Assembly (NCBI RefSeq): GCF_000337375.1
Contig: NZ_AOJG01000018.1
Coordinates: forward strand, 6,278 to 70,277
Direction of reading: 5' to 3'
Origin: Halorubrum lipolyticum DSM 21995
Lineage (GTDB): Archaea > Halobacteriota > Halobacteria > Halobacteriales > Haloferacaceae
Length of the DNA stretch: 64,000 nt
The position numbers were made by a program, and so were the translations under genes. Of this stretch, positions 1 to 64,000 are shown piece by piece. Position 1 is the stretch's first letter. Every line of letters starts with the position of its first letter. The notes beneath the pieces were generated by a model, which searched no databases, had not been told where the DNA came from, and worked only from the letters and a program-made list of their open reading frames with translations.

Positions 1-215
1 CGGTGCGGGGTGGGACTCAAAGGGGCAGTCGCGATTCCCGCGAGCAACGCGAGCGGGAAGACGGGAGACAACGTCTCCCGGAAGGACGACGCAGGTGACG
101 TAAGCACCGCAGCGAGCAACGCGAGCGAGGAGCGCAGCGAACGTGCGCCGTCCTCGCGACTGGGGCTTTGGAGGTGTTCTCCGTCGATCCGCAGTCAATC
201 ACTTATAAACAAACC
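1..215 (+). repeat. Dispersed hairpin-rich repeat, copy 1 (cut by window start)
   Basis: Non-coding element sharing its left core GGGACTCAAAGGGGCAG (12-28) and right core CTGGGGCTTTGGAGGTGTTC (160-179) with copies near 38782-38908 (same strand) and 53510-53635 (opposite strand). Between the cores lie short inverted repeats, for example CGGGAGAC-AAC-GTCTCCCG at 62-80, and a stem whose arms are CCCGC and GCGGG around 37-57. The right end runs into a CACTTATAAA box near 200-210. Short open frames across it (one antisense at 17-202) look like chance ORFs. The remaining stretch to 336 carries only the topA promoter. Confidence 0.75.
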
Positions 216-303
216 CACGCGACGACACGCGATCGCTCACTCGAACCAGAGACAACACACGCGTACAGCCGCGCAGGCGGGCGATCAAAAGCGTATCGCG
301 AAA

Positions 304-312
304 CCTTTAGAC
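304..312 (+). promoter_or_regulatory. TATA-like box of topA
   Basis: The sequence CCTTTAGAC lies about 28 nt upstream of the ATG at 337, the spacing expected for a leaderless haloarchaeal transcript. It argues against starts further upstream in the same open frame, which would run into the repeat. Confidence 0.5.
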
Positions 313-336
313 GGGAGAGCGGCCTATCTCGGAGCA

Positions 337-2934
337 ATGAGTCGCGGCCCCGAACTGATAATCACGGAGAAGGACAACGCTGCGCGTCGCATCGCCGACA
401 TCCTGAGCGGCGAGTCCGCGACGACGGAGCGGCAGAACGACGTGAACGTGTACAAGTGGGGCGGCAAGCGCTGTATCGGCCTCTCCGGGCACGTCGTCGG
501 GGTCGACTTCCCCGCCGAGTACAACGACTGGCGCGACGTCGAGCCGGTCGAGCTCATCGATGCCCCCGTCACCAAGGAGCCGACCCAGGAGGGAATCGTC
601 GCGGCCCTCCGCAAACTGGCCCGTAACGCCTCGCGAGTCGTCATCGCGACGGACTACGACCGCGAGGGCGAGCTGATCGGCAAGGAGGCGTACGAGCTGG
701 TGCGCGAGGTGAACGAGGACGCCCCCATCGACCGCGTCCGCTTCTCCTCGATCACCGACAACGAGGTGAACGAGGCGTTCGCGAACCCCGACGAGCTCGA
801 CTTCGACCTGGCGGCCGCCGGGGAGGCGCGACAGGTGATCGACCTCACGTGGGGCGCGGCGCTCACCCGCTTTCTCTCGCTGTCGGCCCGGCAGCTCGGC
901 GACGACTTCATCTCCGTCGGCCGGGTGCAGGGGCCGACGCTCAAGCTGATCGTCGACCGCGAGCGCGAGATCCAGGCGTTCGACCCCGAGGCCTACTGGG
1001 AGCTGTACGGGAACCTGACGAAGTCCGGCGGCGACCCCTTCGAGGCGCGCTACTTCTATTTAAACGACGATGGCAACGAGGCCGAGCGCGTGTGGGACGG
1101 CGACGTCGCCGAGGTCCTGACCGAGGCGCTCGCGGCGGCCGGCGAGGCCGTCGTCGACGACGTGCGCCGCCGCACCCGCACCGACGAGCCGCCGACCCCC
1201 TTCAACACCACGGCGTTCATCCGGGCCGCCGGCTCGCTCGGCTACTCCGCCCAGCGCGCGATGTCGCTCGCGGAGGACCTGTACACCGCCGGCTACGTCA
1301 CCTATCCGCGGACGGACAACACGGTCTACCCCGAAGACCTGGACCCGCGCGAGCTGATCGAGGAGCTCTCTGCCGCCTCGACGTTCGGGAAAGACGCGAA
1401 GAGCCTGCTGGACGCGGACCGCGAGATCGAACCCACCGAGGGCGACGAGGAGACGACCGACCACCCGCCGATCCACCCGACCGGCGAGCTCCCCTCGGCG
1501 TCGGACCTCTCGGAGGACGAGTGGGAGGTGTACGAGCTGATCGTCCGGCGCTTCCTCGCGACCTGCGCCGAGCCCGCGACGTGGGAGCGGCTCCGCGTCG
1601 TCGCGCTCGCGAACGGCGAGGCGACCGCGATCGCCGAGCGCGCGGACGGGCTCGCCGCCCTCCGGAACCCGGACGAGGCCAGCGGCCCGGGCGACCTCGT
1701 CGCCGACGGTGGACTCCGGCTGAAGGCGAACGGGAAGCGCCTGTTGGAGGCCGGCTACCACGACGTCTACCCCTACCGCTCCAGCGACGAGCGGATCGTC
1801 CCGGACGTGGCGGTGGGGGAGACGCTCGCGCTCACCGACCGGCGGACGGACGCGAAGGAGACCCAGCCGCCCCGCCGGTACGGGCAGTCCCGGCTCATCG
1901 AGGAGATGGAGAAGCGCGGCGTCGGCACGAAGGCGACCCGCCACCGCACCTTAGAGAAGCTGTACGACCGCAACTACATCGAGAGCGACCCGCCGCGGCC
2001 GACCCGGCTCGCGGAGGCGGTCGTCGAGGCGGCCGAGGAGTTCGCCCAGCACGTCGTCAGCGAGGAGATGACCGCCCAGCTCGAGCGCGACATGCAGGCG
2101 ATCGCCGCCGGCGAGAAGGGGTACGACGAGGTGACCGAGGCGTCCCGCGAGCTGCTCGACCGCGTGTTCGACGACCTCACCGAGTCGCGCGAGGCGGTCG
2201 GCGACCACCTCCAGAAGTCGCTGAAGGCGGACAAGACGCTCGGTCCATGTCCCGAGTGCGGCGAGGACCTCCTCGTCCGGAAGTCCCGGCAGGGGTCGTA
2301 CTTCGTCGGCTGCGACGGCTACCCCGACTGCGAGCACACCCTGCCGCTCCCCTCGACGGGCAAACCGCTCATCCTCGACGAGACCTGCGAGGACCACGAC
2401 CTCCGGCACGTGAAGATGCTCGCGGGCCGGAAGACGTTCGTCCACGGCTGCCCGCAGTGCAAGGCCGACGAGGCCGACGAGCAGGAGGACGAGGTTATCG
2501 GAGCGTGTCCCGAGTGTGGCGAAGAGCACGGGGGAGAATTGGCCATCAAGCGGCTCCGCTCCGGCTCCCGGCTCGTCGGCTGCACGCGCTACCCCGACTG
2601 CGACTACTCGCTGCCGCTCCCCCGCCGCGGCGAGATCGAGGTCACCGACGAGAGCTGCGAGGAGCACGACCTCCCGCACCTCCGCGTCCACTCCGGCGAC
2701 GAGCCGTGGGAGCTCGGCTGTCCCATCTGCAACTACCGGGAGTTCACGGCGCGGCAGGAGGGCTCCGAGCTCCAGACCGTCGAGGGGATCGGCGAGAAGA
2801 CCGCCGAGAAACTGCAGGACGCGGGCGTCGACGGCGTCGACGACCTCAAGTCGGTCGACCCCGACGACCTGGCCGCCGACGTGGACGGCGTGGGCGCGGA
2901 CACGGTCCGCGACTGGCAGGCGAAGGCGGATTGA
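337..2934 (+). CDS. topA: DNA topoisomerase I (type IA)
   Basis: An 865-residue type IA topoisomerase that relaxes negatively supercoiled DNA through a transient 5'-phosphotyrosine. The Toprim domain opens with LIITEKDNAARRIA near the N-terminus. The active-site tyrosine is Tyr323 in the motif VTYPRTDNT. Two four-cysteine zinc ribbons follow, around residues 638-675 (CPECGEDLL...GYPDC) and 723-765 (CPECGEEHG...RYPDC). The C-terminus (about 811-865) is a helix-hairpin-helix segment with VEGIGEKTAEKL. The frame is open back to position 10, but the ATG at 337 starts the conserved protein and has a well-placed TATA box. It appears to be a single-gene unit. The function call is secure. Confidence 0.96.
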   Translation: MSRGPELIITEKDNAARRIADILSGESATTERQNDVNVYKWGGKRCIGLSGHVVGVDFPAEYNDWRDVEPVELIDAPVTKEPTQEGIVAALRKLARNASRVVIATDYDREGELIGKEAYELVREVNEDAPIDRVRFSSITDNEVNEAFANPDELDFDLAAAGEARQVIDLTWGAALTRFLSLSARQLGDDFISVGRVQGPTLKLIVDREREIQAFDPEAYWELYGNLTKSGGDPFEARYFYLNDDGNEAERVWDGDVAEVLTEALAAAGEAVVDDVRRRTRTDEPPTPFNTTAFIRAAGSLGYSAQRAMSLAEDLYTAGYVTYPRTDNTVYPEDLDPRELIEELSAASTFGKDAKSLLDADREIEPTEGDEETTDHPPIHPTGELPSASDLSEDEWEVYELIVRRFLATCAEPATWERLRVVALANGEATAIAERADGLAALRNPDEASGPGDLVADGGLRLKANGKRLLEAGYHDVYPYRSSDERIVPDVAVGETLALTDRRTDAKETQPPRRYGQSRLIEEMEKRGVGTKATRHRTLEKLYDRNYIESDPPRPTRLAEAVVEAAEEFAQHVVSEEMTAQLERDMQAIAAGEKGYDEVTEASRELLDRVFDDLTESREAVGDHLQKSLKADKTLGPCPECGEDLLVRKSRQGSYFVGCDGYPDCEHTLPLPSTGKPLILDETCEDHDLRHVKMLAGRKTFVHGCPQCKADEADEQEDEVIGACPECGEEHGGELAIKRLRSGSRLVGCTRYPDCDYSLPLPRRGEIEVTDESCEEHDLPHLRVHSGDEPWELGCPICNYREFTARQEGSELQTVEGIGEKTAEKLQDAGVDGVDDLKSVDPDDLAADVDGVGADTVRDWQAKAD

Positions 2935-3018
2935 GTTCCCGACCGCCGAGGATAGCCGCCGCGGTCGGGGAACTCCCCTCGACGTTTATACGTGCAGAGG
3001 GCGTCAGGCGAGGTATGA

Positions 3019-4437
3019 ATGGATCGTGACGGCGAGTCGACACCCCGTGTCGTGCGGTCGTTCGTCGAGGCGGTTCCGACTCCGGCGTTAGCCTGCGATC
3101 CCGAGTCTCACGCGATCCGGGCGGCGAACGCGCCGGCGGCCGCGCTGCTCGGGCAAGACCGCGGGACGCTGACGCTGATGGGGCTCGCCGACCTCGGCGA
3201 GACCGACGAGACCGTCGACGGCGAGCCGATCGGCACAGCGGTCGACGAGGCGGTCGACGGGGACGAGGTCACCGAGTTCGAGTGGGAGACCGGCGGAAAG
3301 CGGGGACGCCGCCGCCTCTCGCTGTCGCTCCGGGCGACGACGATGGCCGGCGAGCGGTGGCTGATCGTCGGGCTGACCGACGTGACCGATCGCGTCACCG
3401 CCGAGGAGGACCTCCGGTCGCAGCTGCGCGTCGTCGACGCGGTCGCCTCGACCGTGCCGGCCGCGCTGTTCCAGTGTGGCGCGGACGGGACGCTCGCGCG
3501 CTGGAACGACCGGCTCGCCGCCGAGGCCGGCCGGGGGAGCGAGGCGTTGTCCGGAACCGATCTGACGGCGCTGTTCGACGACGAGAGCCGCGACGCCGTC
3601 GCCGAAGCGCTCCGGCGGGTGTACCGCGAGCGCGAGCCGGCCGACTGCGAGGCGACGCTTCTGACGCGGTCCGGCGAGCGCGTTCCGTACCGGCTCGCGC
3701 TCGGGCCGATCATCGACGGTGACCGGGTGGTCGGCGCGATCGGCGTCGGCGAGGACCGCACGGAGGCGTCGCTCCGCGAAGAGCGGCTCGCCGTCCTGAC
3801 GCGGGTGCTCCGGCACAACTTCCGGAACGACCTCAACGTGGTGACCGGGTTCACGGAGCGGGCCATCGAGACCGTCGACGACCCGGAGCTGGCGAGCGAG
3901 CTCGAACGCGTGGTCGACACCGCCGAGCGCCTGCTCCGCGTCGGCGAGACCTCTCGGCGGGTCGAGCGGCTACTCGCCGACCGACCGACTCCGGGGCGCC
4001 TCGATCTCGCCGACGCGGTCGACGAGGCGCTCGTCTCGCTCCCGTCGGAGCTCCGCGAGGGCGCCGACATCGAGGTCGACGTGCCCGAGGGGATCACGGT
4101 GTCGGCGATCGGCTACCTCGCCGAGGCGATCGCGGAGCTCGTCGACAACGCGGTCCGCCACAGCGAGGCCGAACGCCCGCGGGTCGAGATCTCGGCGGCC
4201 GAGCTCCCGAGCGAGTCGTGGGCGTCGCTCGTCGTCGCCGACGACGGACCGGGGATCCCCCCGGCCGAGCGGTCGGTGCTAACCGGGGAGGAGACGCCGC
4301 TGGAGCACGCGAGCGGGCTCGGCCTCTGGTACGTCAACTGGATCGTCAGCGCCGGCGGCGGGTCGTTCGACATCGGCTCCGCGTCGGCGGGCGGCACGCG
4401 GATCGAGATCGAGCTTCGGACGCCGAACGACGGGTGA
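3019..4437 (+). CDS. PAS-domain sensor histidine kinase
   Basis: A 472-residue cytoplasmic histidine kinase with no membrane segment. Two PAS-like sensor modules (about 10-110 and 135-245) precede the dimerisation helix. The phosphoacceptor is His266 in VLRHNFRNDLN, the typical haloarchaeal H-box. The ATPase domain shows an N box (ELVDNAVRHSE, about 375), a G1 box (DDGPGIPP) and a G2 box (GLGLWYVNWIV). No response regulator lies next to it, so its partner is unknown; haloarchaeal kinases of this kind are commonly orphans. A TATA-like GTTTATACG about 30 nt upstream fits a leaderless transcript. The ligand sensed cannot be told from sequence. Confidence 0.88.
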   Translation: MDRDGESTPRVVRSFVEAVPTPALACDPESHAIRAANAPAAALLGQDRGTLTLMGLADLGETDETVDGEPIGTAVDEAVDGDEVTEFEWETGGKRGRRRLSLSLRATTMAGERWLIVGLTDVTDRVTAEEDLRSQLRVVDAVASTVPAALFQCGADGTLARWNDRLAAEAGRGSEALSGTDLTALFDDESRDAVAEALRRVYREREPADCEATLLTRSGERVPYRLALGPIIDGDRVVGAIGVGEDRTEASLREERLAVLTRVLRHNFRNDLNVVTGFTERAIETVDDPELASELERVVDTAERLLRVGETSRRVERLLADRPTPGRLDLADAVDEALVSLPSELREGADIEVDVPEGITVSAIGYLAEAIAELVDNAVRHSEAERPRVEISAAELPSESWASLVVADDGPGIPPAERSVLTGEETPLEHASGLGLWYVNWIVSAGGGSFDIGSASAGGTRIEIELRTPNDG

Positions 4438-4468
4438 GTCGGGCTGTCGGGCGGTGTCGGTCCAGGCG

Positions 4469-4831
4469 TCACTCGACGAGGCGAACCTCGTCGCCGACGG
4501 CGACCTCGTCGGCCGCGCCGGCGGGGAGTTCGACGACCGTGTCCGCGCGACCGCGACCCAGCCCGACGAACGGGGCGAGCCGCTTCGCCTTCCGGACCTC
4601 GCCGTCGACGAGCCACAGCGCGTCGATCGCGAAGGGAACGAACAGCATGTGGAGCCACTGCGTGTCCGGGGCGTCGAAAGGGAACACGAGCGCGTAGCCG
4701 TCGGGGATCGACCGCCGGAACATCAGCCCGCGGCCCTGTTCGAACGTCGAGCGCGCCACGTCGACGTCGCTCGCGAGGGACACCGGCGGCTGGTCGCTAT
4801 CGGATGACGCGCTTCGGTGGACGAGTCGCAC
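4469..4831 (-). CDS. DUF192 family protein
   Basis: A 120-residue protein matching the DUF192 fold, with the hallmarks RGLMFRRSIPDGYALVF, then HMLFVPFAIDALWLVDG, then VVELPAGAADEVAVGDEV. The family is widespread in bacteria and archaea and has no firm biochemical role; many members are secreted, but no signal peptide is visible here. The start is a GTG, with a TATA-like CTATTTAT about 25 nt upstream on the minus strand. The gene converges with the histidine kinase, their stops about 30 nt apart. Confidence 0.85.
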   Translation of the reverse strand: MRLVHRSASSDSDQPPVSLASDVDVARSTFEQGRGLMFRRSIPDGYALVFPFDAPDTQWLHMLFVPFAIDALWLVDGEVRKAKRLAPFVGLGRGRADTVVELPAGAADEVAVGDEVRLVE

Positions 4832-4912
4832 GCCGGCACGTGGCGGGCGTCGGATAAATAGCCCCGCGATCGGTCGGCGGCGCCGCGTCGGAAGCGGTTC
4901 CGGGCGAACCGC

Positions 4913-5167
4913 CTAGCTCGCGTTGCCGTACGTCTCTTCGAGGTACTCGACGATGTCGTCGCTCTCGGGCATCGCGTCGATTCCGTGTTCCTCGTCGACG
5001 AGGACGGGGACGCCGGTCTGCCCGGAAATCTCCTCCACCTCGGTGCGCTCGGAGTGCGAGCGCGGCACCATCACCGACTCGTACTCCAAGTCGAGGTCGG
5101 CGAGCTTGGTCTTCACTTTCGCGCAGTACGGGCAGCCTTCCAGTTCGTAGAGCGTCAGGTTCGTCAT
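4913..5167 (-). CDS. Glutaredoxin-like / GST N-terminal domain redox protein
   Basis: A small 84-residue thioredoxin-fold protein. A CPYC redox motif (Cys12, Cys15) follows the first strand, cis-proline TGVPVLVDEEHG follows later, and SDDIVEYLEE closes the fold. This matches glutaredoxin or the N-terminal domain of glutathione-S-transferase. Haloarchaea use gamma-glutamylcysteine rather than glutathione, so its physiological thiol is probably that or a protein. The ATG at 5167 is preferred over a GTG at 5176 because a TATA-like CTTCTTTACG lies about 28 nt upstream of it. No operon partner is evident. Confidence 0.85.
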   Translation of the reverse strand: MTNLTLYELEGCPYCAKVKTKLADLDLEYESVMVPRSHSERTEVEEISGQTGVPVLVDEEHGIDAMPESDDIVEYLEETYGNAS

Positions 5168-5272
5168 CGCTACCACGTAGGGCGTAGACGCGTAAAGAAG
5201 TACGGTGGGCGGTGCGCGCGGCGCGCACGGGCGGCGTCGACACTTAAAAACGGACCGCGCCGTCGACGCCCC

Positions 5273-6652
5273 TCACAGGATGACGCCGCGCGTCTGCAGC
5301 ACGTAGTAGACCACGAGCAGCGCCGCGATGACGTACTGTCCGAGCGCGACCTCGTCGTACTCGCCGACGGCGACTTTGATCAGCGGGTAGGCGATGATAC
5401 CGGCGGCGAGCCCGTCGGCGATCGAGTAGGCGAACGGCATCACGGTGACGGTGAGGCCGGCGGAGACGGCCCACGCGGGGTCGTTCCAGTCGACCTCGAC
5501 GAGTCCCTGCAGCATCATCACGCCGACGACGATCAGCGCGATGAAGGAGGCGTACGCCGGGATGGCGGCGACGACGGGGATCACCACGAGCGACGCGAGG
5601 AACAGCAGCGCGACGGCCAACGCCGTCAGGCCGGTTCGGCCGCCCTCCTCGACGCCCGTCGACGACTCGATGTACGTCGTCACCGTGGAGGTGCCGAGCA
5701 CCGCGCCGGCGGTCGTCCCCACCGCGTCCGCCATCAGCGGCTTGTCCATGTCGGGGAGGTCGCCGTCGTCGTCGAGGAAGTCACCGAACTGCGAGACGCC
5801 GATGAGCGTCCCGGCGGTATCGAAGAAGTCGACGAAGAAGAACGTGAACACGACCAAGACGAACGTGAGGGGGTCGATCTGTCCTAACCCGTCGACGAAC
5901 GCGCCCGCGAGCGGCGAGATGTCGTACTGCGCGCTCGGGAGCGTCTCCGGCGTGATCGCGCCGCGCCCGAAGACGCCGGCGAGGGTGAGCCCCCAGCCGA
6001 CGGCGGCGGTCGTCAGGATGCCGATCACGATCGAGCCCGTGATCCCGCGCGCCCAGAGACCGAAGGTGAACGCGAGCCCGAGCAGCCCTAAGATCGCCCA
6101 CGGGTTCCCGAAGATCCCGCCGAGCGTCACGAGCGTCGCGTCGTCGGGGACGACGATCTGGAGCTCCTGAAAGCCGATGAACAGCAGAAAGAGACCGATA
6201 CCGGCGCCGACCGAGCGCTTCACCGGCTCGGGGAACAGCCGGATGACGTACTCGCGCGCGCCGACCACGGTGAGCAGCATGAACAGGACCCCTTCGACGA
6301 ACACCGCGGCGAGGGCCGTCTGCCACGGGACGCCGAGCCCGAGGACGACCGTGTACGCGAAGAAGGCGTTGAGCCCGAGGCCGGGCGCCAGCCCGAACGG
6401 GCGGTTCGCGTACAGCGCCATCACGGCCGTCGCGATCGCCGCCGAGAGGATCGTCGCGATGGCGATCATCTGGAACACCTCGCCCTGTCCGTACCCCTCG
6501 ATCTGGATCGCCTCCGAGAGGATGGCAGGGTTCACCACGATGATGTACGACATCGCGAGGAAGGTGGTGAGCCCCGCGATCAGCTCCGTACGGACGTCGG
6601 AGTCGTGCCCCTCTACGTCGAACCGCGCAGCGAGCGTGTCTGTAAGCCCCAT
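5273..6652 (-). CDS. NCS2/AzgA-type purine (or xanthine/uracil) permease
   Basis: A 459-residue membrane transporter with about 12-14 hydrophobic segments. The N-terminal LIAGLTTFLAMSYIIVVNP is characteristic of the AzgA branch of nucleobase:cation symporters, which take up adenine, guanine and hypoxanthine; the later signatures GTLIGVSQFG and STGVEEGGRTGL agree. It lies downstream of gfcR on the same strand, with 147 nt between them. A TATA-like TTTTATATCC near 6729 suggests its own promoter with a leader of about 50 nt. Substrate specificity is inferred from the family only. Confidence 0.88.
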   Translation of the reverse strand: MGLTDTLAARFDVEGHDSDVRTELIAGLTTFLAMSYIIVVNPAILSEAIQIEGYGQGEVFQMIAIATILSAAIATAVMALYANRPFGLAPGLGLNAFFAYTVVLGLGVPWQTALAAVFVEGVLFMLLTVVGAREYVIRLFPEPVKRSVGAGIGLFLLFIGFQELQIVVPDDATLVTLGGIFGNPWAILGLLGLAFTFGLWARGITGSIVIGILTTAAVGWGLTLAGVFGRGAITPETLPSAQYDISPLAGAFVDGLGQIDPLTFVLVVFTFFFVDFFDTAGTLIGVSQFGDFLDDDGDLPDMDKPLMADAVGTTAGAVLGTSTVTTYIESSTGVEEGGRTGLTALAVALLFLASLVVIPVVAAIPAYASFIALIVVGVMMLQGLVEVDWNDPAWAVSAGLTVTVMPFAYSIADGLAAGIIAYPLIKVAVGEYDEVALGQYVIAALLVVYYVLQTRGVIL

Positions 6653-6799
6653 TGAACGGGTGAGTCTTCCCCGGGATCGAGTGATAAGCTTTGCTGAACG
6701 CTAGCGGGAGGTATGCAAGAACGTGGATATAAAAGCGGTTTAAAACGTTAGAGGGCCAAGAGAAATGCGCAAACGTGCCTACACGGAGCTCGGTCGCGC

Positions 6800-7513
6800 C
6801 TACTCGAAGGTCGTCAGCGCGCCCACGGGGGCGTCGGTGATCTCGCGCGCGCGCTCCATCCCCTCGTCGCCGACGGCGATAAGGGTGAAGACGCCGGTGA
6901 CGTCGGCGTCGGCCTGCAGCGCGATGTCTAAGAGGAGCTCTTGGGTCTCGCCCGACCGAATCAGGTCGTCGACGACGAGGACCGTGTCGCCGGCGTCCAC
7001 CGCGCTCGCGGGGAGGTAGTAGGTGAGTTCGATCCCGGAGGCGAGCCGCTGGCGCGACTCGATGAACTCCTCGACGGCGGTCTCCTTCGACTTCTTGGCG
7101 TACGCGAGCCGCGCGTCGAAGAAGGACGCCATCGCCGCGCCGAGGGTGATCCCGTCCGTGGCCGCGGTGAGCACCACGTCCGGCGACTCGAACTCGAACG
7201 TCTCCGCGGCGACGGGCGCGACCAGGTCGAGAAACGACTGGTCGAAGACGACCCCCGAGTTGTCGACGTACCCCTCGTCGTCGAACTCGACGCGAGCGAG
7301 CAGCTCGTCGGCGAGGGCGTCGCGGCCGACCGCCTCGACGACCTCGCTCGCGCGGTCGGTGCCGGGGAGCACGTGACCGTTGACGTACCGATTTAAGTCG
7401 CCCGCGGGCAGCCCCGTCACGTCCGACAGCTCCTCGTAGGTTCGCGTCTCCTTCAGCATCCGCAACACGGCGACCGCCTGCAGCTGGAGGGCCGCCTTCT
7501 CTGCTCGGTTCAT
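6800..7513 (-). CDS. gfcR: GfcR-type regulator: HTH plus phosphoribosyltransferase-like domain
   Basis: A 237-residue protein with an N-terminal helix-turn-helix (ETRTYEELSDVTGLPAGDLN, about 23-42) fused to a type I phosphoribosyltransferase fold. The PRPP-binding signature VLVVDDLIRSGET is intact. Haloarchaeal proteins of this architecture were long annotated as PyrE-like, and the Haloferax member GfcR was later shown to activate glycolytic and gluconeogenic genes. It therefore probably acts as a DNA-binding regulator sensing a phosphorylated metabolite rather than as an enzyme. The ATG at 7513 begins the conserved MNRAEKAALQLQAVAVL. Its neighbour is a purine permease, so a nucleotide-related role remains possible. 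Confidence 0.85.
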   Translation of the reverse strand: MNRAEKAALQLQAVAVLRMLKETRTYEELSDVTGLPAGDLNRYVNGHVLPGTDRASEVVEAVGRDALADELLARVEFDDEGYVDNSGVVFDQSFLDLVAPVAAETFEFESPDVVLTAATDGITLGAAMASFFDARLAYAKKSKETAVEEFIESRQRLASGIELTYYLPASAVDAGDTVLVVDDLIRSGETQELLLDIALQADADVTGVFTLIAVGDEGMERAREITDAPVGALTTFE

Positions 7514-7677
7514 GTAGATGATCGTGATCGCACAAGTATGAATACGTCGAAGTCGACGGACGAGTCGATCGCCACGAACGTGGTATTCAAACTCGACACA
7601 CGCGGTGTGACCGGTCACGCCGCCGGATCGCCGCCTCGCCGGCCCTGGCGTCGAGGCCCGTCGGAGAACGGCCCGAA

Positions 7678-8028
7678 TCAGCCGACCGCGGTTCCGACGA
7701 CCGGCGCGACGAGCATCATGCCGGCGCCGAACCCGCCGATCCGCGCCATCGCGCGCCGAGACCGACGCTCGGTCCAGCCGGAGTCCGCGTCGAGGTGCTC
7801 TTGTGCGGCCTCGATCGCGCGGCCGGACGCGACGGACCCGGCCCATCCGAGGAGGGCGAGACCGAACCAGAGACCGCCGAACGCGAACGCCGTTTCAGCG
7901 GCGGCCAGCGGACCGAACCCGCCGAGCGCGACCAACCCGGCGACGAGGACCGGCGTCGCGACGGAGCCGACGACGGCACCGCCGGCGACGAGCCGCCCGC
8001 GTTCACGGACGGCCGGCGGCAGCGACAT
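7678..8028 (-). CDS. Small haloarchaeal membrane protein, function unknown
   Basis: A 116-residue protein with three hydrophobic stretches (about 12-36, 41-66 and 94-115) separated by a charged helix (AIEAAQEHLDADSGWTERR). I do not recognise a characterised family; it resembles conserved uncharacterised haloarchaeal membrane proteins. It starts three bases after the stop of the upstream permease gene, so it is the last gene of the peptide-transporter operon. It may be an accessory to that transporter or simply co-transcribed. Confidence 0.65.
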   Translation of the reverse strand: MSLPPAVRERGRLVAGGAVVGSVATPVLVAGLVALGGFGPLAAAETAFAFGGLWFGLALLGWAGSVASGRAIEAAQEHLDADSGWTERRSRRAMARIGGFGAGMMLVAPVVGTAVG

Positions 8029-8031
8029 CGA

Positions 8032-8961
8032 TCAGTCGACCGCTTCCCGCATCCGAGGGTCGAGCGCGTCGCGCATCCCGTCGCCGAGCAGGTTGAACCC
8101 GAGGACGGTCAGCGCGAGGAACAGGCCGGGGAAGAACGACCACCACCAGACGCCGGTGAGCAGCCCCTGACTCACGCCGTTCGAGAGCATGAGCCCCCAC
8201 GAGGGCGTGCCGGCCGAGGCGCCGAACCCGAGGAACGACAGCGCGGCCAGGTCGATGATCGCCAGCCCGAAGTTCAGCGTCGACTGGACGGTGATCGGCG
8301 CGAGGCAGTTCGGCAGCACGTGCCTGACGAGCACCCGCGGGTCCGTGGCGCCGAGCGCGACGGTCGCGTCGATGTACTCGTTCTCCAGCACGGTGAGCGC
8401 GGCCCCGCGGACGACGCGGGCGAACCGGGGCGTGTAGACGAGCGTCAGGGCCGCGACCGCCCGCCAGAGCCCGAGCTCGTCCGGGAAGATGGAGACGAGC
8501 GCGAGCGCCAGGAGGAGCGAGGGGAACGCCAGCAGCACGTCCATCGTCCGCATGATCACGTTGTCGGTGATGTCGCCGTAGTAGGCGGCGATGATACCGA
8601 GGCCGACCCCGAGCACCGTCGACGCGCCGACGGTCACCGTGCCGAACAGCATCGCGTACCACGCGCCGTAGGCGACGCGGGGGACGAGGGCGCGCGCCTG
8701 CCCGTCGGTTCCGAACGGGTACTCCAGGCTCGGCGCGGCGCGGTTCGGGTTCGTCCCGAGCTGCGACCGGGAGATGACGTCCAGATCGAGCGTCAGGCGG
8801 GCGTACACCGCGATCACGAGCATCGCGACGATGATCGCGAGCCCGGCCAGCGCGAGTCGGTTCGACAGCAGCTGTGAGAGGAACGGCGAGGCGCGGACGC
8901 GGTCGACGAGCCCGCGGCTCGCCGTCCCGCCCTCGTCGTCGGTGAGTGTTTCGGTGCTCAT
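8032..8961 (-). CDS. dppC: Peptide/nickel-type ABC transporter permease (DppC/OppC-like)
   Basis: A 309-residue inner-membrane subunit of a dipeptide/oligopeptide importer. It has the extended N-terminal region of DppC proteins, a first membrane helix (about 37-56), and the binding-protein-dependent permease domain carrying the EAA coupling loop (EYIDATVALGATDPRVLVRHVLPN), which contacts the ATPase. It pairs with the DppB-like subunit upstream. Its ATG overlaps the dppB stop as ATGA, implying translational coupling. Substrate class (peptides, nickel or glycosides) cannot be decided from the permease. Confidence 0.93.
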   Translation of the reverse strand: MSTETLTDDEGGTASRGLVDRVRASPFLSQLLSNRLALAGLAIIVAMLVIAVYARLTLDLDVISRSQLGTNPNRAAPSLEYPFGTDGQARALVPRVAYGAWYAMLFGTVTVGASTVLGVGLGIIAAYYGDITDNVIMRTMDVLLAFPSLLLALALVSIFPDELGLWRAVAALTLVYTPRFARVVRGAALTVLENEYIDATVALGATDPRVLVRHVLPNCLAPITVQSTLNFGLAIIDLAALSFLGFGASAGTPSWGLMLSNGVSQGLLTGVWWWSFFPGLFLALTVLGFNLLGDGMRDALDPRMREAVD

Positions 8962-9977
8962 TGTTGGATCCTCGGATCGAGGTAGGAGTAGGTGATGTCG
9001 ACGACGAGGTTCACGAGCGTGAACAGGAACGCGAACGTCAGGACGGTCCCCTGAACGATCGGGTAGTCGCCGACCTCGATCGCCTCGACGAGCAGCGTCC
9101 CGATCCCGCCGATCGCGAACACGGTCTCGGTCAGCACCGCGCCGCCGAGCAGCCCGCCGAACTGGATCCCGATGATCGTGACGACGGGGATCAGCGCGTT
9201 ACGGAACCCGTGTTTCAACACGGTGATCTTCGCGCCTTGCCCCTTCGCGCGGGCGGTGCGCATGTAGTCCTGTCTGACGACCTCGAGCATCGACGAGCGC
9301 ATCATCCGCGAGATGAGCGCCATCGAGTAGACGCCGATGACGAGCGACGGCAGGAGCATGTGCCTGACCGCCGACTTGAACATGTCCCACTCGCCGGCGA
9401 GCAGGGTGTCGATCGTCACCATCCCGGTGACGCGAATCGGGGAGACGCTGAACGTCGACGAGATCCGCCCGCTGGTCGGGAGCACCCCGAGCACCTGCGC
9501 GAACAGCAGGATCAGCAGCGGTCCGCTCCAGAAAATCGGGACGCTGATCCCGGCGAGCGCGCCGACGCGCGTGGTGTGGTCGGTGAGCGTGTCCTGTTTC
9601 ACCGCGCTCAACACGCCGAGCGGGATGCCGAACAGGATACCGAACAGCTGCCCGTACAGCGCCAGTTCGAGCGTGACGGGGAGCGTGTTCGCCATGATCT
9701 CCCGAACGGTCGTGTTCCGGTTGATGACGTACGACTCCCCGAAGTCGAACCGCACGACGTTACCGAGGAAGTCGACGTACTGGACCCAGATCGGGTCGTT
9801 GAGCCCGAGGTCGGCGCGGATGCGCTCGACGAACTCCTGGCTCGCGCGCTCCCCGGCGATCGTGAGCGCCGGGTCGCCCGGCGAGAGGTGGAGGATGGAG
9901 AAGACAAGCGTCGCCACTCCGATCAACACCGGGACGAGCAACAGCAGCCGCTTGAGTACAAATCGCTTTGGGAACAT
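8958..9977 (-). CDS. dppB: Peptide/nickel-type ABC transporter permease (DppB/OppB-like)
   Basis: A 339-residue permease with six expected membrane helices. The N-terminus LLLLVPVLIGVATLVFSILHLSPGDPA is typical of DppB. The conserved EAA loop is present as DYMRTARAKGQGAKITVLKHGFRN. It forms the membrane pore together with the DppC subunit encoded immediately downstream with a 4-nt overlap. It follows the substrate-binding protein gene by 24 nt, so all four transporter genes read in one direction. Confidence 0.94.
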   Translation of the reverse strand: MFPKRFVLKRLLLLVPVLIGVATLVFSILHLSPGDPALTIAGERASQEFVERIRADLGLNDPIWVQYVDFLGNVVRFDFGESYVINRNTTVREIMANTLPVTLELALYGQLFGILFGIPLGVLSAVKQDTLTDHTTRVGALAGISVPIFWSGPLLILLFAQVLGVLPTSGRISSTFSVSPIRVTGMVTIDTLLAGEWDMFKSAVRHMLLPSLVIGVYSMALISRMMRSSMLEVVRQDYMRTARAKGQGAKITVLKHGFRNALIPVVTIIGIQFGGLLGGAVLTETVFAIGGIGTLLVEAIEVGDYPIVQGTVLTFAFLFTLVNLVVDITYSYLDPRIQQ

Positions 9978-10001
9978 CGAAGGTGAGACTGAAGTGACCG
10001 A

Positions 10002-11729
10002 CTACTCCAGCGAGACCAGGTTCAGGAACGGACCGCCGATAGCGGCGATCTGGAACCCGTTGACGCGGTCGGCGACGCCCCGAAGCTCTTCCGCGTAGTC
10101 CAGGTACACCCACGGGGCCTCATCGTGGGCAACCTGCATCGCCTCGTTGTACAGGCTCGCGCGCTCGCTCTCGTCGGTCGTCTGTTGACCCTGCTCGACG
10201 AGGTCCATGTACTCCTGGTTCGCCCACGCCGAGCGGTTACTGGTGTTGTACCCCTCGGCGTCGAAGCTCACCCAGTCCTGGTCCTCGGTGAGCTCGCCCT
10301 CGTCGACCTGCGGGTGAAGCAGTACGTACGCGAAGTTGTCCGGGTCGGCGTTGTCGGTGTACCAGCCGAGGAAACACGCGTCGTGGCGGCCCTGGGCCGT
10401 GTACTCGAGGAACGGCGAGAACGACTGCTGGTTGATCTCGACCTCGATCCCGATCTCGCCGAGGTTGGACGCGACCGTCTCGGCCGTCTGGATCGGCGAG
10501 GGATTGTACCCGCGGGGGTTCTGGAACGTCGCCAGCTCGAAGGAGAACCCGTCGCCGTAGCCGGCCTCCTCGAGGAGGCTCTGCGCCTCCTCGGGATCGT
10601 ACGGGTACGGGTCGATGTCGTCGTTGTGCCCCATCACGTTCGGCGGCAGCGGCTGGCTGGCCTGCGTCGCGAAACCGGAGTAGAGCTGGTTGACGATCGC
10701 CTCGGTGTTGATCGCGTGGCTGACGGCCTGCCGGACGCGGCGGTCCTGGAACTCCTCGACCGCCGCGATGTTGAACGCCATGTAGCCGATGTTGATCCCC
10801 TCGGTACGGACGAGCTCGGCGCCGTCCGCGCCGTCGACCTGCTGGGAGGACTGCGCGCCGATGCCGTCGATGATGTCGAGCTCCCCGCTCGCGAGCGACT
10901 GCGCACGGGTGGAGTTCTCGCCGACCGTGACGAAGACGGCCTCGTCGACCTCCGGGCCGTCGCCCCAGTAGTCGTCGTACGCGATGAGACGGATCTGCTC
11001 GTTAGAGTCGTCGAGGGTGTCGAGCTCGAACGGCCCGGTCCCGACCGCGTTCTCCGAGAGGTCGGTGCCGTACTCCTCGATCGCGGCCTCGGAGTGGACG
11101 GAGGCTGCGAACATCGCCAGGTTGCGCAGGAACGGCGCGTACGTTTGCGTGAGCTGGATCGTCAGCTCGTAGTCCCCATCGACCTGGATCTCGTCGATCC
11201 AGTTGCCGAGCGTGAAGGGACCGTACGCGGAGACGTAGTCGTCGCCAGCGTAGTGCTCGTACTCCGAGTCGACGAAGCGGCGGTACGTCGCCACGAAGTC
11301 CTGTGCGGTGAACTCCTCGCCGTTGTGGAAGGTGACGCCCTCCTTCAGCGTGAGCGACGCCGTCTCGCCCTCGATCGAGTAGTCGGAGGCGAGCCCGTCG
11401 GTGAGCGTCGACTCGCCCGGCTCGAAGTTGATGAGCGTGTCGTAGATCTGCTCGGTGACCTTCGCGACCTCACCGCTCGTGCTGTTCTGGAAGTCCAGCG
11501 TCGACGAGTGGCTCCCCCGGCCGTACCGGAGGAGGCTGGTGTCGTCGTCGCCGTCGGAGCCGTCCGACCCGTCGGAGCCGTCCGACCCATCGGAACCGTC
11601 CGACCCGTCAGAGCCGTCCGACCCGTCGCCGCCATCGTCGGAACAGCCGGCGAGACCGACCGTCACTGCGGCGCCACCGGCGGCACCGAGGAACCTTCTC
11701 CGTGAAACGTTCGTGTCGCGGGATGACAT
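10002..11729 (-). CDS. dppA: Tat-exported lipoprotein, peptide ABC transporter substrate-binding protein
   Basis: A 575-residue extracytoplasmic solute-binding protein (SBP family 5). The N-terminus has a twin-arginine signal (SRRRFLGAAGG) and a lipobox LAGC with Cys29 as the lipid-anchored residue, as usual for haloarchaeal binding proteins. A flexible Ser-Asp-Gly linker of about 30 residues, encoded by 18-bp tandem repeats, tethers the binding domain. SBP_5 motifs include FTAQDFVATYRRF and a C-terminal YNEAMQVAHDEAPWVYLDY. It has its own TATA-like box (GTTTATACTG) 28 nt upstream, so the abundant binding protein can be made in excess of the pore and ATPase. Confidence 0.94.
   Translation of the reverse strand: MSSRDTNVSRRRFLGAAGGAAVTVGLAGCSDDGGDGSDGSDGSDGSDGSDGSDGSDGSDGDDDTSLLRYGRGSHSSTLDFQNSTSGEVAKVTEQIYDTLINFEPGESTLTDGLASDYSIEGETASLTLKEGVTFHNGEEFTAQDFVATYRRFVDSEYEHYAGDDYVSAYGPFTLGNWIDEIQVDGDYELTIQLTQTYAPFLRNLAMFAASVHSEAAIEEYGTDLSENAVGTGPFELDTLDDSNEQIRLIAYDDYWGDGPEVDEAVFVTVGENSTRAQSLASGELDIIDGIGAQSSQQVDGADGAELVRTEGINIGYMAFNIAAVEEFQDRRVRQAVSHAINTEAIVNQLYSGFATQASQPLPPNVMGHNDDIDPYPYDPEEAQSLLEEAGYGDGFSFELATFQNPRGYNPSPIQTAETVASNLGEIGIEVEINQQSFSPFLEYTAQGRHDACFLGWYTDNADPDNFAYVLLHPQVDEGELTEDQDWVSFDAEGYNTSNRSAWANQEYMDLVEQGQQTTDESERASLYNEAMQVAHDEAPWVYLDYAEELRGVADRVNGFQIAAIGGPFLNLVSLE
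11556..11630 (-). repeat. 18-bp tandem repeats encoding the Ser-Asp-Gly linker
   Basis: Four or so imperfect copies of an 18-bp unit (on the plus strand GTCCGACCCGTCGGAGCC) encode the SDGSDG linker of the binding lipoprotein. Copies differ at silent positions, so the amino acid pattern is kept while the DNA drifts. Such repeats can change linker length by slippage. Confidence 0.8.
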
Positions 11730-11751
11730 GGATCGAATCTGAACAGTGGCC

Positions 11752-11762
11752 AGTATAAACCT
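11752..11762 (-). promoter_or_regulatory. TATA-like box of the binding-protein gene
   Basis: On the minus strand the sequence GGTTTATACTG is centred about 28 nt upstream of the ATG at 11729, giving a leaderless transcript for the binding protein and permeases independent of the ATPase gene upstream. Confidence 0.5.
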
Positions 11763-11863
11763 ACCGAACGAACCGGCGGAAATGTTCCGATTCGAATGGT
11801 TTCGAGCGGTGTGGTTTCGATCCGCACCCGACGCGCGCCGTCCGCCTCCTGGGTGCGTCGTCG

Positions 11864-11910
11864 CCGCCGTAGTCAGTCGAGAGAGTGGGTCACCGCCGTA
11901 GTCAGTCGAG
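11864..11910. repeat. 18-bp direct repeat over the stop codon of the fused ATPase gene
   Basis: CCGCCGTAGTCAGTCGAG occurs at 11864-11881 and again at 11893-11910, a period of 29 bp. The second copy contains the stop codon and last codons of the ATPase gene, so the gene's 3' end appears to have been locally duplicated. The rest of the gap to 11729 holds only the binding-protein promoter. Confidence 0.8.
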
Positions 11911-14613
11911 CAGGTGACACGCGGCCGGGTGGTCGCCCTCGGGAAGCGCGGGCTCCTCGCGCTCGCAGACGCTCGCGAACGTCTCCTCCAGGACGGCGGC
12001 CGCCTCCTCCCACTCGCCGGCGATCACCAGCTCGATCGACCGATCGACGACCTCGCCGGCGCGCCCGTCCGGGTACCGATCGAACTGGGCGTCGCGGACC
12101 GCCTCGACCGCGTCGGACGGAGCCGCGTCTCCCCCGGACGGGCCGGCGGACGCGGTGCCGCCGTCGGCCGCGACCTGTCCGGCCGATTCGCCGGTCCCGT
12201 CGAGTATCGTCTCGACGTCGACCGCCTCCCGCTCGACGCGCTGCCGGTAGTCCATCACCTCGCGGTACGTCTCCTGTTCGATGTCGAGGTCGTCCGGCGG
12301 GATCACCGACGGACAGCGGGTCCGGAAGTGACACCCCGACGGCGGGTCGATCGGCGACGGCACGTCGCCTTCGAGGATGACCCGGTCGTCCGTGTCCGCG
12401 GTCGGGTCCGGCTCGGGGATCGCGGAGAGCAGCGCCTTGGTGTAGGGGTGTTGCGGGTCCGCGAACAGCTCGTCGGTGGTCGCGACCTCGACGATTTCCC
12501 CGAGGTACATGACGGCGACGCGGTCGGAGATGTGCCGCACCACCGACAGGTCGTGCGCGATGAACAGGTACGTCAGGTCGAACCGGTCCTGCAGGTCCTC
12601 CATCAGGTTGAGGATCTGCGCCTGCACGCTCACGTCGAGCGCGGAGACCGGCTCGTCGGCGACGATGAACTCCGGGTCGACCGCGAGTGCCCGCGCGATA
12701 CCGACGCGCTGGCGCTGACCGCCGGACATCTCGTGCGGGTACCGGTCGTACTGGCCCGCTTCGAGCCCGACCGCCTCCAGCAGCTGGCGGACGCGACGCC
12801 GCCGACGGAGTCGATCGGTGTCGCCCGCCGAGACTGTCACCGAGACCCGGTCCACGTCGCCGGCGTCGGTGCGCTCGACGGTCCCCTCGACGCCGAGGTG
12901 TTCGCGCACGTCGACGTCGACCTCGCCGTCCGCGACCGTCACGTCGACGTGGGCGGTCGCCACGCCGCTCCCGGTGCCGACGACGGCGTCGATCTCGTCG
13001 TCGACGGTCACCTCGACCCGGTCGCGGGCGATCCCCGACACGGTCACCTCGACCTCGGCCGCCACGTCCGGGTCGCTCTCCGGGAGGTCGTGGATCGACA
13101 GCGGTTCCCGGACCGTCTGACCGATCGTCTGCCGCGGGTCGAGCGAGGAGAGCGGGTCCTGGAAGATCATCTGGAGGTTCTTCCGCTGCTCCCGCAGCGC
13201 CGACCCGTCGAGCCCGGTGAGGTCGGTCCCGGCGAACACCACCCGGCCGTCCGTCGGCTCGGTGAGGTGCAACAGCGCCCGCCCGGCGGTCGACTTCCCG
13301 CAGCCGGACTCCCCGACGAGCCCGAGCGTCTCACCGCGGTTGATCGTGAAGTCGATCCCGTCGACCGCCTTCACGCTCCGGTCGTCGGCACCGAGGAGCC
13401 GGTCGAGCGCGCCGTCGGTCTGGTCGTAGTACTTCCGGAGCCCGTCGATCTCGACGAGCGGCTCGCCGATCGACCGGTCGCGTCCGGGGGCGACTTCGTC
13501 GTCGCCGTACTCGTTCTTGTCGAACGACTCCATGACGCATTTCGATCGGTGGTCGACCTCCTCGGCGCCATGCTGGAGGTACGGGATCTCGCCGCTCGTG
13601 CACTCCTCGGTCGCCCACGGGCACCGCGGCGCGAAGTGGCACCCGGTCGGCATGTCGATGAGGTCGGGGACGTTCCCCTCGATCGGCGTGAGGCGCTCCT
13701 TCTCCTCGGTCGGGAGCGACTCGAGGAGGGTGTACGTGTACGGGTGCGACGGGTTCCCGAAGATCTCCTCGACGGGGCCCTCCTCGACGATCTCGCCGGC
13801 GTACATCACGGCGACGCGGTCGCAGGTCTCGGCCACGACGCCGAGGTCGTGGGTGATCATCAGCACCGACATCCCCAGGTCGGCCTGCAGGTCGTCGATC
13901 AGGTCGAGGATCTGCGCCTGAATGGTCACGTCCAGCGCGGTCGTCGGCTCGTCGGCGACGAGGAGGCCCGGCTGACAGGCCAACGCGATCGCGATGAGCA
14001 CGCGCTGGCGCATCCCGCCGGAGAACTCGTGCGGGTACTCGTCGATCCGCGCCCCGGGCTCGGGGATGCCGACCTCCTCGAGCACCTCGATGGTCTCCTC
14101 GCGGACCGCCTCGTCCACGTCGCCGCTGATCTTCGGGAGAATCTCGCGCACGGCGTTGAACCACGAGTCCCGGCGGCGCCCGCCGTACTGGTGGAGCCTG
14201 AGGCTCTCGGCGACCTGCTCGCCGACCGTCACCGAGGGGTTCAGCGACGTCATCGGGTCTTGGAAGATCATGCTCACCTCTCGGCCGCGGACGAACCGGA
14301 GCGCCTCCTCGGGGGCGGCGGTGAGGTCGATCGTGTCGCCGTCGACGAACTCCGCGGTGTCGTACCGGTCGCGGAGCTCGTCGGCGACCCGGGCCTCTGT
14401 CAGCTCGACGGTCCCACCGACGATCTCGCCGGGGTCGTCGACGAGACCCATCGTCGACAGCGCCGTGACGCTTTTCCCGGATCCCGATTCGCCGACGAGA
14501 CCGACGGTCTCGCCTTCGCGGATCTCGAGGTCGATCCCGTCGACAGCCTTCACCTGTCCCCGTTCCGTCGAGAACTGGGTCCGGAGATTCGAGAGCGAAA
14601 GTAGAGGAGGCAT
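11902..14613 (-). CDS. Fused double ATPase of a peptide ABC transporter (DppD-DppF)
   Basis: A 903-residue protein with two complete ABC ATPase domains, replacing the usual separate DppD and DppF. Domain 1 (about 1-345) has Walker A GESGSGKS, signature FSGGMRQRV and Walker B LLVADEP. Domain 2 (from about 385) has GESGCGKST, the Q-loop [10 protein letters not shown], signature MSGGQRQRV and FIVADEP. Each ends with an oligopeptide-transporter Cys motif ([23 protein letters not shown]). Domain 2 carries about 90 extra Val/Asp/Thr-rich residues (about 509-603) between Q-loop and signature. A variable tail of about 140 residues ends the protein. The TATA-like AAGTATATCC lies about 30 nt upstream of the ATG. 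It heads the transporter gene set. Confidence 0.92.
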
Positions 14614-14719
14614 GTGGCGAGTTTCCGACCCTCTATGGATATACTTTTGCCTTCAGTCGTCCGTCGGTGACAGCGGACAGGAGGGAACCTTTACCCGCCG
14701 TCGGCCGCCTACGCCGTGT

Positions 14720-15220
14720 ATGGACGTGGAAGAGCACCCGCTCGCGGACGACGACGACACGTGGACCACGGTCATCGAGGAGTGCCGTGCGACCGCCGAG
14801 GAGTACCGGGACCGCGGATGGACGGCGTTCGCGCCGGTCCCCGGCGACGTGGTGCCGGTCCCCGCGCCGGGCGACTCGGTCGACGAGAAGGTCGGGCTCG
14901 ACGTGCTGCTGTCGGGCGAGGAGTTCGACCGGCTCACGGAGCTGGTCGAGGTGGACGAGTTCGACGAGTTCGAGGCGTTCCGCGCCCACGAGAACGGGAT
15001 CGTCTACCTCACGCTGGTGTTCCGGGCGACGGCGAGCGAGACCGCGCTCTGCCTCCCGCTGTACTACCGGGTCGCCGAGGCCGACCGTATGCTCGGTCGC
15101 GTCCGGGCCGGCGACGCGATGACGACCTACGTCCACGCGCTCTCCGGAGACGAGCGGGTCGAGTTCGACCACGAGGACCCGACCCCGCTGTTCCCGCCGC
15201 AGGACACCGGAGACGCCTAG
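14720..15220 (+). CDS. Conserved haloarchaeal protein, function unknown
   Basis: A 166-residue soluble acidic protein starting MDVEEHPLADDDDTW, with the blocks FAPVPGDVVPVPAPGD, GLDVLLSGEEFDRL and LPLYYRVAEADRMLGR. I know of no characterised homologue; its even conservation and lack of membrane segments suggest a small cytoplasmic protein found across haloarchaea. The frame is open far upstream, but a TATA-like ACCTTTACCC about 28 nt before this ATG fixes the start. It is divergent from the peptide ATPase gene and converges on the GGPP synthase gene. Confidence 0.75.
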   Translation: MDVEEHPLADDDDTWTTVIEECRATAEEYRDRGWTAFAPVPGDVVPVPAPGDSVDEKVGLDVLLSGEEFDRLTELVEVDEFDEFEAFRAHENGIVYLTLVFRATASETALCLPLYYRVAEADRMLGRVRAGDAMTTYVHALSGDERVEFDHEDPTPLFPPQDTGDA

Positions 15221-15233
15221 GCGGAGCGCTCGC

Positions 15234-15239
15234 TTTTTT
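15234..15239 (+). terminator. T-tract terminator between convergent genes
   Basis: A run of six T follows the GC-rich GCGGAGCGCTCGC just after the stop at 15220. Archaeal transcription stops at such U-tracts. It overlaps the stop codon of the convergent GGPP synthase gene. Confidence 0.5.
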
Positions 15240-16080
15240 ATCGCTCTCTGACGACGACGAACTCCGCGAGGTCCCGGAGGTACTCGATCGCCTCCGTCTC
15301 CGGCGGGTCGGCGTCGTCGAGCGCGGCCAGCGCGAGCTCGGACTGCTCGCGGGCGCGCTCGTCGATCTCCTCGGGCGAGAGCGACGTGACCTGCAGGACC
15401 GAAGGGCGGTCCATCTCGGCGTCCTGCCCGGTCGGCTTCCCGAGGTCGTCGGCGTCGGCGGTCGCGTCGAGCACGTCGTCGCGCATCTGGAAGGCGACGC
15501 CGACGCGCTCGGCGTACTCGCCGAACGAGTCGACCGCCTCGGGCTCGGCGCCGCCGGCGATAGCTCCCAGCTCGGCGGCCGCCCGAAACAGCGCGCCGGT
15601 CTTCCGGCGGGCGAGCTCCATGTACTCGGCCTCGGTCGTGGGGCGGGCCGCCAGCTCGGTGGCCTCGCCCTCCCCGAGTTCGACGAGCGCCTCGGCGACG
15701 GTCCGCATCGCGCGGGGGTCGGCGGAGAAGAGCGCGAACGCCTCGCCCAACAGTCCGTCGCTAGCGACGATCGCCGGGCCGTAGCCGTACTCGGCCCACG
15801 CCGACGGCGTGCCGCGTCGCACCTCGGAGCGGTCGATGATGTCGTCGATCACGAGCGACGCGTTGTGGACGAACTCGATCCCGGCCGCGAAGTCGACGGC
15901 CGCGTCGGGGTCGCCGCCGAACGCCTCGCAGGCGAGGATCGTCACGGCGGGGCGGACTCGCTTGCCGCCGGCGAGGACGACGTGGCCGACCTCCTCGGAC
16001 AGCTCGTCGGGCTCGACCTCGTCGATGACGGCCTCCAGCCGGTCCTCGACCAGCGCGACCCGGCGCTCCAGGTACTCCAT
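15238..16080 (-). CDS. idsA: Geranylgeranyl (polyprenyl) diphosphate synthase
   Basis: A 280-residue trans-prenyltransferase condensing isopentenyl diphosphate onto allylic primers to make C20 (possibly C15-C25) chains for archaeal ether lipids. GGKRVRP (38-44) binds substrate. The first Asp-rich motif DDIID is at 79-83 and the second DDVLD at 201-205; both are intact, so it should be active. At 280 residues it is shorter than most family members (about 320-350), mainly at the N-terminus. Product length is inferred. Its product would feed the GGGP synthase encoded at 54228-54935. A TATA-like element lies about 30 nt upstream. Confidence 0.9.
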   Translation of the reverse strand: MEYLERRVALVEDRLEAVIDEVEPDELSEEVGHVVLAGGKRVRPAVTILACEAFGGDPDAAVDFAAGIEFVHNASLVIDDIIDRSEVRRGTPSAWAEYGYGPAIVASDGLLGEAFALFSADPRAMRTVAEALVELGEGEATELAARPTTEAEYMELARRKTGALFRAAAELGAIAGGAEPEAVDSFGEYAERVGVAFQMRDDVLDATADADDLGKPTGQDAEMDRPSVLQVTSLSPEEIDERAREQSELALAALDDADPPETEAIEYLRDLAEFVVVRER

Positions 16081-16138
16081 CTATCGCCCGGAGGGGCCGG
16101 TCGCGCAAAGGCCTAACGGAACGGTCGCCGGCCTCGCT

Positions 16139-16807
16139 TCACTTAAATTCGATCCCGAGGTCGTTGAGCCCGCCGTTGTTCTGGGCGACGTTTATCAGAA
16201 GCGGCGTGAGCGCCTCTATCTCCGGCGCGTTGGCGACGCCGCCGGCGTCGAGCGCGCGCAGCCCCTCGATCCCCTCGGCGAGGTCCGCGACCGTCCGCTT
16301 GGCGTCCTCGTCGTCGCCGATCACGAGCGTGTCGACCCCGAGGTCGGCGTCGAGGTTCGCGAGCCGCGCGGCCGCGAGGTTGTGGAACGCCCCGACGACG
16401 TCGACGCCCTCGGGCGCGGCGTCCGCGACGATCCGCGTCACCGAGCCCGCGCCGGGCTTGTGGTAGTGGAACCCCTCGTCGTCGCGTTTCATCCCCGTGG
16501 CCGGCGAGACGAGCACGTCGCCGGGGTCGAGCGCGTCGGCGATCGCCTCGACGGTGTCGCCGACGTGATACGGCGGGACCGCGAGCACGACGACCCGGGC
16601 CGCGGCGGCGGCGGCCTCGTTCTCGGTCCCGGCCACCGCGGCGTCGAGGCCGCGGCTGTCGAGCTCGGTGGTGTACTCCTCGGCCTTGTTCTCCGCCTTC
16701 TCCGCGTCGCGCGAGCCGATCGTAATCTCGTGACGGGTGTCGGAAGCGAGCCGAAGCGCGAGCCCCTGTCCGATGTCTCCCGTGCCGCCGAGTATCGCGA
16801 TTTTCAT
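16139..16807 (-). CDS. npdG: F420H2:NADP+ oxidoreductase (NADPH-dependent F420 reductase)
   Basis: A 222-residue Rossmann-fold enzyme that moves hydride between coenzyme F420 and NADP. The N-terminal nucleotide-binding loop is ILGGTGDIGQGLALRLA, followed by GSRDAEKAE, where the Arg can bind the NADP 2'-phosphate. The middle part (VLAVPPYHVGDTVEAI; VVGAFHNLAAARL) matches NpdG/Fno proteins. It links the haloarchaeal F420 pool to NADPH-dependent biosynthesis. It stands alone, divergent from the small zinc-ribbon gene at 16907. Confidence 0.9.
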   Translation of the reverse strand: MKIAILGGTGDIGQGLALRLASDTRHEITIGSRDAEKAENKAEEYTTELDSRGLDAAVAGTENEAAAAAARVVVLAVPPYHVGDTVEAIADALDPGDVLVSPATGMKRDDEGFHYHKPGAGSVTRIVADAAPEGVDVVGAFHNLAAARLANLDADLGVDTLVIGDDEDAKRTVADLAEGIEGLRALDAGGVANAPEIEALTPLLINVAQNNGGLNDLGIEFK

Positions 16808-16906
16808 ACGATCAGTCGCACCGCTCGCGTCTTAGGGGTTGCGCGACCGGCGGTCCTCGCCACCGTTCGGATCGGGGTTCAAGTGCGTCGACCGCCTACC
16901 TGGGTC

Positions 16907-17077
16907 ATGACCGACACACCGGGGCTCGCGCTCCGCTATGTCGCCTGCGACGCCTGCGAGACGGTGTTCGCGCTCCCGGACGACCCCGCGGAGCCGGACG
17001 CGTGCGGACGGTGCGGCGCCCGGCCGCTTCGCGAACTCACCGGGATCCGAGGGCCGGACGCGTACTTCGCCCCGTAG
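16907..17077 (+). CDS. Zinc-ribbon microprotein
   Basis: A 56-residue protein with two CxxC pairs (Cys14/Cys17 in CDAC and Cys33/Cys36 in CGRC), the usual ligands of a small zinc ribbon. Haloarchaea encode many such two-CxxC microproteins, some influencing swarming or biofilm formation in Haloferax, but this one is not assigned. The ATG at 16907 is internal to a longer open frame whose upstream part is antisense to npdG; the conserved zinc pattern begins only after it. Confidence 0.7.
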   Translation: MTDTPGLALRYVACDACETVFALPDDPAEPDACGRCGARPLRELTGIRGPDAYFAP

Positions 17078-17108
17078 CCGGCCCGCTGATCGGCTCAGAC
17101 CGGACGAC

Positions 17109-18863
17109 TCACAGCAGATCGTCCATCTCCAGCGCTCCGTCCGCGATCGCCCTGAGCTCCTCGTCGGAGAGCCGATCGATCACGAATTCCGGCATTCCCT
17201 CCGGGAGCCCCGCCGGAACCGACCGACTCGCGTCGGTCCCGCTCGTGCCTCTTCCGGCGTTCGTCTCCCTCGCGACGCGCCCGCCGTCCGTGCGAGACGC
17301 GCCGGCCGATCCGGCGTCGCCCGGGTCGCTCGCGGCCAGCCGGCGCACGGTCCGCTCCACCGCTTCCACCGCCTCGGACTGCCGCTCGCTCTCGGCCGCC
17401 AGCTCCTGCATCTCGTCAGTGATGCGGTTCGACTGCCGGACCACCTCGTCGATCGTGGCGGCGATCTCCTCGGCGGCGGCGGCCTGTTCGTCGGTCACGT
17501 CTGAGACCTCGTCGATGCCGTCCGCCGTCTCCGTCACGGCCTCGGCGATGGCGGTGAGGCTCTCCGTCGCGTCGCCGACGCGCTCGCTCCCTTCGTCGAC
17601 CCGCTCGGTCGTCTCAGCGAGGCTCTCGACGGTGTCTTCGGTGTCGGTCCGGATCCCGTCGACCATCGACTCGATGTCGCTCGCGTGGCGCTGCGACTCC
17701 TCCGCGAGCGACTTGATCTCGTCGGCGACGACGCCGAACCCGGCGCCGGCGTCGCCCGCTCGCGCCGCCTCGATAGAGGCGTTCAGGGCGAGCAGGTTCG
17801 TCTGGTCGGCGATCCCGTTGATCGCGTCGACGAACTCGTCGATCTCCTCGACGCGCTGTTGGAGCGCCTCCACGTCGTCGGCCACCTCGTCGACGGCGAC
17901 GCCGATGTCGTCCATGGCCGCAGCGGCGTCGTCGGCCGCCTCCCGCCCGTCGTCGGCCATCGCCTCCGCCCGGGCGCTCGTGCGCTCGACCTCGTCGGCG
18001 GTCGACGCCACCTCCTCGACGGTCGCCGAGAGGTTCGACACCTCCGAGGAGATCTCGGCGACCCGCTGCGACTGGTCATCGGTCGCCTCACCGACCGACG
18101 CGGCGCTGTCGGCGACGTCCGCCGCCGACTCCCGGAGGTCGCCGATCGGCTCCCGGACCTCGTCTTCCACCTCCGCCATCAGGCGCTTGTTCCGCTCGAT
18201 CTCCTCGGAGAGCTTCTCGCTGTACGAGTGGATGTAGGTGTCCGTGACGACCTGCATGTCGAGGTTGACGATCCGAAGGACGGAGAGGAGGTCCTCGACG
18301 GCGTCGTCAACCTCCGCCTCGATCGCCGCCTCGGTCTCGGCGCCGACCGACTCGTCGGTCTCGTCGTCGGCCAGCCGGTCCGTGAGCGAGTCGACGAGTC
18401 GGTCGCCGATGAGCGGGAGGATGAGGTCGTAGTACACGCCGTACTGGCCGATGTAGTGTTTCATCGGCATCTCCAGCATGTCGTGGATCTTCCCGATCCG
18501 CGCCCGGTCCTCGAAGTACTCCGGCCCGTACGCGCCCTCCGCGAGGGTCACGAGGTACGCCGACTGCGTCCGCTTGAGCTGTTCGAGCCTCTTGTCGGAC
18601 CGCCCGATCACGTCGACCGTCTGCTCGTGGCCGGTGAGGTTCTCGTAGAAGTCCTCCGCGATCCGGTCGGCGTTCTCCGCGAACGCCTCCTCGTACCGGC
18701 TCAGCCGTCGCTCGTCCTCCTCGTCGAACCCGACGAACTCCTTTCGCCACCGGATCTCTTCGGCGTCGAGGCCGATCTCCTCGACCAGCGATTCAACGTC
18801 GAGCGCGTCGTTCAGTCCGCCCTGCCCGAAGTCGTCGCGACCGTACTTACCAGACATCGCCAT
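17109..18863 (-). CDS. hemAT: HemAT-type heme aerotaxis transducer (globin-coupled MCP)
   Basis: A 584-residue soluble chemotaxis transducer. Residues about 25-190 form a sensor globin; the proximal heme ligand is probably His127 in RIGKIHDMLEMPMKHYIGQ. The C-terminal half is a coiled-coil methyl-accepting signalling domain with the highly conserved tip (INGIADQTNLLALNASIEA; GFGVVADEIKSLAEES). There are no transmembrane segments, as in HemAT proteins, so oxygen is sensed in the cytoplasm and passed to CheA/CheW encoded elsewhere. An ATG at 18857 is an alternative start. The TATA-like CCTTATATGA lies about 28 nt upstream. Confidence 0.92.
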   Translation of the reverse strand: MAMSGKYGRDDFGQGGLNDALDVESLVEEIGLDAEEIRWRKEFVGFDEEDERRLSRYEEAFAENADRIAEDFYENLTGHEQTVDVIGRSDKRLEQLKRTQSAYLVTLAEGAYGPEYFEDRARIGKIHDMLEMPMKHYIGQYGVYYDLILPLIGDRLVDSLTDRLADDETDESVGAETEAAIEAEVDDAVEDLLSVLRIVNLDMQVVTDTYIHSYSEKLSEEIERNKRLMAEVEDEVREPIGDLRESAADVADSAASVGEATDDQSQRVAEISSEVSNLSATVEEVASTADEVERTSARAEAMADDGREAADDAAAAMDDIGVAVDEVADDVEALQQRVEEIDEFVDAINGIADQTNLLALNASIEAARAGDAGAGFGVVADEIKSLAEESQRHASDIESMVDGIRTDTEDTVESLAETTERVDEGSERVGDATESLTAIAEAVTETADGIDEVSDVTDEQAAAAEEIAATIDEVVRQSNRITDEMQELAAESERQSEAVEAVERTVRRLAASDPGDAGSAGASRTDGGRVARETNAGRGTSGTDASRSVPAGLPEGMPEFVIDRLSDEELRAIADGALEMDDLL

Positions 18864-18971
18864 GTGGCGGCCTCTTCCTCGGGGTCATATAAGGGCTGAG
18901 ACCCGTCTCTCACAGGTGATAGCGGACTACGCGCCGGTCGAGCGCCCCGTCGATCGAGACCGACCGCTCCG

Positions 18972-19451
18972 TCAGGCCGCGCGTTCGATCGCCGAGGCCA
19001 GCGTCGCGCGGTCCTGCGCGCCCGTGAACCGGTCGACCGGCTCGCTGTCGGCGTACACGAGGAGCGTGGGAATGCTCCGCGCGCCGAGCCGTTGGGCGAT
19101 CTCCCGGTTGGCGTCGACGTCGACCTTCGCCACGGCGGCGTCGGTGTCGCTCGCGAGCGCCTCGATCGTCGGCTCCATCATCTGACAGGGGCCGCACCAG
19201 TCGGCGTAGCAGTCGACCAGCACCACGTCGTGCTCGTCGACGACGCGCCGGAACTCCTCGGGCCCGGCGACCTCGATCGGCTCGTCCGGGGTCGCTTCCG
19301 ACTCCTCACCCGACTGCTCGTCCGGGTCGCCGCCAATCTCCCCGTCGCGTTCCAGTTCCTCCTGAAGCTCGCGGAGTTTGCGCTCGCGGATGCGCTCGCG
19401 CTCGCTTTTCGCCGATTCGCTTCCGTCGGTCGCGTCTGCGGCATCGCTCAT
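18972..19451 (-). CDS. trxA: Thioredoxin with a charged N-terminal extension
   Basis: A 159-residue protein whose C-terminal 100 residues are a classic thioredoxin: active site WCGPCQ with Cys86 and Cys89, then cis-Pro in SIPTLLVY. The first 60 residues are highly charged and probably helical (SERERIRERKLRELQEELER), which is unusual for thioredoxins and could mediate a partner contact. The ATG at 19451 follows a TATA-like GGTATATTG by about 30 nt; the open frame extends further but lacks thioredoxin similarity. Confidence 0.9.
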   Translation of the reverse strand: MSDAADATDGSESAKSERERIRERKLRELQEELERDGEIGGDPDEQSGEESEATPDEPIEVAGPEEFRRVVDEHDVVLVDCYADWCGPCQMMEPTIEALASDTDAAVAKVDVDANREIAQRLGARSIPTLLVYADSEPVDRFTGAQDRATLASAIERAA

Positions 19452-19539
19452 ACACCAGTATTGGGCATTGGAAACAATATACCTTCCGGCAGCAGTACGG
19501 GGCGTCCGGATCCCGATCCGGACCGTCGTGGAACTCCGC

Positions 19540-21144
19540 TCACCCCAGGTCGTCGAGTCCGACGACCGCGAGATCGACGTGGTCGGCAACGAGGTCGGCG
19601 GCGCGATCGTAAGGGGATCTCCCGTCGTCCGCGCCCTCAACAGAGCGCGGCCGTCCCGCGGGCCGCGACGCGTCGGCCGCCGCGAAGACGGTCGCCGCGA
19701 AGGCGTCGCGGACCGCCTCGTTCTCGAAGAGGCCGTGGAGGTAGGTCCCCAGGGCGCGGTCGGTCGCCGCGCTCTCCGGACCCAGCGGCCGGGCGGTCTC
19801 CCCGGTCGGCGACGACCGACCCATGTGGATCTCGTAGCCGGCCGCGGTCCCGGTCGCCCCCGCCAGCGGGCCGACGCCCTCGACGCGCCGCGTCACGCGC
19901 TCGACGCGCTTGTCCGGCGAGAAGTGGGTCTCGACCGGGAGCACCCCGACGCCCTCGACGGTCGACTGCGAGCCGGTGCCCTCGATCTCGGCGCCGGTGA
20001 TCCGTTCGCCGAGGATCTGGTAGCCGCCGCAGATCCCGACGATCGGGCCCTCGAAGCGCCGGATCGCCTCGTCGAGGCCCGCCTCGCGCAGCGCGAGCAG
20101 GTCGTCGACCGTGTTCTTCGAGCCGGGGAGGACGACCGCGTCGGCGTCGGCGAGGGGGTCGTCGAGAGACGAATCGAGCGGGACGTACGCCACCCGAACG
20201 CCCGGCTCGCGCGCTAGCGGCTCGAGATCGGTGAAGTTCGAGATCCGCGGGAGCCGGGGGACCGCGATCCGGACCGCCGACTCCTCGGGAACCCCGTCGT
20301 CCGCGCCGAGGGTGGCCGCTCCGCCGACCCCCTCGCCGCCCCCGTCCCCGGCGTCTCCCGTGTCCGGCAGCGAGAGGCTGTCCTCCGCCGGGAGGCCGGG
20401 GTCGTCGTGGGGAACGACGCCGACGACCGGAACCCCGGTCCGCTCCTCGATCTCCGCGATACCGGGCTCCAAGAGGGAGGGGTCGCCGCGGAACTTGGTG
20501 ATGACCGCGCCGGCGACGCGTTCGCGCACGTCGTCGGGGAGGAGTTCGAGGGTGCCGTAGAGGCTCGCGAACGCGCCGCCGCGCTCGATATCGACCGCGA
20601 TCAGGATCGCGGCGTCGGCGAATCGGGCGCACTCCACGTTCGCGAGGTCGCGGTCGTGGAGGTTGATCTCGGCGATGCTCCCCGCGCCCTCGGCCACGAC
20701 CACGTCGTGATCGGCCGCCAGCCGGCGGTGCGCCGCGACCGCCGCGTCTCGCGCCGCCTCCCAGTGGTCCGCGTAGTACTCGCCGGCCGCGAAGTGGTCG
20801 ACCGCCTCGCCGTCGATCACCAGCTGGCTCTCGCCGTCGCCGCGGGGCTTGAGCAGGACGGGGTTCATGTCGGTCGTCGCCGGGACTCCGGCGGCCCGCG
20901 CCTGCACGTGCTGGGAGACGCCGATCTCGCCCCACTCGCCGTCGGGCGCGAGCGCGACGCGGGCGTTGTTGCTCATGTTCTGCGCCTTGAACGGCGCGAC
21001 CGAGACGCCCCGGCGGGCGAGGAGCCGACAGAGCCCGGCCGCGAGCGTGCTCTTCCCCGCGTGGCTCGCCGTGCCGGCGATCAGGACGGTGTCCGCCGTC
21101 TCCCCGATGTCCGCCGTCTCCCCGGTGTCCCCCGTCTCGCTCAC
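19540..21144 (-). CDS. cbiP: Cobyric acid synthase
   Basis: A 534-residue glutamine-dependent amidotransferase that amidates adenosylcobyrinic acid a,c-diamide at four positions to give adenosylcobyric acid. The N-terminal ATP-binding part starts with the P-loop-like [18 protein letters not shown] after a short GETAD-repeat leader. The C-terminal glutaminase triad is visible as the nucleophile Cys in [12 protein letters not shown] and the His in [10 protein letters not shown]. The start is GTG, four bases after the preceding gene stops. It is the last gene of the cobalamin operon. Confidence 0.94.
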
Positions 21145-21148
21145 GGGC

Positions 21149-21910
21149 TCAGTACTCCGTCCCCCGCCGGGCGCGGTGACCCGCGTCGAACGGGTGGGCC
21201 TCCTTCCGGACGTTCGTGATCAGGTCGGCCACGCCGTCGAGGTAGTCGGGCTCGGCGTGGCTCCCCGTGAGGACGAGTTCGAGGTCGTCGGGCTTCGAGT
21301 CCGCGAGCGCGACGACGTCGTCGGGGTCGACGAGCCCGCGGTCGGCCGCGTACAACACCTCGTCCAAGATCAGCATGTGAACGCCCTCGTCGGCCTCGCC
21401 GTCGAGCGGGAGCGGGGCGGTCAGGTCCGCGTCGGCCGCGCCCTCGACGAGCGCCTCCGCGCGCTCGAACGCCGCGCTCGCCTTCGCCTCGTGGTCGTCG
21501 TCCGCGGAGCCGTCGAGGAGCCCGTGCCAGCCGTAGTGGCCGGCGTTCTCGTAAGTGAACCCCGGTATGGCCGCGATGGCGTTGTACTCCCCCCTGACGC
21601 CCTCGACGCTGTCGGCGCCGCCCTTCATGAACTGGAGCATGTGGACGCGGTAGCCGTGGCCCGCGGCCCGGAACCCCATCCCCATCGCGGCCGTCGTCTT
21701 CCCCTTGCCGTCGCCCCACCACGCCTGCACGAGCCCGAACTCCTCGGGCGCGGCGGGTTCGATCGGCTCCGGTTCGGGGGCCGTCCCGCCGCCGGGGGTC
21801 CGCGCGACGGGGTTCTCGTCGCTCCCGGTCGATTCGCCGTCGTTTGATTCGCCGTCGTTTGATTCGCCGTCTGTCGCTTCGTCGGTTTCGTCGAGTTCGT
21901 CGTGTGTCAT
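21149..21910 (-). CDS. cobA: Cob(I)yrinic acid a,c-diamide / cobinamide adenosyltransferase (CobA/CobO type)
   Basis: A 253-residue ATP:corrinoid adenosyltransferase of the P-loop CobA/CobO/BtuR class, attaching the upper 5'-deoxyadenosyl ligand. The Walker A motif is [13 protein letters not shown] and the later [12 protein letters not shown] carries the Walker B acid. About 55 acidic residues precede the core, partly encoded by a 15-bp tandem repeat (NDGES units, DNA at about 21831-21870). Its stop and start overlap neighbours by a few bases, placing it firmly in the operon. With CbiZ it supports both synthesis and salvage. Confidence 0.93.
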
Positions 21911-22644
21911 GGTTTAAACACCTCTGTCCGTTCGTCGGCCACGACGCCGTGCTCGGCGTCGGCCGCCGGACCGGGAACGTCGCCGTCCGGGTACCGCGAC
22001 CGCAGGCTGGCGCGGACCGCGTCCCGGACGCAGGCGCGGGCCGCCGCGCCGACCGGGGTGGCGCTGCCGGAGAACGCCGCCGGCTCCCCGGTCGGGTCGT
22101 CGCCGACGACGACCGCGTCGCTCGTCGTCCCCGGGACGCCCGCCGTCGCCAGCAGCGTCGCCGCCTTGGCCTCGGCCGCGACCGCGACGAGGTTCGCCGA
22201 CGCGCCGGCCGCGAGCCGCCGCGTCGTCCCGACGATCAGGTTGACCGTACCGGGTCGCCGGGGCGATTTCTCGGCGTCGCCGTCGACGCTCCCGTCCGAC
22301 CCGCTCGCCGGGTCCATCGGGAGCATCGCCGGGTTCGAGAGCCCGACCGTCGCGTACGCCACGACCGGCCCGAAGCGCGCGCCTCTGGCGTGCTCCATTG
22401 CGACGCCGGTGAACAGCGTCGGCGGGTCGCCGTCGCCTCCCGCGTCGCTTTCGCTTATAAACCCCGCCCGCGCCAGCCGCTCGTCGCGGTACGCGCCGAG
22501 GTCGGTCCGGTCGAACGCCTTCGGCACCGAGACGTTGTAGGCGGCGTCGCCCCGCGATCGGCCCCCGTCCCAGCCGGTCGAGAGCCAGCGCGTCTCCGGC
22601 CGGCGCAGGCGGAGCACGCCCTCGCGCACGGTCGCGTCAAACAT
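21907..22644 (-). CDS. cbiZ: Adenosylcobinamide amidohydrolase (salvage)
   Basis: A 245-residue CbiZ protein, which removes the aminopropanol tail of (pseudo)cobinamide to give cobyric acid so that imported corrinoids can be rebuilt with the cell's own tail. Family blocks include NLIVGTTRRLAAGA, AEAKAATLLATAGVPGT and TSDAVVVGDD. Its presence with cobY rather than cobU is the archaeal salvage arrangement. It overlaps both neighbours by 4-8 nt, so it is translated as part of the operon. Confidence 0.9.
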   Translation of the reverse strand: MFDATVREGVLRLRRPETRWLSTGWDGGRSRGDAAYNVSVPKAFDRTDLGAYRDERLARAGFISESDAGGDGDPPTLFTGVAMEHARGARFGPVVAYATVGLSNPAMLPMDPASGSDGSVDGDAEKSPRRPGTVNLIVGTTRRLAAGASANLVAVAAEAKAATLLATAGVPGTTSDAVVVGDDPTGEPAAFSGSATPVGAAARACVRDAVRASLRSRYPDGDVPGPAADAEHGVVADERTEVFKP

Positions 22645-23725
22645 CCGCGTCCCCCGCGTCGGTCGCCTCCGCGTCAGTCGGCTCCGTGTCGGCCCCCGCG
22701 CCGTCCCCGACGCCCAGCGCCGCCAGCAGGCGGTCGTTCTCGTCGGGGCGGCGCACCGCCACCCTGACGTGCGAGTCGAGCCCGCGGAAGGTGGTCGCGT
22801 CCCGGACCGCGACGCCGCGGTCGCGGGCGTCCGCGACGACCCGCTCGGCGGAGCGCCCGCTCCCCTCCTCCCCCACGTCGAGCAGCAGGAACGGCGCCTC
22901 GGAGGGGGTCACGTCGTACCGCTCCGCGAGCGCCGCGGCCAGCCGCGACCGCTCCGAACGAACGCGCTCGCGGGTGTCATTTATAAACCACTCCTGCCGC
23001 ATGCAGTGCGCGCCGGTCGCGAGCGCCGGGACGCTCACGTTCCACGGTCGCCGGGCGCGCTCCAGCGCCGCGCCGAACTCGCCCGTGGCGACCGCGAACC
23101 CCGTCCGGATCCCGGGGAGCCCGAACAGCTTCGTCAGCGACCGGGCGACGACGACGCCCTCGACCCCAGCGAGCGAGGGGCGGTCGGTGAACCCGCGGAA
23201 CGCCTCGTCGACGAGCAGGGGCGTGTCGGCTGCGCGACACCGCGCCGCGAACCCCTCCAACGCCTCGCGCTCGTAGTCGGTCCCCGTGGGGTTGTTCGGG
23301 GCGCAGACGACCGCGAGCGCGTGGCTCGCCGGGTCGGCGTCGAGGACCGCGTCGGCCGCGACGAAGGCCGGCTCGCCCCCCTGGAGGCGAACTTCCCGAG
23401 CGTACTCGCCGAAGCTCGGCGCCGGGAGCAGGGCGGTGTCGCCCGGGTCGACCGCGAGCGCGACCGTCGCCCGAATGGCGGCGAGTCCCCCCGGCGTCGG
23501 CACGACCGAATCCGGGTCGCAGTCGACGTAGTCGGCGGCGGCCTCGCGGAACGCCGCGGGCGGTTCGGCCGGGTACGACCGCGCGGCCGCGAACGCCTCG
23601 CGGTACGTCGCCTCGACGCCCGGCGGGACCTCGGGGTTGGTGTTCGCCGAGAAGTCCAGCAGGTCGGGGTCGTCGCTGCTGCCGTGCGGTTCGCGGTCGA
23701 GGCCGAGCGCGGTGTCGAGGTTCAT
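22637..23725 (-). CDS. cobD: Threonine-phosphate decarboxylase (PLP enzyme)
   Basis: A 362-residue fold-type I PLP enzyme of the histidinol-phosphate aminotransferase group. In this context it decarboxylates L-threonine-O-3-phosphate to (R)-1-amino-2-propanol phosphate, the linker of the nucleotide loop. The catalytic lysine is Lys199 in SLTKLFGLPGIRTGF, and CAPNNPTGTD carries the PLP-ring-contacting Asn. A HisC function is possible from sequence alone, but the position between cobY and cbiZ makes CobD much more likely. Confidence 0.9.
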   Translation of the reverse strand: MNLDTALGLDREPHGSSDDPDLLDFSANTNPEVPPGVEATYREAFAAARSYPAEPPAAFREAAADYVDCDPDSVVPTPGGLAAIRATVALAVDPGDTALLPAPSFGEYAREVRLQGGEPAFVAADAVLDADPASHALAVVCAPNNPTGTDYEREALEGFAARCRAADTPLLVDEAFRGFTDRPSLAGVEGVVVARSLTKLFGLPGIRTGFAVATGEFGAALERARRPWNVSVPALATGAHCMRQEWFINDTRERVRSERSRLAAALAERYDVTPSEAPFLLLDVGEEGSGRSAERVVADARDRGVAVRDATTFRGLDSHVRVAVRRPDENDRLLAALGVGDGAGADTEPTDAEATDAGDADV

Positions 23726-24366
23726 CGGTCTGTGTGGTGGCGGCCGGAGTCGCGTTCCAGCAGTCGCTCTGCGATACGCACGTCCGACGGGTAGTTGACG
23801 TTGACGGCGACTCGGGCGTCGTCGGTGAGGTGGACGGCGCCGCCGTCGTCCCGTTCGCTTTCGCCGCTCCTGCCGACGACGTTGATCCCGGCCGGGACGA
23901 CCTCGCGACCGTCGATCTCCGTCGTCGCGTCGGCGCTGACGCCCAGTTCCCGCTTGCGGGCCGCCGGCACGCAGACGGTGAGCGAGTCGCCGGCGGCGGC
24001 GCGAGCCGCGTCGAGGACCGCGTCCACCGCCGCGCCGTTTAAAAGCGGGAGGTCGGCGGCGGCGGTCAGGAGCGGCCCGCCGTCCGCGTCGGCCGCGTCC
24101 ATCGCGTACCGCAGGTCGGCGACGTAGCCGTTTCCGGGCGCGTCGACGACCGACAGCGACGGGCGCTCGCTCGCCCGTTCAGCGAGGCGCTCCCGCGTCC
24201 GCGTCGCGTGCGGGGAGACGACCGCGTGGGTCGCCTCGACCCGGCTCTCGGCGAGCGCGTCCAGCACGCGGTCGACCATCGGCCGCCCCGCGACCTCGCG
24301 GAGCGGCTTCTCCGTCTCGCCGCCGAGGCGGGTGCCGCGGCCGCCGCACATCAGAAGCGCGTCCAC
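23722..24366 (-). CDS. cobY: GTP:adenosylcobinamide-phosphate guanylyltransferase
   Basis: A 214-residue nucleotidyltransferase, the archaeal non-orthologous replacement of CobU. The N-terminal signature LLMCGGRGTRLGG followed by EKPL binds the nucleotide, and AAADLPLL carries a metal-binding Asp. The start is the GTG at 24366, inside the end of cobS (16-nt overlap); the frame upstream is only the shadow of cobS. It converts adenosylcobinamide phosphate to the GDP form, the substrate of CobS next door. Confidence 0.9.
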   Translation of the reverse strand: MDALLMCGGRGTRLGGETEKPLREVAGRPMVDRVLDALAESRVEATHAVVSPHATRTRERLAERASERPSLSVVDAPGNGYVADLRYAMDAADADGGPLLTAAADLPLLNGAAVDAVLDAARAAAGDSLTVCVPAARKRELGVSADATTEIDGREVVPAGINVVGRSGESERDDGGAVHLTDDARVAVNVNYPSDVRIAERLLERDSGRHHTDR

Positions 24367-25139
24367 GCGATCACCCCCGCGTGCAGCGCGGCGACCCGCG
24401 CGATCTCCGTCGTCGCGCCGAGCGCGTCGCCGGAGACGCCGCCGAGTCGCCGACGGACCCACCGGCGGACCAGCGCCGCCGTCGCCAGCGCGGCGAGGAG
24501 CGCCGCGAGGCCCGGCAGGAGCCGCGGCCACGCGAGCAGGGCGGCGGGCGCCGCCAGCGCGAGGACCGGGAGCGCCGCCCGAGGCGACGACTCGCCGGTG
24601 AGCGCGGAGCCGAGCCCCTCGTGGGGCGCGTCGCCGACGCAGACCAGCGTCGCGGTCGCGGTCTTCGCGCCGACCTCCGCGGCGACGACGACCCCGAGCG
24701 CGGCGACGGGGACTCCCACATCCCCCGTGCCCGCCCCGACCTCGACCAGCCCGAGCGCGGCGGTCGCCAGCCCGAACACGACCAGGGCGAGCGCGACCGT
24801 CCCGCCGACGCCGAGTTCGGAGTCTTTCAGCACGCGTCGGCGCTCCTCGCGGTCGCCGTGGACGACAGCCGCGTCGCCGAGGTCGGCCACGCCGTCGAGG
24901 TGACCGATCCCGGTGACGGCGTAGACGGCGAGGACGAACGCGAGCGCGACCGTGGGGGCGGGGACCGACGCGGGGGGCGCGGCGAGCAGCAGCGGGGCCG
25001 CGACGAGCGCGCCGACGGGGTACCCGACGACGGGGAACGTCCACGGCGACCGCGCGAACGCCCCCCACGCGGCCTCGTCGCGACCGACCGGGATCCGGGT
25101 GAGGAAGCCGAGCGCCCCCCGGAGCGCGGTCAGAGCCAT
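24351..25139 (-). CDS. cobS: Adenosylcobinamide-GDP ribazoletransferase (cobalamin synthase)
   Basis: A 262-residue integral membrane protein joining adenosylcobinamide-GDP with alpha-ribazole (phosphate). The N-terminal ALRGALGFLTRIPVG and the Asp-rich GHLDGVADLGDAAVVHGDRE, which binds Mg2+, are hallmarks of the family. Several Ala/Val/Leu-rich membrane helices follow. It overlaps cbiB upstream by 10 nt and cobY downstream by 16 nt. Confidence 0.93.
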   Translation of the reverse strand: MALTALRGALGFLTRIPVGRDEAAWGAFARSPWTFPVVGYPVGALVAAPLLLAAPPASVPAPTVALAFVLAVYAVTGIGHLDGVADLGDAAVVHGDREERRRVLKDSELGVGGTVALALVVFGLATAALGLVEVGAGTGDVGVPVAALGVVVAAEVGAKTATATLVCVGDAPHEGLGSALTGESSPRAALPVLALAAPAALLAWPRLLPGLAALLAALATAALVRRWVRRRLGGVSGDALGATTEIARVAALHAGVIAWTRF

Positions 25140-26206
25140 CCGACCACCCCCGCGGTCGCCGGGAGCCGTCCCGCCGCGAGCGGCCACGTCGCCGTCACCC
25201 ATCCGACCGCCGCCAGCCACCCCGCCGCGAGGGCGACCGCGACCCCGGCGGCGACGCCGACGAGCCGGACCGCCCGCTCCGCGTCGACGACGCCCGGCGG
25301 GCCCGCGTCCGGGTTGAGGACGTAGTGACCGGGCTTCTCCAGTCGCGCGTCGAGCGCGGCCGCGGCGGTCGCCATCGGCCACCCGGAGTTCGGCGATTCC
25401 GGCACCCTAGCCCACGAGGCGGCTCGGCGGAGCGCGTCGAGGGACCCGGCCGCGACCGCGAGACAGCCCGCGGTCGCGCGGGCCGGGAGGAACATCGCCG
25501 CGTCGTCGAGCCGGGCGCTCGCCCACCCGACCGGCTTCGAGCGGTAGCCGAGCATCGAGTCGAGCGTGTTGACGGCCTTGACCCAGACCGCGCCGGCGAC
25601 TCCCGCGGCGAGCGGGAGCGCGGTTTCGGCCCCCGCGACTCCGACCGTCGGGGCGGCAGCCAGCCCGACCGTCGCCCCCAGCGCGAACCCGGAGAGCGGC
25701 GCGACGAACCCGTCGGCGAGGTTCTCGGCCGCGCTCTCGACCGCCGCGCTCCGGAGGTCGGCCGGCGAGAGTTCGGTCGCGTCCCGGCCGGCGAGCGCGC
25801 GAACCGACCGCCGAGCCGCGTCCGGGTCGGTCTCGGTCAGCGCGACGACCTCGGCGGTCGTCGCCAGCAGCATCCGGAGGCTGACCGCCGTGAAGAGGAG
25901 CGCGCCGGCCAGGAGGACGGGGAGAACGGGAGAGGCGGTCGGGACGGCCGCGACCGCGACGATCCCGCCCGCAATCGCCGCGGCGCCGAGCGGGAGCCCG
26001 ACCGCGACCGCGACGCCGACGGATCGGGGGTGCGACCACGACCGGTCGAACCGCCCCACGATCGACCCGAACAGCGCGACGGGGTGGACTCTGGCCGGCG
26101 GCTCCGCGAGCGCGAGGTCGAGCGCGACCGCGATCGCCAGCGCGGCGAGGGGGGCGAGCGCGGGGCGGAAGGCGGAAGCGGGGCCGAGCAGCGAGGCGGT
26201 CGCCAT
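25130..26206 (-). CDS. cbiB: Adenosylcobinamide-phosphate synthase
   Basis: A 358-residue membrane protein that joins adenosylcobyric acid with aminopropanol (phosphate). Family features are LDLALAEPPARVHPVALFG near the N-terminus, SAAENLADGFVAPL in the middle and NSGWPMATAAAALDARLEK later. An in-frame GTG at 26215 overlaps the cbiA stop as GTGA and may be the true start, adding three residues; I give the ATG. With CbiP, CobD and CobS it forms the membrane-associated last part of the pathway. Confidence 0.92.
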   Translation of the reverse strand: MATASLLGPASAFRPALAPLAALAIAVALDLALAEPPARVHPVALFGSIVGRFDRSWSHPRSVGVAVAVGLPLGAAAIAGGIVAVAAVPTASPVLPVLLAGALLFTAVSLRMLLATTAEVVALTETDPDAARRSVRALAGRDATELSPADLRSAAVESAAENLADGFVAPLSGFALGATVGLAAAPTVGVAGAETALPLAAGVAGAVWVKAVNTLDSMLGYRSKPVGWASARLDDAAMFLPARATAGCLAVAAGSLDALRRAASWARVPESPNSGWPMATAAAALDARLEKPGHYVLNPDAGPPGVVDAERAVRLVGVAAGVAVALAAGWLAAVGWVTATWPLAAGRLPATAGVVGWL

Positions 26207-26211
26207 CGCGG

Positions 26212-27522
26212 TCACAGCCCGTCGAGGAACGCGTCGAACGCCCCGCTCTCCGGGTGGACGTGACAGTACGTTCCGAGCGTTCGGTGTTCGATCAGCCCGT
26301 CGTGTTCGCCGTCGACACCGGTGCCGCGCTCCACGTCGAAGGCGAACCGGGCGTCGCCCGCGGCCTCGGCGTCCGAGTAGTGGAACTCGTGGCCCCGAAG
26401 GCTCTCGCCAGCCGACGCCGTCGGCGCGTCCCGCGTCGCCCGCAGCTCGACGTGGTCGAGCGCCCGATACCGGTCGCGCATGCGCACGTCGGCCGGGAGG
26501 ACGCCGGCCATCGCGTGCGTCTCGCCCCCGGCGGTCGTCAGCGACTCGGCGAGCGCCATCAGTCCGCCGCACTCGCCGAGCACGGGCGTCCCCTCGGCGG
26601 CCGCGCTCGCGACGTCGTCGAGCGCCGGGCTCTCGGCCAGCTCCGCGGCGTGGAGCTCCGGGTAGCCGCCGGGGAGGTAGACGCCGTCGCAGGGCGGGAG
26701 GGGGTCGCCCGCGGTCGGCGCGAAGGACTCGACGGTCGCCCGCTCGCGCAGGCGTTCGATCGTCGCCGGATACGCGAACCGGAAGGCGTCGTCGCGGGCG
26801 ACCGCGACGCGGGGGCGGTCGCCGTCGGCCGTCTCGGCCGGACCGTTCGGTTCGGGCAGGTCGGCCGGCTCCCGCGCGATATCGGCGAGCCGCTCGGTCC
26901 GGAGCCCCTCGGCGGCCGCGTCGAGCGCGTCGTCGGGCACGGGCGACTCGTCGCCCATGTGCAGGCCGAGGTGGCGGTCCGGCACTTCGAGGTCGTCGTC
27001 CGGCGGGACCCGGCCGAGGTAGCTCATCCCCTCCGGGAGCGCCTCGCGGATCCCCTCGGCGTGGCGCCCGCCGTGCGCGCGCTGGGCGATGACGCCGACC
27101 ACGTCGACGTCGCGGCCGGTCCGGTCGGCATACGTTCGAAAACCGAGCGCGGTCGCCGCGACGCTCTCCATCCCCGCGCTGGCGTCGACCACGAGCGCGA
27201 CGGGGAGGTCGAGCGCCTCGGCGACCGCGGCGGTGCTCGACTTGTCGCCGTCGTACAGCCCCATGACGCCCTCGACGACGCAGACGTCGCCCTCGCCGCG
27301 GGCGTAGTTCCGGCGGAGCCCGTCCTCGCCCTGGAGCCACGGGTCGAGCGTGCGCGAGGGGCGCCCCGCCACGCGCTCGTGGTGACTCGGGTCGATGAAG
27401 TCGGGCCCGGCCTTCGCCGGCTGGACCGCGTGACCCGCGTCGTCCAGCGCCCGGATCGCCGCGAGCGTCGCGACCGTCTTGCCGACGCCGGAGGCGGTGC
27501 CGCCGAAGACGATACCCCTCAT
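26212..27522 (-). CDS. cbiA: Cobyrinic acid a,c-diamide synthase
   Basis: A 436-residue glutamine amidotransferase that amidates the a and c carboxylates of cobyrinic acid. The N-terminal P-loop-like GGTASGVGKTVATLAAIRAL binds ATP. The C-terminal glutaminase domain has its nucleophile Cys in VLGECGGLMALAESL and the His near the end in GTYCHVHPES. The ATG overlaps the cobT stop as ATGA. Corrin-ring genes are not in the window, so the cobyrinic acid must come from a distant cluster or from salvage. Confidence 0.94.
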   Translation of the reverse strand: MRGIVFGGTASGVGKTVATLAAIRALDDAGHAVQPAKAGPDFIDPSHHERVAGRPSRTLDPWLQGEDGLRRNYARGEGDVCVVEGVMGLYDGDKSSTAAVAEALDLPVALVVDASAGMESVAATALGFRTYADRTGRDVDVVGVIAQRAHGGRHAEGIREALPEGMSYLGRVPPDDDLEVPDRHLGLHMGDESPVPDDALDAAAEGLRTERLADIAREPADLPEPNGPAETADGDRPRVAVARDDAFRFAYPATIERLRERATVESFAPTAGDPLPPCDGVYLPGGYPELHAAELAESPALDDVASAAAEGTPVLGECGGLMALAESLTTAGGETHAMAGVLPADVRMRDRYRALDHVELRATRDAPTASAGESLRGHEFHYSDAEAAGDARFAFDVERGTGVDGEHDGLIEHRTLGTYCHVHPESGAFDAFLDGL

Positions 27523-28577
27523 GGCGAGTTCGCTCTGTCGGCCAGCAGGCGGTCGGTGATCGAGGCCACGCGGTCGCGCACGTCGCCGGCGGGGACGCCG
27601 GCGCGCTCGGAGAGGGCCAACGCGCCGCCCATCCCGACGCCCTCCTTCGCCTCCCCGCGGGCGTACGCCGCCATCGACGGGTGGTCGCTCTCGCCGAACG
27701 CCGGGTCGGTCGCGGAGAGCGTCAACTCGAGGTCGTCCGCGAGCGCGCCCACGTCGGCGGAGGGGTCGTCGGCGACGAACGAGGTCGTCGCGAGCGGGAG
27801 CGGGCGCTCGACGCCCGCGTGTCGCGCGAGCGCGGCGACCGCCGCCATCTGGGTCCCGCCGGCGAGCGTGACCGGCACGCCGCGCTCGACCGCGCCGACG
27901 ACGAGGCCGGCCGCCGCGGCGAGCACGGGGTCGCCCATCAGCCGGACCGCGTCGAGCGGGTCGCCGGCCGCGTCGCCGGCGGCGAGCCCGCTGGCGTCCA
28001 GTCCCTCGTCGACGACCGCGCGCTTGGTCCCGAGGGGGTTCGCCGGCAGCGACGAGGAGACGGCGGGGCGCTCGTCGAGCGCGGTGAGGACGCCGAGCGC
28101 GGTCGTCGTGCCGCCGGGGATCGTTTCGGCGACGAGGAGTTCGGTATCGGCGTCGCTCGCCTCGATATTCGGTTCGGTCCCCGCGACCACTTCCGGCACC
28201 AGTCCGCGCGCCCGCTTAAAAATCGCCGCCGCGTCCGGCACGGGCTCCGGGTCGCGCACGTCGCCGCCGGGCGCGGCGCCCGCGTCGAGGAGCGTCGCGT
28301 CCGTGGGGTCCGTCGGGACCGCGAGCCCCGCGTCGACGCCGACGAAGTCGAACCCGACGATCTCGCGCACGGCGCGGGTGACGACCGCCGGGGTCGGACA
28401 GCCCGCGGGGCTGACCGGAACGGCCGAGTCGGGGGCGGGCCGCCCGTCGGCGACGATCTCGAGGTCGGCGCTCGGGGTGTGTCTCCGCAGCTCCGGGTCG
28501 GCGCCCGCGGCGCTGATCCCGTCGATCGCGGCGGTCGCGGTCGTCCCCGCGACGACCGCGAGGGTCACGTCGGTCAC
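27519..28577 (-). CDS. cobT: CobT-like nicotinate-nucleotide phosphoribosyltransferase (archaeal UPF0284 type)
   Basis: A 352-residue member of the archaeal branch of CobT proteins, which activate the lower-ligand base as its alpha-ribotide using nicotinate mononucleotide. Recognisable blocks are SPAGCPTPAVVTRAVREI, LLVAETIPGGTTTALGVL and TLAGGTQMAAVAALARHAG. It is the first gene of the operon, starting at a GTG preceded by a GGGAGGGA Shine-Dalgarno-like run (about 28582-28590), so this operon seems to have a leader of about 85 nt. The in vivo base substrate is not known. Confidence 0.88.
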   Translation of the reverse strand: MTDVTLAVVAGTTATAAIDGISAAGADPELRRHTPSADLEIVADGRPAPDSAVPVSPAGCPTPAVVTRAVREIVGFDFVGVDAGLAVPTDPTDATLLDAGAAPGGDVRDPEPVPDAAAIFKRARGLVPEVVAGTEPNIEASDADTELLVAETIPGGTTTALGVLTALDERPAVSSSLPANPLGTKRAVVDEGLDASGLAAGDAAGDPLDAVRLMGDPVLAAAAGLVVGAVERGVPVTLAGGTQMAAVAALARHAGVERPLPLATTSFVADDPSADVGALADDLELTLSATDPAFGESDHPSMAAYARGEAKEGVGMGGALALSERAGVPAGDVRDRVASITDRLLADRANSP

Positions 28578-28657
28578 GCGGTCCCTCCCGCTCGTCGCCT
28601 CGAGGGATCGAGTGGTTTGGCCGGTCGATGGCGCCCGTCGCCCGCTCGGTCGATAAC

Positions 28658-28695
28658 AACCACTAGCGGTTGATTAGCACAAGTCGACTTTAATC
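28658..28695 (-). promoter_or_regulatory. Cobalamin operon promoter with palindromic operator candidate
   Basis: On the minus strand a TATA-like GATTAAAG (about 28687-28695) is followed about 25 nt later by the inverted repeat at 28658-28671 (plus strand AACCACTAGCGGTT), which would sit on the transcription start. That position is typical of repressor operators in archaea. No B12 riboswitch pattern was seen in the leader. The promoter and operator are inferred, not shown. Confidence 0.45.
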
Positions 28696-28803
28696 GATCG
28701 GGGATCGGGCTCCCCGAACGGTGACGCCCCCGGCGGTGCAGTCGCGACGCGACCGGTCGGCTACCGACAGTCGCGGACGGACGAGTGTGCGAATGATCTC
28801 CAC

Positions 28804-28812
28804 ACATATAAG
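28804..28812 (+). promoter_or_regulatory. TATA-like box upstream of the SDR gene region
   Basis: CATATAAGA lies about 33 nt before an ATG at 28840, so a transcript probably starts near 28832. That ATG opens a 62-codon frame of Arg/Pro-rich low-complexity sequence ending in an ATGA overlap with the SDR start at 29025. It may be a leader frame or only a 5' untranslated region. Confidence 0.4.
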
Positions 28813-28943
28813 ACGGGTATTCGCTAATGAGTATTAATAATGGTAACTGAAACATCGGGGACGAGAAACAGGGAGCACAGAGCCGGAGGCGTCGAGGCGA
28901 GGTGGGAAAACCGCTCGCCGGTCAGCGCTCCGAGGGCGACGAC

Positions 28944-28996
28944 GGACCGGCGGCGACTGCCAGACCGGCGGCGACTGCCAGACCGGCGGCGACACC
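28944..28996 (+). repeat. 18-bp tandem repeat in the SDR leader
   Basis: About two and a half copies of the 18-bp unit ACCGGCGGCGACTGCCAG lie just before the dehydrogenase start. Apart from this, the opposed promoters and an inverted repeat around 28695-28715, the gap 28578-29024 shows nothing recognisable. Confidence 0.7.
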
Positions 28997-29024
28997 CGTG
29001 CGGGTCCGGAGAACGGGGCGATAC

Positions 29025-29816
29025 ATGACCGGCGACGCCTCCCTGACGCCGGACGACGCCCTCCCGGACCTCGCCGGGCGGGTCGCGGTCGTCACCGGCG
29101 GCGGCCGGGGGATCGGGCGGGCGATCGCGCTCGGAATGGCCGCCGCGGGGGCGACGGTCGTCCCCTCGGCGCGGACCGCGGCGGAGGTCGAGGCCGTCGC
29201 CGCCGAGGCCCGGGACCTCGGGGTCGAGGCGCGCGGGATCACCGCCGACGTGACCGACGACGGCGAGGTGGACGCGTTGGTCGAGGAGACCGTCGACGCG
29301 TTCGGCTCGCTGGACGTGTTGGTCAACAACGCGGGATTCAACCCCGGCGACGCGCTCGGCGACCCGGCGGAGATCGAGAGCGACGCCGTCGACTCGGTCC
29401 TGGACGTGAACCTTCGAGGGGCGTTCCGGACGCTTCGGGCCGCCGGCCCGTATTTAAAAGAGGCGGGCGGCAGCGTCGTCAACGTCGCCAGCGTGGCGGG
29501 CGAGGTCGGGCTGCCGAAACAGCACCCGTACGTCGCCTCGAAACACGGCCTCGTCGGGCTCACGAAGAGCGCGGCGGTGGACTGGGCGCCGGACGTGCGG
29601 GTGAACGCGGTCGCGCCCGGCTACGTCGCGACCGACCTCACGGAGACGCTGCAGGAGAACGAGCGGCTCCGGCGGTCGATCCTCGACCGGACGCCGCAGG
29701 AGCGGTTCGCCGACCCGATGGAGATCGCGGGCCCGGTCGCCTTCCTCGCGAGCGGCGCGGCGAGCTTCGTCACCGGCGAGACGCTCGCCGCCGACGGCGG
29801 CTGGACGGCGCGGTGA
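29025..29816 (+). CDS. Short-chain dehydrogenase/reductase (SDR)
   Basis: A 263-residue classical SDR. The cofactor loop TGGGRGIGRA is at 24-33 and VNNAG at 100-104. The catalytic set is Ser156, Tyr169 and Lys173 (YVASK). The C-terminal AAFLASG-like block (VAFLASGAASFVTGETLAAD) is typical of the FabG/glucose-dehydrogenase group. The substrate is unknown: 3-oxoacyl or sugar/alcohol reduction are both possible. The ATG at 29025 is preceded by GGAG and lies in a longer open frame starting at 28902 that lacks SDR similarity. Confidence 0.88.
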   Translation: MTGDASLTPDDALPDLAGRVAVVTGGGRGIGRAIALGMAAAGATVVPSARTAAEVEAVAAEARDLGVEARGITADVTDDGEVDALVEETVDAFGSLDVLVNNAGFNPGDALGDPAEIESDAVDSVLDVNLRGAFRTLRAAGPYLKEAGGSVVNVASVAGEVGLPKQHPYVASKHGLVGLTKSAAVDWAPDVRVNAVAPGYVATDLTETLQENERLRRSILDRTPQERFADPMEIAGPVAFLASGAASFVTGETLAADGGWTAR

Positions 29817-29854
29817 GCCGAGCGGGGAACGCGTACGGCGATCGCGGCCGGGCG

Positions 29855-31831
29855 TCAAACCAGCCCGCCCGCGGTGAACACCGCGTAGCAGATCGCCACT
29901 AACAGTCCGGAGTGGAACAGCGCCGCGTAGCGCCCGCGGGAGGCGGTGCCGGCGAACCACCCCGACGCGAGCATCGTCGCCTGCGTGACGACGTACAGCC
30001 GGAAGCGTTCCAGCTCCGGAAGCACCGTCTCCGGCTCGGTCACGAGGTCGGTGGCGCCGGCGAGGTCGGCGAGCCGGGCGGCGTCGATCACCTGCGTGTT
30101 GACGACGGCGACGACCGCCGCGACCAGCGCGGCCGCCGCCCAGCCGACCGCGACGTACGGGTGCATCGACGAGCGGAGCGCCCGCTGCTCGCTGTAGAGC
30201 CGCCCCACCTCGATCCGGAGCGTCTCGAAGACGGCGTCGGCGTCGCTCCCGGCGTCGAGGGCGTCGGTGACCAGCCCGAGCGTCCCCTCCGCCAGCGGGG
30301 TCCCGACGCGTTCGACGAACCGCTCGATCGCGGCCGCGCGGACGTCGGTCGCGGTCGTCGACTCGCCCGTGGTCCCCGCGCCCTCCGTGCGCCCCGTCGC
30401 GGTCGTCGACCGGAGCGCGAACGCGAGGTCGGCCACGTCGTCGTCGAGGACGCCGAGGTCCGCGTCGCGCGCGACCGCCTCGACCGCCGCGGGGAACGGC
30501 CGCCCCCGCGCGACGTGGCCCGAGACGGCGTGAACGAAGTCCGCCAGCTCGCGGTCCTTCGCGTCGTCGATCCGGGTGCGTCTCCCCGCGGCGACGCCGA
30601 CGGGGACGGCGAACGCCGCGTACGAGAGCAGCCCGACGTTGACGAGGGTGTAGCCGGCGAGGGCGAGGGCGACCGCGAGCAGGGCCGCGGGCGGCGCGCA
30701 GACGACCGCCGCGCTGGCCGGGTTGCGCCCGACCGAGGCGAAGACGCCGCGGGGCGCCGCCGGCAGGTCGTAGCTCGCGCGCTGGTTCGGCGGGCGGAGC
30801 GTGCCGACCGCGACCGCGCCGGCGAGGCCGATGGCGACGAGGAAGGCGACGGCGCCGTAGAGGACGACCGCCCGCGTCGGCACCACCCCGACCGGCGTGT
30901 CGACCGGGGGGAGCAGCTCCGGCACGACGACGGTGAGCGCGGTCGCCGCGATGACGAGCAGCGCCGGCAACACCAACACGAGGACGAACAGCTCCGTGAG
31001 CAGCTCCAGGAACCGGCGGGCGCGCTTCCGGGCCCGGTCCTGCCGGTGCGCGAGCATCCGACGCTCCGTCCGGAGGTACTCCGCGAGCGCCGCGTCGCCG
31101 GTCGCCGCGTGCTTGCGGAACTCGAGGAGGAACGGCGCGAGCAGCTCCCGCGAGGGGGTGTCGCGGGCGACCCGGCGTAACCCCTCGTCGAGGCTCCCGG
31201 CGAGTTGCGCGGCGTTGAGCGCCTTCCGCAGCGAGGTCGCCGTCCCGCCGTAGGCGTCGTTCGCGGCGGCCTTCTCGACCATCTCGCGGGGCCCGTCGCT
31301 CCCGGCCGCGAGCAGTTCGAGGTAGCGGACCGCGGGCGGGAGCGTCCGCTCGATGTCGGTCCGGCGCGTCGCCGTGAGCCACCGGAGGCGGAGCCCGCCG
31401 AGCCGCACCGTCGCGCGCTTCGCGAGGAACCCGGCGAGCCCCGCGACGACGACCGCGACCGAGTCGGCCGACAGCGACGCGATCGGAATCGGGGAGCCCG
31501 CGCCGACTCGGGCGTCGACCGCCGCGAGCAGCCCCGGTGCGGTCGACGCGGCGACGAGCAGCGCCGGGACGATGACCGCGACGCAGGCGACCCACGAGAG
31601 GCCGTACACCCGCGACAGATGCGTCTCGAACCCCGTGTCGAGCGCGGTCCCGCGGTACCGCTTCCGGTCGGCGTCGTGCCGGCGGTCGCTCGCGTGGCGC
31701 GCGAACAGGGCGTACAGCACGCGGTCGATCACCGAGGACCCGCCGGCCCGCGTGAAGCCGTCGGCCTCGGCGGCGTCGAGGGCGCGGCGGCCCCCCGGAG
31801 CGTCGGTTCCCGTCTGTGGCTCCCCGCTCAC
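29855..31831 (-). CDS. Pilus/T2SS-F family membrane platform protein (TadC/PilC-like)
   Basis: A 658-residue membrane protein with two GspF-type four-helix modules separated by hydrophobic helices (for example VLVLPALLVIAATALTVVVP). It would be the inner-membrane platform of an archaeal type IV pilus-like machine. It is partner to the ATPase just upstream, overlapping its stop as GTGA, and starts with GTG. No pilin genes adjoin it, so its pilins are probably encoded elsewhere, as for the PilB3/PilC3 system of Haloferax; that equivalence is inferred. Confidence 0.85.
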   Translation of the reverse strand: MSGEPQTGTDAPGGRRALDAAEADGFTRAGGSSVIDRVLYALFARHASDRRHDADRKRYRGTALDTGFETHLSRVYGLSWVACVAVIVPALLVAASTAPGLLAAVDARVGAGSPIPIASLSADSVAVVVAGLAGFLAKRATVRLGGLRLRWLTATRRTDIERTLPPAVRYLELLAAGSDGPREMVEKAAANDAYGGTATSLRKALNAAQLAGSLDEGLRRVARDTPSRELLAPFLLEFRKHAATGDAALAEYLRTERRMLAHRQDRARKRARRFLELLTELFVLVLVLPALLVIAATALTVVVPELLPPVDTPVGVVPTRAVVLYGAVAFLVAIGLAGAVAVGTLRPPNQRASYDLPAAPRGVFASVGRNPASAAVVCAPPAALLAVALALAGYTLVNVGLLSYAAFAVPVGVAAGRRTRIDDAKDRELADFVHAVSGHVARGRPFPAAVEAVARDADLGVLDDDVADLAFALRSTTATGRTEGAGTTGESTTATDVRAAAIERFVERVGTPLAEGTLGLVTDALDAGSDADAVFETLRIEVGRLYSEQRALRSSMHPYVAVGWAAAALVAAVVAVVNTQVIDAARLADLAGATDLVTEPETVLPELERFRLYVVTQATMLASGWFAGTASRGRYAALFHSGLLVAICYAVFTAGGLV

Positions 31832-34152
31832 GGCCGTCCCTCCCCGTCCGCGGTGCGGGCGGCGCGCTCGACGGTCGCGGCCTCGTCGGTCCGGAGGTCC
31901 GCGAGGAACTCGAACAGCGCGTCGAAGTCGTCGACCCCCTCGCGGACGAGGTACTCGACGTACCGGCGCTTGGACGCGAACTCCGACTCGACGGCGTCGA
32001 CGTCGCGGTCGGTGTGGTCGGCGACGCGACCGAGCGCGTGGAGGCGGCGTTCGTCACCGGGCGCGGTCGGCGCGCCGCGCTCGGGGGCGCCCGGGAACCG
32101 GAACTCGCCGTCGGCGTCTCGCCACGCGACCGTGTTGTAGTACACTTCCTCCGCTCCCTTGTCGATGACGCCGGCACCGCCGTGTTTGGGGTTTCCCGTC
32201 GGGCTTCGCTTCGCCTCGGAGTCGAGGGCCGCGTACTCCGCCTCGGAGAGCAGCTCGACCGCTCGCGAGACGTAGCGCTCGCCGTCGACCTGCCGCGGGA
32301 AGACGACCAGGTCGACCTCGCGGAGGAGGTAAGCGGGGAGCCCGCGCTCGATCACGCGGTTGACGAGCGCCTCCACGTCCTCGGCGTGAGTGGTGCCGAT
32401 CACGCCGTGGCCCGTGTTCAGGGTCTCGGCGAACGTCTCGAAGCTCGCGGGCGTGTTGATCTCGGCGATCACCTCCACGTCCGGGTTCAGGTAGTTCGCT
32501 TCGGCCATCAGCTCCGACATGCTCACGGCCTTGTACGCGTCCTCGTGGTCGCGCGTCGTGAGCGACACCCCGGTCTCGTGCGGGAGCCGGACCTCGCGGG
32601 ACCCCTCGTCGATCGACACCGGCCGGTCGTCGAACGGGATGAAGGGGGTGTGGGCGTTCATGAGCGTCGTCTTCCCCACCCCGGTCGGCCCGGCGAAGAG
32701 GACGGTCCCCCGGTGTTCGTACAGCAGCCACAGCAGGGTGACCAGGTCGGGCGAGAGCGTCCCGTGGTCGACCAGATCGACCGGCGTCAGGGCGTCAGCG
32801 CTCTGCTTGCGGATCGAGACGTGCGGGCCGCCCTCGGAGATGACCGGGAGCGCCACCGCGCACCGAACCGTCTCGTCGACCCCCTCGACGTCGAGGTTCA
32901 CCTTCGCCGACGGCGTCGACGCGTTGAGCTCGGTGCCGTCGCGGGCCGCCAGCCCGGTGACGACGTTGACGAACGCGGTCTCGTCGTCGAACGCGAGGTT
33001 CGTCGGGACGCGTCGCCCGGCCTCTGCGGTGCCGCCGAGGTCGTCGGCGTCGCCGGCGGCACCCGCCTCCGTCCCCTCCAGGATCGAGGTCCGCGGGACC
33101 ACCTTCACGCGCTCGCCGACGCGGTTCGCCTCCACGTCCTCCAGGTTCGGGTCGCGGATCGGTATCGTGAGGATGCCCTCGCCGACGAAGTCGCGCAGCA
33201 CGTAGTACGCCAGGTCGTCGAGCCGGTCGTGGGCGTACCGGGAGTCGACCGGCGGCACCGCGAGCCCGCGGTCGGCCAGCGCGGAGCGGACGCGGTGGGC
33301 CGCCGCGCCGAGCCACGCGCGGGTGTTGCGCGCGGTGAGCCGCCGCGAGAGGAACCGCCGGGCGTGCTCGGCGACGAACGCCTCGCGGTCGTCGACGACG
33401 CCGTTGACGGTCGTCTCCCAGACGCGCTCCTTGCACTCCTCGATCAGCGCCTCGTCGCCCGGGAGGAGGTCGGGCTCGCGGACGGCGTACTTCGTCTCGA
33501 ACGCGTCGGAGCCGAGCAGTCGCTCGCGGGCGACCACCACCTCGACGGAGAGCCCGGCGAAGCCGACCGCGTACCGGGCGAGCCGCTCGGCGGCGACGCG
33601 CTCGACGTACGCCGCGTCGGCGTCGATGCCGGTCTCCAGGGGCGCGAACGTCTCGGTGTGGACGACCAGCTCGCGCTCGTCGCCCACGTCGGCCACCTCG
33701 ATCCGGTCGTCTAAGGCGAGCGGCGTCACGTCGCCGAGGAGCCGGAGGTCGCGCAGCGCGTGGTAGTCGATCCGACGGCGCGCCGCCGCGCTCGCGTCGA
33801 GCAGCCGGTCGAGCGCGCGCTCGTACTTCGGCTCGAACCCCGCCTCGGCCCGCTCGTTCACGCCGACCCGCGTGAGCGGGCGCCGGTGGCGCACCCCGGA
33901 GAAGTGGTCGCGGACGCGGTCGAGCGCGCGCTCGTCGGCCGCCGACAGCGGCGGCTCGCGCACGTCGTAGCCGAACCGGCCGCCGTCGCGCTCGCGGACG
34001 GTCGCGACGACCCCCGGCTCCGGCTCGTACTGCGCCCGCACGTCGGGGGCGTACCACGCCTCGGGATCGTCCGGCGGCACCGGCGCGGGCACCGCGCCGC
34101 CCGGGTCGTCGTCGGCGTCGTCGACGATCCGGAGCGTCGGGCCGTCGCTCAC
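31828..34152 (-). CDS. Type II/IV secretion (pilus assembly) ATPase, VirB11/TadA/PilB-like
   Basis: A 774-residue secretion ATPase powering pilus subunit assembly. A long N-terminal region (about 1-380) precedes the RecA-like core. Walker A GPTGVGKTTL lies near residue 487, the Asp box DDRPVSIDEGSRE follows, and the His box is IGTTHAEDVEALVNRVIERG. Length fits the PilB3 group of haloarchaea. The start is GTG. It is the first gene of a two-gene unit with the platform protein; the TATA-like CTTAAAT lies about 90 nt upstream. Confidence 0.9.
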   Translation of the reverse strand: MSDGPTLRIVDDADDDPGGAVPAPVPPDDPEAWYAPDVRAQYEPEPGVVATVRERDGGRFGYDVREPPLSAADERALDRVRDHFSGVRHRRPLTRVGVNERAEAGFEPKYERALDRLLDASAAARRRIDYHALRDLRLLGDVTPLALDDRIEVADVGDERELVVHTETFAPLETGIDADAAYVERVAAERLARYAVGFAGLSVEVVVARERLLGSDAFETKYAVREPDLLPGDEALIEECKERVWETTVNGVVDDREAFVAEHARRFLSRRLTARNTRAWLGAAAHRVRSALADRGLAVPPVDSRYAHDRLDDLAYYVLRDFVGEGILTIPIRDPNLEDVEANRVGERVKVVPRTSILEGTEAGAAGDADDLGGTAEAGRRVPTNLAFDDETAFVNVVTGLAARDGTELNASTPSAKVNLDVEGVDETVRCAVALPVISEGGPHVSIRKQSADALTPVDLVDHGTLSPDLVTLLWLLYEHRGTVLFAGPTGVGKTTLMNAHTPFIPFDDRPVSIDEGSREVRLPHETGVSLTTRDHEDAYKAVSMSELMAEANYLNPDVEVIAEINTPASFETFAETLNTGHGVIGTTHAEDVEALVNRVIERGLPAYLLREVDLVVFPRQVDGERYVSRAVELLSEAEYAALDSEAKRSPTGNPKHGGAGVIDKGAEEVYYNTVAWRDADGEFRFPGAPERGAPTAPGDERRLHALGRVADHTDRDVDAVESEFASKRRYVEYLVREGVDDFDALFEFLADLRTDEAATVERAARTADGEGRP

Positions 34153-34399
34153 GGCTCGGCTCCCCGCGTCGGTCGGTGCCTCGCGGAACCGGCGTCGCGT
34201 CTCCGCGTCATCGTTCGATCCGCGGGTGGTGGATGGGCCGATTTAAGCGTTATTTTCTGTTAGCAAAATATAATTTCAATCTGAATAAACGTCTTGGCGG
34301 AACACCGGGCCACGGCAGCTCCCGGGGGTGACAGCGCGGCGCGAAGTGGCGAACAGACGGAGAGCCTTGCCCGAACTGTAGCCCCTTTTACCCGTTCGG
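34153..34399. other. Intergenic region with an AT-rich core
   Basis: The stretch between the divergent ATPase and transporter genes contains an AT-rich block (about 34243-34290), unusual in this GC-rich DNA, plus the TATA-like CCCTTTTACC at about 34382-34391 that serves the transporter. No RNA gene or repeat was recognised. Confidence 0.5.
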
Positions 34400-34414
34400 G
34401 TGAACCCCGACGAG

Positions 34415-35401
34415 ATGACTGCACTGGACCGCCTCGAACGGCTGGGTGAGTTCACGAGCAAGTACTTCGTCCTCTGGGTCCTCGTCGCCTCCGGGGCCGC
34501 GCTGTACGCGCCGTCGGCGTTCACGCCGATCGCCGACTACATCACGCCGCTGCTCGGGGTGATCATGCTCGGGATGGGGCTGACGCTCACGCCCGACGAC
34601 TTCAAGCGCATCGTCGAGCGCCCGCGCGACGTGCTGATCGGCGCGGCGGCGCAGTGGCTCGTGATGCCGACGCTCGCGTACGCGCTCGTCGTCGCCCTCG
34701 GGCTCCCGTGGGAGGTCGGCATCGGGCTGATCCTCGTCGGCGCGGCGCCGGGCGGGACCGCCTCGAACGTGATGACGTACCTCGGCCGCGGCGACGTCGC
34801 GCTGTCGGTGACGATCACGACGGTGACGACGATCGCCGCCCCGCTCGTGATGCCGGCGTGGATCGTCGCGCTCGCCGGCGAGCAGATTTCGGTGACCTTC
34901 GCGCAGCTCTCCGAAACGATCATCTGGGTCGTGCTCGTTCCGGTCGTGGCCGGACTCGCGCTCCGGCTCCTCCTCGATCGCTACGCGCCGACCGCGGCGA
35001 AGGTCGGTCTCTCCGTGTTCCCCGCGATCAGCGTCGTCGCCATCGTCGCCATCGTGGCCGCGGTCGTCGGCCTCAACGTCGAGAACATCCTCACCGCGAG
35101 CGCGCTGGTCGCTGTGGCCGTCGTCCTCCACAACGGGCTCGGCCTCGGCGCCGGCTACGGGGTCGGGAAGCTGACCGGGATGGCAGAGGACCGGGCCCGG
35201 GCGTGCGCGTTCGAGGTCGGGCTCCAGAACAGCGGCCTCGCCGTCGCGCTCGCGACCGCGTTCTTCGACCCCATCGCGGCGCTGATCCCGGCGCTGTTCA
35301 GCGTCTGGCACAACGTGAGCGGCCCGGCGCTGGCGACGCTGTTCACCCGGATCGACGGCGAACCGGTCTCCGAGTACGAGCCGTCGGTCGGCGCGGACTG
35401 A
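34415..35401 (+). CDS. Bile acid:Na+ symporter (BASS) family transporter
   Basis: A 328-residue membrane protein with about ten helices of the BASS family, sodium-coupled carriers of organic anions (pantoate, keto acids and others in prokaryotes). Family motifs are GMGLTLTPDDFKRI, GAAPGGTASNVMTYLG and FEVGLQNSGLAVALA. An upstream in-frame GTG at 34400 exists, but the TATA-like box at about 34387 is 28 nt before the ATG at 34415, making that ATG the likely leaderless start. The substrate is unknown. Confidence 0.9.
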   Translation: MTALDRLERLGEFTSKYFVLWVLVASGAALYAPSAFTPIADYITPLLGVIMLGMGLTLTPDDFKRIVERPRDVLIGAAAQWLVMPTLAYALVVALGLPWEVGIGLILVGAAPGGTASNVMTYLGRGDVALSVTITTVTTIAAPLVMPAWIVALAGEQISVTFAQLSETIIWVVLVPVVAGLALRLLLDRYAPTAAKVGLSVFPAISVVAIVAIVAAVVGLNVENILTASALVAVAVVLHNGLGLGAGYGVGKLTGMAEDRARACAFEVGLQNSGLAVALATAFFDPIAALIPALFSVWHNVSGPALATLFTRIDGEPVSEYEPSVGAD

Positions 35402-35452
35402 CCTGGCCGACCCGACCCGCGCCCTTTTCTGACGCGCGCCGGTAGCGTACCC

Positions 35453-36493
35453 ATGCGCGCAGCCATTTTCAACGGCCCCGGCGACATCGGCGTCGAGGAG
35501 CGCCCTCGCCCCGATATCGAAGCGCCGACGGACGCGATCATTCGGGTAACCCACACCGCGGTCTGCGGCTCCGACCTGTGGTTCTACCGCGGCGACAGCG
35601 ACCGCGACGAGGGCTCTCCGGTCGGTCACGAGCCGATGGGGATCGTCGAGGCGGTCGGCGACGACGTGACCTCGGTCGCGCCCGGCGACCGCGTGCTCGC
35701 GCCCTTCACTATCTCCTGCGGCGAGTGCGAGTTCTGTCGGAAGGGGCTCCACACCTCCTGCGAGAACGGCGACTCGTGGGGCGGCGACAACGGCGGCGGG
35801 CAGGGCGAGTACGTCCGGTCGACCCGCGCCGACGGCACGCTCGTCCGCGTTCCCGACCGGTTCGCCGACGACGAGGACACCCTCCGGTCGCTGCTCCCGC
35901 TGACCGACGTGATGGGCACCGGCCACCACGCGGCCGTCAGCGCGGGCGTCGAGGCCGGCGCGACGGTCGTCGTCATCGGCGACGGCGCGGTCGGGCTCTG
36001 CGGCGTGCTCGCGGCCCGCCGGCTCGGCGCCGAGCGGATCGTCGCGGTGGGCCACCACGAGGACCGGCTCGAACTCGCCGCGGAGTTCGGCGCCACCGAG
36101 ACCGTCTCCGAGCGCGGCGAGGCCGCGGTCGAACGCGTCCGCGAACTCACTCACGGCGGCCCGAACCACGTGATGGAGTGCGTCGGCGCCGCGAGCGCGA
36201 TGAACACCGCCATCGACATCGTCCGCCCCGGCGGCACGATCGGGTACGTCGGGGTCCCGTACGGCGTCGAGGAGGAGGGGCTCGACGTGTTCGGCATGTT
36301 CGGGCGGAACGTGACGCTCGCGGGCGGCGTCGCCCCCGTCCGCGCGTACGCCGAGGAGCTGATGGCCGACGTGTTACAGGGCACCCTCGACCCCGCCCCG
36401 ATATTCACCGAGACGGTCGGCCTCGACGAAGTCGACGAGGGGTACCGCATGATGGACGAGCGCGAGGCGATCAAGGTGCTCGTAAAGCCGTAG
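35453..36493 (+). CDS. Zinc-dependent alcohol dehydrogenase (MDR family)
   Basis: A 346-residue medium-chain dehydrogenase. Catalytic zinc ligands are Cys38 and the His59-Glu60 pair in GHEP. The structural zinc lobe has Cys89, Cys92, Cys95 and Cys103. The Rossmann motif VVVIGDGAVGLCGVLAA binds the cofactor. NAD(P)+-dependent oxidation of an alcohol or polyol is expected, but the substrate cannot be read from the sequence. A TATA-like CCCTTTTCT is about 27 nt upstream of the ATG. The gene follows the transporter by 51 nt. Confidence 0.9.
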   Translation: MRAAIFNGPGDIGVEERPRPDIEAPTDAIIRVTHTAVCGSDLWFYRGDSDRDEGSPVGHEPMGIVEAVGDDVTSVAPGDRVLAPFTISCGECEFCRKGLHTSCENGDSWGGDNGGGQGEYVRSTRADGTLVRVPDRFADDEDTLRSLLPLTDVMGTGHHAAVSAGVEAGATVVVIGDGAVGLCGVLAARRLGAERIVAVGHHEDRLELAAEFGATETVSERGEAAVERVRELTHGGPNHVMECVGAASAMNTAIDIVRPGGTIGYVGVPYGVEEEGLDVFGMFGRNVTLAGGVAPVRAYAEELMADVLQGTLDPAPIFTETVGLDEVDEGYRMMDEREAIKVLVKP

Positions 36494-36537
36494 AAACGAC
36501 CGCGTGAGCCGCCTCTGCGACCATATCGGCGCAATAG

Positions 36538-36561
36538 TTATCAGTAGCGATCTCTTGATAA
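36538..36561 (+). promoter_or_regulatory. Inverted repeat in the promoter of the small charged protein
   Basis: The arms TTATCA (36538-36543) and TGATAA (36556-36561) flank 12 nt and lie 10 nt before the ATG at 36572. The left arm overlaps the best TATA-like stretch (AATAGTTATC), and AATAGTT is itself repeated at 36533 and 36559. This looks like an operator covering the core promoter. Confidence 0.45.
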
Positions 36562-36571
36562 TAGTTGACAC

Positions 36572-36745
36572 ATGTCACAATTACGTCGAGACGCGATCGA
36601 GGAGATCCGAGAACGTCACCGGTCCGAAGAGGCGGACAAACGGCTCGACGAGACGGACGAGCGGCTCGACGAGACCCCCGCCGCGGACGAGCCGGCGGAG
36701 CCCGAGGAGCCGCCGGCCGAGCCGAACACCCCGGCCGACGACTGA
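36572..36745 (+). CDS. 57-residue highly charged microprotein
   Basis: A short acidic frame starting MSQLRRDAIEEIRERHRSEE, continuing with the repeated RLDET and ending in an Ala/Glu/Pro-rich tail. The N-terminal half should form an amphipathic helix; the tail is disordered. Codon choice is normal for the window and the promoter is well formed, so I consider it real. It resembles nothing I can name. Confidence 0.55.
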   Translation: MSQLRRDAIEEIRERHRSEEADKRLDETDERLDETPAADEPAEPEEPPAEPNTPADD

Positions 36746-37016
36746 CGCGGTCGGGGGCGACTTCGCCTCGAACCCCGACGATTTTCGCGGTCGCCGTCGC
36801 GGCGAGCGTCGCGTCCGTCTCCCGGACCACACCGGCTCGCACCGCGTTTCAGGCTCTCCCTGACGATGTTTCAGCGGGCGGAAACGACGGTTCTGGCGGC
36901 GAAATACTACACCGGTGCCACGGCTAGGTCGAGACGGCTCCGCGACGGAGTCCCGCGACTATGTACACGCCAATCGACGGGTCACGCGAGACGGGGCAGC
37001 GACCGGTGGTCAGCGG

Positions 37017-37277
37017 ATGACACGCGTGCGGATCCGCGAGATCGTCCTCGTCGCGATGATCGCGGTGCTCTCCGCGGTCATCGTGGGGCTCTCCGAGGGC
37101 GTGGTAACGGGGGCTGGTGCGGCGGGGGCGGCGGGCGCGGCAGGGGCGGTGGAGGCGACGGGAGGCGCTCCGGTCGCGGAGCCCGGACTCGTCTCGCCGA
37201 CCGCGCTCGGCGGGGTCGTCGGGGCGCTCGCGCTCGCGCTGCTGATCGCGGCCGCGGTCCGACGCGCGGACCGCTGA
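37017..37277 (+). CDS. Small two-helix membrane protein
   Basis: An 86-residue protein with two hydrophobic helices (about 8-30 and 62-81) joined by a Gly/Ala-rich loop of GAAGAAGA repeats, ending in VRRADR. No family is recognised. The ATG overlaps as ATGA a tiny 19-codon frame that starts at 36961. The gap 36746-37016 upstream shows a weak TATA-like GAAATACTAC near 36900 and nothing else. Confidence 0.5.
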   Translation: MTRVRIREIVLVAMIAVLSAVIVGLSEGVVTGAGAAGAAGAAGAVEATGGAPVAEPGLVSPTALGGVVGALALALLIAAAVRRADR

Positions 37278-37401
37278 GCCGCCCCGACGCGGTCGGATCC
37301 CGCCGACCGGTTCGCCCGTACCACTCGCTTCCGAATCGGTGAAAATACCCCCGCGTGAGGTATCTTTATTTTCATGGAAAAGCGTGATAGACTCGCTATA
37401 C

Positions 37402-38313
37402 ATGACTGACGTTACCCTTCGTCGGACGCAGCTTGCGACGCCCGCGAGCGACGAGAAGATGATGCACTCGGCGGCCGACAGCGACGCCGACGAGGTGTTC
37501 CTCGACCTGGAGGACTCCGTGGCGCCGAACGCGAAGCCGGACGCGCGCGAGCCCCTCATCAAGGCCGCTCGCGAGGAGGACTGGAGCGACAAGGTCCTCA
37601 GCTTCCGGATGAACGGCATCGACACCAAGTGGTGGTACGACGACCTGATCACGGTCGTCGGCGAGGCCGGCGAGCACATCGACGACATCATCGTGCCGAA
37701 GGTCAAGTCCGCCAGCGACATCCACACCGTCGAGAACCTGCTCCACCAGGTCGAGGTGAACAACGACCTGGAGGTCGGTGGTATCGGCCTCGAACCGCAG
37801 ATCGAGGACGGCGAGGGGATCCACAACGTCCACGACATCGCGCACGCCTCCGACCGGCTCTCGTCGATCATCTTCGGACCGGGCGACTACTCCGCGGCGA
37901 TGGGCACGCCCGGACTCGACATCGGACAGTTCCCGGAGTACCCGGGCCACTACTGGCACCACGCGCTCTCCGAGTGTAACTCCGCGGCGAAGTCGGCCGG
38001 CCTGCCGTGTCTCGACGGCCCGTACGCCGACATCGAGGACGCCGACGGGTTCCGCGAGTCCGCCGAGAACGCCAACATGATCGGCTGCGACGGCAAGTGG
38101 GCGATCCACCCGTCGCAGATCGAGATCGGCAACGAAGTGTTCGCGCCGGACCCGGAGACCGCTGAGCGCGCCAAGCGCATCGTCGACGCCTACGCCGAGG
38201 CGATGGAGGAGGGCAAGGGCGCCGTGAGCGTCGACGGCCAGATGGTCGACGAGGCGACCAACAAGATGGCCCAGGACATCGTCGAGACGGCCGAGGCCGC
38301 CGGAATCCTCTAA
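37402..38313 (+). CDS. CitE-like CoA-ester lyase (malyl-CoA / beta-methylmalyl-CoA lyase family)
   Basis: A 303-residue HpcH/HpaI-type TIM-barrel lyase that cleaves or forms acyl-CoA C-C bonds. Features are the N-terminal RRTQLATPASDEKMM, the metal-site block DEVFLDLEDSVAP, the catalytic-region GLEPQIEDGEGI and FGPGDYSAAMG, and the C-terminal GKWAIHPSQIEI. This is the group that gives malyl-CoA or beta-methylmalyl-CoA lyase in haloarchaeal glyoxylate pathways. Which CoA ester it uses is not certain. The ATG at 37402 is preferred over an in-frame GTG at 37339 because the TATA-like TATCTTTATT lies between them. Confidence 0.85.
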   Translation: MTDVTLRRTQLATPASDEKMMHSAADSDADEVFLDLEDSVAPNAKPDAREPLIKAAREEDWSDKVLSFRMNGIDTKWWYDDLITVVGEAGEHIDDIIVPKVKSASDIHTVENLLHQVEVNNDLEVGGIGLEPQIEDGEGIHNVHDIAHASDRLSSIIFGPGDYSAAMGTPGLDIGQFPEYPGHYWHHALSECNSAAKSAGLPCLDGPYADIEDADGFRESAENANMIGCDGKWAIHPSQIEIGNEVFAPDPETAERAKRIVDAYAEAMEEGKGAVSVDGQMVDEATNKMAQDIVETAEAAGIL

Positions 38314-38354
38314 GGCCGAGTCCGACCTCGACTCGCGGACCGCCGACACACCGA

Positions 38355-38359
38355 TTTTT
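38355..38359 (+). terminator. T-tract after the CoA-ester lyase gene
   Basis: Five consecutive T about 40 nt downstream of the stop codon at 38313, in otherwise GC-rich sequence, are a plausible archaeal U-tract terminator. Confidence 0.35.
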
Positions 38360-38439
38360 GGCGTCGATCGCGTCTCAGAGCGACAGTGGTCGCTGGCGGG
38401 GGTGAGTGAAGTAGATCGGTCGCAGCGATGCAGTATATA

Positions 38440-38970
38440 AACAGTCGTGAGCGACTGCGACGATAGTTTATAAATGAACGAGGCGGTGGCGCGCGCCTCC
38501 GAGCGGTCGCCGTCGGCGACCGCGAGGAGCGCCGCGCGAGGTCGCCGTCGGCGACCGCGAGGAGCGCCGCGCGAGGTCGCCGGCGCTGCGCGCCGGCTGC
38601 CAGAGGGACCTCTGGTCCCTCGCTGGAGTCGGGCGGCCGGAGCGAAGCGGAGGCCGGCCGACGAGGCTGGGGAGGCGTGAGGTGCGGTTGCGGTCCCGCG
38701 AACGCAGTGAGCGGGAGCACGGAAGTCGCAGCCCGCGCAGCGAAGCGAGCAGGAACGTCTTCCGGTGGTGCTGTGAGGGGAGGGACTCAAAGGGGCAGTC
38801 GCGAGGGCGCCGCAGGCGACGCTAGCACTGGAGGGAGCGAGCAACGCGAGCGACTGAAGCGCACAGCGAGCGTGCGGCGGCCTCGTGGCTGGGGCTTTGG
38901 AGGTGTTCACCGCCGACCCGCGATCGACTGCTTAGAAGCGAGCGGCTGGGGCTTTCGAAGGAGTTCACCG
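38440..38970 (+). repeat. Dispersed hairpin-rich repeat, copy 2, with upstream hairpin array
   Basis: Gene-free. After two TATAAA-type boxes (38434 and 38469) come a string of near-perfect hairpins and the shared element. Homology to copy 3 begins with a long stem-loop at 38628-38663 and the following block CGAGGCTGGGGAGG, and includes the left core GGGACTCAAAGGGGCAG at 38782-38798 and the right core at 38889-38908. A second, decayed right core lies at 38946-38970. Open frames here on both strands are low complexity and look like chance ORFs. The flanks 38314-38440 and 38970-39050 show only a T-tract and nothing else. Confidence 0.75.
38506..38580 (+). repeat. 35-bp tandem duplication containing a perfect hairpin
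   Basis: Two exact 35-bp units (38506-38540 and 38541-38575) plus the beginning of a third. Each unit contains GGTCGCC-GTC-GGCGACC or part of it, so the array folds into repeated stem-loops. Further 8-bp perfect stems with 3-nt loops follow at about 38579-38597 (GCCGGCGC/GCGCCGGC) and 38603-38621 (GAGGGACC/GGTCCCTC). Confidence 0.8.
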
Positions 38971-39050
38971 CGCCGTCGACGGCGTATGTACGGCCGCCTG
39001 CAACGCTCCGGGTTCAGTGAGAAACGCGCTCCCCCGATCACCGACCCGAT

Positions 39051-39419
39051 TTATAAGGGTTCGATCAGTTCGACGGCGTGTCCGTCGGGGTCCTTCACGA
39101 ACGCGGTGCGCGCGCCGGCCTCCGGCTGGTCGCCCGGCTCCTTCACGACGCCGTGGTGGTCGATCGCCTCGAACGTCGCGTCGACGTCGTCGACGCCGAC
39201 GGCGACGTGGTCGTAGCGGTCGCCGTCGTCGCTCGGCTCCTCGCCCTCGGTGTCGGACAGCTGGAACTCGACGCCGGCGTCGTCGGCGACGTACACGTTG
39301 CGCGTGTCGCCGTCGGCGGTCGTGAACTCCCAGGAGCGCTCGAACCCGAGCTGCTCGACGTACCAGTCGGCGGTGCGGTCGGCGTCGGCCACGTTGAGAC
39401 ACGCGTGGAGTATCTCCAT
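39051..39419 (-). CDS. VOC (glyoxalase/bleomycin-resistance) family protein
   Basis: A 122-residue single-copy vicinal-oxygen-chelate protein. It opens with HACLNVADADRTADWYVEQLGF and ends FVKDPDGHAVELIEPL, close to lactoylglutathione lyase (GloA). Candidate metal ligands are His5, Glu51 (in VEFQL), His70 (in DHVAVGV) and Glu118. Because the cell would lack glutathione, methylglyoxal detoxification with another thiol, or a different reaction, is possible. The gene lies divergently next to the lactate dehydrogenase gene, which fits a methylglyoxal-to-lactate link. A TATA-like TTTATTATC is about 27 nt upstream. Confidence 0.85.
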   Translation of the reverse strand: MEILHACLNVADADRTADWYVEQLGFERSWEFTTADGDTRNVYVADDAGVEFQLSDTEGEEPSDDGDRYDHVAVGVDDVDATFEAIDHHGVVKEPGDQPEAGARTAFVKDPDGHAVELIEPL

Positions 39420-39532
39420 GGAGTCGGGGTGTCGCGGCGGGATAATAAATCCCGGCGAGCGGGCGGCTCGCGGTCGCCCGCGGAACTGTCATGAACAAAG
39501 GTTTTATTCGGTGTTCTCCCCCGGGTATTAGC

Positions 39533-42500
39533 ATGGCAAGCGAGCCCACGCGGGGAGGGAACACGCCCGACTTGGACACGTCGGCGGCCGCGCTCGGCCA
39601 CGACCGACCGGACGTGCCCGCCTATCGGGCGCTCGCGGAGGACCTCCGCGAGCGCGTCGCCGGCGAGGTCCAGTTCGACGAGTACGCGCAGGTGCTGTAC
39701 GCGACCGACGGCAGCATCTATCAGGCGCGGCCGGCCGGCGTCGTGACGCCGCGCTCGGTCGAGGACGTGCAGGCGACGATGCGGGTCGCGGCCGACCACG
39801 AGGTCCCCGTCATCCCGCGAGGCGCCGGCTCCTCGCTGGGCGGGCAGACCGTCGGCCCGGGCTGTGTCGTCCTCGACTTCTCGACGCACATGGACGATAT
39901 CGTGGAGGTCCGCCCCGACGACCGCCGGGCCGTGGTCCAGCCCGGGGTCGTCCAGGACCACCTCGACGACCGGCTGGCCGAGGACGGGCTGAAGTTCGCG
40001 CCCGACCCGGCCTCCTCGGCGCGCGCGACCGTCGTCGGCGGCATCGGCAACAACTCCACCGGCGCGCACTCGGTGCGGTACGGGATCACCGACGCGTACA
40101 CCGAGGAGCTGACGGTCGTGCTCGCGGACGGGTCGCTCATCGAGACCCGCGAGGTCGTCCTCGACTCGCCGGAGTACGAGGCGATCGTCGACGGCGACGA
40201 CCGGGAGGCCGCGCTGTACGAGACCACCCGCGCGCTCGTCGAGGACAACCGGGAAGCGATCGACGAGAAGTACCCGAACCTCAAGCGCTCCGTCTCCGGG
40301 TACAACCTCCACAAGGTGATCTACGAGAACGACGCGGGCGAGGAGGTGATCAACCTCTCGAAGCTGTTCGTCGGCGCCGAGGGGACGCTCGGCACGATCG
40401 TCGAGGCCGAGGTGTCGCTCGTCACCCGTCCCGAGGAGACGGCGCTCGCGCTGTACACCTTCGACTCGCTGGTCGACGCGATGAAGGCGGTCCCCGAGGC
40501 GCTGGAGTTCCCGGTGAGCGCGGTCGAGCTGATGGACGACGAGGTGTTCTCGCTCGCCGCGGGCTCACAGGAGTTCGCGCAGTACGCCGAGCCGATCCCG
40601 GACCGAGCCACCGCGGCGCTCATGCTGGAGTGGGACTCCGAGCTCGTCGACGACTTCGAGGCGGCGATCGCCGACACGAACGCGCACTTCGTCGACGAGG
40701 GCGACGCCTTCGACGTGTTGGAAGCGTACACCGACGAGGACCAGGAGGACCTCTGGAAGCTCCGGAAGGCGGCCATCCCCCTGCTGATGAGCATGCAGGG
40801 CGACCCGAAGCCGTACCCGTTCATCGAGGACGCGACGGTGCCGCCGGAGGAGCTCGCGGAGTACGTCGGGCAGTTCGAGGACGTGCTCACCGACCACGAC
40901 ACCTCGGCGGCGTACTTCGCGCACGCCGGGTCCGGCACCCTCCACATCCGCCCCATCCTCTCGCTGAAGGAGGAGGAGGGCGTCGAGAAGATGCACTCCA
41001 TCTCCGAGGACGTCACCGACCTCGTCTTGGAACACCACGGCGCCTTCTCCGGGGAGCACGGCGACGGCCTCGCGCGCACCGAGTTCAACCCGAAGATGTA
41101 CGGCGAGGCCCTCTGGAGCGCGTTCCAGGAGCTCAAGTCGACGTTCGACCCCGAGTGGCGGATGAACCCCGGGAAGGTGGTGTACGTCGACGGCGACACC
41201 GCCGCCGAGCGGGGCTACCCCGACAGCGCCGCCGACACCGACATGCGTGAAAACCTCAGGTACGGCCCCACGTACCAATCGATCGAGCCGCAGACCGAGC
41301 TCGACTTCTCCGACGAGGGCGGCTTCTCGCACCTCGTCGAGCTGTGTAACGGCTGCGGCACCTGCCGGGAGACCGACTCCGGCGTGATGTGCCCGACCTA
41401 CCGCGCCTCCGAGGAGGAGATCCAGGCCACCCGCGGCCGCGCGAACATGCTCCGGGCGGCCATCAGCGGGGAGCTCGACGAGGACGAGATCCACTCCGAC
41501 CGGTTCCAGGAGGAGGTGCTCGGGCTCTGCGTCGGCTGTAAAGGCTGTAAGAGTGACTGTCCGACCGGCGTCGACCTCGCGAAGCTCAAGGCCGAGGTGA
41601 AACACGATCACCACGAGAAGGAGGGGTCCGGCTTCCGCGAGCGGATCTTCCGCGACATCGACCGCTTCTCGGCGCTCGGGAGCGCGCTCGCGCCGGTGTC
41701 GAACGCGGCGACGAAGATCCCCGGCGCCCGCGCCGTGATGGACGCGGTCGCGGGGATCGCCCCGGACCGGGAGCTGCCGACGTTCCGCTCCGAGAGCTTC
41801 GAGGAGTGGTTCGCGTCTCGCGGCGGCTCGACCGTCGACCCCGGCGAGGCGGTCGACACGGTCGCGCTGTTCCCCGACACGTACACCAACTACAGCTACC
41901 CGGCCGCGGGCAAGGCCGCGGTCGAAGTGCTGGAGGCGGCGGGCGTCCGCGTGGAGGTGCCGGACGACCTCGCTGCGTCGGGCCGCGCGGCGTTCTCGAC
42001 CGGCTTCCTCGACGAGGCCCGCGAGCGCGCCGAGGCCAACGTCGCTGCGCTCGCGCCCCGCGTCCGCGACGGGCAGTCGGTCGTCTTCGTCGAGCCCTCG
42101 GACGCGGTGATGTTCCAGGACGAGTACCTCGACCTGCTCGACGGCGAGGCGGTCGAGGCCGTCTCGGCCGCCGCGTACGGCGTCCTGGAGTACCTCGACG
42201 CCGGCCGCGTCGACGAGCGGTTGGCGTTCGACGCGCCGAGCGAGTCGCTCACCTACCACGGCCACTGCAACCAGAAGGCGACGAACAAGGACCACCACGC
42301 GGTCGGCGTGCTCCGCCGCGCCGGCTACGACGTGGACCCGCTCGACTCCTCCTGCTGCGGGATGGCGGGCTCGTTCGGCTACGAGTCGGAGCACTACGAC
42401 CTCTCGAAGGCCATCGGCCGGATCCTCTTCGACCAGGTCGACGAGAGCGACGGCGAGACGGTGACCGCTCCGGGCGCCTCCTGCCGCTCGCAGCTCGGCG

Positions 42501-42634
42501 ACCGCGACGCCGACGCCGAGAACCCGCCACACCCGATCGAGAAGGTCGCCGAGGCGGTGACCGGTCCGGCCCCCGACGCCGTCGCCGACGCGGGCGCCGC
42601 CGGCGCGACGAGCCCGTCGCCGGCCGGCGACTGA
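39533..42634 (+). CDS. dld: Fused FAD/Fe-S D-lactate (2-hydroxyacid) dehydrogenase
   Basis: A 1033-residue fusion of a GlcD-like FAD-binding oxidase and a GlpC-like iron-sulfur protein. The FAD/PCMH domain carries VIPRGAGSSLGGQTVGPG and the C-terminal FAD-oxidase domain EHHGAFSGEHGDGLAR. Two [4Fe-4S] motifs follow (CNGCGTCRETDSGVMCP at about 604; CVGCKGCKSDCPTG at about 666), then CCG-domain cysteines including SSCCGMAGSFGYE. It oxidises D-lactate or a related hydroxyacid and passes electrons to the respiratory chain. The ATG at 39533 is preferred over 39491 because the TATA-like GTTTTATTC lies between them. The neighbouring lactate permease supports lactate as substrate. Confidence 0.92.
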   Translation: MASEPTRGGNTPDLDTSAAALGHDRPDVPAYRALAEDLRERVAGEVQFDEYAQVLYATDGSIYQARPAGVVTPRSVEDVQATMRVAADHEVPVIPRGAGSSLGGQTVGPGCVVLDFSTHMDDIVEVRPDDRRAVVQPGVVQDHLDDRLAEDGLKFAPDPASSARATVVGGIGNNSTGAHSVRYGITDAYTEELTVVLADGSLIETREVVLDSPEYEAIVDGDDREAALYETTRALVEDNREAIDEKYPNLKRSVSGYNLHKVIYENDAGEEVINLSKLFVGAEGTLGTIVEAEVSLVTRPEETALALYTFDSLVDAMKAVPEALEFPVSAVELMDDEVFSLAAGSQEFAQYAEPIPDRATAALMLEWDSELVDDFEAAIADTNAHFVDEGDAFDVLEAYTDEDQEDLWKLRKAAIPLLMSMQGDPKPYPFIEDATVPPEELAEYVGQFEDVLTDHDTSAAYFAHAGSGTLHIRPILSLKEEEGVEKMHSISEDVTDLVLEHHGAFSGEHGDGLARTEFNPKMYGEALWSAFQELKSTFDPEWRMNPGKVVYVDGDTAAERGYPDSAADTDMRENLRYGPTYQSIEPQTELDFSDEGGFSHLVELCNGCGTCRETDSGVMCPTYRASEEEIQATRGRANMLRAAISGELDEDEIHSDRFQEEVLGLCVGCKGCKSDCPTGVDLAKLKAEVKHDHHEKEGSGFRERIFRDIDRFSALGSALAPVSNAATKIPGARAVMDAVAGIAPDRELPTFRSESFEEWFASRGGSTVDPGEAVDTVALFPDTYTNYSYPAAGKAAVEVLEAAGVRVEVPDDLAASGRAAFSTGFLDEARERAEANVAALAPRVRDGQSVVFVEPSDAVMFQDEYLDLLDGEAVEAVSAAAYGVLEYLDAGRVDERLAFDAPSESLTYHGHCNQKATNKDHHAVGVLRRAGYDVDPLDSSCCGMAGSFGYESEHYDLSKAIGRILFDQVDESDGETVTAPGASCRSQLGDRDADAENPPHPIEKVAEAVTGPAPDAVADAGAAGATSPSPAGD

Positions 42635-42656
42635 GGCCGCTCGCCGACCGCACCGC

Positions 42657-42661
42657 TTTTT
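42657..42661 (+). terminator. T-tract terminator after the lactate dehydrogenase gene
   Basis: A run of five T after GCACCGC, 23 nt past the stop at 42634, is a plausible U-tract terminator. Confidence 0.4.
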
Positions 42662-42705
42662 GATTCCGTACTCTCGTCGGTCCGGGATGCCGCTGCTCGC
42701 GATCG

Positions 42706-42721
42706 CTTTTATAAATAAAAG
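42706..42721. terminator. AT-rich palindrome between convergent lactate genes
   Basis: CTTTTATAAATAAAAG has perfect 7-bp arms around AA. It sits between two converging genes, 28 nt beyond the permease stop, so it could act as a terminator in both directions. It also resembles a TATA box, but no gene starts next to it. Confidence 0.4.
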
Positions 42722-42748
42722 AGCCGCACCGCCGCACTGGTCCCGCGT

Positions 42749-44491
42749 TCAGAACACGTTGGGGAACAGCACGTAGCTGAAGAGCAGACACAGCAGCCCG
42801 ACGCCCGTCGCGTAGTACAGCAGCGGGATCATGTTCAGCCGCATCACCCGCCCCTCCTGCCCGAGGAGGCCGACCGTCGCCAGCGCGGCGACGAGGTTGT
42901 GGATCGCGACGAGGTTCCCGATGGCGCCGCCGACGGCCTGCGCGCCGACGATGATCGTCCGCGGGAGCCCGAGCTGCGTCGCCGCCTCGAACTGGAACGC
43001 GCCGAACGTGATGTTCGAGACGGTGTTCGACCCGGCCATCGCGGCGCCGAGCGCGCCGATGAGCGACGCGAACGCCGGGTAGGCGGGACCGAGGATGTCG
43101 GCGGTCGTCTGCGCGAGCAGGACGATCATGCTGCCGACCTCGGGCGCGCCCGGATGCGCGCCGGACTGGAGCATCACCTGCACCATCGCGATGACGAACA
43201 CCAAAGCGATGAACGGCGAGACGATCTTCCGAGCGGCCTCCTTCCAGGCGTCACCGACTTCCTGACCGGACATACCGAAGATCGGGATCGCGAGCACGGC
43301 GCTCACGAGCAGCCAGAAGCCCGGCACGTTCATCCACGCGACGGCCCCGCCGAGGCTGGTCCCGAATATCTGGTCGACGGTGACGACGAAGCTGTCCCGG
43401 TTGATGAAATTCGAGATCGGATCGACTGCGCGCGTCACGACCAGCAGGACCACGAGCAGGACGTACGGCGACCACGCCTTCAGCAGCGACATGTCCTCGC
43501 CGCCGCTGAGGTCGGCCGCCTCGGCCTCGGGGCTGTCGGCGCCGCCGCCGTTCGACTGTCCCGGCTCGATCGAGCCGACCCAGTGGTCGGCCCACCGCTC
43601 CCGCTCCGGGAACTCCCACTCGTCGTCGGGCAGGAGGTATCCCGCGCGCAGGATGCTCAAGACGATCGCACCGCCGACCATCGACCCGATGAGCGACGGG
43701 AACTCCGCCGTGAGGAACCACGCCGAGATCCAGTAGGGGACCGCGAAGGCGATCCCCGAGACCAGACACAGCGGCGCGACCTCCCAGGCCGGCGCCAGCG
43801 AGCGGTCGTCCGGGTCGCCGAAGAAGTAGACGACCATCCCGACCGCGAACAGCGGCATCACGAATCCGACCAAGGCGTGATACGTCGCCGCCCACGCCGC
43901 CACCTCGACCGAGAACTCGCGGACGGTCATCCCGCCCTCCTCGATCGCGGTGCGGGTGAACTCGACGCTCTCCATCGGACTCTGGATCCCGACCACGATC
44001 GGCGTCCCCACCGCGCCGTACGTGACGGCGATGATGTGTCCGATGATCCCGGCGACGACCGCCGCGAGCGCCGGGAAGCCGAGACCCAACAGGAGCGGCG
44101 CGACGACCGCCGCGGGCGTCCCGAAGCCGGCAGCGCCCTCGATGAACGTCGCCATGAAGAAGGCGATCAACACGATCTGCACGCGCCGGTCGTCGCTGAC
44201 CGTCGCGAACCCGCGGTTGATCCGGTCGAACGCGCCGGCCTCCATCAGGGTGTACAGGAGTACGAGCGCGCCGAAGACGATCCACAGGATCTCGATCGCG
44301 GTCAGCACTCCGACGCCGGACGCCGCGAACAACCAGTTCGCCGGCATGTTCCACGCGAAGTACCCGACCGCCAGGGCCGCGACCCACGCCACCGGCATGG
44401 CGCGCGTCGCCGGCCAGAGGAACCCGACCAGCAGGATCCCCGCGAGAAGCAGAGGGATCGCGGCCACGGCGACGTCGATTCCGGTCGTCAT
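42749..44491 (-). CDS. lctP: L-lactate permease family transporter
   Basis: A 580-residue membrane protein with about 13-14 helices of the LctP/GlcA family (proton-coupled lactate and glycolate uptake). Family signatures are FMATFIEGAAGFGTPAAVVAPLLL and GALGAAMAGSNTVSNITFGAFQ near the C-terminus. It faces the D-lactate dehydrogenase gene tail to tail, suggesting a lactate-use locus. Unlike most genes here it has a Shine-Dalgarno-like GAGGAGGGA 4-5 nt before the ATG and a TATA-like CTTTTATAATT about 105 nt upstream, so it has a leader of about 80 nt. Confidence 0.92.
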   Translation of the reverse strand: MTTGIDVAVAAIPLLLAGILLVGFLWPATRAMPVAWVAALAVGYFAWNMPANWLFAASGVGVLTAIEILWIVFGALVLLYTLMEAGAFDRINRGFATVSDDRRVQIVLIAFFMATFIEGAAGFGTPAAVVAPLLLGLGFPALAAVVAGIIGHIIAVTYGAVGTPIVVGIQSPMESVEFTRTAIEEGGMTVREFSVEVAAWAATYHALVGFVMPLFAVGMVVYFFGDPDDRSLAPAWEVAPLCLVSGIAFAVPYWISAWFLTAEFPSLIGSMVGGAIVLSILRAGYLLPDDEWEFPERERWADHWVGSIEPGQSNGGGADSPEAEAADLSGGEDMSLLKAWSPYVLLVVLLVVTRAVDPISNFINRDSFVVTVDQIFGTSLGGAVAWMNVPGFWLLVSAVLAIPIFGMSGQEVGDAWKEAARKIVSPFIALVFVIAMVQVMLQSGAHPGAPEVGSMIVLLAQTTADILGPAYPAFASLIGALGAAMAGSNTVSNITFGAFQFEAATQLGLPRTIIVGAQAVGGAIGNLVAIHNLVAALATVGLLGQEGRVMRLNMIPLLYYATGVGLLCLLFSYVLFPNVF

Positions 44492-44801
44492 GGATTCCCT
44501 CCTCGGCCGCTCTCATTCACTCGATTCCGTCGACGACTCATGTGACAATTTACCACCCACATACGACGCGAGGTACATCACATTCATTAATTATAAAAGA
44601 TGAGTTTTCGGACCACTGGAAGCGGGCGGTTCACCCCCGCTCGCGTCGCGAAAATTACGGTTACCGATTTCTTTATTATCTGTCTTTTTGATATGAGCAC
44701 TCTTCTGCCGCCAGCACCGTCCGCGGCGAACCGGTCGAGGGACGCGTCCGTGGGGGACTGCCGGACGCGGATATATCCGGGCTCGGCACGTATCGACCCC
44801 A
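44492..44801. promoter_or_regulatory. Divergent promoter region of the lactate permease and ABC exporter genes
   Basis: Leftward, TTTATAAT near 44596 serves the permease, with a GAGGAGGGA ribosome-binding site at about 44496-44505. Rightward, GATATATCC (about 44769-44777) lies about 28 nt before the ATPase ATG at 44802. The middle (44640-44700) is AT-rich without an open frame I trust. No RNA gene is recognised. Confidence 0.5.
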
Positions 44802-45902
44802 ATGGCACGCAGTGCGGCGAGCGAACGCGGCGGTCCCCGCGAGCGCGACGCTTCCGAGCGCGACAATTCCGAGCACGACGCCTCAGAGCACGATGCCTCC
44901 GAGCGCGACGGATCGCGGCGCGCCGATCCGGCCGAGTCGCCTCCGGCGGCCCTGGAGATCGACGGCGTCTCGAAGCGATTCGGCGACGGCGACGAGTCGG
45001 TGCTCGCGGTCGACGACGTGACCCTGACCGTCGATCGGGGGTCGGTCGTCGGGCTGCTCGGGCCGAACGGCGCCGGCAAGACGACGCTCATCAAGTGCGC
45101 GCTGGGGATCGTTCTCCCCGACGCGGGGTCAGTCCGGGTGTTCGGGACGGACGTGGGCGACGGGAGACGGGCCGCGTACGCCGACGTGGACGCGATGTTG
45201 GAGGGCGCGCGAAATGACTACTGGCGGCTCACGGTCCGCGAGAACCTCCGGTACTTCGCGACGATCAGCGGCGTCGACCCGGACTCGGTGGCGAGCCGCC
45301 ACGACCGGCTGCTCGACCGACTCGACCTCGCCGACAAGGCGGACACGCCGGTCCGAGACCTCTCGCGCGGCATGAAACAGAAGGTGTCGCTGGCGAGCGT
45401 GCTCGCGGGCGGCGCGGAGCTGGTCTTCCTCGACGAGCCGACGCTCGGGCTCGACGTCGAGAGCGCGCGGACGCTCCGGGCGGAGCTGCGCCGGCTCGCG
45501 GCCGAGGAGGGGCTCACGATCGTCGTCAGCAGCCACGACATGACGACGATCGAGGCGGTGTGCGACCGCGTCGTGATGATGGCGAACGGGCGGATCGTCG
45601 CGGACGACACCGTCGAGGCGCTGCTCGGCGGGGCCGACCGCGACGTCGTCCGCGTGGCGAGCCCGGACCTCGACGACGCGGTCGTCGCGGGGCTCCGAGA
45701 GCGGTTCGAGGTCGTCGGCTTCGACCCCGACGCGCGCCCGCCCGCCGTGGAGGTCGTGGCCGGGGGCGACCGGCTGTACGACCTGACGGACGCGCTGCGT
45801 GAGGCCGGCGTCACGCCCGCTGCGGTCCGGACGCTTCAGCCCGACCTGGAGGACGTGTTCCTCGACCGCACCGGCACCGCTCCCGGGGGCGAGTCGCGGT
45901 GA
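44802..45902 (+). CDS. ABC exporter ATP-binding protein
   Basis: A 366-residue ABC ATPase of the drug/ABC-2 export class. The first 45 residues are a Ser/Glu/Arg/Asp-rich low-complexity leader with repeated ASERD/SEHDA units. Walker A GLLGPNGAGKTTLIK is near residue 86. The signature LSRGMKQKVSLASVL and Walker B LVFLDEPTLGLD follow. A C-terminal domain (about 275-360) may contact the permease. It overlaps the permease gene as GTGA. Substrate unknown: drug, lipid or polysaccharide export are possible. Confidence 0.9.
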   Translation: MARSAASERGGPRERDASERDNSEHDASEHDASERDGSRRADPAESPPAALEIDGVSKRFGDGDESVLAVDDVTLTVDRGSVVGLLGPNGAGKTTLIKCALGIVLPDAGSVRVFGTDVGDGRRAAYADVDAMLEGARNDYWRLTVRENLRYFATISGVDPDSVASRHDRLLDRLDLADKADTPVRDLSRGMKQKVSLASVLAGGAELVFLDEPTLGLDVESARTLRAELRRLAAEEGLTIVVSSHDMTTIEAVCDRVVMMANGRIVADDTVEALLGGADRDVVRVASPDLDDAVVAGLRERFEVVGFDPDARPPAVEVVAGGDRLYDLTDALREAGVTPAAVRTLQPDLEDVFLDRTGTAPGGESR

Positions 45903-46750
45903 GCGCCGCCGAGCGCGGGGAGAGAGACGGCGAGCGCCGCCGCGACGGCGACCACCCCGCCGAAGACGAGCCACGACCGGCCACCTACTACCACCTGGCG
46001 CGGGCGGTGCTCTACCGCGAGTACCTGATCTTCGTGCGGTATCCGGCCAACGCGATCGGGGGGATCGTGGTCTCGCTGTTCTTCTTCGCCGCGCTGTTCT
46101 TCGGCGGGCGACTCCTCGCGGGACAGGCCCTGACGGACTCGATCGAGGGGATCGTCGTCGGCTACTTCCTGTGGACGCTGTCGGTGGGCGCGTACTCGTC
46201 GGTGTCGAACGATATCGGCAGCGAGGTGCAGTGGGGGACCTTGGAGCGACACATCACCACTCCCTTCGGCTTCGCGCCGGTCGCGCTGTTGAAGGGCGTC
46301 GCCAAGGTGGTCCGGACGTTCCTCACGAGCGCGGTCATCCTCGCGGTGATGCTCCTCGTCACGGGGACGCGGCTCAGCCTCGCGCCGGTGACGGTGGTCG
46401 CCGTCGCGGGGCTCGCGATCACCTCGGTGCTCGGACTGGGATTCGCCGCGGGCGGGGTCACGGTCCTCTACAAGCGGATCGGCAACTGGCTGAACCTGCT
46501 GCAGTTCGGCTTCGTCGCGCTGATCTCGGCGCCCGTCTTCGACCTGCCGTGGACGCGCGTCCTCCCGCTTGCGCACGGCAGCGCCATGCTCCAGCGCGCG
46601 ATGGTCGACGGGGTCCGACTCTGGGAGTTCCCGCTCGCCGACCTGGCGCTGCTCGTCGCCGTCGCCGTCGGCTACCTGTTCGGCGGCTACCTCGTCTTCC
46701 ACTACGCGACGCGGCGGGCGCGCCGGCTCGGTGTCCTGGGGGACTACTGA
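45899..46750 (+). CDS. ABC-2 type exporter permease
   Basis: A 283-residue membrane protein with six hydrophobic segments and an ABC-2 fold. The N-terminal 35 residues are charged, and RAVLYREYLIFVRYPANAIGG precedes the first helix, as in this family. It starts with a GTG within the ATPase stop codon (GTGA overlap), so the two subunits are co-translated. It forms the membrane channel for the ATPase upstream. Confidence 0.88.
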   Translation: MSAAERGERDGERRRDGDHPAEDEPRPATYYHLARAVLYREYLIFVRYPANAIGGIVVSLFFFAALFFGGRLLAGQALTDSIEGIVVGYFLWTLSVGAYSSVSNDIGSEVQWGTLERHITTPFGFAPVALLKGVAKVVRTFLTSAVILAVMLLVTGTRLSLAPVTVVAVAGLAITSVLGLGFAAGGVTVLYKRIGNWLNLLQFGFVALISAPVFDLPWTRVLPLAHGSAMLQRAMVDGVRLWEFPLADLALLVAVAVGYLFGGYLVFHYATRRARRLGVLGDY

Positions 46751-46759
46751 GCCCCCGCG

Positions 46760-47209
46760 TCACCGGCCCTCGTCCGGTTCGGCCGCGAGCGCGGCGTCGC
46801 GGAGCTCGCGGCAGCGGTCTCCCTCCACCGTCAGCTCAGGAACCGGCGTCGGCTTCCCGTCGGCGTCGACAGCGACGAAGACGAAGTACGACTCCGTCGT
46901 CAGCTCGCGCTCGCCCGTTCGCGGCGACTCGCGGTACGCGCGGATCCGCGTGCGGAGGCTGGTTCGCCCGACCGCGTACACGTACGACTCGACGATGCAG
47001 GTGTCGCCCTGCGGCACCGGTCGCTTGAAGTCGAGCCCGTTGATCTTGGCCGTGACGCAGGTCTCGCCGGCGGCGCGCATCGCCGACATCGCGCCGATCT
47101 CGTCCATCCACTTGACGACGTTGCCCCCGTGGGCCGACTCGTAGTTGTTGGTGTGGGTCGGCTGGACCCGCTGGCGGTTCTCGATGTAGGTCTCGCTGAC
47201 GGTCGGCAT
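46760..47209 (-). CDS. Acyl-CoA thioesterase (hotdog fold)
   Basis: A 149-residue single-hotdog thioesterase of the YciA/BACH type. Key features are the active-site region TNNYESAHGGNVVKWMDEIGAM (His and Asp), then CVTAKINGLDFKRPVPQGDT and YVYAVGRTSLRTRI. It hydrolyses acyl-CoA to free acid and CoA; chain preference is unknown. The ATG at 47209 is supported by a TATA-like CCCTTTCTC about 30 nt upstream. It converges with the exporter permease, their ends 9 nt apart. Confidence 0.85.
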   Translation of the reverse strand: MPTVSETYIENRQRVQPTHTNNYESAHGGNVVKWMDEIGAMSAMRAAGETCVTAKINGLDFKRPVPQGDTCIVESYVYAVGRTSLRTRIRAYRESPRTGERELTTESYFVFVAVDADGKPTPVPELTVEGDRCRELRDAALAAEPDEGR

Positions 47210-47374
47210 GCCGGACCCCACACGTCCGGCGGAGAAAGGGGCGTCGACAGAGGCGGGTGGTCTCGGATCGGTTCGGACAGTTCGATCGGTGAAACCCGAT
47301 CGTTCGTTGTCGTTTTCGCAGGGTGAGAGAGTCACAACAAGATATTTATACTCGCGTGGCATTCACTAGCACGC

Positions 47375-47557
47375 ATGTCTAGTAGTGCACCCAGCGCGGA
47401 CGACGACGTGTTCGACGAGTTCCTGTCCGACCGCGGCCACGAGACGGAGATCGTACGCTGGGAGCGATCGTATAACAAGCTCCAGTGTCCGGAGTGCGGT
47501 GCGCTACACCCCGAGGGAACCGCGCGGTGTGACGTCTGCGACTGGCGCCCGACCTAA
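47375..47557 (+). CDS. Two-CxxC zinc-finger microprotein (HVO_0416-like)
   Basis: A 60-residue protein with Cys38/Cys41 (CPECG) and Cys52/Cys55 (CDVCDW) forming a zinc ribbon, after an acidic N-terminal region DDDVFDEFLSDRGHETE. From memory it resembles the haloarchaeal microprotein family named after HVO_0416. A TATA-like GATATTTATAC about 28 nt upstream gives a leaderless transcript. Function unknown; regulatory or RNA-binding roles are the usual guess. Confidence 0.8.
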   Translation: MSSSAPSADDDVFDEFLSDRGHETEIVRWERSYNKLQCPECGALHPEGTARCDVCDWRPT

Positions 47558-47644
47558 CCCGACGGCGTCGTACGGCGGATGAGCGGTTTTCTTTCGACCG
47601 GAGTCGGCGGCAGTATTATGTGGTATCAATCGATAGTTGCGATC

Positions 47645-47803
47645 ATGCCGACCTGCCAGAACTGCGGTTCGTTCGTCACGACCGACTACGTTCGGGTGTT
47701 CACGCCGAACGAGGTCGATCGTCCCCGCGTCTGCCCCGCCTGCGAGGACCTCGTCCGCGACGGCGCCGACGTGCGCGAAGCGCGGGCGACGAGAAGCAAC
47801 TGA
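47645..47803 (+). CDS. Two-CxxC zinc-ribbon microprotein
   Basis: A 52-residue protein beginning MPTCQNCGSFVTTDYVRVF, with Cys4/Cys7 and Cys30/Cys33 as zinc ligands. A longer frame opens at 47579, but the TATA-like AGTATTATG near 47615 lies 30 nt before this ATG, so the short form is the likely product. It is conserved in haloarchaea as far as I can recall; no function is assigned. Confidence 0.75.
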   Translation: MPTCQNCGSFVTTDYVRVFTPNEVDRPRVCPACEDLVRDGADVREARATRSN

Positions 47804-47932
47804 GCGCGGCGCCAACCCGACAGTGACCATGTCGACGACCCGACTGCGGAGACGGAAACGCCCCGACGCGGCGTTCGCTCGGGGACGGCCCGAGCCACCG
47901 CGTTTAAGAAGAGTGGGGAACAGGAGTAGACA

Positions 47933-49777
47933 ATGACCGATCCCACGGTGACGCGACTGTTCGGCGGTCCGGGCAGCGGGAAGACCACGGCGCTCCTGGA
48001 CCGCGTCGAGGGGATCCTCGACGACGGGGACGCCGACGTTCGCGACGTGCTCGTCGTCTCGTACACGCGGGCGGCCGCCGCCGAGATCCGCGAGCGACTC
48101 GCCGAGCGCCTCGACATCTCCCCGCGAAGCCTCCAGGGGAACGTCTGTACCATGCACGCGAAAGCGTACGAGCTGCTCGACCTGTCGCGCGGCGACGTGG
48201 TCGGCGAGGACGACAAGGAGGCGTTCTGCGAGGAGTACGGCGTCGAGTTCGAGGACCAGCACGGCGGCGCCGGCCGCCGGACCGCGCGGTCGACGACGAT
48301 CGGCAACAAGATCATCGCCACCTCGCAGTGGCTCCAGCGCACCGAGCGCGACGTGGCCGACTGGTACGACGTGCCCTTCCAGTGGAACGTCGAGGAGGTC
48401 CGGCTTCCGCCCGAGGAGGACCCCAACGCCCAGGAGGGGAACAAGTACACCCCGACGTGGCCCTCCGACGACGAACGGATCGACATCCCCGAGACGATCC
48501 GCGCGTGGCGCGGCTACAAGGGCGACCACGACCTCGTCGGCTTCGCGGACATGCTCGAACGCGTCGCGCAGCGCTCGCTCGTCCCGAACGTCGACTACCT
48601 GATCATCGACGAGTTCCAGGACATCACGACGCTGCAGTACAACGTCTTCGAGGAGTGGCGCCCGCACATGCGGAAGGTGCTCATCGCCGGCGACGACGAC
48701 CAGGTCGTCTACGCGTGGCAGGGCGCCGACCCCGACCTCCTCCTCGACACCGAGGTCGACGAGGACGTGGTCCTCCCGAACTCCTACCGGCTCCCCTCCG
48801 AGATCCTCAACGTCGTCAACGCCGAGATCCGCCACATCGACAAGCGACAGGAGAAGGACCTCCACCCGCGCAAGGAGGGCGGCACCGTCGAGGCGATCGA
48901 GTCGCCGTCGATGCTCGAACTGGTGCGGAACGTCCGGTACACCGTCGACGACGACGAAGGCAGCGTGATGTGTCTGTTCCGCGCGCGCTACCAGATGTTC
49001 GACTTTATCGACGAGTTCATCGACCACGGGATCCCGTTCACGATGCTGACCGACGGCCGGATGTGGACGGACCGGGTGCGGGACTACGTCAGCGCCATCG
49101 AGAAGTCCGACGCGGGCGATCCCGTGAACGGGCTCGAGGCCCGGCGGCTCGCCGACATGCTGCAGGACTCGGCGTTCGGCACCCACGACCGCGACGAGTT
49201 CTACGACTTCCTCGACGACCGCGAGGAGGCGGCCGACGCCGACGACATCGCCCAGATCGAGGTGATACCCGACGAGCTCGACGAGTTCATCCCCTTTATG
49301 CCGGACAGCTCGAGCGCCGACGACATGGTCCGGAAGGTGACGAGCTTCCAGCGGAAGTCGATGGGCGCGTACTTCGACGGCGACTACGAGGGGATGGACC
49401 CGACCCGCGTCCGCGTCGGCACCATCCACTCCGCGAAGGGCCGCGAGGCCGACCACGTGTTCGTCGCGACCGACCTCACCGAGAAGGTGGTCGAGCAGAT
49501 GGCCGCCTCCATCGACGACCCGACCGACGTGGACGGCGTCGAGGAGTTCACGAAGACCACGAGCCCGGTCCCCGTCCTCACCGACAACGAGCGCCGCGTG
49601 TTCTACGTCGGGATGTCCCGCGCCCGCGAGCGGCTCGTGATCATGGAGAGCCTCATCAGCGGGGCGCCGACGCTCCCGATCAGCGTCCTGCTCTTCAACG
49701 AGCTCCGCGACGAGCCCGCACAGGAGCTCATCGAGGAGGTGCAGGCGGAGCTGGCCGTTCCCGAACCCGAGCCGTGA
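47933..49777 (+). CDS. UvrD/Rep-family ATP-dependent DNA helicase
   Basis: A 614-residue superfamily 1A helicase. Walker A GGPGSGKTTALL starts at residue 11. Motif II is LIIDEFQDITTLQ (about 223-235). The C-terminal motifs VGTIHSAKGREADHVFVATD and RRVFYVGMSRARERLVI are present. It would unwind DNA 3'-5' in repair or recombination. At 614 residues it is slightly shorter than bacterial UvrD. The TATA-like CGTTTAAGAA is about 28 nt upstream. Its stop overlaps the next gene's start as GTGA. Confidence 0.92.
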   Translation: MTDPTVTRLFGGPGSGKTTALLDRVEGILDDGDADVRDVLVVSYTRAAAAEIRERLAERLDISPRSLQGNVCTMHAKAYELLDLSRGDVVGEDDKEAFCEEYGVEFEDQHGGAGRRTARSTTIGNKIIATSQWLQRTERDVADWYDVPFQWNVEEVRLPPEEDPNAQEGNKYTPTWPSDDERIDIPETIRAWRGYKGDHDLVGFADMLERVAQRSLVPNVDYLIIDEFQDITTLQYNVFEEWRPHMRKVLIAGDDDQVVYAWQGADPDLLLDTEVDEDVVLPNSYRLPSEILNVVNAEIRHIDKRQEKDLHPRKEGGTVEAIESPSMLELVRNVRYTVDDDEGSVMCLFRARYQMFDFIDEFIDHGIPFTMLTDGRMWTDRVRDYVSAIEKSDAGDPVNGLEARRLADMLQDSAFGTHDRDEFYDFLDDREEAADADDIAQIEVIPDELDEFIPFMPDSSSADDMVRKVTSFQRKSMGAYFDGDYEGMDPTRVRVGTIHSAKGREADHVFVATDLTEKVVEQMAASIDDPTDVDGVEEFTKTTSPVPVLTDNERRVFYVGMSRARERLVIMESLISGAPTLPISVLLFNELRDEPAQELIEEVQAELAVPEPEP

Positions 49778-51114
49778 GCGGCGGGAGCGACGCCGCCGAG
49801 TCGCGCGACCGTTCCCCGCTGCGTACCGACCTCACACCGATCGTCGACGCGGTCGCGGACGCTGACGCCGACGCCTTCGTCGCGGTCGGCGACCGGTTCG
49901 ACGACGACCTCCGGTATCTCACGCGCTTCGCCGGACCGGACCGACCGTCCGCGCTGGTGGTCGTTCCGGTCGACGGCGCCGCGGACCGCGCCGTCTGCTG
50001 TGCCCCCTCGCTGTTCCGCGAACAGGCCGAACGGGAGTTCGTCGCGAGCGCGCGCGAGCGAGGCAGCGACGGTCGCGCCGACAGGTTCCACGACGGCGTC
50101 GCCCGCGAGGTGCGCACCGAGCGCGTCGGCGACCACGCGGGCGAGCGCGCCGCGGGACTCGTGCGTGACCTGATCGGCGCCGGCGACGACGGACCGGAGA
50201 CCGAATCCGACGGCGACCGCACCCTCCTCGTTCCCCCGTCGATCCCGCACGACGCGGCGGTGTACCTCGAACGCGCCGGGAACGCGCTCGCGTCGACCGA
50301 TGCGGTCGCGACCGCTCGGGCGCGGAAGACCGACGCCGAGCTCGACCGACTGCGCAGCGTCCAGCGCGCGGCGACCGCGGGGATGGCGCGCGCCGAGACC
50401 GTGTTGGCCGAGAGCGAGGTCGGCGATTCGGCCGACGAGAGCGTGGGAGAAGCCCGAACCGAGGACCGCCGCAGGCCGCCCCTGCGCTGGGAGGGCGCCC
50501 CCCTGACGACCGAGCGGCTCCGCCGCGAGGTGAACGCGGTCCTCGCCGCTCGCGGCGTCCGCGACGCCGGCGACACCGCGATCGGTGCCGGCCCGTCCGC
50601 CGCGGACCTCCACTTCGTCGGCGACGACCCGATACGGCCGGGCGAAACGGTGCTGATCGACGTCTCCCCGCGCGGCCCCGACGGCTACCGCGGCGACCTG
50701 GCTCGGACGTTCGTCGTCGACGGCGACGGCGGCTGGGAGCGGCGGGCGTACCTCGCGGTCGAGTCGGCCCGCGAGGTCGCGCTCGGCGAGATCGAGCCGG
50801 GCGCGACCGCCGCGAGCGTCCACGGCGAGGCGGCCGCCGAGCTCGGCGCGTACGGGTTCGACCCGAACGCGGGGGAGGGGGAGGCGGGGTTCACCCACGA
50901 CACCGGTCACGGCGTGGGCGTGAGCCTCCACGAGTCGCCGTCGCTGTCGAGCGGAACGGAACTGCGGCCGGGCCACGTCGTCGCGGTCGAGCCCGGCGTC
51001 TACGACCCGGACGTGGGCGGCGTCCGGCTGGAGGACGTCGTCGTCGTCACCGAGGACGGGTGCGAGCTACTCGCGGAGTACTCGTTCGGGATCGTGCCGC
51101 GAGAGCGCGAGTGA
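49774..51114 (+). CDS. M24 family metallopeptidase (Xaa-Pro aminopeptidase-like)
   Basis: A 446-residue pita-bread-fold peptidase. The C-terminal catalytic domain shows the expected metal ligands: two Asp in VLIDVSPRGPDGYRGDLA, His in HDTGHGVGVSLHE, and Glu in VAVEPGVYDP and VRLEDVVVV. The N-terminal creatinase-like half is divergent. It probably removes an N-terminal residue before proline or acts on dipeptides. The start is a GTG overlapping the helicase stop (GTGA), so it is coupled to an apparently unrelated helicase. Confidence 0.88.
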   Translation: MSGGSDAAESRDRSPLRTDLTPIVDAVADADADAFVAVGDRFDDDLRYLTRFAGPDRPSALVVVPVDGAADRAVCCAPSLFREQAEREFVASARERGSDGRADRFHDGVAREVRTERVGDHAGERAAGLVRDLIGAGDDGPETESDGDRTLLVPPSIPHDAAVYLERAGNALASTDAVATARARKTDAELDRLRSVQRAATAGMARAETVLAESEVGDSADESVGEARTEDRRRPPLRWEGAPLTTERLRREVNAVLAARGVRDAGDTAIGAGPSAADLHFVGDDPIRPGETVLIDVSPRGPDGYRGDLARTFVVDGDGGWERRAYLAVESAREVALGEIEPGATAASVHGEAAAELGAYGFDPNAGEGEAGFTHDTGHGVGVSLHESPSLSSGTELRPGHVVAVEPGVYDPDVGGVRLEDVVVVTEDGCELLAEYSFGIVPRERE

Positions 51115-51186
51115 CCGGCAGATAGCTACGACCGCTCTTTGCGCTACCGAGGGGCATTTTTGAGCGGCCGCCGAAGGCCGATCTGC

Positions 51187-52203
51187 ATGCGATCCGATCC
51201 CTCCACTGCGGTCGGCGATAGCGACGAGCGCGAACCGATCGGACCTATCGTAACGAAGAGACACCCGGCCGCCGCCGCGCTCCTCGTGGCCGCGACGGCG
51301 GTCCTCGGCGTCTCGGTCTCCGGGATCGCTCTCGTCGGAACCGGTACCGTCGCCGCCCACGGGAGCGCCGAGTTCGACACGGGACTCAGCAAGGTGAACG
51401 AGAACGGAACCGCCGTGATCGTCGTCGAGAGCAACTCAATCGACGCGTTCGAGGTCACCGTCGGCGACGAGGATGAGGTCGGATATGAGTTCCGCGCGAC
51501 GGTGACGCCGGCAGCGGACGGGGTCACGTCACTCGTCTTCGACCACTCGGAGGCCGGCGGGGACGGCAAAACGGTGACCGCCCAGGGCGACGGCGCGATC
51601 AAGATCGACTACGAGACGTCCCTCGACGACACGGTCGCCCCCGGCGACTACGACGTGGGGCTGTTCGTCGGCGGCGGCGAACCGACCGACGTCAGTACTC
51701 TGGTCGTCGAGGACGGAGATGACGACGATACCGGGAGCGACGGCGACGCGACCGACGGAAGCGGTGCAGACGAGGGATCGGTCGAGCCCGCCACCGTCAC
51801 CGAGGCCGACGTCGAAGACGCCGACCTCGTCGTCGAGCCGGCAGAGACCGAAGTACGCGTTCCGGTGGAACTCGACGACGGCGAGGAGGTGACTCTCCGG
51901 ATCCGCTCAATCGGGGACGCGAGTCCGGCCTTCCTCATGACGGAAGAAGCGACCGTCGAGGACGGGTCGGCGAGCGCGGCCTTCGATCTGAGCCGGGCGA
52001 CCCACGGGGACCGCGCGACGCTGACCGTCCGCGGGAACGAAGCCCTTGACGAGCCGGTCGACCGCGAGGTGCTCGTCGTCGACGAGGAGGTCGGCGTCGA
52101 GGAGAGCGACGGCGTTCTCAACGTCGAGACGCCCGGGTTCGGAATCGTCGCCGGTGGGCTCGCGGTTCTCATCGCCGCACTCGCTGTCCGGCAGCGAGAG
52201 TGA
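51187..52203 (+). CDS. Secreted surface protein with PGF-CTERM-like tail
   Basis: A 338-residue acidic exported protein. A hydrophobic signal helix (about 27-52, AAALLVAATAVLGVSVSG) follows a charged start. A beta-rich extracellular domain precedes a linker of Asp/Gly/Ser repeats (DDDDTGSDGDATDGSG) and a second beta domain. The C-terminus TPGFGIVAGGLAVLIAALAV followed by RQRE matches the tripartite PGF-CTERM signal (PGF motif, helix, basic end) processed and lipid-anchored by archaeosortase A. The beta domains look like those of BGTF surface proteins. Role in the envelope unknown. The TATA-like GCATTTTTGA is about 28 nt upstream. Confidence 0.8.
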   Translation: MRSDPSTAVGDSDEREPIGPIVTKRHPAAAALLVAATAVLGVSVSGIALVGTGTVAAHGSAEFDTGLSKVNENGTAVIVVESNSIDAFEVTVGDEDEVGYEFRATVTPAADGVTSLVFDHSEAGGDGKTVTAQGDGAIKIDYETSLDDTVAPGDYDVGLFVGGGEPTDVSTLVVEDGDDDDTGSDGDATDGSGADEGSVEPATVTEADVEDADLVVEPAETEVRVPVELDDGEEVTLRIRSIGDASPAFLMTEEATVEDGSASAAFDLSRATHGDRATLTVRGNEALDEPVDREVLVVDEEVGVEESDGVLNVETPGFGIVAGGLAVLIAALAVRQRE

Positions 52204-52218
52204 CGAGGCCGAACCAGG

Positions 52219-52491
52219 TTATTTCTCGATCGAATCTTCTTCGGAACCGACGGCAGCGTCGTCCTCTCCTCGGAGCTGCCGAGGGAGGAGCCCCGAAATA
52301 AGCCCGCGGAGGATCCGCCCCGGATCGAGGAAGTACTGCGGGAGCACGACCATCGCGATGGCGACGACGAGCAGTCCGGCGCCGAGCGCGACCTCGCCGG
52401 CGACCAGCCGGATGACGGCGTAGTTCGCGAGCGGCAGCGCGAACACGAGCGACGCCGCCAGTCCGATCATATCCATCAGCCCGAGATTCAT
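52219..52491 (-). CDS. Small membrane protein, function unknown
   Basis: A 90-residue protein with two hydrophobic helices (about 7-28 and 32-54) and a charged tail EDDAAVGSEEDSIEK. The helix pair and LVVAIAMVVLPQYFLDPG motif recur in haloarchaeal proteins without known function. A TATA-like CCCTTTTGA lies about 27 nt upstream. It is convergent with the surface-protein gene. Confidence 0.65.
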   Translation of the reverse strand: MNLGLMDMIGLAASLVFALPLANYAVIRLVAGEVALGAGLLVVAIAMVVLPQYFLDPGRILRGLISGLLPRQLRGEDDAAVGSEEDSIEK

Positions 52492-52666
52492 CGGACTCGG
52501 GTTGGCGCCCGGCGTTCAAAAGGGGCGCGGCAGCGATTCGGCAGCAACGAGGCGACGGCGACGACGCGGGGCGGCCGCGACGACGCGACGGCGACGCCCC
52601 AGCGCGATCGGTCGAAACCCCGCCCGAACACCGAACCGATATGTGTCGCGCGCGCCCAGTTCCGGT

Positions 52667-53269
52667 ATGTTCACCGGCATCGTCGAGGACACCGGGACCG
52701 TCCGCGAGCGGACCGAGACCGAGGACGGACTCCGGCTGCGGATCGCCGTCGACGGGTTCGACGACCTCCACCACGGCCAGTCGATCAGCGTCAGCGGCGT
52801 CTGTCTCACGGTCGAGGAGTACGACGATGACGACGCCGAGGACTGGTTCGAGGTGTTCCTCGCGAGCGAGACCGTCGCGAAGACGTACCTCGGCGACATC
52901 CGCGAGGGAGATCCGGTCAACGTCGAGCGCGCGATGCCCGCCGACGGGCGGTTCGACGGCCACGTCGTGCAGGGCCACGTCGACACCGTCACCGAGGTGA
53001 CGGCGATAGAGCGCGTCGGCGAGGACTGGCGGTTCACCTTCTCGATCCCCGAGGGCCACGAGGACTACCTCGTCGACAAGGGGTCGGTGACGCTCGACGG
53101 CATCTCGCTGACGGTCGCCGAGAAGCGAGGCGAGGAGTTCGACGTCGCGATCATCCCGACGACCTACGAGCTGACGACCCTCTCGGAGAAGGCGGTCGGG
53201 GACCCGGTCCACCTCGAAGTGGACGTGATCGCGAAGTACGTCGAGAACATGATCGACGGGTACGCCTGA
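52667..53269 (+). CDS. ribE: Riboflavin synthase, alpha (lumazine) type
   Basis: A 200-residue bacterial-type riboflavin synthase, dismutating two 6,7-dimethyl-8-ribityllumazine into riboflavin and pyrimidinedione. It consists of two tandem lumazine-binding barrels: the first starts MFTGIVEDTGTV with SVSGVCLTV, and the second contains HVVQGHVDTV and KGSVTLDGISLTV. Many archaea use an unrelated RibC; haloarchaea have the bacterial type, as here. A TATA-like CGATATGTG is about 28 nt upstream. Confidence 0.95.
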   Translation: MFTGIVEDTGTVRERTETEDGLRLRIAVDGFDDLHHGQSISVSGVCLTVEEYDDDDAEDWFEVFLASETVAKTYLGDIREGDPVNVERAMPADGRFDGHVVQGHVDTVTEVTAIERVGEDWRFTFSIPEGHEDYLVDKGSVTLDGISLTVAEKRGEEFDVAIIPTTYELTTLSEKAVGDPVHLEVDVIAKYVENMIDGYA

Positions 53270-53344
53270 GGGCTGTTGCGGCGAGGCGTCGAATCGAAGT
53301 GCTTGGTTTTCGGCGTTGTGACTCCGGAGACGAGACGACGAATA

Positions 53345-53720
53345 CCGTTTTAAATTACGGCCGCTCGCTCATAAACAGTCGCCGACGAATCGACCAAGAA
53401 CACCGCCAAAGCCCAGTCACTCTTTTATAAATAATCGACCGATATCGGTGGTGAACACCACCAAATTTCCAGTCACTCACTTATAAATAGCCAAATTCGG
53501 ATCGACGGAGAACACCACCAAAGCCCCAGCCGCGAGAGCTCGGTGCGCTCGCTGCGGTCCTCGGCGCTCACTCCGTTCGCGCCTGCGGTCCTTGCGTCGC
53601 GCGCCGTCGCCCTCGCGGCTGCCCCTTTGAGTCCCGCACCGCACGGCAACCGCACCTCACACCTCCCCAGCCTCGTCGGTGGTCCTCCGCTTCGCTCCGG
53701 ACCACCGACTCCCTCGCGCG
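53345..53720 (-). repeat. Dispersed hairpin-rich repeat, copy 3 (inverted), with tandem right-end units
   Basis: Reverse-strand copy. The left core is at 53619-53635 (plus-strand CTGCCCCTTTGAGTCCC) and the right core at 53510-53529. The long stem-loop at 53674-53709 has a perfect 11-bp stem. Beyond the right core the end unit is repeated about three times with a 57-60 bp period (53354-53413, 53415-53470, 53471-53527), each with an ATAAA-type box (TTATAAATA in two) and a GAACACCRCCAAA motif. No credible gene lies inside it. Confidence 0.75.
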
Positions 53721-53834
53721 GTGCTGTTCGCGCCCGCTGGACGCTCACAGGCACGCGCCGGCCACATCACCGATCCACCTCTAGCGGGTTATTTGTCTCC
53801 TGTCCTGAGTCGATCGCGAACGAGTCAGATGAAT

Positions 53835-54195
53835 TGACATCCTCTCCGCCCTGAAGGGCGAAGATTCCCACGGCACCGCACCGCTGGGTTGGGATGGTTA
53901 CGGTTTGTAGCTGCCTTGATGACGGCTACTGGCTGTGTCAATCAGCCGTTACTCCTATCCCGCCATGGGATTCGGAGGTACTTCTTACTGTACCCGAACA
54001 CTACAACAGAAAGGGTGCTTTCTGTGTGTGATCGGGAATCCCGATATTGTCCGATTAGGCGGGCGGATAGACCGCCTCGGCTAGCTTTCAGTAGGACAAC
54101 TGCTTACTTAAAACATCCGGACAGGAGTTCGTGTTTAGTGTAGAGAACTGTCGGATTCATCCCCGCGCTGAAGCGCGAGGCTTTCTCCTCGATTC
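53835..54195 (-). mobile_element. Non-autonomous IS200/IS605-type element (MITE/PATE-like), no transposase
   Basis: About 360 bp bounded by the paired subterminal hairpins typical of IS200/IS605 ends: CGCCCT-GA-AGGGCG (53847-53860) and CGCGCT-GA-AGCGCG (54164-54177). Outside them lie TTGACATCCTCTCC and GATTCATCCCCG, common in haloarchaeal members. No tnpA or tnpB frame is left. Inside are more stem-loops: 53922-53949, CAGAAAG/CTTTCTG at 54007-54024, ATCGGG/CCCGAT at 54031-54045 and GGCGG/CCGCC at 54062-54076. GC content is clearly lower than the surroundings. The exact insertion borders are not fixed. Confidence 0.7.
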
Positions 54196-54217
54196 TCCGT
54201 AAGCGAGTAAACCCAAT

Positions 54218-54223
54218 AAAAAA
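54218..54223 (-). terminator. T-tract terminator of GGGP synthase gene
   Basis: Six A on the plus strand, read as six U, directly follow the minus-strand stop at 54228 after GAGCGC. A plausible U-tract terminator. Confidence 0.5.
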
Positions 54224-54227
54224 GCGC

Positions 54228-54935
54228 TCAGTCGTCGTGCGCGTCCTTCGCGCCCTTCACCGTCTCGCGGACCGCGTCGACGCCCTCGTCGTGGAGCAGG
54301 TCGCCGACGACGATCACGTCGCTGTGGGCGGCCATCTCGTTGGCCGACTCGTAGCCGTGGATCCCCCCGCCGTAGAAGAGGGTGGCCTCGTCGAGCGCGT
54401 CGTGGGCGGCCGCGACCTTCTCCGTGTCGCCAAAGGTGCCCGAGTACTCGACGTAGACGATCTCCTGGCCGAACATGCGCTCGGCCACCTTCGCGTAGGC
54501 CTCCACGTCGTCCGCGCTGAGGTCGCAGTCGGCCTCGGTCAGCTGGGCGACCGACGCCTCGGGATTCATCACGATGTACGCCTCGGTGTGCGTCCGGCCC
54601 CAGTCGAGGTCGTCGATGCGGACCCACTCCTTGTGCGCGCCGGTGATCCAAAACGGGCCGCCGGCGTTGAACACGGTCGGGATCAGGTAGCCGTCGAGGG
54701 CGGGCGAGTCGATGACGACGCCCGGGTTCGACGGCTCCTGATAGAGCGGCACGTCGTACTCGGCGGCAGCGTCGACGACGCGGCTCATCTTCTCCGCGGT
54801 GACGTCGAGGGTCCCCCCGATCTCGATCGCGTCGGTCCCGGTCCGGCAGACGTCCTCGAAGGTGTCGTCCCCGTACAGCTCCTTGTCCGGGTCGACCTTC
54901 AGCACGTGGTCCCAGTCGTCCCACGGGTTGTTCAT
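54228..54935 (-). CDS. Geranylgeranylglyceryl phosphate synthase
   Basis: A 235-residue TIM-barrel prenyltransferase (PcrB/GGGPS family) forming the first ether bond of archaeal lipids from sn-glycerol-1-phosphate and GGPP. Motifs are [44 protein letters not shown] and [16 protein letters not shown], where the last forms the phosphate-binding loops. The ATG at 54935 is preferred over a GTG at 54950 because the TATA-like ACCTTTTTGG is about 29 nt upstream of it. Its substrate would come from the prenyl synthase at 15238-16080. Confidence 0.93.
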
Positions 54936-55010
54936 CGGAAGCGACTCCACCGGGCGGAACCAAAAAGGTGCGGAAGCTGTCTCGCCAGTGCGCGGACTCG
55001 CCCGCGGAGA

Positions 55011-56090
55011 CTACAGCAAGTCGTCGAGCTCGTCGTTCCGGAACGCGTCGGCGGGGTCGGGCTGTTCCTCCGGCTCGTCCCGAATTGCCTGTCGCGCGCG
55101 TTCGAGGAACTCCTCGACGCGGCGCGAGCGCTCGACGCCACCGAGGAGGACCAACGCGGCCACCCGGTCGGAGTCCAGCGGGAAGTCGCCGCCGCGCACT
55201 TGCATCGATCCGGTCTCCTCCTGGAGCCACTTGCGCGCCTTCTCCGCGCCCTTCCGAGAGATCCGGTCGGGATCGCCCGCGATGGCGACGAGGGCGGCGT
55301 CCGCGTCGGTCGCGTTCGGGAGCGACATCCCCGTCATCACCGCGCTCCGGACCGCGCTCATCACGGTCGTGATGTTCTCTTCGGCGTCTTCGGCGGCGGG
55401 CGCGGACGCGAACCCGACCGCGGCCATCCCGCCGGCGCGCAGCGTGTTGATCACCTCGCTCGTGTCGACGACCGACTCCGCGACGCCCTCGACCGACTCG
55501 CCGGCCGCGAGCAGGAGCCCGACGCGCTTGGCCATCGAGGCGTTGATCGCGGCGTAGCCTCCCTCGACCGACTCGCCCGAGGAGCGCCACGCGTCGTTGT
55601 CGAGCAGGATCGTCGCGTCCGCCTCGCGGACGAGCGTCTTCAGCGACCGGCCGGCGTTCACCTGATACATCGCCCCCTCGTCGCGGCCGGGGAGGACGCC
55701 GAGCGCGTACACCGGCACGTCATACACGCGGCTCAGCTCGCGGACGAGCACCGGCGCGCCGCCCGATCCGGTGCCGCCGCCGAGCCCCGCGACCACGAAC
55801 AGCGCCTCCGCGTCTGCGGTCACCTTCGGCGCGAGCGCGTCCAGCACCTCGACGGCGTCCTCCTGCATCACCTCGGCGCCGAGCTCGTTGTCGCCGCCGA
55901 CACCGTGTCCGTTCACCCGAGACTGACCGACGAGGACCGTGTCGAGCGGGAGGGGCTCTAGGTCGGCCGACGCGGTGTTCACCGCGAGCGCGTCGAGCAC
56001 CGCGCCGTAGCCGGCGTCGGCGTCGAACTCGGCGAGCGCGGTCGCGAGCTTCCCGCCCGCCTGTCCGACGCCGAGGAGGACCGCTTTCAT
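55011..56090 (-). CDS. CetZ-family tubulin-like GTPase
   Basis: A 359-residue member of the tubulin/FtsZ superfamily closest to archaeal CetZ proteins. The N-terminal GVGQAGGKLA binds guanine nucleotide. The tubulin signature loop is VAGLGGGTGSGGAPVLVREL, and NAGRSLKTLV follows. Haloarchaeal CetZ1 is needed for rod shape and motility; other CetZ paralogues have less clear roles, and I cannot assign the paralogue. The short acidic tail ends in DELDDLL. Its promoter (GGTATTACC, about 56118-56126) is back to back with that of the pilus-type cluster. Confidence 0.88.
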   Translation of the reverse strand: MKAVLLGVGQAGGKLATALAEFDADAGYGAVLDALAVNTASADLEPLPLDTVLVGQSRVNGHGVGGDNELGAEVMQEDAVEVLDALAPKVTADAEALFVVAGLGGGTGSGGAPVLVRELSRVYDVPVYALGVLPGRDEGAMYQVNAGRSLKTLVREADATILLDNDAWRSSGESVEGGYAAINASMAKRVGLLLAAGESVEGVAESVVDTSEVINTLRAGGMAAVGFASAPAAEDAEENITTVMSAVRSAVMTGMSLPNATDADAALVAIAGDPDRISRKGAEKARKWLQEETGSMQVRGGDFPLDSDRVAALVLLGGVERSRRVEEFLERARQAIRDEPEEQPDPADAFRNDELDDLL

Positions 56091-56133
56091 GATCGTAAGC
56101 TAACCGATCCCGGGGTAATACCTTTTCCCCCAT

Positions 56134-56156
56134 ATTTAAATACGGAACCGCGGCCA
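56134..56156 (+). promoter_or_regulatory. Pilus-cluster promoter 1: TATA box plus CGCGGCCA box
   Basis: ATTTAAATA (56134-56142) is followed by CCGCGGCCA (56148-56156) and then the GTG start at 56166. The same box at the same spacing precedes the genes at 57480 and 61340. Leftward CetZ transcription starts just beyond it. Confidence 0.6.
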
Positions 56157-56165
56157 GTCGGCGGC

Positions 56166-56948
56166 GTGACCGACGACACTCACGACCGCGACCGGCCGGT
56201 CGGCGACGGCGGAGAGCCAGCGGAGACCACGGGTGACGGGCGTCCGGGACAGCCTCCCTCGTTCGAGCGAGCCGACCGTACGCCGGCCGGGACGGCCGGG
56301 ACGGCCGGCTCGACGCGATCGAAGGCGGCGCGTTCGACCGCCACCGGCCCGGTCGAATCACCGACCGGAGACCCGAACACCGGTCCGAGCGCCGGACCGA
56401 ACGGTGACCGGGTCGAAGAGCGGCTCCGTGCGGTCGAACGGGCGCTCACCGGGACCGACGATGCCGTCGCCGACATCGGCGACGAGGCGGCCGCCAGCGC
56501 GGAGCGGGAGGAGCTGTCGACGCGGCTCGACGACCTCGAAGCGCGCGTCGAGGAGCTGGAGGCGGCGACGCAGGCGATCAGGGGATACGTCGGATCGATC
56601 CGGTCCGTGAACCAAGCGGTCGAGCGCCGCGCCGACCTCGCGCTCGCCAGGGCGAGCGAAGGCGCTCGGCAGACGGCCAGAGACGGTCGACAGGCTACCG
56701 AAGACGGCCGACAAACGGCCGGAGACGGAGGGGAAATCGCGGACCGCGACGCGGCCGACGACGGTGTGCTCGACGGCGGCGTTCCGAGCGAGGCCGCCCT
56801 CGACGCCGCCGTTCCGGCGGCAGAACGCCGGAAAAACGGAACGGGAGCGGCGACCGAGCCGGCGGGTGGGCGCGCGGAAACGGACGACGAGAAGGCGGAC
56901 GACTCGTGGCGCGCCGGCGCGCTGGATCGGCTCCGTGAGTCCTTGTAA
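56166..56948 (+). CDS. Coiled-coil protein of the pilus-type cluster (DUF7310-like)
   Basis: A 260-residue soluble protein. Residues 1-80 are low complexity. Residues about 82-145 form a predicted coiled coil (VEERLRAVERAL; SAEREELSTRLDDLEARVEELEAAT) followed by a short helix (IRGYVGSIRSVNQAVER). The rest is Asp/Gly/Ala-rich with GRQTA/TEDGRQ repeats. From memory it matches the haloarchaeal family DUF7310, found upstream of TadA-like ATPases. It starts with GTG and heads the cluster. A structural or scaffold role is a guess. Confidence 0.65.
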   Translation: MTDDTHDRDRPVGDGGEPAETTGDGRPGQPPSFERADRTPAGTAGTAGSTRSKAARSTATGPVESPTGDPNTGPSAGPNGDRVEERLRAVERALTGTDDAVADIGDEAAASAEREELSTRLDDLEARVEELEAATQAIRGYVGSIRSVNQAVERRADLALARASEGARQTARDGRQATEDGRQTAGDGGEIADRDAADDGVLDGGVPSEAALDAAVPAAERRKNGTGAATEPAGGRAETDDEKADDSWRAGALDRLRESL

Positions 56949-56975
56949 TCCGCGTCGCGCCGCGGGGACGGGCGG

Positions 56976-57446
56976 GTGATCCGCGTCGTCCTCACGGTCC
57001 TCGTCGCCGTCGCGCTCCTTTCGGTCTCGATGCCGGCGCTGGAGGACGCCCGCGTCGGTACGACCGACGAGCGGCTCGGGACCGAGTCTGACCGGATCGA
57101 GCGGGCGATCGGCGCGCTCTCATCCGGCTCGAGGAGCGTCTCGGACCCGTCGCTCGCCGCCCGGACGACAATAACCGTTCGTTCCCCGAGCGGCCTCACG
57201 GCCGCGCGGATCGACCGGCTCGCGATCGTCGAACCGGAGCGGTCGAGAAACGGGCCTGGCGCCGCGCTCCGGTATCGGATCCGCGGCGGTCGCGACCGGA
57301 CCGTCTCGATCGTCCCGGACGCGGCGACCGCGACCGTCGAGGTCGTCGACGGACCGATCCCGCTCCGAACGCGCGGCGAGAGCCGTCTGGGCCTCCGTCT
57401 CGTCGACGACGCCGGCCCGACCGTCGAGATCGCGCGGGTCGGATGA
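56976..57446 (+). CDS. Membrane-anchored small protein of the pilus-type cluster (DUF7311-like)
   Basis: A 156-residue protein with one N-terminal helix (VVLTVLVAVALLSVSMPALEDA) and a beta-rich extracytoplasmic part (TITVRSPSGLTAARIDRLAIV). The start is GTG, 28 nt after the previous stop. The pattern of one helix followed by a beta domain resembles minor pseudopilins; from memory it corresponds to DUF7311. Specific role unknown. Confidence 0.65.
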   Translation: MIRVVLTVLVAVALLSVSMPALEDARVGTTDERLGTESDRIERAIGALSSGSRSVSDPSLAARTTITVRSPSGLTAARIDRLAIVEPERSRNGPGAALRYRIRGGRDRTVSIVPDAATATVEVVDGPIPLRTRGESRLGLRLVDDAGPTVEIARVG

Positions 57447-57449
57447 AGG

Positions 57450-57471
57450 TTTATAACTGATACCGCGGCCA
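57450..57471 (+). promoter_or_regulatory. Pilus-cluster promoter 2: TATA box plus CGCGGCCA box
   Basis: TTTATAA (57450-57456) and CCGCGGCCA (57463-57471) lie before the ATG at 57480, with the box ending 8 nt before the start codon, as in promoters 1 and 3. Confidence 0.6.
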
Positions 57472-57479
57472 CGCCCGCC

Positions 57480-59456
57480 ATGAGCTTCGATCTCCCCTCG
57501 CTGTCGTCGCTCGGGGGCGACGGCGCGCCGCTGCGATCGCTCCCGTGGCTCGACGGGGACGCGGACGGCTGTCGATGCGACCCGTCGTTCAGAGAGCCGG
57601 TCGGAACCGGCGTCGACGACCGCATGGTCCTCGCGGTGGACGCCGCCGACTGTCCCGGGCGCGGTGACCTCGCCGCGAGCCCCGCCTGTCTCGCGACGGT
57701 TGTCGAGGCGCTGACGGAGCGCGACGCCGACGTGGTCCGGACGCGCCACGCGGGTCGAGAGCGGACCTACGCCGGGCGGGCCGCTGCGTGCCTGATCGCC
57801 GCCGGACGGTTTCGCGAGCGGGTCGAGTTCCACGAGACGCGGCTCGCGGAGCGCGTGACTCGGGAACCGATCACGGCGGCGCGGGAGGCGAGCGGTCGCG
57901 AGGGACCGCCGAAGCGGATCGCCGCGGAGACCGGACTGGCCGAGACCGTCGCGGACGCGGAGGAGACCGGCGACGTGTTGCGAGCGCACGCCGGGCCGAC
58001 GATCGCGGCCACGCGCGTCGCGTCTGCACCGCCGCCGGATGCAGCGCTCGTCGACCAGTGGGAGGTCGACACCGGCGCGACCGTGCGGCTGTACGACGGA
58101 GTGGGGCCGCTGCGGACGTACCACCTCACACCGCCGTCTTCGCGGCTCGACGACGGGGCCGTCGAGCGACTCGCCGCCGCCAAAGACCGGCTGATCGACG
58201 ATCCGACCGGGGGCGACAGGGCGCCGGGGCGGGCGGTCCGAGCGGTCGCGACGACCGACGACCCGGTCTCGACGCTCGTCGACGTGCTTCGACGGCACAC
58301 ACGCGGATACGGCGCGTTCGAACACGTGTTCGCCGACGACCGCGTGAGCGACGCGACGCTGTCGGCGCCCGTCGCAGAGAACCCGCTCCGGGTCGTCGTC
58401 GACGGGGAACGCTGTCGCACGAACGTCAGGCTACCACCCGAGGGCGCGGCGACGCTGGCGTCCCGGCTCCGGCGAACGAGCGGCCGGGGGTTCTCCCGCG
58501 CGAGTCCCACGCTCGACGCGACGATCGAAACCGAAGCCGGTCGGGTTCGGGTCGCGGCGACGACGGACCCCGCCAGTGACGGTCTCTCCTTCACGTTCCG
58601 CCGCGGTGACCCGGAGGCCTGGACCCTCGCGCGGCTCGTGGACGTCAAGACGATCACGCCGGCGGCCGCCGGGCTCCTTTCGGTGGCCGTCGAGCGAGGT
58701 GTGACCGGACTGGTCGCCGGCGGCCGCGGCGCGGGAAAAACGACGGCGCTCGGGTCGCTCCTCTGGGAGCTGCCGGCCGAGACCCGGTCGATCCTGATCG
58801 AGGACACGCCGGAGCTGCCCGTGGACGCGGTGACCGCCGCCGGGCGTGACACCCAGCGGCTCCGGGTCGGCGACGGCGCAGAGCCGTCGCCGAGCGAGGC
58901 GGTGCGGACCGCGCTCCGGCTTGGCGGCGGCGCGATCGTCGTCGGGGAGGTCCGCGGCGAGGAGGCCGCGGCGCTGTACGAGGCGATGCGCGTCGGGGCG
59001 GCCGGCGAGGCGGTCCTCGGGACGATCCACGGCGAAGATCCCGACGCGGTCCGGGAGCGGGTCGTCACCGATCTCGGCGTCTCACCCTCCTCGTTCGCCG
59101 TGACCGACCTGATCGTCGTGCTCGACGACCACCGCGTCGAGACGATCGCCGAGGTCGTCGGCCACGATGACGGATGCGCGTTCGAGCCGCTGTTCGAGCG
59201 AACCGGAGCGGGACTGGTCTCCTCCGGCCGAATCGATCGCGGCGAGAGTCGGATCGTCGAGTCGCTCTCGGAGACCGGCGAATCGTACGCATCCGTGCGA
59301 GATGCCATCGATCGCCGGGGCGAACGGATCGGTGAGGCGGCGAGGACCGGGCGGACCGCGCCGGAACGGTACGTCGACACTTCGGTCGACGTACCGGGGA
59401 GGAACGAGGAGGACCGGCTGGCCACGAGCGAGAGGTTCGGCGGTGGTGAGCGATGA
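57480..59456 (+). CDS. Type II/IV secretion (pilus assembly) ATPase, second copy
   Basis: A 658-residue VirB11/TadA-type ATPase, paralogue of the one at 31828-34152 but shorter and with a different N-terminal half. Several cysteines stand out early (DGCRCDPS at about 30-37 and later ones), possibly a metal site. The core has Walker A GGRGAGKTTALGSLL (about 414-428), the Asp box SILIEDTPELP, Walker B GGGAIVVGEVRGEEA and His box GTIHGEDPDAVRERV. It is predicted to drive assembly of the cluster's pseudopilins, together with the TadC partner whose start it overlaps. Confidence 0.9.
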   Translation: MSFDLPSLSSLGGDGAPLRSLPWLDGDADGCRCDPSFREPVGTGVDDRMVLAVDAADCPGRGDLAASPACLATVVEALTERDADVVRTRHAGRERTYAGRAAACLIAAGRFRERVEFHETRLAERVTREPITAAREASGREGPPKRIAAETGLAETVADAEETGDVLRAHAGPTIAATRVASAPPPDAALVDQWEVDTGATVRLYDGVGPLRTYHLTPPSSRLDDGAVERLAAAKDRLIDDPTGGDRAPGRAVRAVATTDDPVSTLVDVLRRHTRGYGAFEHVFADDRVSDATLSAPVAENPLRVVVDGERCRTNVRLPPEGAATLASRLRRTSGRGFSRASPTLDATIETEAGRVRVAATTDPASDGLSFTFRRGDPEAWTLARLVDVKTITPAAAGLLSVAVERGVTGLVAGGRGAGKTTALGSLLWELPAETRSILIEDTPELPVDAVTAAGRDTQRLRVGDGAEPSPSEAVRTALRLGGGAIVVGEVRGEEAAALYEAMRVGAAGEAVLGTIHGEDPDAVRERVVTDLGVSPSSFAVTDLIVVLDDHRVETIAEVVGHDDGCAFEPLFERTGAGLVSSGRIDRGESRIVESLSETGESYASVRDAIDRRGERIGEAARTGRTAPERYVDTSVDVPGRNEEDRLATSERFGGGER

Positions 59457-61270
59457 CCGGTCCGGACGGCGCTCTGACTGAGCGCCCACGACGCGGTGCA
59501 GTAGGTGACGACGAGGGATCGGCGGAGCTCCGTCGAGCTATCGCGTTCCTCGGATGGGACGCGACGAGCGCGGAGGTGATCGAAACGGGGTATCGAGCCG
59601 GGGTGGGTGTCGGACTGGTCTGCGCCGTCGTCGTCGCGTTCGTCTCCGGACCGGTTCCGGGGCTGCTGTTCGGACTGACCGGCGGTCTGGGCGCCACGCA
59701 CGCCGTCCATCGGGGACCCGTGTGGCTCGCGTCGCTCCGGCGGACGAGGGCCCTCGGAGCCGCGCCCGGACTCGTCGGACGGCTCGTGTTGCGGATGCGG
59801 TTGGACCCGTCGACGGAACGCGCCGTGCGGTTCGCCGCGCGGACCGGCGACGGACCGCTCGCCGACGACCTCGCGCGCCGCGAGCGAGCGAACGCCGACG
59901 GGCCGACCAGCGGACTCAGAGCGTTCGCCCGCGAGTGGCAGCCGTGGTTCCCGGCGATCGACCGGGCGGCGGCGCTCGTTCGCACGGCCGCGTCGGCGCC
60001 TCCCGAACGGCGGGGGCGGTGCCTGGACCGCGCGCTCGACGCGACGATCGCCGGAACGACCGACCGGCTCGCCGCCTTCGTCGGCGAGGTCCGCGGCCCC
60101 GTCTCGGCGCTGTACGCGTTCGGGGTGTTGCTCCCGCTCGCGCTCATTGCCCTCCTTCCGGCGGCTGCCGCGGCCGGCGTTCCGATCGGCCCGGGCCTCG
60201 TCGCGGCGCTGTACCTCGGCGTGCTACCGGCGGGACTGCTCGCGGCGTCGGCGTGGCTGCTCTCCCGTCGCCCGGTCGCGTTCGCGCCGCCGAGCATCGA
60301 CGGAGATCATCCGGACGTTCCGGAAAGAGGAGCCCACGCCGCGGTCGCTGGGGTGGGAACCGGAGCCGTCGCCGCCGTCGTCGCGGCGCGGTTCGTCGCC
60401 GGATGGGCCGCGCCAGTCGCCGGGATCGGAGTCGGAGCCGGCGTCGCGCTATTCGTCGCCGTCCGCCGTCGCAGGGCGGTACTGTCGAACGTCCGCGCCG
60501 TCGAGCGCACCCTTCCGGACGCGATGACGGTGATCGGCGGCGACGTGGCCGAAGGGGTCGCCGTCGAGACCGCGATCGCGAACGCCGGCGAGCGGCTCGA
60601 CGGCGCCACCGGTGATCTGTTCGAACTCGCCGGACGGCGGAGCGATACGCTTCGAGTCGGCGTCCGGGAGGCGTTCCTCGGCCGCGGCGGTCCGGCGGTT
60701 CCGGTTCCGTCACCGCGGGTACGAGGCGCGGTCGCACTGCTCTCCGTCGCCGCGCGGGAGGGTCGACCGGCGGGCGACGTGCTGCTCGAACTCGCCGACC
60801 AGCTGGAGGACCTCCGCGAGCTCGAGAGCGACGCGCGGCGACAGCTCGCGACCGTGACGGGGACCCTAACGAACACCGCGGCGGTGTTCGCGCCGCTCGT
60901 GGGCGGGGCGACCGTCGCGCTCGCGACCGGTATCGACGCGGTCGACGCCGGGGGAATCGGCGCGGGAGCGACGGCCGGAGCGGACGTGCTCGGCGGCGGT
61001 GCGGGCGGTGCAGGCGGTGTGAGTGGCGATCCGGTCGGAGCGAGCGGCGAATCGTCGCCGGGAGCGAAGGGCGGAGCGCTTTCGGTTCCGGTGCTCGGCC
61101 GGATCGTCGGCGCGTACGTGTTGGTCCTCGCGGCGCTGCTCACAGCGTTGGCGACCGGGCTCGAACGCGGGTTCGATCGGACGCTCGTCGCCTATCGGGT
61201 CGGGATCGCGTTGCCGACTGCGACCGCGACGTACCTCGTCGCTTTCCTCGGCGCCGGACTGCTGCTGTAG
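59453..61270 (+). CDS. Pilus/T2SS-F family membrane platform protein, second copy
   Basis: A 605-residue TadC-like platform with two GspF modules. The strongest membrane segments are near 55-75, 215-285, 300-330, 480-510 and the C-terminal 545-605. The Gly/Ala-rich loop near 510-545 is low complexity. Its ATG overlaps the ATPase stop by 4 nt. It differs from the platform at 29855 in length and sequence, so the genome carries two such machines in 35 kb. Confidence 0.85.
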   Translation: MTGPDGALTERPRRGAVGDDEGSAELRRAIAFLGWDATSAEVIETGYRAGVGVGLVCAVVVAFVSGPVPGLLFGLTGGLGATHAVHRGPVWLASLRRTRALGAAPGLVGRLVLRMRLDPSTERAVRFAARTGDGPLADDLARRERANADGPTSGLRAFAREWQPWFPAIDRAAALVRTAASAPPERRGRCLDRALDATIAGTTDRLAAFVGEVRGPVSALYAFGVLLPLALIALLPAAAAAGVPIGPGLVAALYLGVLPAGLLAASAWLLSRRPVAFAPPSIDGDHPDVPERGAHAAVAGVGTGAVAAVVAARFVAGWAAPVAGIGVGAGVALFVAVRRRRAVLSNVRAVERTLPDAMTVIGGDVAEGVAVETAIANAGERLDGATGDLFELAGRRSDTLRVGVREAFLGRGGPAVPVPSPRVRGAVALLSVAAREGRPAGDVLLELADQLEDLRELESDARRQLATVTGTLTNTAAVFAPLVGGATVALATGIDAVDAGGIGAGATAGADVLGGGAGGAGGVSGDPVGASGESSPGAKGGALSVPVLGRIVGAYVLVLAALLTALATGLERGFDRTLVAYRVGIALPTATATYLVAFLGAGLLL

Positions 61271-61308
61271 CGGGGCGAAGGAACTTTCGAGAGCGCATCG
61301 GAGCGACC

Positions 61309-61331
61309 ATTTAAATACGAAAACGCGGCCA
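61309..61331 (+). promoter_or_regulatory. Pilus-cluster promoter 3: TATA box plus CGCGGCCA box
   Basis: ATTTAAATA (61309-61317) and CGCGGCCA (61324-61331) precede the GTG start at 61340; the box again ends 8 nt before the start codon. Confidence 0.6.
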
Positions 61332-61339
61332 GTCGCCTC

Positions 61340-61828
61340 GTGTTCGAGACCCACCTCGACGCCACGTACGCGTGGCTCGGTCTAGCGCTGGTAAGCGTCG
61401 CGACCGCCGGCGTCGCCGCCGCGCTCCCGGCCTCTCCGCCGCCGGACGCGAGCGGCGTCGCGCACACGATTGACTCGGTCGGCGACAGCGAGTACCCGAC
61501 GACGGCGGAGCACGGGCTCGCCGCGGACCGCGTCCGTCTCACGGACCGCTCGATCGCACTCGACGGGGGAGGCGGGACCGCGCGGGCGACACTGCATGGA
61601 CCGCGGATTACCCCCGTCCCGACGGGCCGAGAGGGAACGACCGACGACGATCGCCTTCGTCGGGTTCTGAGCGGCGTTCCGCCAGGCGCGGCGTTCGACG
61701 ATTCCGACGCGTTCGCGGCCGCCGCCGAGCGCGCCCAGACGAGCGACCACGAGTGGCGTCCGGCGCCGGATCGACTAACGGTGAGGCGAGTTCACTACGG
61801 AGGAGAACATGTCACGCTGGTCGGCTGA
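61340..61828 (+). CDS. Pseudopilin-like anchored protein (DUF7283-like)
   Basis: A 162-residue protein with one N-terminal hydrophobic helix (AWLGLALVSVATAGVAAALP) and a polar extracytoplasmic domain. It is exported and anchored in the pattern of archaeal pilin-like proteins, though no clear class III signal cleavage site is visible. The start is GTG under promoter 3, and the gene overlaps the next by 20 nt. From memory it fits DUF7283. Confidence 0.65.
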   Translation: MFETHLDATYAWLGLALVSVATAGVAAALPASPPPDASGVAHTIDSVGDSEYPTTAEHGLAADRVRLTDRSIALDGGGGTARATLHGPRITPVPTGREGTTDDDRLRRVLSGVPPGAAFDDSDAFAAAAERAQTSDHEWRPAPDRLTVRRVHYGGEHVTLVG

Positions 61829-62249
61829 ACGGTCCCTCCGCGGAGAGGGATCCGAAGGCCGCGCCGCGGTCGAACCGATCGCCGCCCTGATCGCCGTGCT
61901 TGCCGTCGGCGCGGCCCTGGGCTTGTACGTCGTCGCGCTCGACGACGCGGCGCCGGATCGGGAGCGTCCGACCGCCGAAGCGACGCTCGATCGGGTCGAA
62001 CCAGCCGTGACGACGGGCGGCGTCGTCGAGCCGGAACGGCTGCGCGGCATCGGTGAGTTCCGATACGCCGCGACCGTCGCGATCGAGGCTAACGGAGAGA
62101 CGTGGACGGTCCGGTCCGGCGACGAGGCACCGGTAGCGGAGGACGGGCGACACACAGACGCGGTCGCGGTCGCCGAGCGGAAAGTAACCGTCAGAGTCGG
62201 AGTGGGGCGGAACGTCCGCGGAACGCTTCGAGCGGTGGTGTATCGATGA
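61809..62249 (+). CDS. Pseudopilin-like anchored protein (DUF7285-like)
   Basis: A 146-residue protein with SEGRAAVEPIAALIAVLAVGAALGL-type organisation: a short charged leader, an Ala/Val helix at about 20-44 and a beta-rich domain. The EGRA-AVEP stretch just before the helix resembles a prepilin or TadE-like N-terminus. It overlaps both neighbours, the next one as ATGA. Likely a minor subunit of the assembled structure. Confidence 0.65.
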   Translation: MSRWSAERSLRGEGSEGRAAVEPIAALIAVLAVGAALGLYVVALDDAAPDRERPTAEATLDRVEPAVTTGGVVEPERLRGIGEFRYAATVAIEANGETWTVRSGDEAPVAEDGRHTDAVAVAERKVTVRVGVGRNVRGTLRAVVYR

Positions 62250-62980
62250 CGAGCACCGTGCTCGACGTGACGGTACTGCTCCTCTGCGTCTCCGCGAGCG
62301 TCGTCGCGCTCGGTGCTGTCGACGGCGACCGGGGAGCGGCGGAGGCCGAAGCCGGCGAAGCCGCCGATCTGATCGCGACGGAGACGGTGACCGTGACGTA
62401 CGCGTCGGACGAGGCGCCGAACGGGACCCGGACGGTCCACGCGACACGCGCCGAGCTGGTGGCGCTGGTGGCGGCCGAAGGCGGAGGAGACGGTGAGGAA
62501 CACGCACGGAGAGAGGCGTTCGAGTCCGAGGCACTGTCCGCCGTCGAGCGGGGCATCGGACCGCGGACGCGGATCGACGCGGAGGTGGAGATGTCGCAGC
62601 CGAAGCGGGCCGCGAACGAAAGCGGCGGCGGAGCGGAGGGACCTTCGTCGGACGCCGCGGCCGGAGCGTCGCGTCGGAGCCCGAACGAGTCCGCGCTGCT
62701 GAGCGGGCCCGGGAGGTGGAACTTCGGTTCGGACGGAGTCGGTCAAAATCCGACCGGAGCGACCGGGACAGGCGTTCCGTGGCGTATCGATCGGGAGGAA
62801 GGCGGCGGCGGGAGATCCGAAACGGAGCGGCGTGAGATCGGGGCCGAACCTCCGGGTCCGATCGCCGTCGGGAGTGAGCCGCCGCGGGGCGCCGAGGTCA
62901 CGGCCGCCGTGATCACGCACCCGATCCCGAACGACTCGGGTTCGATCGAGAGGGTCAGGATCGTGATCAGGAGGTGGTGA
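62246..62980 (+). CDS. Anchored protein of the pilus-type cluster (DUF7284-like)
   Basis: A 244-residue protein with an N-terminal helix (VLDVTVLLLCVSASVVALGA, cysteine inside) and a long low-complexity extracytoplasmic middle rich in Gly, Ser, Glu and Arg (about 125-200), then a short beta end. Function unknown. Both ends overlap neighbouring genes (ATGA and GTGA), so it is co-translated with them. Confidence 0.6.
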   Translation: MTSTVLDVTVLLLCVSASVVALGAVDGDRGAAEAEAGEAADLIATETVTVTYASDEAPNGTRTVHATRAELVALVAAEGGGDGEEHARREAFESEALSAVERGIGPRTRIDAEVEMSQPKRAANESGGGAEGPSSDAAAGASRRSPNESALLSGPGRWNFGSDGVGQNPTGATGTGVPWRIDREEGGGGRSETERREIGAEPPGPIAVGSEPPRGAEVTAAVITHPIPNDSGSIERVRIVIRRW

Positions 62981-64000
62981 GCGTGCGAAATCGGTCGACA
63001 GACGAACGCGCGTCCGACACCGTATCGCGGTGCCGATCCTTCACCGTCGACGAGCGCGCGCGGGTCCCGTTCGCGCTGATCGGCGTGCTCCTCTTGGTGA
63101 CGAGCTCGACGTACGCCGCGGGGATTGCGGACCAGGGGCTCGTCGGTGAGGACCGGAGCGTGGAACGCGCCGTCGAGCGCGTCGACGCCGATTCGACCGC
63201 CGCGCTCAGGGCCGCGGCGCGTCGGGCCGCGCACGATGCGGCCGCGGAGCCGGTGACGCGAGCGCCGGACGAGACGGCCGCCGGTTCGGAGGGTAGACGC
63301 GGAGCGACCGCGGTCCGAAACGGGTCCGCCTTCGAAGACGCGTTCCGGATCCGGCTCGCACTCGCCGGCGCCGAGGCGCTGTCGGCCGTCGACGCCGAAG
63401 TCGGTGACGTGACGGCGACGGCGTCGCTACCGACGGTGGACGACCCGAGCGGGCTGGCGACGGCGCGCGACCGGGTTCACGTCGAGTCCGCCGCGAACGG
63501 GACGGCGACGCGCGTGACGTTCGAAGGGATGGAAACGACCGCGACGCGGAACGGGCGCACGGTCGTCGACCGGACGGAGGACAGAACCGTCGTGGTGGCT
63601 GTGCCGACGCTTGCGGCGCACGAGCGGACGGAGCGGCTCGAGGAACGACTCGATCGAGGGCCGACCGAGGGACCGGGACTGGGCCGTCAGCTCACCGCGA
63701 GCCTCTACCCGATGACGTGGGCGCGCGGGTACGCGCAGTACGCGGGCGCACCGGTCGAGAACGTGCTCGCGAACCGGCACGTGGAGCTGTCGACGAACGC
63801 GGGGATCGTCCGGACGCAACGCGACGTGTTCGGCACGAGCGACCCGAACGCACGCGGGGGAGTGGCGCGTGCGACGGCGCGGACCGGCGTCACCGACCTG
63901 CTCAAACCGACCGGCGTCGACGAGGGGTCGTGGACCGAGGCCGTGCTCGACGCACCCACGCCGGGGGGAGGCGACGGCTCGAAAGCCGAGAGCACCCCGG
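62977..64000 (+). CDS. Anchored pilus-cluster protein, cut by window end (DUF7286-like)
   Basis: An open frame of at least 341 codons from a GTG that overlaps the previous stop as GTGA. It has an N-terminal helix (VPFALIGVLLLVTSSTYAAG, about 31-50) and a large extracytoplasmic part with EDRSVERAVERVDADSTAALRAAARRAAHDA, likely helical, and later TASLYPMTWARGYAQYAGAP. This is the largest of the cluster's anchored proteins and continues past the window. From memory it matches DUF7286. The frame has no stop codon to position 64000. Confidence 0.65.
   Translation, partial: MSVRNRSTDERASDTVSRCRSFTVDERARVPFALIGVLLLVTSSTYAAGIADQGLVGEDRSVERAVERVDADSTAALRAAARRAAHDAAAEPVTRAPDETAAGSEGRRGATAVRNGSAFEDAFRIRLALAGAEALSAVDAEVGDVTATASLPTVDDPSGLATARDRVHVESAANGTATRVTFEGMETTATRNGRTVVDRTEDRTVVVAVPTLAAHERTERLEERLDRGPTEGPGLGRQLTASLYPMTWARGYAQYAGAPVENVLANRHVELSTNAGIVRTQRDVFGTSDPNARGGVARATARTGVTDLLKPTGVDEGSWTEAVLDAPTPGGGDGSKAESTP

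Follow-up and report, generated by a model that had tools for sequence, protein, structure and literature searches.

Does the 36-nt block at positions 38628-38663 of the window (the whole 64,000-nt stretch of Halorubrum lipolyticum DSM 21995 DNA that was analysed) form a hairpin whose fold is under selection? The original prediction compared it with a second block on the opposite strand, and proposed that an invariant 13-nt loop was kept while the stem around it was rebuilt. The feature is part of something far larger and older than is visible in the window. The hairpin, named H1 here, is one domain of a larger intergenic non-coding element of about 200-430 nt. A covariance model of the 3' domain of this element, R1, gave exactly three matches in the 64-kb window, which are the known copies. 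Their parts are as follows.

63..174 (+): 3' domain P3 of copy 1 (model R1, 70 bits); the remainder of the copy precedes the window start
38467..38474 (+): putative TATA-like TTTATAAA box, near-fixed in the family at -11 to -15 before GCGGTGGCGCG
38483..38576 (+): 5' block GCGGTGGCGCG and hairpin P2 (GCGCG..TCC-GA-GCGGTCG..CGACCGC-GA-GGA..CGCGC) of copy 2, partly duplicated here
38577..38625 (+): two-hairpin insertion module (TCGCCGGC..GCCGGCTGCCAGAG..CTCGCTG); other copies carry this module type in a different helix
38628..38663 (+): hairpin H1 of copy 2, an 11-bp stem with one G·G, a GGA/GGA internal mismatch, GC/GC and a GAA triloop
38662..38682 (+): block B2 of copy 2 (CGAGGCTGGGGAGGYGTGAGG), conserved and probably unpaired
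38694..38769 (+): second insertion module, hairpins around AAGTCGCAGCCCGCGCAGCGAAGCGAGCAGGAACGTCTT, with relatives in Halorussus, Halomicrobium and strain DL31 plasmids
38782..38903 (+): 3' domain P3 of copy 2 (GGGACTCAAAGGGG...GGGGCTTTGG; model R1, 117.8 bits)
38904..38990 (+): 3' tail repeat (GGAGGTGTTCACC..TTAGAAG..CTGGGGCTTT), a partial tandem copy of the element end
53515..53635 (-): 3' domain P3 of copy 3 (model R1, 113.9 bits)
53655..53675 (-): block B2 of copy 3
53674..53709 (-): hairpin H1 of copy 3, a perfect 11-bp stem with the same 13-nt apical part as copy 2
53712..53760 (-): 5' block and hairpin P2 of copy 3

Hairpin H1 and the architecture of the element

The H1 block of copy 2 reads GTCGGGCGGCC-GGAGCGAAGCGGA-GGCCGGCCGAC(G), and that of copy 3, the reverse complement of 53674-53709, reads GTCGGTGGTCC-GGAGCGAAGCGGA-GGACCACCGAC(G). 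Both 36-nt blocks align without gaps around the common 13-mer GGAGCGAAGCGGA, located at 38639-38651 in copy 2 and 53686-53698 in copy 3. The stem comparison of the original prediction is correct: the 11-bp stem of copy 3 is perfect, and the six stem differences of copy 2 lie at positions 6, 7 and 9 and their partners. Two pairs are compensated, G-C to C-G and T-A to G-C, and a third T-A became a G·G mismatch. Folding z-scores of the two window hairpins were -5.75 and -4.03 as RNA and -4.93 and -3.63 as DNA. The description of the 13-mer as a loop does not hold. GGAGCGAAGCGGA itself folds into a GGA/GGA mismatch, a 2-bp GC/GC helix and a GAA triloop, a mini-hairpin predicted by RNA and DNA folding alike.

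Nor is this apical part invariant. Among 175 element copies gathered from the genome of the window and its relatives, 126 hairpins were parsed at the H1 position, and 44 of these belong to a 35-nt class. The exact GGAGCGAAGCGGA is present in only 15 of the 126, GGAGCAACGCGGA in 12 and an inverted core (TCCGCTTCGCTCC) in 2; the rest differ or were replaced outright. Many copies have an unrelated hairpin at this position, for example GCTGGCGCC-GTC-GGCGCCAGC or CGCGGTGAGCGCTC-GAA-GAGCGCGAACCGCG. One copy (GGAACAACGTGGA) carries a compensated pair within the GC/GC helix of the supposed loop. Inverted segments between intact arms were observed for the H1 core in loci L022 and L030 and for the whole 3' hairpin body in L033, as is expected from recombination between the arms or a cruciform.

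In the complete element, the parts follow in the order TTATAA box, GCGGTGGCGCG, P2, H1, CGAGGCTGGGGAGGYGTGAGG, G-rich stretch, 3' domain (GGGACTCAAAGGGG...GGGGCTTTGGAGG) and tail. The signature of the 3' domain is GGACT-SAAAGGGG...GGGGCTTT. In its inner part, helices of 2 bp are separated by tandem GA/GA mismatches, and the tip is a triloop. Two-hairpin modules are inserted in several helices of the element, two of them in window copy 2. The tail may recur in tandem with a period of ~57 bp, and in the family another TTATAA is found in the 3' tail region at about +43. Some Halorubrum copies (e.g., L004, L037, L072 and L163) have related inverted sequences on both flanks (TGATCGATAGCGGGAGTRGGT...; TGATCGATAGCGGGAGT...), which carry TATTTAAA/TTATAA boxes. 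Conserved unpaired G-tracts (CTGGGGAGG, AAAGGGGCAG, CTGGGGCTTT) are located within 38650-38903 of the window and in all copies. They could form a G-quadruplex or a G·G core, which the molar potassium inside the cells would favour.

Distribution and genomic sites

The genome of the window (3.4 Mb) has 95 matches to a conserved block of the element with one mismatch allowed, and holds about 90 copies. Of the 53 genomes that represent the genus, 49 contain the exact 14-mer of this block, with 1-147 occurrences per genome; outside the genus it is almost absent. A genus-specific repeat, as suggested by the 14-mer, was overturned by the covariance model and by relatives with GACTGAAAGGG...GGGCTTTC on plasmids of Halobaculum, Haloarcula, Halorussus, Halomicrobium and others. 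Model R1 matched 225 of 292 Halobacteria genomes and 63 of 77 genera (E <= 0.001). Fourteen non-Halorubrum genomes contained 4-80 matches each (E <= 1e-6). A scan of 84,980 species had only haloarchaea among the matches listed. An exact class-wide pattern with a gap of 40-70 was too narrow for the ~90-nt body. IMG/VR viral contigs had no exact match to two core patterns, a phage collection had none either and plasmids had few, so a virus- or plasmid-borne repeat was rejected. A known RNA family was likewise rejected: Rfam had no match in the window at gathering thresholds, nothing plausible for copy 2 at E <= 5, and none at E <= 1 for five loci of other genera. A literature search by motif and keyword found no description; the 224-RNA survey of Weinberg et al. 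lay outside that search and may hold an earlier report.

Copy 2 is located between convergent genes, one for an HpcH/HpaI aldolase and one without Pfam identification. At the orthologous site, at least 8 species have the element in the same orientation, one has it inverted, and in others it is absent or rearranged. Even between close species, hairpins were replaced wholesale while the linkers were retained. The copy 3 site behaves in the same way. Whole-hairpin replacement at orthologous sites indicates a contribution of recombination or gene conversion among copies. The rebuilt stem of the original prediction is thus right in part: point compensation was seen, but much of the variation within Halorubrum is replacement of whole hairpins. 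No clean empty/filled junction was found, and filled and empty orthologous sites are too diverged for the reading of a target-site duplication.

One site outside Halorubrum is constant. A unit between a NucS_N-like gene and the tRNA-splicing endonuclease gene endA keeps place and orientation across several families. Units at the endA site have compensated stems, such as CTTCCGGGCTCGGC, CTTCCGGGCTGGAC and CTTGCGCCCTCGGC with matching 3' arms. Loci with a unit downstream of the NucS_N-like gene are L335 (1502-1621), L340, L432, L454 and L461; the next gene is endA wherever it was identified. Apart from this orthologous site, 222 flanking proteins revealed neither a recurrent gene family nor a transposase-like cluster.

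In the genome of the window, 33 copies are in convergent gaps, 23 in tandem gaps (9 sense, 14 antisense) and 8 in divergent gaps, the pattern expected if repeats are tolerated where promoters are distant. Outside Halorubrum, gap types are even, and singles in tandem gaps are weakly sense-biased (22:11 and 21:16 in two counts). A replication-strand bias was suggestive by eye in one genome and then not significant as orientation clustering (p 0.11). Single units dominate over doublets in Halorubrum. Among adjacent unit pairs outside the genus, 24 of 25 are arranged head-to-head with a spacing of mostly 30-38 nt. Such pairs (L336-L358, L403-L420) have a TTGGCCAA-like centre.

Covariation and the folded strand

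A covariance model with a covariation analysis had been suggested as a check, and covariation is strong in H1, in the 3' domain and in a class-wide 13-bp helix. In 34 distinct 35-nt copies of H1, structure exceeds chance: the 13 pairs are 98.4% formed, and slid controls drop to 21-52%. Both sides changed in 8 of the 13 pairs (0/500 shuffles), and double-changed cells numbered 43 versus 10.0 +/- 2.7 in shuffles (0/500). For the 3' domain, 20 sequences, two of them from other genera, had 96.7% of cells paired over 28 pairs. Changes on both sides occurred in 20 of the 28 pairs, with 10.9 in shuffles (0/500), and the covariation score was 0.43 in comparison to 0.14 in shuffles and about 0.05 in slides.

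Since the shuffle control ignores the relatedness of copies, an arm-swap test was added, which pairs the 5' arm of one copy with the 3' arm of another. In 99 Halorubrum copies, pairing reached 79% within a copy and 61% after the swap. The 13-bp helix of 190 non-Halorubrum units was 97.4% paired; swapped partners reached 57.7%, with a maximum of 60.1% in 200 shuffles. Almost all positions of this helix show at least three Watson-Crick types in the 190 units. A chance palindrome is ruled out by the covariation in H1, the 3' domain and these units.

The mismatches identify the folded strand. Mismatch asymmetry over all chance helices (flank 3) was too noisy, and true helices were used instead. 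In symmetric H1 hairpins, 2x2 mismatches are GA/GA in 12 cases and TC/TC in none, hence only one strand is the folded one. Selection on RNA or cruciform structure had been proposed. The fold and not the sequence is kept, on one strand; a plain cruciform fits poorly, because the conserved purine mismatches (GA/GA, GGA/GGA and GGG/GGG) and the GNA loops are on one strand only. There is good support for selection on a single strand in its folded form.

What is established is a multi-copy fold that is specific to one strand, deeply conserved and strongly covarying, and that is absent from Rfam. The non-coding family is Halobacteria-wide, and its plus strand, as a single strand, folds into stacked rods of short Watson-Crick helices. 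G·A mismatches in tandem, an internal loop rich in G·G and triloops of the GNA type also belong to these rods.

Whether this strand is RNA or single-stranded DNA is addressed by wobble pairs and loops, and neither is decisive. Wobble pairs outnumber A·C mismatches by 15:6 in Halorubrum (p 0.08) and by 17:6 outside it (p 0.035). Pooled, G·U to A·C is 32:12 in distinct contexts (p 0.004), and G·T is likewise the milder mismatch in DNA. This tolerance of G·U favours RNA. The apical loops favour DNA: outside Halorubrum, 163 of 182 are triloops, and 121 of these are GNA, mostly closed by C-G. The loops d(cGNAg) and d(cGNNAg) are exceptionally stable in DNA, and structured RNAs favour GNRA and UUCG tetraloops. 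The converse loop argument was used by Weinberg et al. to call STAXI an RNA (PMC2864571).

A proposed dispersed repeat and its rivals

The preferred reading, with a probability of about 50%, is that the elements are dispersed, structure-recognised and non-autonomous repeats similar to REPINs. By analogy with bacterial REPINs or mitochondrial double-hairpin elements, they would spread and persist without encoding their own mobility. A host- or transposon-encoded factor may recognise the folded strand, which would leave the stem sequence free and constrain the fold. Whole hairpins would be exchanged between copies by ectopic gene conversion and by inversions of the cruciform type. Dispersal is suggested by the occurrence in 49 of 53 genus and 225 of 292 class genomes, with up to 75-80 copies in other genera, and by elements that are present, absent or inverted at orthologous sites. 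The inverted doublets (24/25), the few copies in divergent gaps (8) and the lack of a recurrent flanking gene point in the same direction. The strong covariation and the strand-specific GA/GA mismatches are further arguments for the preferred reading. The constant endA site with its compensated stems counts against it and resembles a maintained function more than mobility. Dispersal is also weakened by the lack of a transposase partner, a target-site duplication, a clean junction and matches in IMG/VR and phages, by the few plasmid matches, by the G·U excess, which leans to RNA, and by the orientation clustering at p 0.11.

REPINs are dispersed intergenic hairpins with inverted doublets, compensatory stem changes and a single-strand fold (PMC3116915). 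The haloarchaeal element shares these four properties. REPINs, however, are short palindromes, whereas the element forms multi-domain units of about 115-430 nt that are present vertically class-wide. REPINs have a RAYT partner, and none is among the 222 flanking proteins. The REPIN GTAG/CGTC foot is absent from the invariant or nearly invariant columns of the element, as read by eye. Mitochondrial DHE/RHE are pairs of intergenic hairpins with stems that differ by complementary substitutions (PMC2800124). They resemble the two-hairpin insertion modules, but the haloarchaeal modules are inserted in helices that belong to a larger, conserved scaffold, and they reside in archaeal chromosomes.

The main rival of the REPIN-like repeat is a large multi-copy class of structured non-coding RNA of Halobacteria that was amplified in Halorubrum. 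It is possible, though the less probable of the two. The candidate transcript would start from its own TATA-like box or lie in a 3' UTR, and might serve, for instance, to bind proteins or to mark transcript ends. This agrees with the G·U excess, the near-fixed TTATAA before the element, the sense excess of singles in tandem gaps outside Halorubrum, and the unit downstream of the NucS_N-like gene, kept over several families with compensated helices. Transcription starts are expected about 26 nt downstream of a TATA-like box, which would place the start inside hairpin P2. An RNA class is further disfavoured by the mostly GNA triloops in place of GNRA/UUCG tetraloops, by 9 sense versus 14 antisense tandem sites in Halorubrum and by the about 30 nt left for two promoters in head-to-head pairs. 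OLE, GOLLD and ROOL RNAs are similarly long and composed of several domains, with unpaired blocks that are conserved and helices that vary. The element differs in its tens of copies per genome, its triloops instead of tetraloops and the lack of an Rfam match.

Derivatives of IS200/IS605-type transposons, in which a Y1 transposase reads hairpins in single-stranded DNA, are improbable. The strand-specific hairpins and stable DNA-type loops of the element would fit. In Haloquadratum, a relative, PATEs are abundant, heterogeneous and transposase-free palindromic repeats, and MITEs and SMRs of H. walsbyi are of this kind as well (PMC3119063). All of these have near-terminal palindromes or ITRs and are tied to IS605 or other transposons, whereas the palindromes of the present fold occupy the whole element, for which no parent transposon was found. 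No transposase is tied to any copy among the 222 flanking proteins, and several sites have old copies that are orthologous between genomes. Beside copy 3, at 53840-53900 (-) of the window, CCGCCCTGAAGGGCGAAGATTCCCAC may resemble an IS1341/IS605-type end. Similarly improbable is a mutational artefact, in which template switching or hairpin repair in replication perfects palindromes and compensates without selection: whole-arm inversions exist (L022 and L030 H1 core, L033 3' hairpin body) and hairpins are replaced as units, but correction would erase the internal GA/GA, GGA/GGA and GGG/GGG mismatches that persist at fixed places, helix length stays near 13 bp across genera, unpaired blocks are conserved class-wide, and a strand-symmetric process does not match strand-asymmetric mismatches.

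The family may tentatively be viewed as an undescribed, class-wide group of large modular folded nucleic-acid elements: either ornate RNAs of a new class or a device made of single-stranded DNA. Its helices would form a zipper rich in G·A, with triloops of the DNA type and a core of G·G that suits potassium at molar concentration. It would evolve by swapping of whole hairpin domains among dozens of copies per genome. If true, most haloarchaeal genomes hold many copies of a strongly conserved fold that is absent from Rfam and from the literature found by the search. Around a hundred paralogues per genome that share one fold and exchange helices would then provide an unusually clean natural experiment on compensatory evolution. 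Tractable haloarchaea would allow direct tests of RNA versus single-stranded DNA, of binders and of the effect of copy removal.

Two other features of the window were observed. A tandem array of a 9-bp unit (CCGTCGGAG / CCGTCCGAC) is located within a reading frame at 11542-11636. At 54160-54202 (-), a stretch of ~43 nt recurs at 95-100% identity in almost every genome of the genus, frequently with several occurrences in one genome.

Follow-up and report, generated by a model that had tools for sequence, protein, structure and literature searches.

The pil-2 locus of Halorubrum lipolyticum DSM 21995 encodes a type IV pilus-like machine that, with a probability of roughly 0.55, works in DNA uptake under a promoter element shared with partner genes. 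The locus itself was previously known; new here are the shared promoter element, the partner genes and the co-distribution of pil-2 with a HerA-like gene, each of which can be read from the sequence. These findings address the open question of how DNA passes across the archaeal membrane, archaea being said to be without ComEC (PMC10133366). For pil-2, they supply a list of genes together with a promoter element and an initial set of partners (HerA-like, DUF7382), and they join the genetics of TctA in methanogens with the haloarchaeal pilB2 locus, two subjects that stand apart in the sections of the literature consulted. The hypothesis is testable in Haloferax by deletion.

Gene content of the pil-2 locus

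Within the window, the whole stretch of 64,000 nucleotides that was analysed, the pil-2 locus comprises eight open reading frames on the forward strand from 56166 to 64000. Reading past 64000 for further subunits, as an earlier note on this DNA had advised, showed that the last of them extends to about 66255. The locus and its divergent neighbor contain the following features:

55011..56090, - strand: CetZ tubulin-like gene in the CetZ2 position, divergent neighbor (Pfam CetZ_C, 213 bits)
56135..56160, + strand: promoter 1, TATA and element TTTAAATACGGAACCGCGGCCAGTCG, exact, ending 5 bases before the GTG start of DUF7310
56166..56948, + strand: DUF7310 coiled-coil protein (Pfam, 97.8 bits; GTG start)
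56976..57446, + strand: DUF7311 (Pfam, 129 bits)
57450..57471, + strand: promoter 2, TTTATAACTGATACCGCGGCCA, same element, ahead of the ATPase gene
57480..59456, + strand: PilB2-type assembly ATPase (T2SSE, 62.1 bits; cut-off 24.9)
59453..61270, + strand: PilC2/TadC-like platform protein (8 hydrophobic segments)
61310..61335, + strand: promoter 3, TTTAAATACGAAAACGCGGCCAGTCG, exact, ahead of DUF7283
61340..61828, + strand: DUF7283 anchored subunit (Pfam, 184 bits)
61809..62249, + strand: DUF7285 (Pfam, 89.7 bits)
62246..62980, + strand: DUF7284, pilin-like (Pfam, 45 bits)
62974..64000, continuing to about 66255 outside the window, + strand: DUF7286 large subunit (Pfam, 1100 bits at full length)

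The earlier note had proposed a type IV pilus-like machine with a TadA-like ATPase and a TadC-like platform, and both the protein families and a gene order kept across haloarchaea bear this out. The ATPase scored above the T2SSE cut-off, and its N-terminal CxC...C...C motif was found in each of the 18 orthologs compared. The platform protein of this locus scored 16 bits against T2SSF, under the cut-off of 25.2, and its assignment draws on the wider family, in which 8 of the 13 members scanned matched T2SSF (best E 5e-7). Stop/start overlaps, also reported before, were present at four junctions: ATPase/platform (4 nt), DUF7283/DUF7285 (20 nt), DUF7285/DUF7284 (4 nt) and DUF7284/DUF7286 (7 nt). 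Two outcomes that the note had regarded as contrary to a pilus were not observed: none of the subunits gave a match to an enzyme fold, and no pairing of the ATPase with distant archaellum genes was seen, the five other T2SSE matches in the genome all lying away from pil-2.

Where at least six small or medium proteins, most of them helix-anchored, had been described, we found an N-terminal membrane helix in five, not six, because DUF7310 looks cytoplasmic. The latter is probably a cytoplasmic protein, and we infer that it is likely the arCOG07564 type of PMC4858521. Comparison of ortholog N-termini revealed a helix with a pilin-like proline kink in DUF7311 and no leader peptide; DUF7283 was also without a leader. 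Leader-like N-termini, judged by eye and possibly class III leaders, were seen in DUF7285 and partly in DUF7284 and DUF7286. DUF7285, with the ortholog N-terminus RGQ[VT]EPLAALVA, is the clearest prepilin of the locus, and we take it to carry a putative prepilin cleavage site. The DUF7284 leader (R[AG][IV]ST) occurs in many genera and is missing from Halorubrum (MTSTVLDV), and DUF7286, at 1093 aa, has an N-terminal helix ([RA]RVPFALVGVLLLV) followed by about 1000 residues.

As had been noted, the window contains no prepilin peptidase: the single match in the genome is on another contig, with none on the contig of the window. The absence of a major pilin was confirmed for the locus, but not for the genome, which elsewhere encodes an apparently co-regulated pilin-like protein, DUF7382, that may be the pilin missing from pil-2. 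The helix-plus-beta architecture proposed for the subunits was upheld for the DUF7283 model alone (pLDDT 82), in which residues 37-162 form a globular domain and the first 30 residues are of low confidence. Searches with this model gave no fold match (Foldseek best E 0.26; VIA-align best Z 2.6), although a missing match does not in itself establish a new fold. The DUF7286 model was poor (pLDDT 53), and its fold search returned nothing significant (best E 0.095).

Bacterial Tad pili have a TadA/TadC-like motor and three consecutive pilin-like genes, the last of them very large. The pil-2 locus resembles them in its motor, in its row of three pilin-like genes and in the very large last gene, but has neither a Flp pilin nor outer-membrane parts.

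Conservation and previous descriptions

The order pilB-pilC-7283-7285-7284-7286 was kept in 40 of 40 loci from 33 genera, all chosen from genomes with a DUF7286 match and therefore all containing DUF7286; such conservation indicates that the grouping is not due to chance. The order 7310-7311 was kept in 38 of the 40. Among 292 haloarchaeal genomes from 77 genera, DUF7286 was present in 224 genomes and 58 genera.

The machine had not gone unnoticed. A pil-2, or pilB2-pilC2 (arCOG01818), locus beside cetZ2 is already in print (PMC4292770, PMC4858521, PMC9856176), and agrees with ours in the family of its ATPase and in having the platform, the coiled-coil accessory, a large envelope protein and the cetZ2 neighbor. 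The locus described here is a member of this predicted pilB2/pilC2 system. In Hbt. salinarum, pil-2 corresponds to OE1347R/OE1344R (arCOG01818/arCOG01810; clade 4F of PMC4858521), and the locus is damaged (PMC4292770). The sections of these papers that were consulted mention neither a promoter element or regulon for pil-2 nor a HerA/DUF7382 partner or a role in DNA uptake, and no DNA-uptake phenotype was found in the portions of the pilB2 literature consulted.

A promoter element shared with partner genes

All three promoters of the pil-2 locus have a TATA box and the element CGNGRCCA, 16-18 bases ahead of the start codon. A start of CGNGRCCA at -18 to -16 was found in 45 of 115 pil-2 promoters. 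The corresponding figures were 3 of 325 for the other genes of these loci and 0.6% for random 25-mers. When the two-part site was sought in the 3.43-Mb genome with up to 3 mismatches, only two sites were recovered, promoters 1 and 3.

Across haloarchaea, the element occurred at the same place ahead of four further kinds of gene, with 30 loci read for each: it was present at 25 loci for a TctA-like membrane protein, at 15 for a PLD-type protein that is secreted, at 11 for a Cas4-like protein and at 9 for an ATPase of the HerA-like kind, against a background of 14 of 1616 ORFs at that position; these counts lean towards relatives of the query because they were taken over the best-scoring loci, and the families were picked because they followed element sites in a few genomes. 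The HerA-like protein matches DUF87 above cut-off, and its gene is divergent from that of the pilin-like DUF7382. In a second test, likewise over best-scoring loci, starts were picked by TATA score only, the matrix was trained on pil-2 promoters only, and a pass was a score above 95% of 51 TATA-bearing controls. Passes were obtained for TctA (22/22), PLD (22/26), Cas4-like (19/22), DUF7382 (20/25) and HerA (6/18), the HerA promoters being the weakest of the partner set. In the Hrr. lipolyticum genome, the element is strict at TctA and Cas4-like and degenerate at PLD, HerA and DUF7382. Co-regulation of pil-2 with these genes is thus well supported at the level of promoter sequence, and would be expected in the cell.

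Across 79 genomes, 53 contained both the HerA-like gene and pil-2, 5 pil-2 only, none the HerA-like gene only and 21 neither, with pil-2 represented by DUF7286, HerA-like presence defined by our own threshold of at least 48% identity and the Fisher test of the association taking no account of kinship. The other partners were near-universal, also where pil-2 is absent (TctA 116/116, PLD 79/79, Cas4-like 78/79), which counts against DNA uptake as the role of pil-2.

Possible functions of the pil-2 system

That pil-2 shares its element with channel, nuclease-like and DNA-pump-like genes suggests DNA uptake. The machine would consist of the PilB2 ATPase, the PilC2 platform, four or five helix-anchored proteins (minor pilins or subunits of the envelope) and the coiled-coil accessory, transcribed from three promoters whose element is common to TctA, PLD, Cas4-like and the HerA-like/DUF7382 pair. 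PibD would process the prepilins, and the pilus or pseudopilus would be assembled by PilB2/PilC2, its filament subunit perhaps being DUF7382. The PLD protein, a presumed nuclease, may then capture DNA at the surface and cut it; the DNA would pass across the membrane by way of the TctA-like protein and be handled inside the cell by the HerA-like ATPase and the Cas4-like protein. In two methanogens, natural transformation requires pili and cannot proceed without TctA-like proteins (PMC10133366), and the HerA-clade ATPases CedB and CedD act in DNA import in Sulfolobales (PMC11868833). More tentatively, we can postulate a complete haloarchaeal competence apparatus, in which the pil-2 and DUF7382 filament, TctA translocase, surface PLD nuclease and HerA-like pump are co-regulated by one element, with two unrecorded families of small RNA among its further targets.

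In Methanococcus maripaludis and Methanoculleus thermophilus, the transformation apparatus has a type IV-like pilus and a TctA-like protein (a family-level likeness), and a nuclease is involved as well (PMC10133366), much as is proposed here. However, the pilin sets differ, and a PLD-type protein stands here against the methanogen thermonuclease, with HerA and Cas4-like genes added. In the Ups/Ced systems of Sulfolobales, a pilus, a HerA-clade ATPase and DNA genes are switched on together, as proposed here, whereas our channel would be TctA-like and not CedA (PMC11868833).

What has been published links pilB2 to adhesion, its transcript being 8.5-fold higher in adherent Hbt. salinarum, and this counts against DNA uptake (PMC4292770). 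It is conceivable, if unlikely, that pil-2 builds an adhesion or biofilm pilus like Haloferax PilB3/PilA, in which case the element would be a general switch tied to growth phase or surface, and the DNA genes would be unrelated regulon members. Such a switch would agree with the structured RNAs and the Tat-exported protein that the element drives as well, but not readily with a strict two-part site that marks only pil-2 promoters in the genome, with targets that have an unusually strong connection to DNA, among them the transformation-essential TctA family, or with the co-distribution of the HerA-like gene. We consider equally doubtful a DNA-damage response of the Ups/Ced kind, in which pili aggregate cells and DNA is swapped for repair. 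The sharing of one element by a pilus, a HerA-clade ATPase and nuclease-like genes does recall co-induced Ups and Ced (PMC11868833), and a crenarchaeal origin has been suggested for the subclade 4F ATPases of Halobacteria (PMC4858521); however, pibD had no effect on Hfx. volcanii mating in earlier work cited by PMC7749143. The least probable of these alternatives, and by some distance, is that CetZ2 scaffolds the pilus or makes use of it in cell shape or motility (PMC9856176). Although cetZ is divergent to pil-2 in 31 of 40 loci, the other nine have no cetZ nearby, and CetZ2 was rejected as a regulon member with the element at 1 of 31 cetZ genes and 0 of 7 TATA-bearing starts.

Other genes carrying the element

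A class-wide search found the element in 260 of 292 genomes, with a reversed control near zero, and we therefore rejected the idea that it is private to pil-2 in favor of a wider promoter class. Apparent structured RNA genes followed it at 17 of 40 sampled sites (a further 9 were ambiguous), so the element is not a signature of DNA uptake alone and the regulon is wider. Rfam searches of 20 of these 40 loci gave two weak matches, none at gathering score. DUF5791 and an epimerase were without the element and were rejected as regulon members. The element also precedes a gene for a Tat-exported protein, and a NucS-like family was present at 2 of the 40 sites.

The pil-2 locus is a conserved pilus-like gene cluster

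In the 3.43 Mb haloarchaeal genome of Halorubrum lipolyticum, the eight pil-2 genes (DUF7310 to DUF7286) run from 56166 on the + strand.

Gene order at and around the pil-2 locus
Left of locus, divergent: CetZ gene
1st gene, starts 56166, +: DUF7310, coiled coil protein
2nd gene, +: DUF7311
3rd gene, +: T2SSE ATPase
4th gene, +: TadC-like platform
5th to 7th genes, +: DUF7283, DUF7285, DUF7284
8th gene, +: DUF7286, 1093 residues
Right of locus: DUF5791, NAD-dependent epimerase, DHH protein, PAN-like AAA protein (named by eye)

Sequence past 64000, where the earlier note had proposed looking for further subunits, completed DUF7286 about 2.3 kb outside the window and then reached the genes listed on the right. 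The six genes from pilB to DUF7286 retained their order and strand in 40/40 loci picked from 33 genera, accompanied by DUF7310 and DUF7311 in 38, cetZ in 31, DUF5791 in 38 and the epimerase in 34. The earlier proposal of a type IV pilus-like machine with a T2SSE ATPase and TadC-like platform is borne out by this conserved eight-gene locus, which almost certainly encodes one. DUF7286 was also present in the Methanosarcina acetivorans control genome, and the family therefore extends outside the haloarchaea.

The locus is the pilB2/pilC2 or pil-2 system, already in print. A literature search with the names DUF7286, DUF7382 and DUF7283 gave no paper; arCOG01818 alone led to PMC4292770, PMC4858521 and PMC9856176, passages of which respectively name pil-2 in Halobacterium, describe clade 4F (an ATPase with cysteine-rich N-terminus, a coiled coil and an S-layer-like protein), and place pil-2 beside cetZ2. 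We assign the window ATPase to clade 4F from gene content and arCOG.

Its N-terminus carries four cysteines (CxC...DCPG.GDL...C, window 57480-57900) in 18/18 orthologs compared, a possible metal site. DUF7285 orthologs have a clear prepilin-type start, and DUF7284 orthologs have a prepilin-type leader in many genera; the Halorubrum form starts directly at the helix (MTSTVLDV, window 62246), at a mature-like residue, so that it may require no peptidase. The helix of DUF7286 orthologs is preceded by R-x-R or R-G-R, and DUF7283 and DUF7311 orthologs have N-termini without a leader. The structure prediction proposed earlier for the anchored subunits succeeded in part: DUF7283 gave a mixed alpha/beta domain (pLDDT 82) after a low-confidence N-terminal stretch, with no confident match in fold searches, and the DUF7286 model was poor (pLDDT 53). 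Genome-wide, we found one prepilin peptidase match, six T2SSE matches and six Pilin_N matches (four above cut-off), the last all on contigs other than that of pil-2. A second ATPase/platform pair in the window (29855-31831 and 31828-34152, - strand; T2SSE 72.8 bits, T2SSF 34.1 bits), beside cobyrinate-type genes, is possibly PilB4-like.

A shared promoter element

Paired stretches, TTTAAATACG-N4-CGCGGCCAGTCG, lie directly upstream of the DUF7310 and DUF7283 start codons, the only two sites in the whole genome at up to 3 mismatches; a looser third copy of the element precedes the ATPase. Across the 40 loci, the strict 8-mer CGNGRCCA started at -18 to -16 in 14/35 DUF7310, 12/40 ATPase and 19/40 DUF7283 promoters, and in 3/325 other genes. 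The pil-2 TATA box lies 30 bases upstream of the start codon, a position suggesting leaderless transcripts, and the element would therefore sit between TATA box and transcription start.

The pattern TTYAWRT-N7-CGSGRCCA occurred in 260/292 haloarchaeal genomes, with a reversed control near zero. We fetched 40 non-pil-2 sites, picked among the matches listed. They preceded genes for TctA-like (3), DUF7382 (4), HerA-like (2), Cas4-like (2), NucS-N/zinc-ribbon (2) and PLD (1) proteins; the remainder were two kinds of structured RNA (10 and 7) and nine ambiguous cases. RNA-like family 1 (10 loci) is short, lies some 30 nt downstream of the site's TATA box and has several copies per genome; inspection by eye suggests a hairpin plus what may be a pseudoknot, with matching changes. 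RNA-like family 2 (7 loci) shares this promoter, and its tail, CCAGTCCGACTANCCCGARAGGGCTGAG, is conserved. Among the 20 site loci scanned, neither family matched Rfam at gathering score.

Four families were then checked in other genomes, over best-scoring loci. The strict element at -20 to -14 preceded TctA in 25/30, PLD in 15/30, HerA in 9/30 and Cas4-like in 11/30, against a background of 14/1616 other ORFs. With a weight matrix trained on pil-2 promoters only, and starts picked by TATA score alone, scores exceeded 95% of 51 TATA-bearing controls for TctA (22/22), PLD (22/26), Cas4-like (19/22), DUF7382 (20/25) and HerA (6/18), and for none of the cetZ (0/7) or DHH (0/6) promoters. Within H. 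lipolyticum the element is strict at TctA (contig C33) and Cas4-like (C13), and has one or more changes at PLD (C40), HerA and DUF7382 (both C17). Judged from sequence, it is very probable that pil-2, TctA, PLD, Cas4-like and DUF7382 genes have one promoter element in common, which also marks the putative RNAs. In H. lipolyticum a strict copy also precedes a Tat-type exported protein outside the recognised families (C38, 45000-46600, near 653).

Possible role in DNA uptake

We put the probability that pil-2 functions in DNA uptake at roughly 55%. According to PMC10133366, M. maripaludis requires both the TctA-like MMJJ_13030 and pili for natural transformation, and M. thermophilus likewise requires the MMJJ_13030 homolog and pili; the authors propose the protein as the DNA transporter. 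Haloarchaea carry about one TctA-like protein each (116/116 genomes). The PLD protein has two PLD domains, with signal-like N-terminal and membrane-like C-terminal stretches by eye. Adhesion, for which an excerpt of PMC4292770 gives an 8.5-fold higher pilB2 transcript in adherent Halobacterium cells, is a less probable alternative, as is DNA-damage exchange, and both are compatible with uptake.

DUF7382 proteins are about 150 residues long; their RAIEGLP[IV]RLV helix is highly conserved and is accompanied by a domain matching Ig-like models. This architecture makes them good candidates for the missing pilin. The residue just after their presumed cleavage site does not fit the class III rule, and a pilin role is therefore only a proposal.

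DNA uptake by pil-2 would also fit a HerA-like partner, HerA-clade ATPases acting in DNA import of Sulfolobales according to part of PMC11868833. Among 79 genomes, 53 had both the HerA-like ATPase and DUF7286, five DUF7286 only, none HerA only and 21 neither; the ATPase was thus seen only where pil-2 is present. One genus (g25) included two genomes with both HerA and pil-2 and three with neither, and another (g28) one of each, indicating that the HerA-like gene and pil-2 were gained or lost jointly more than once.
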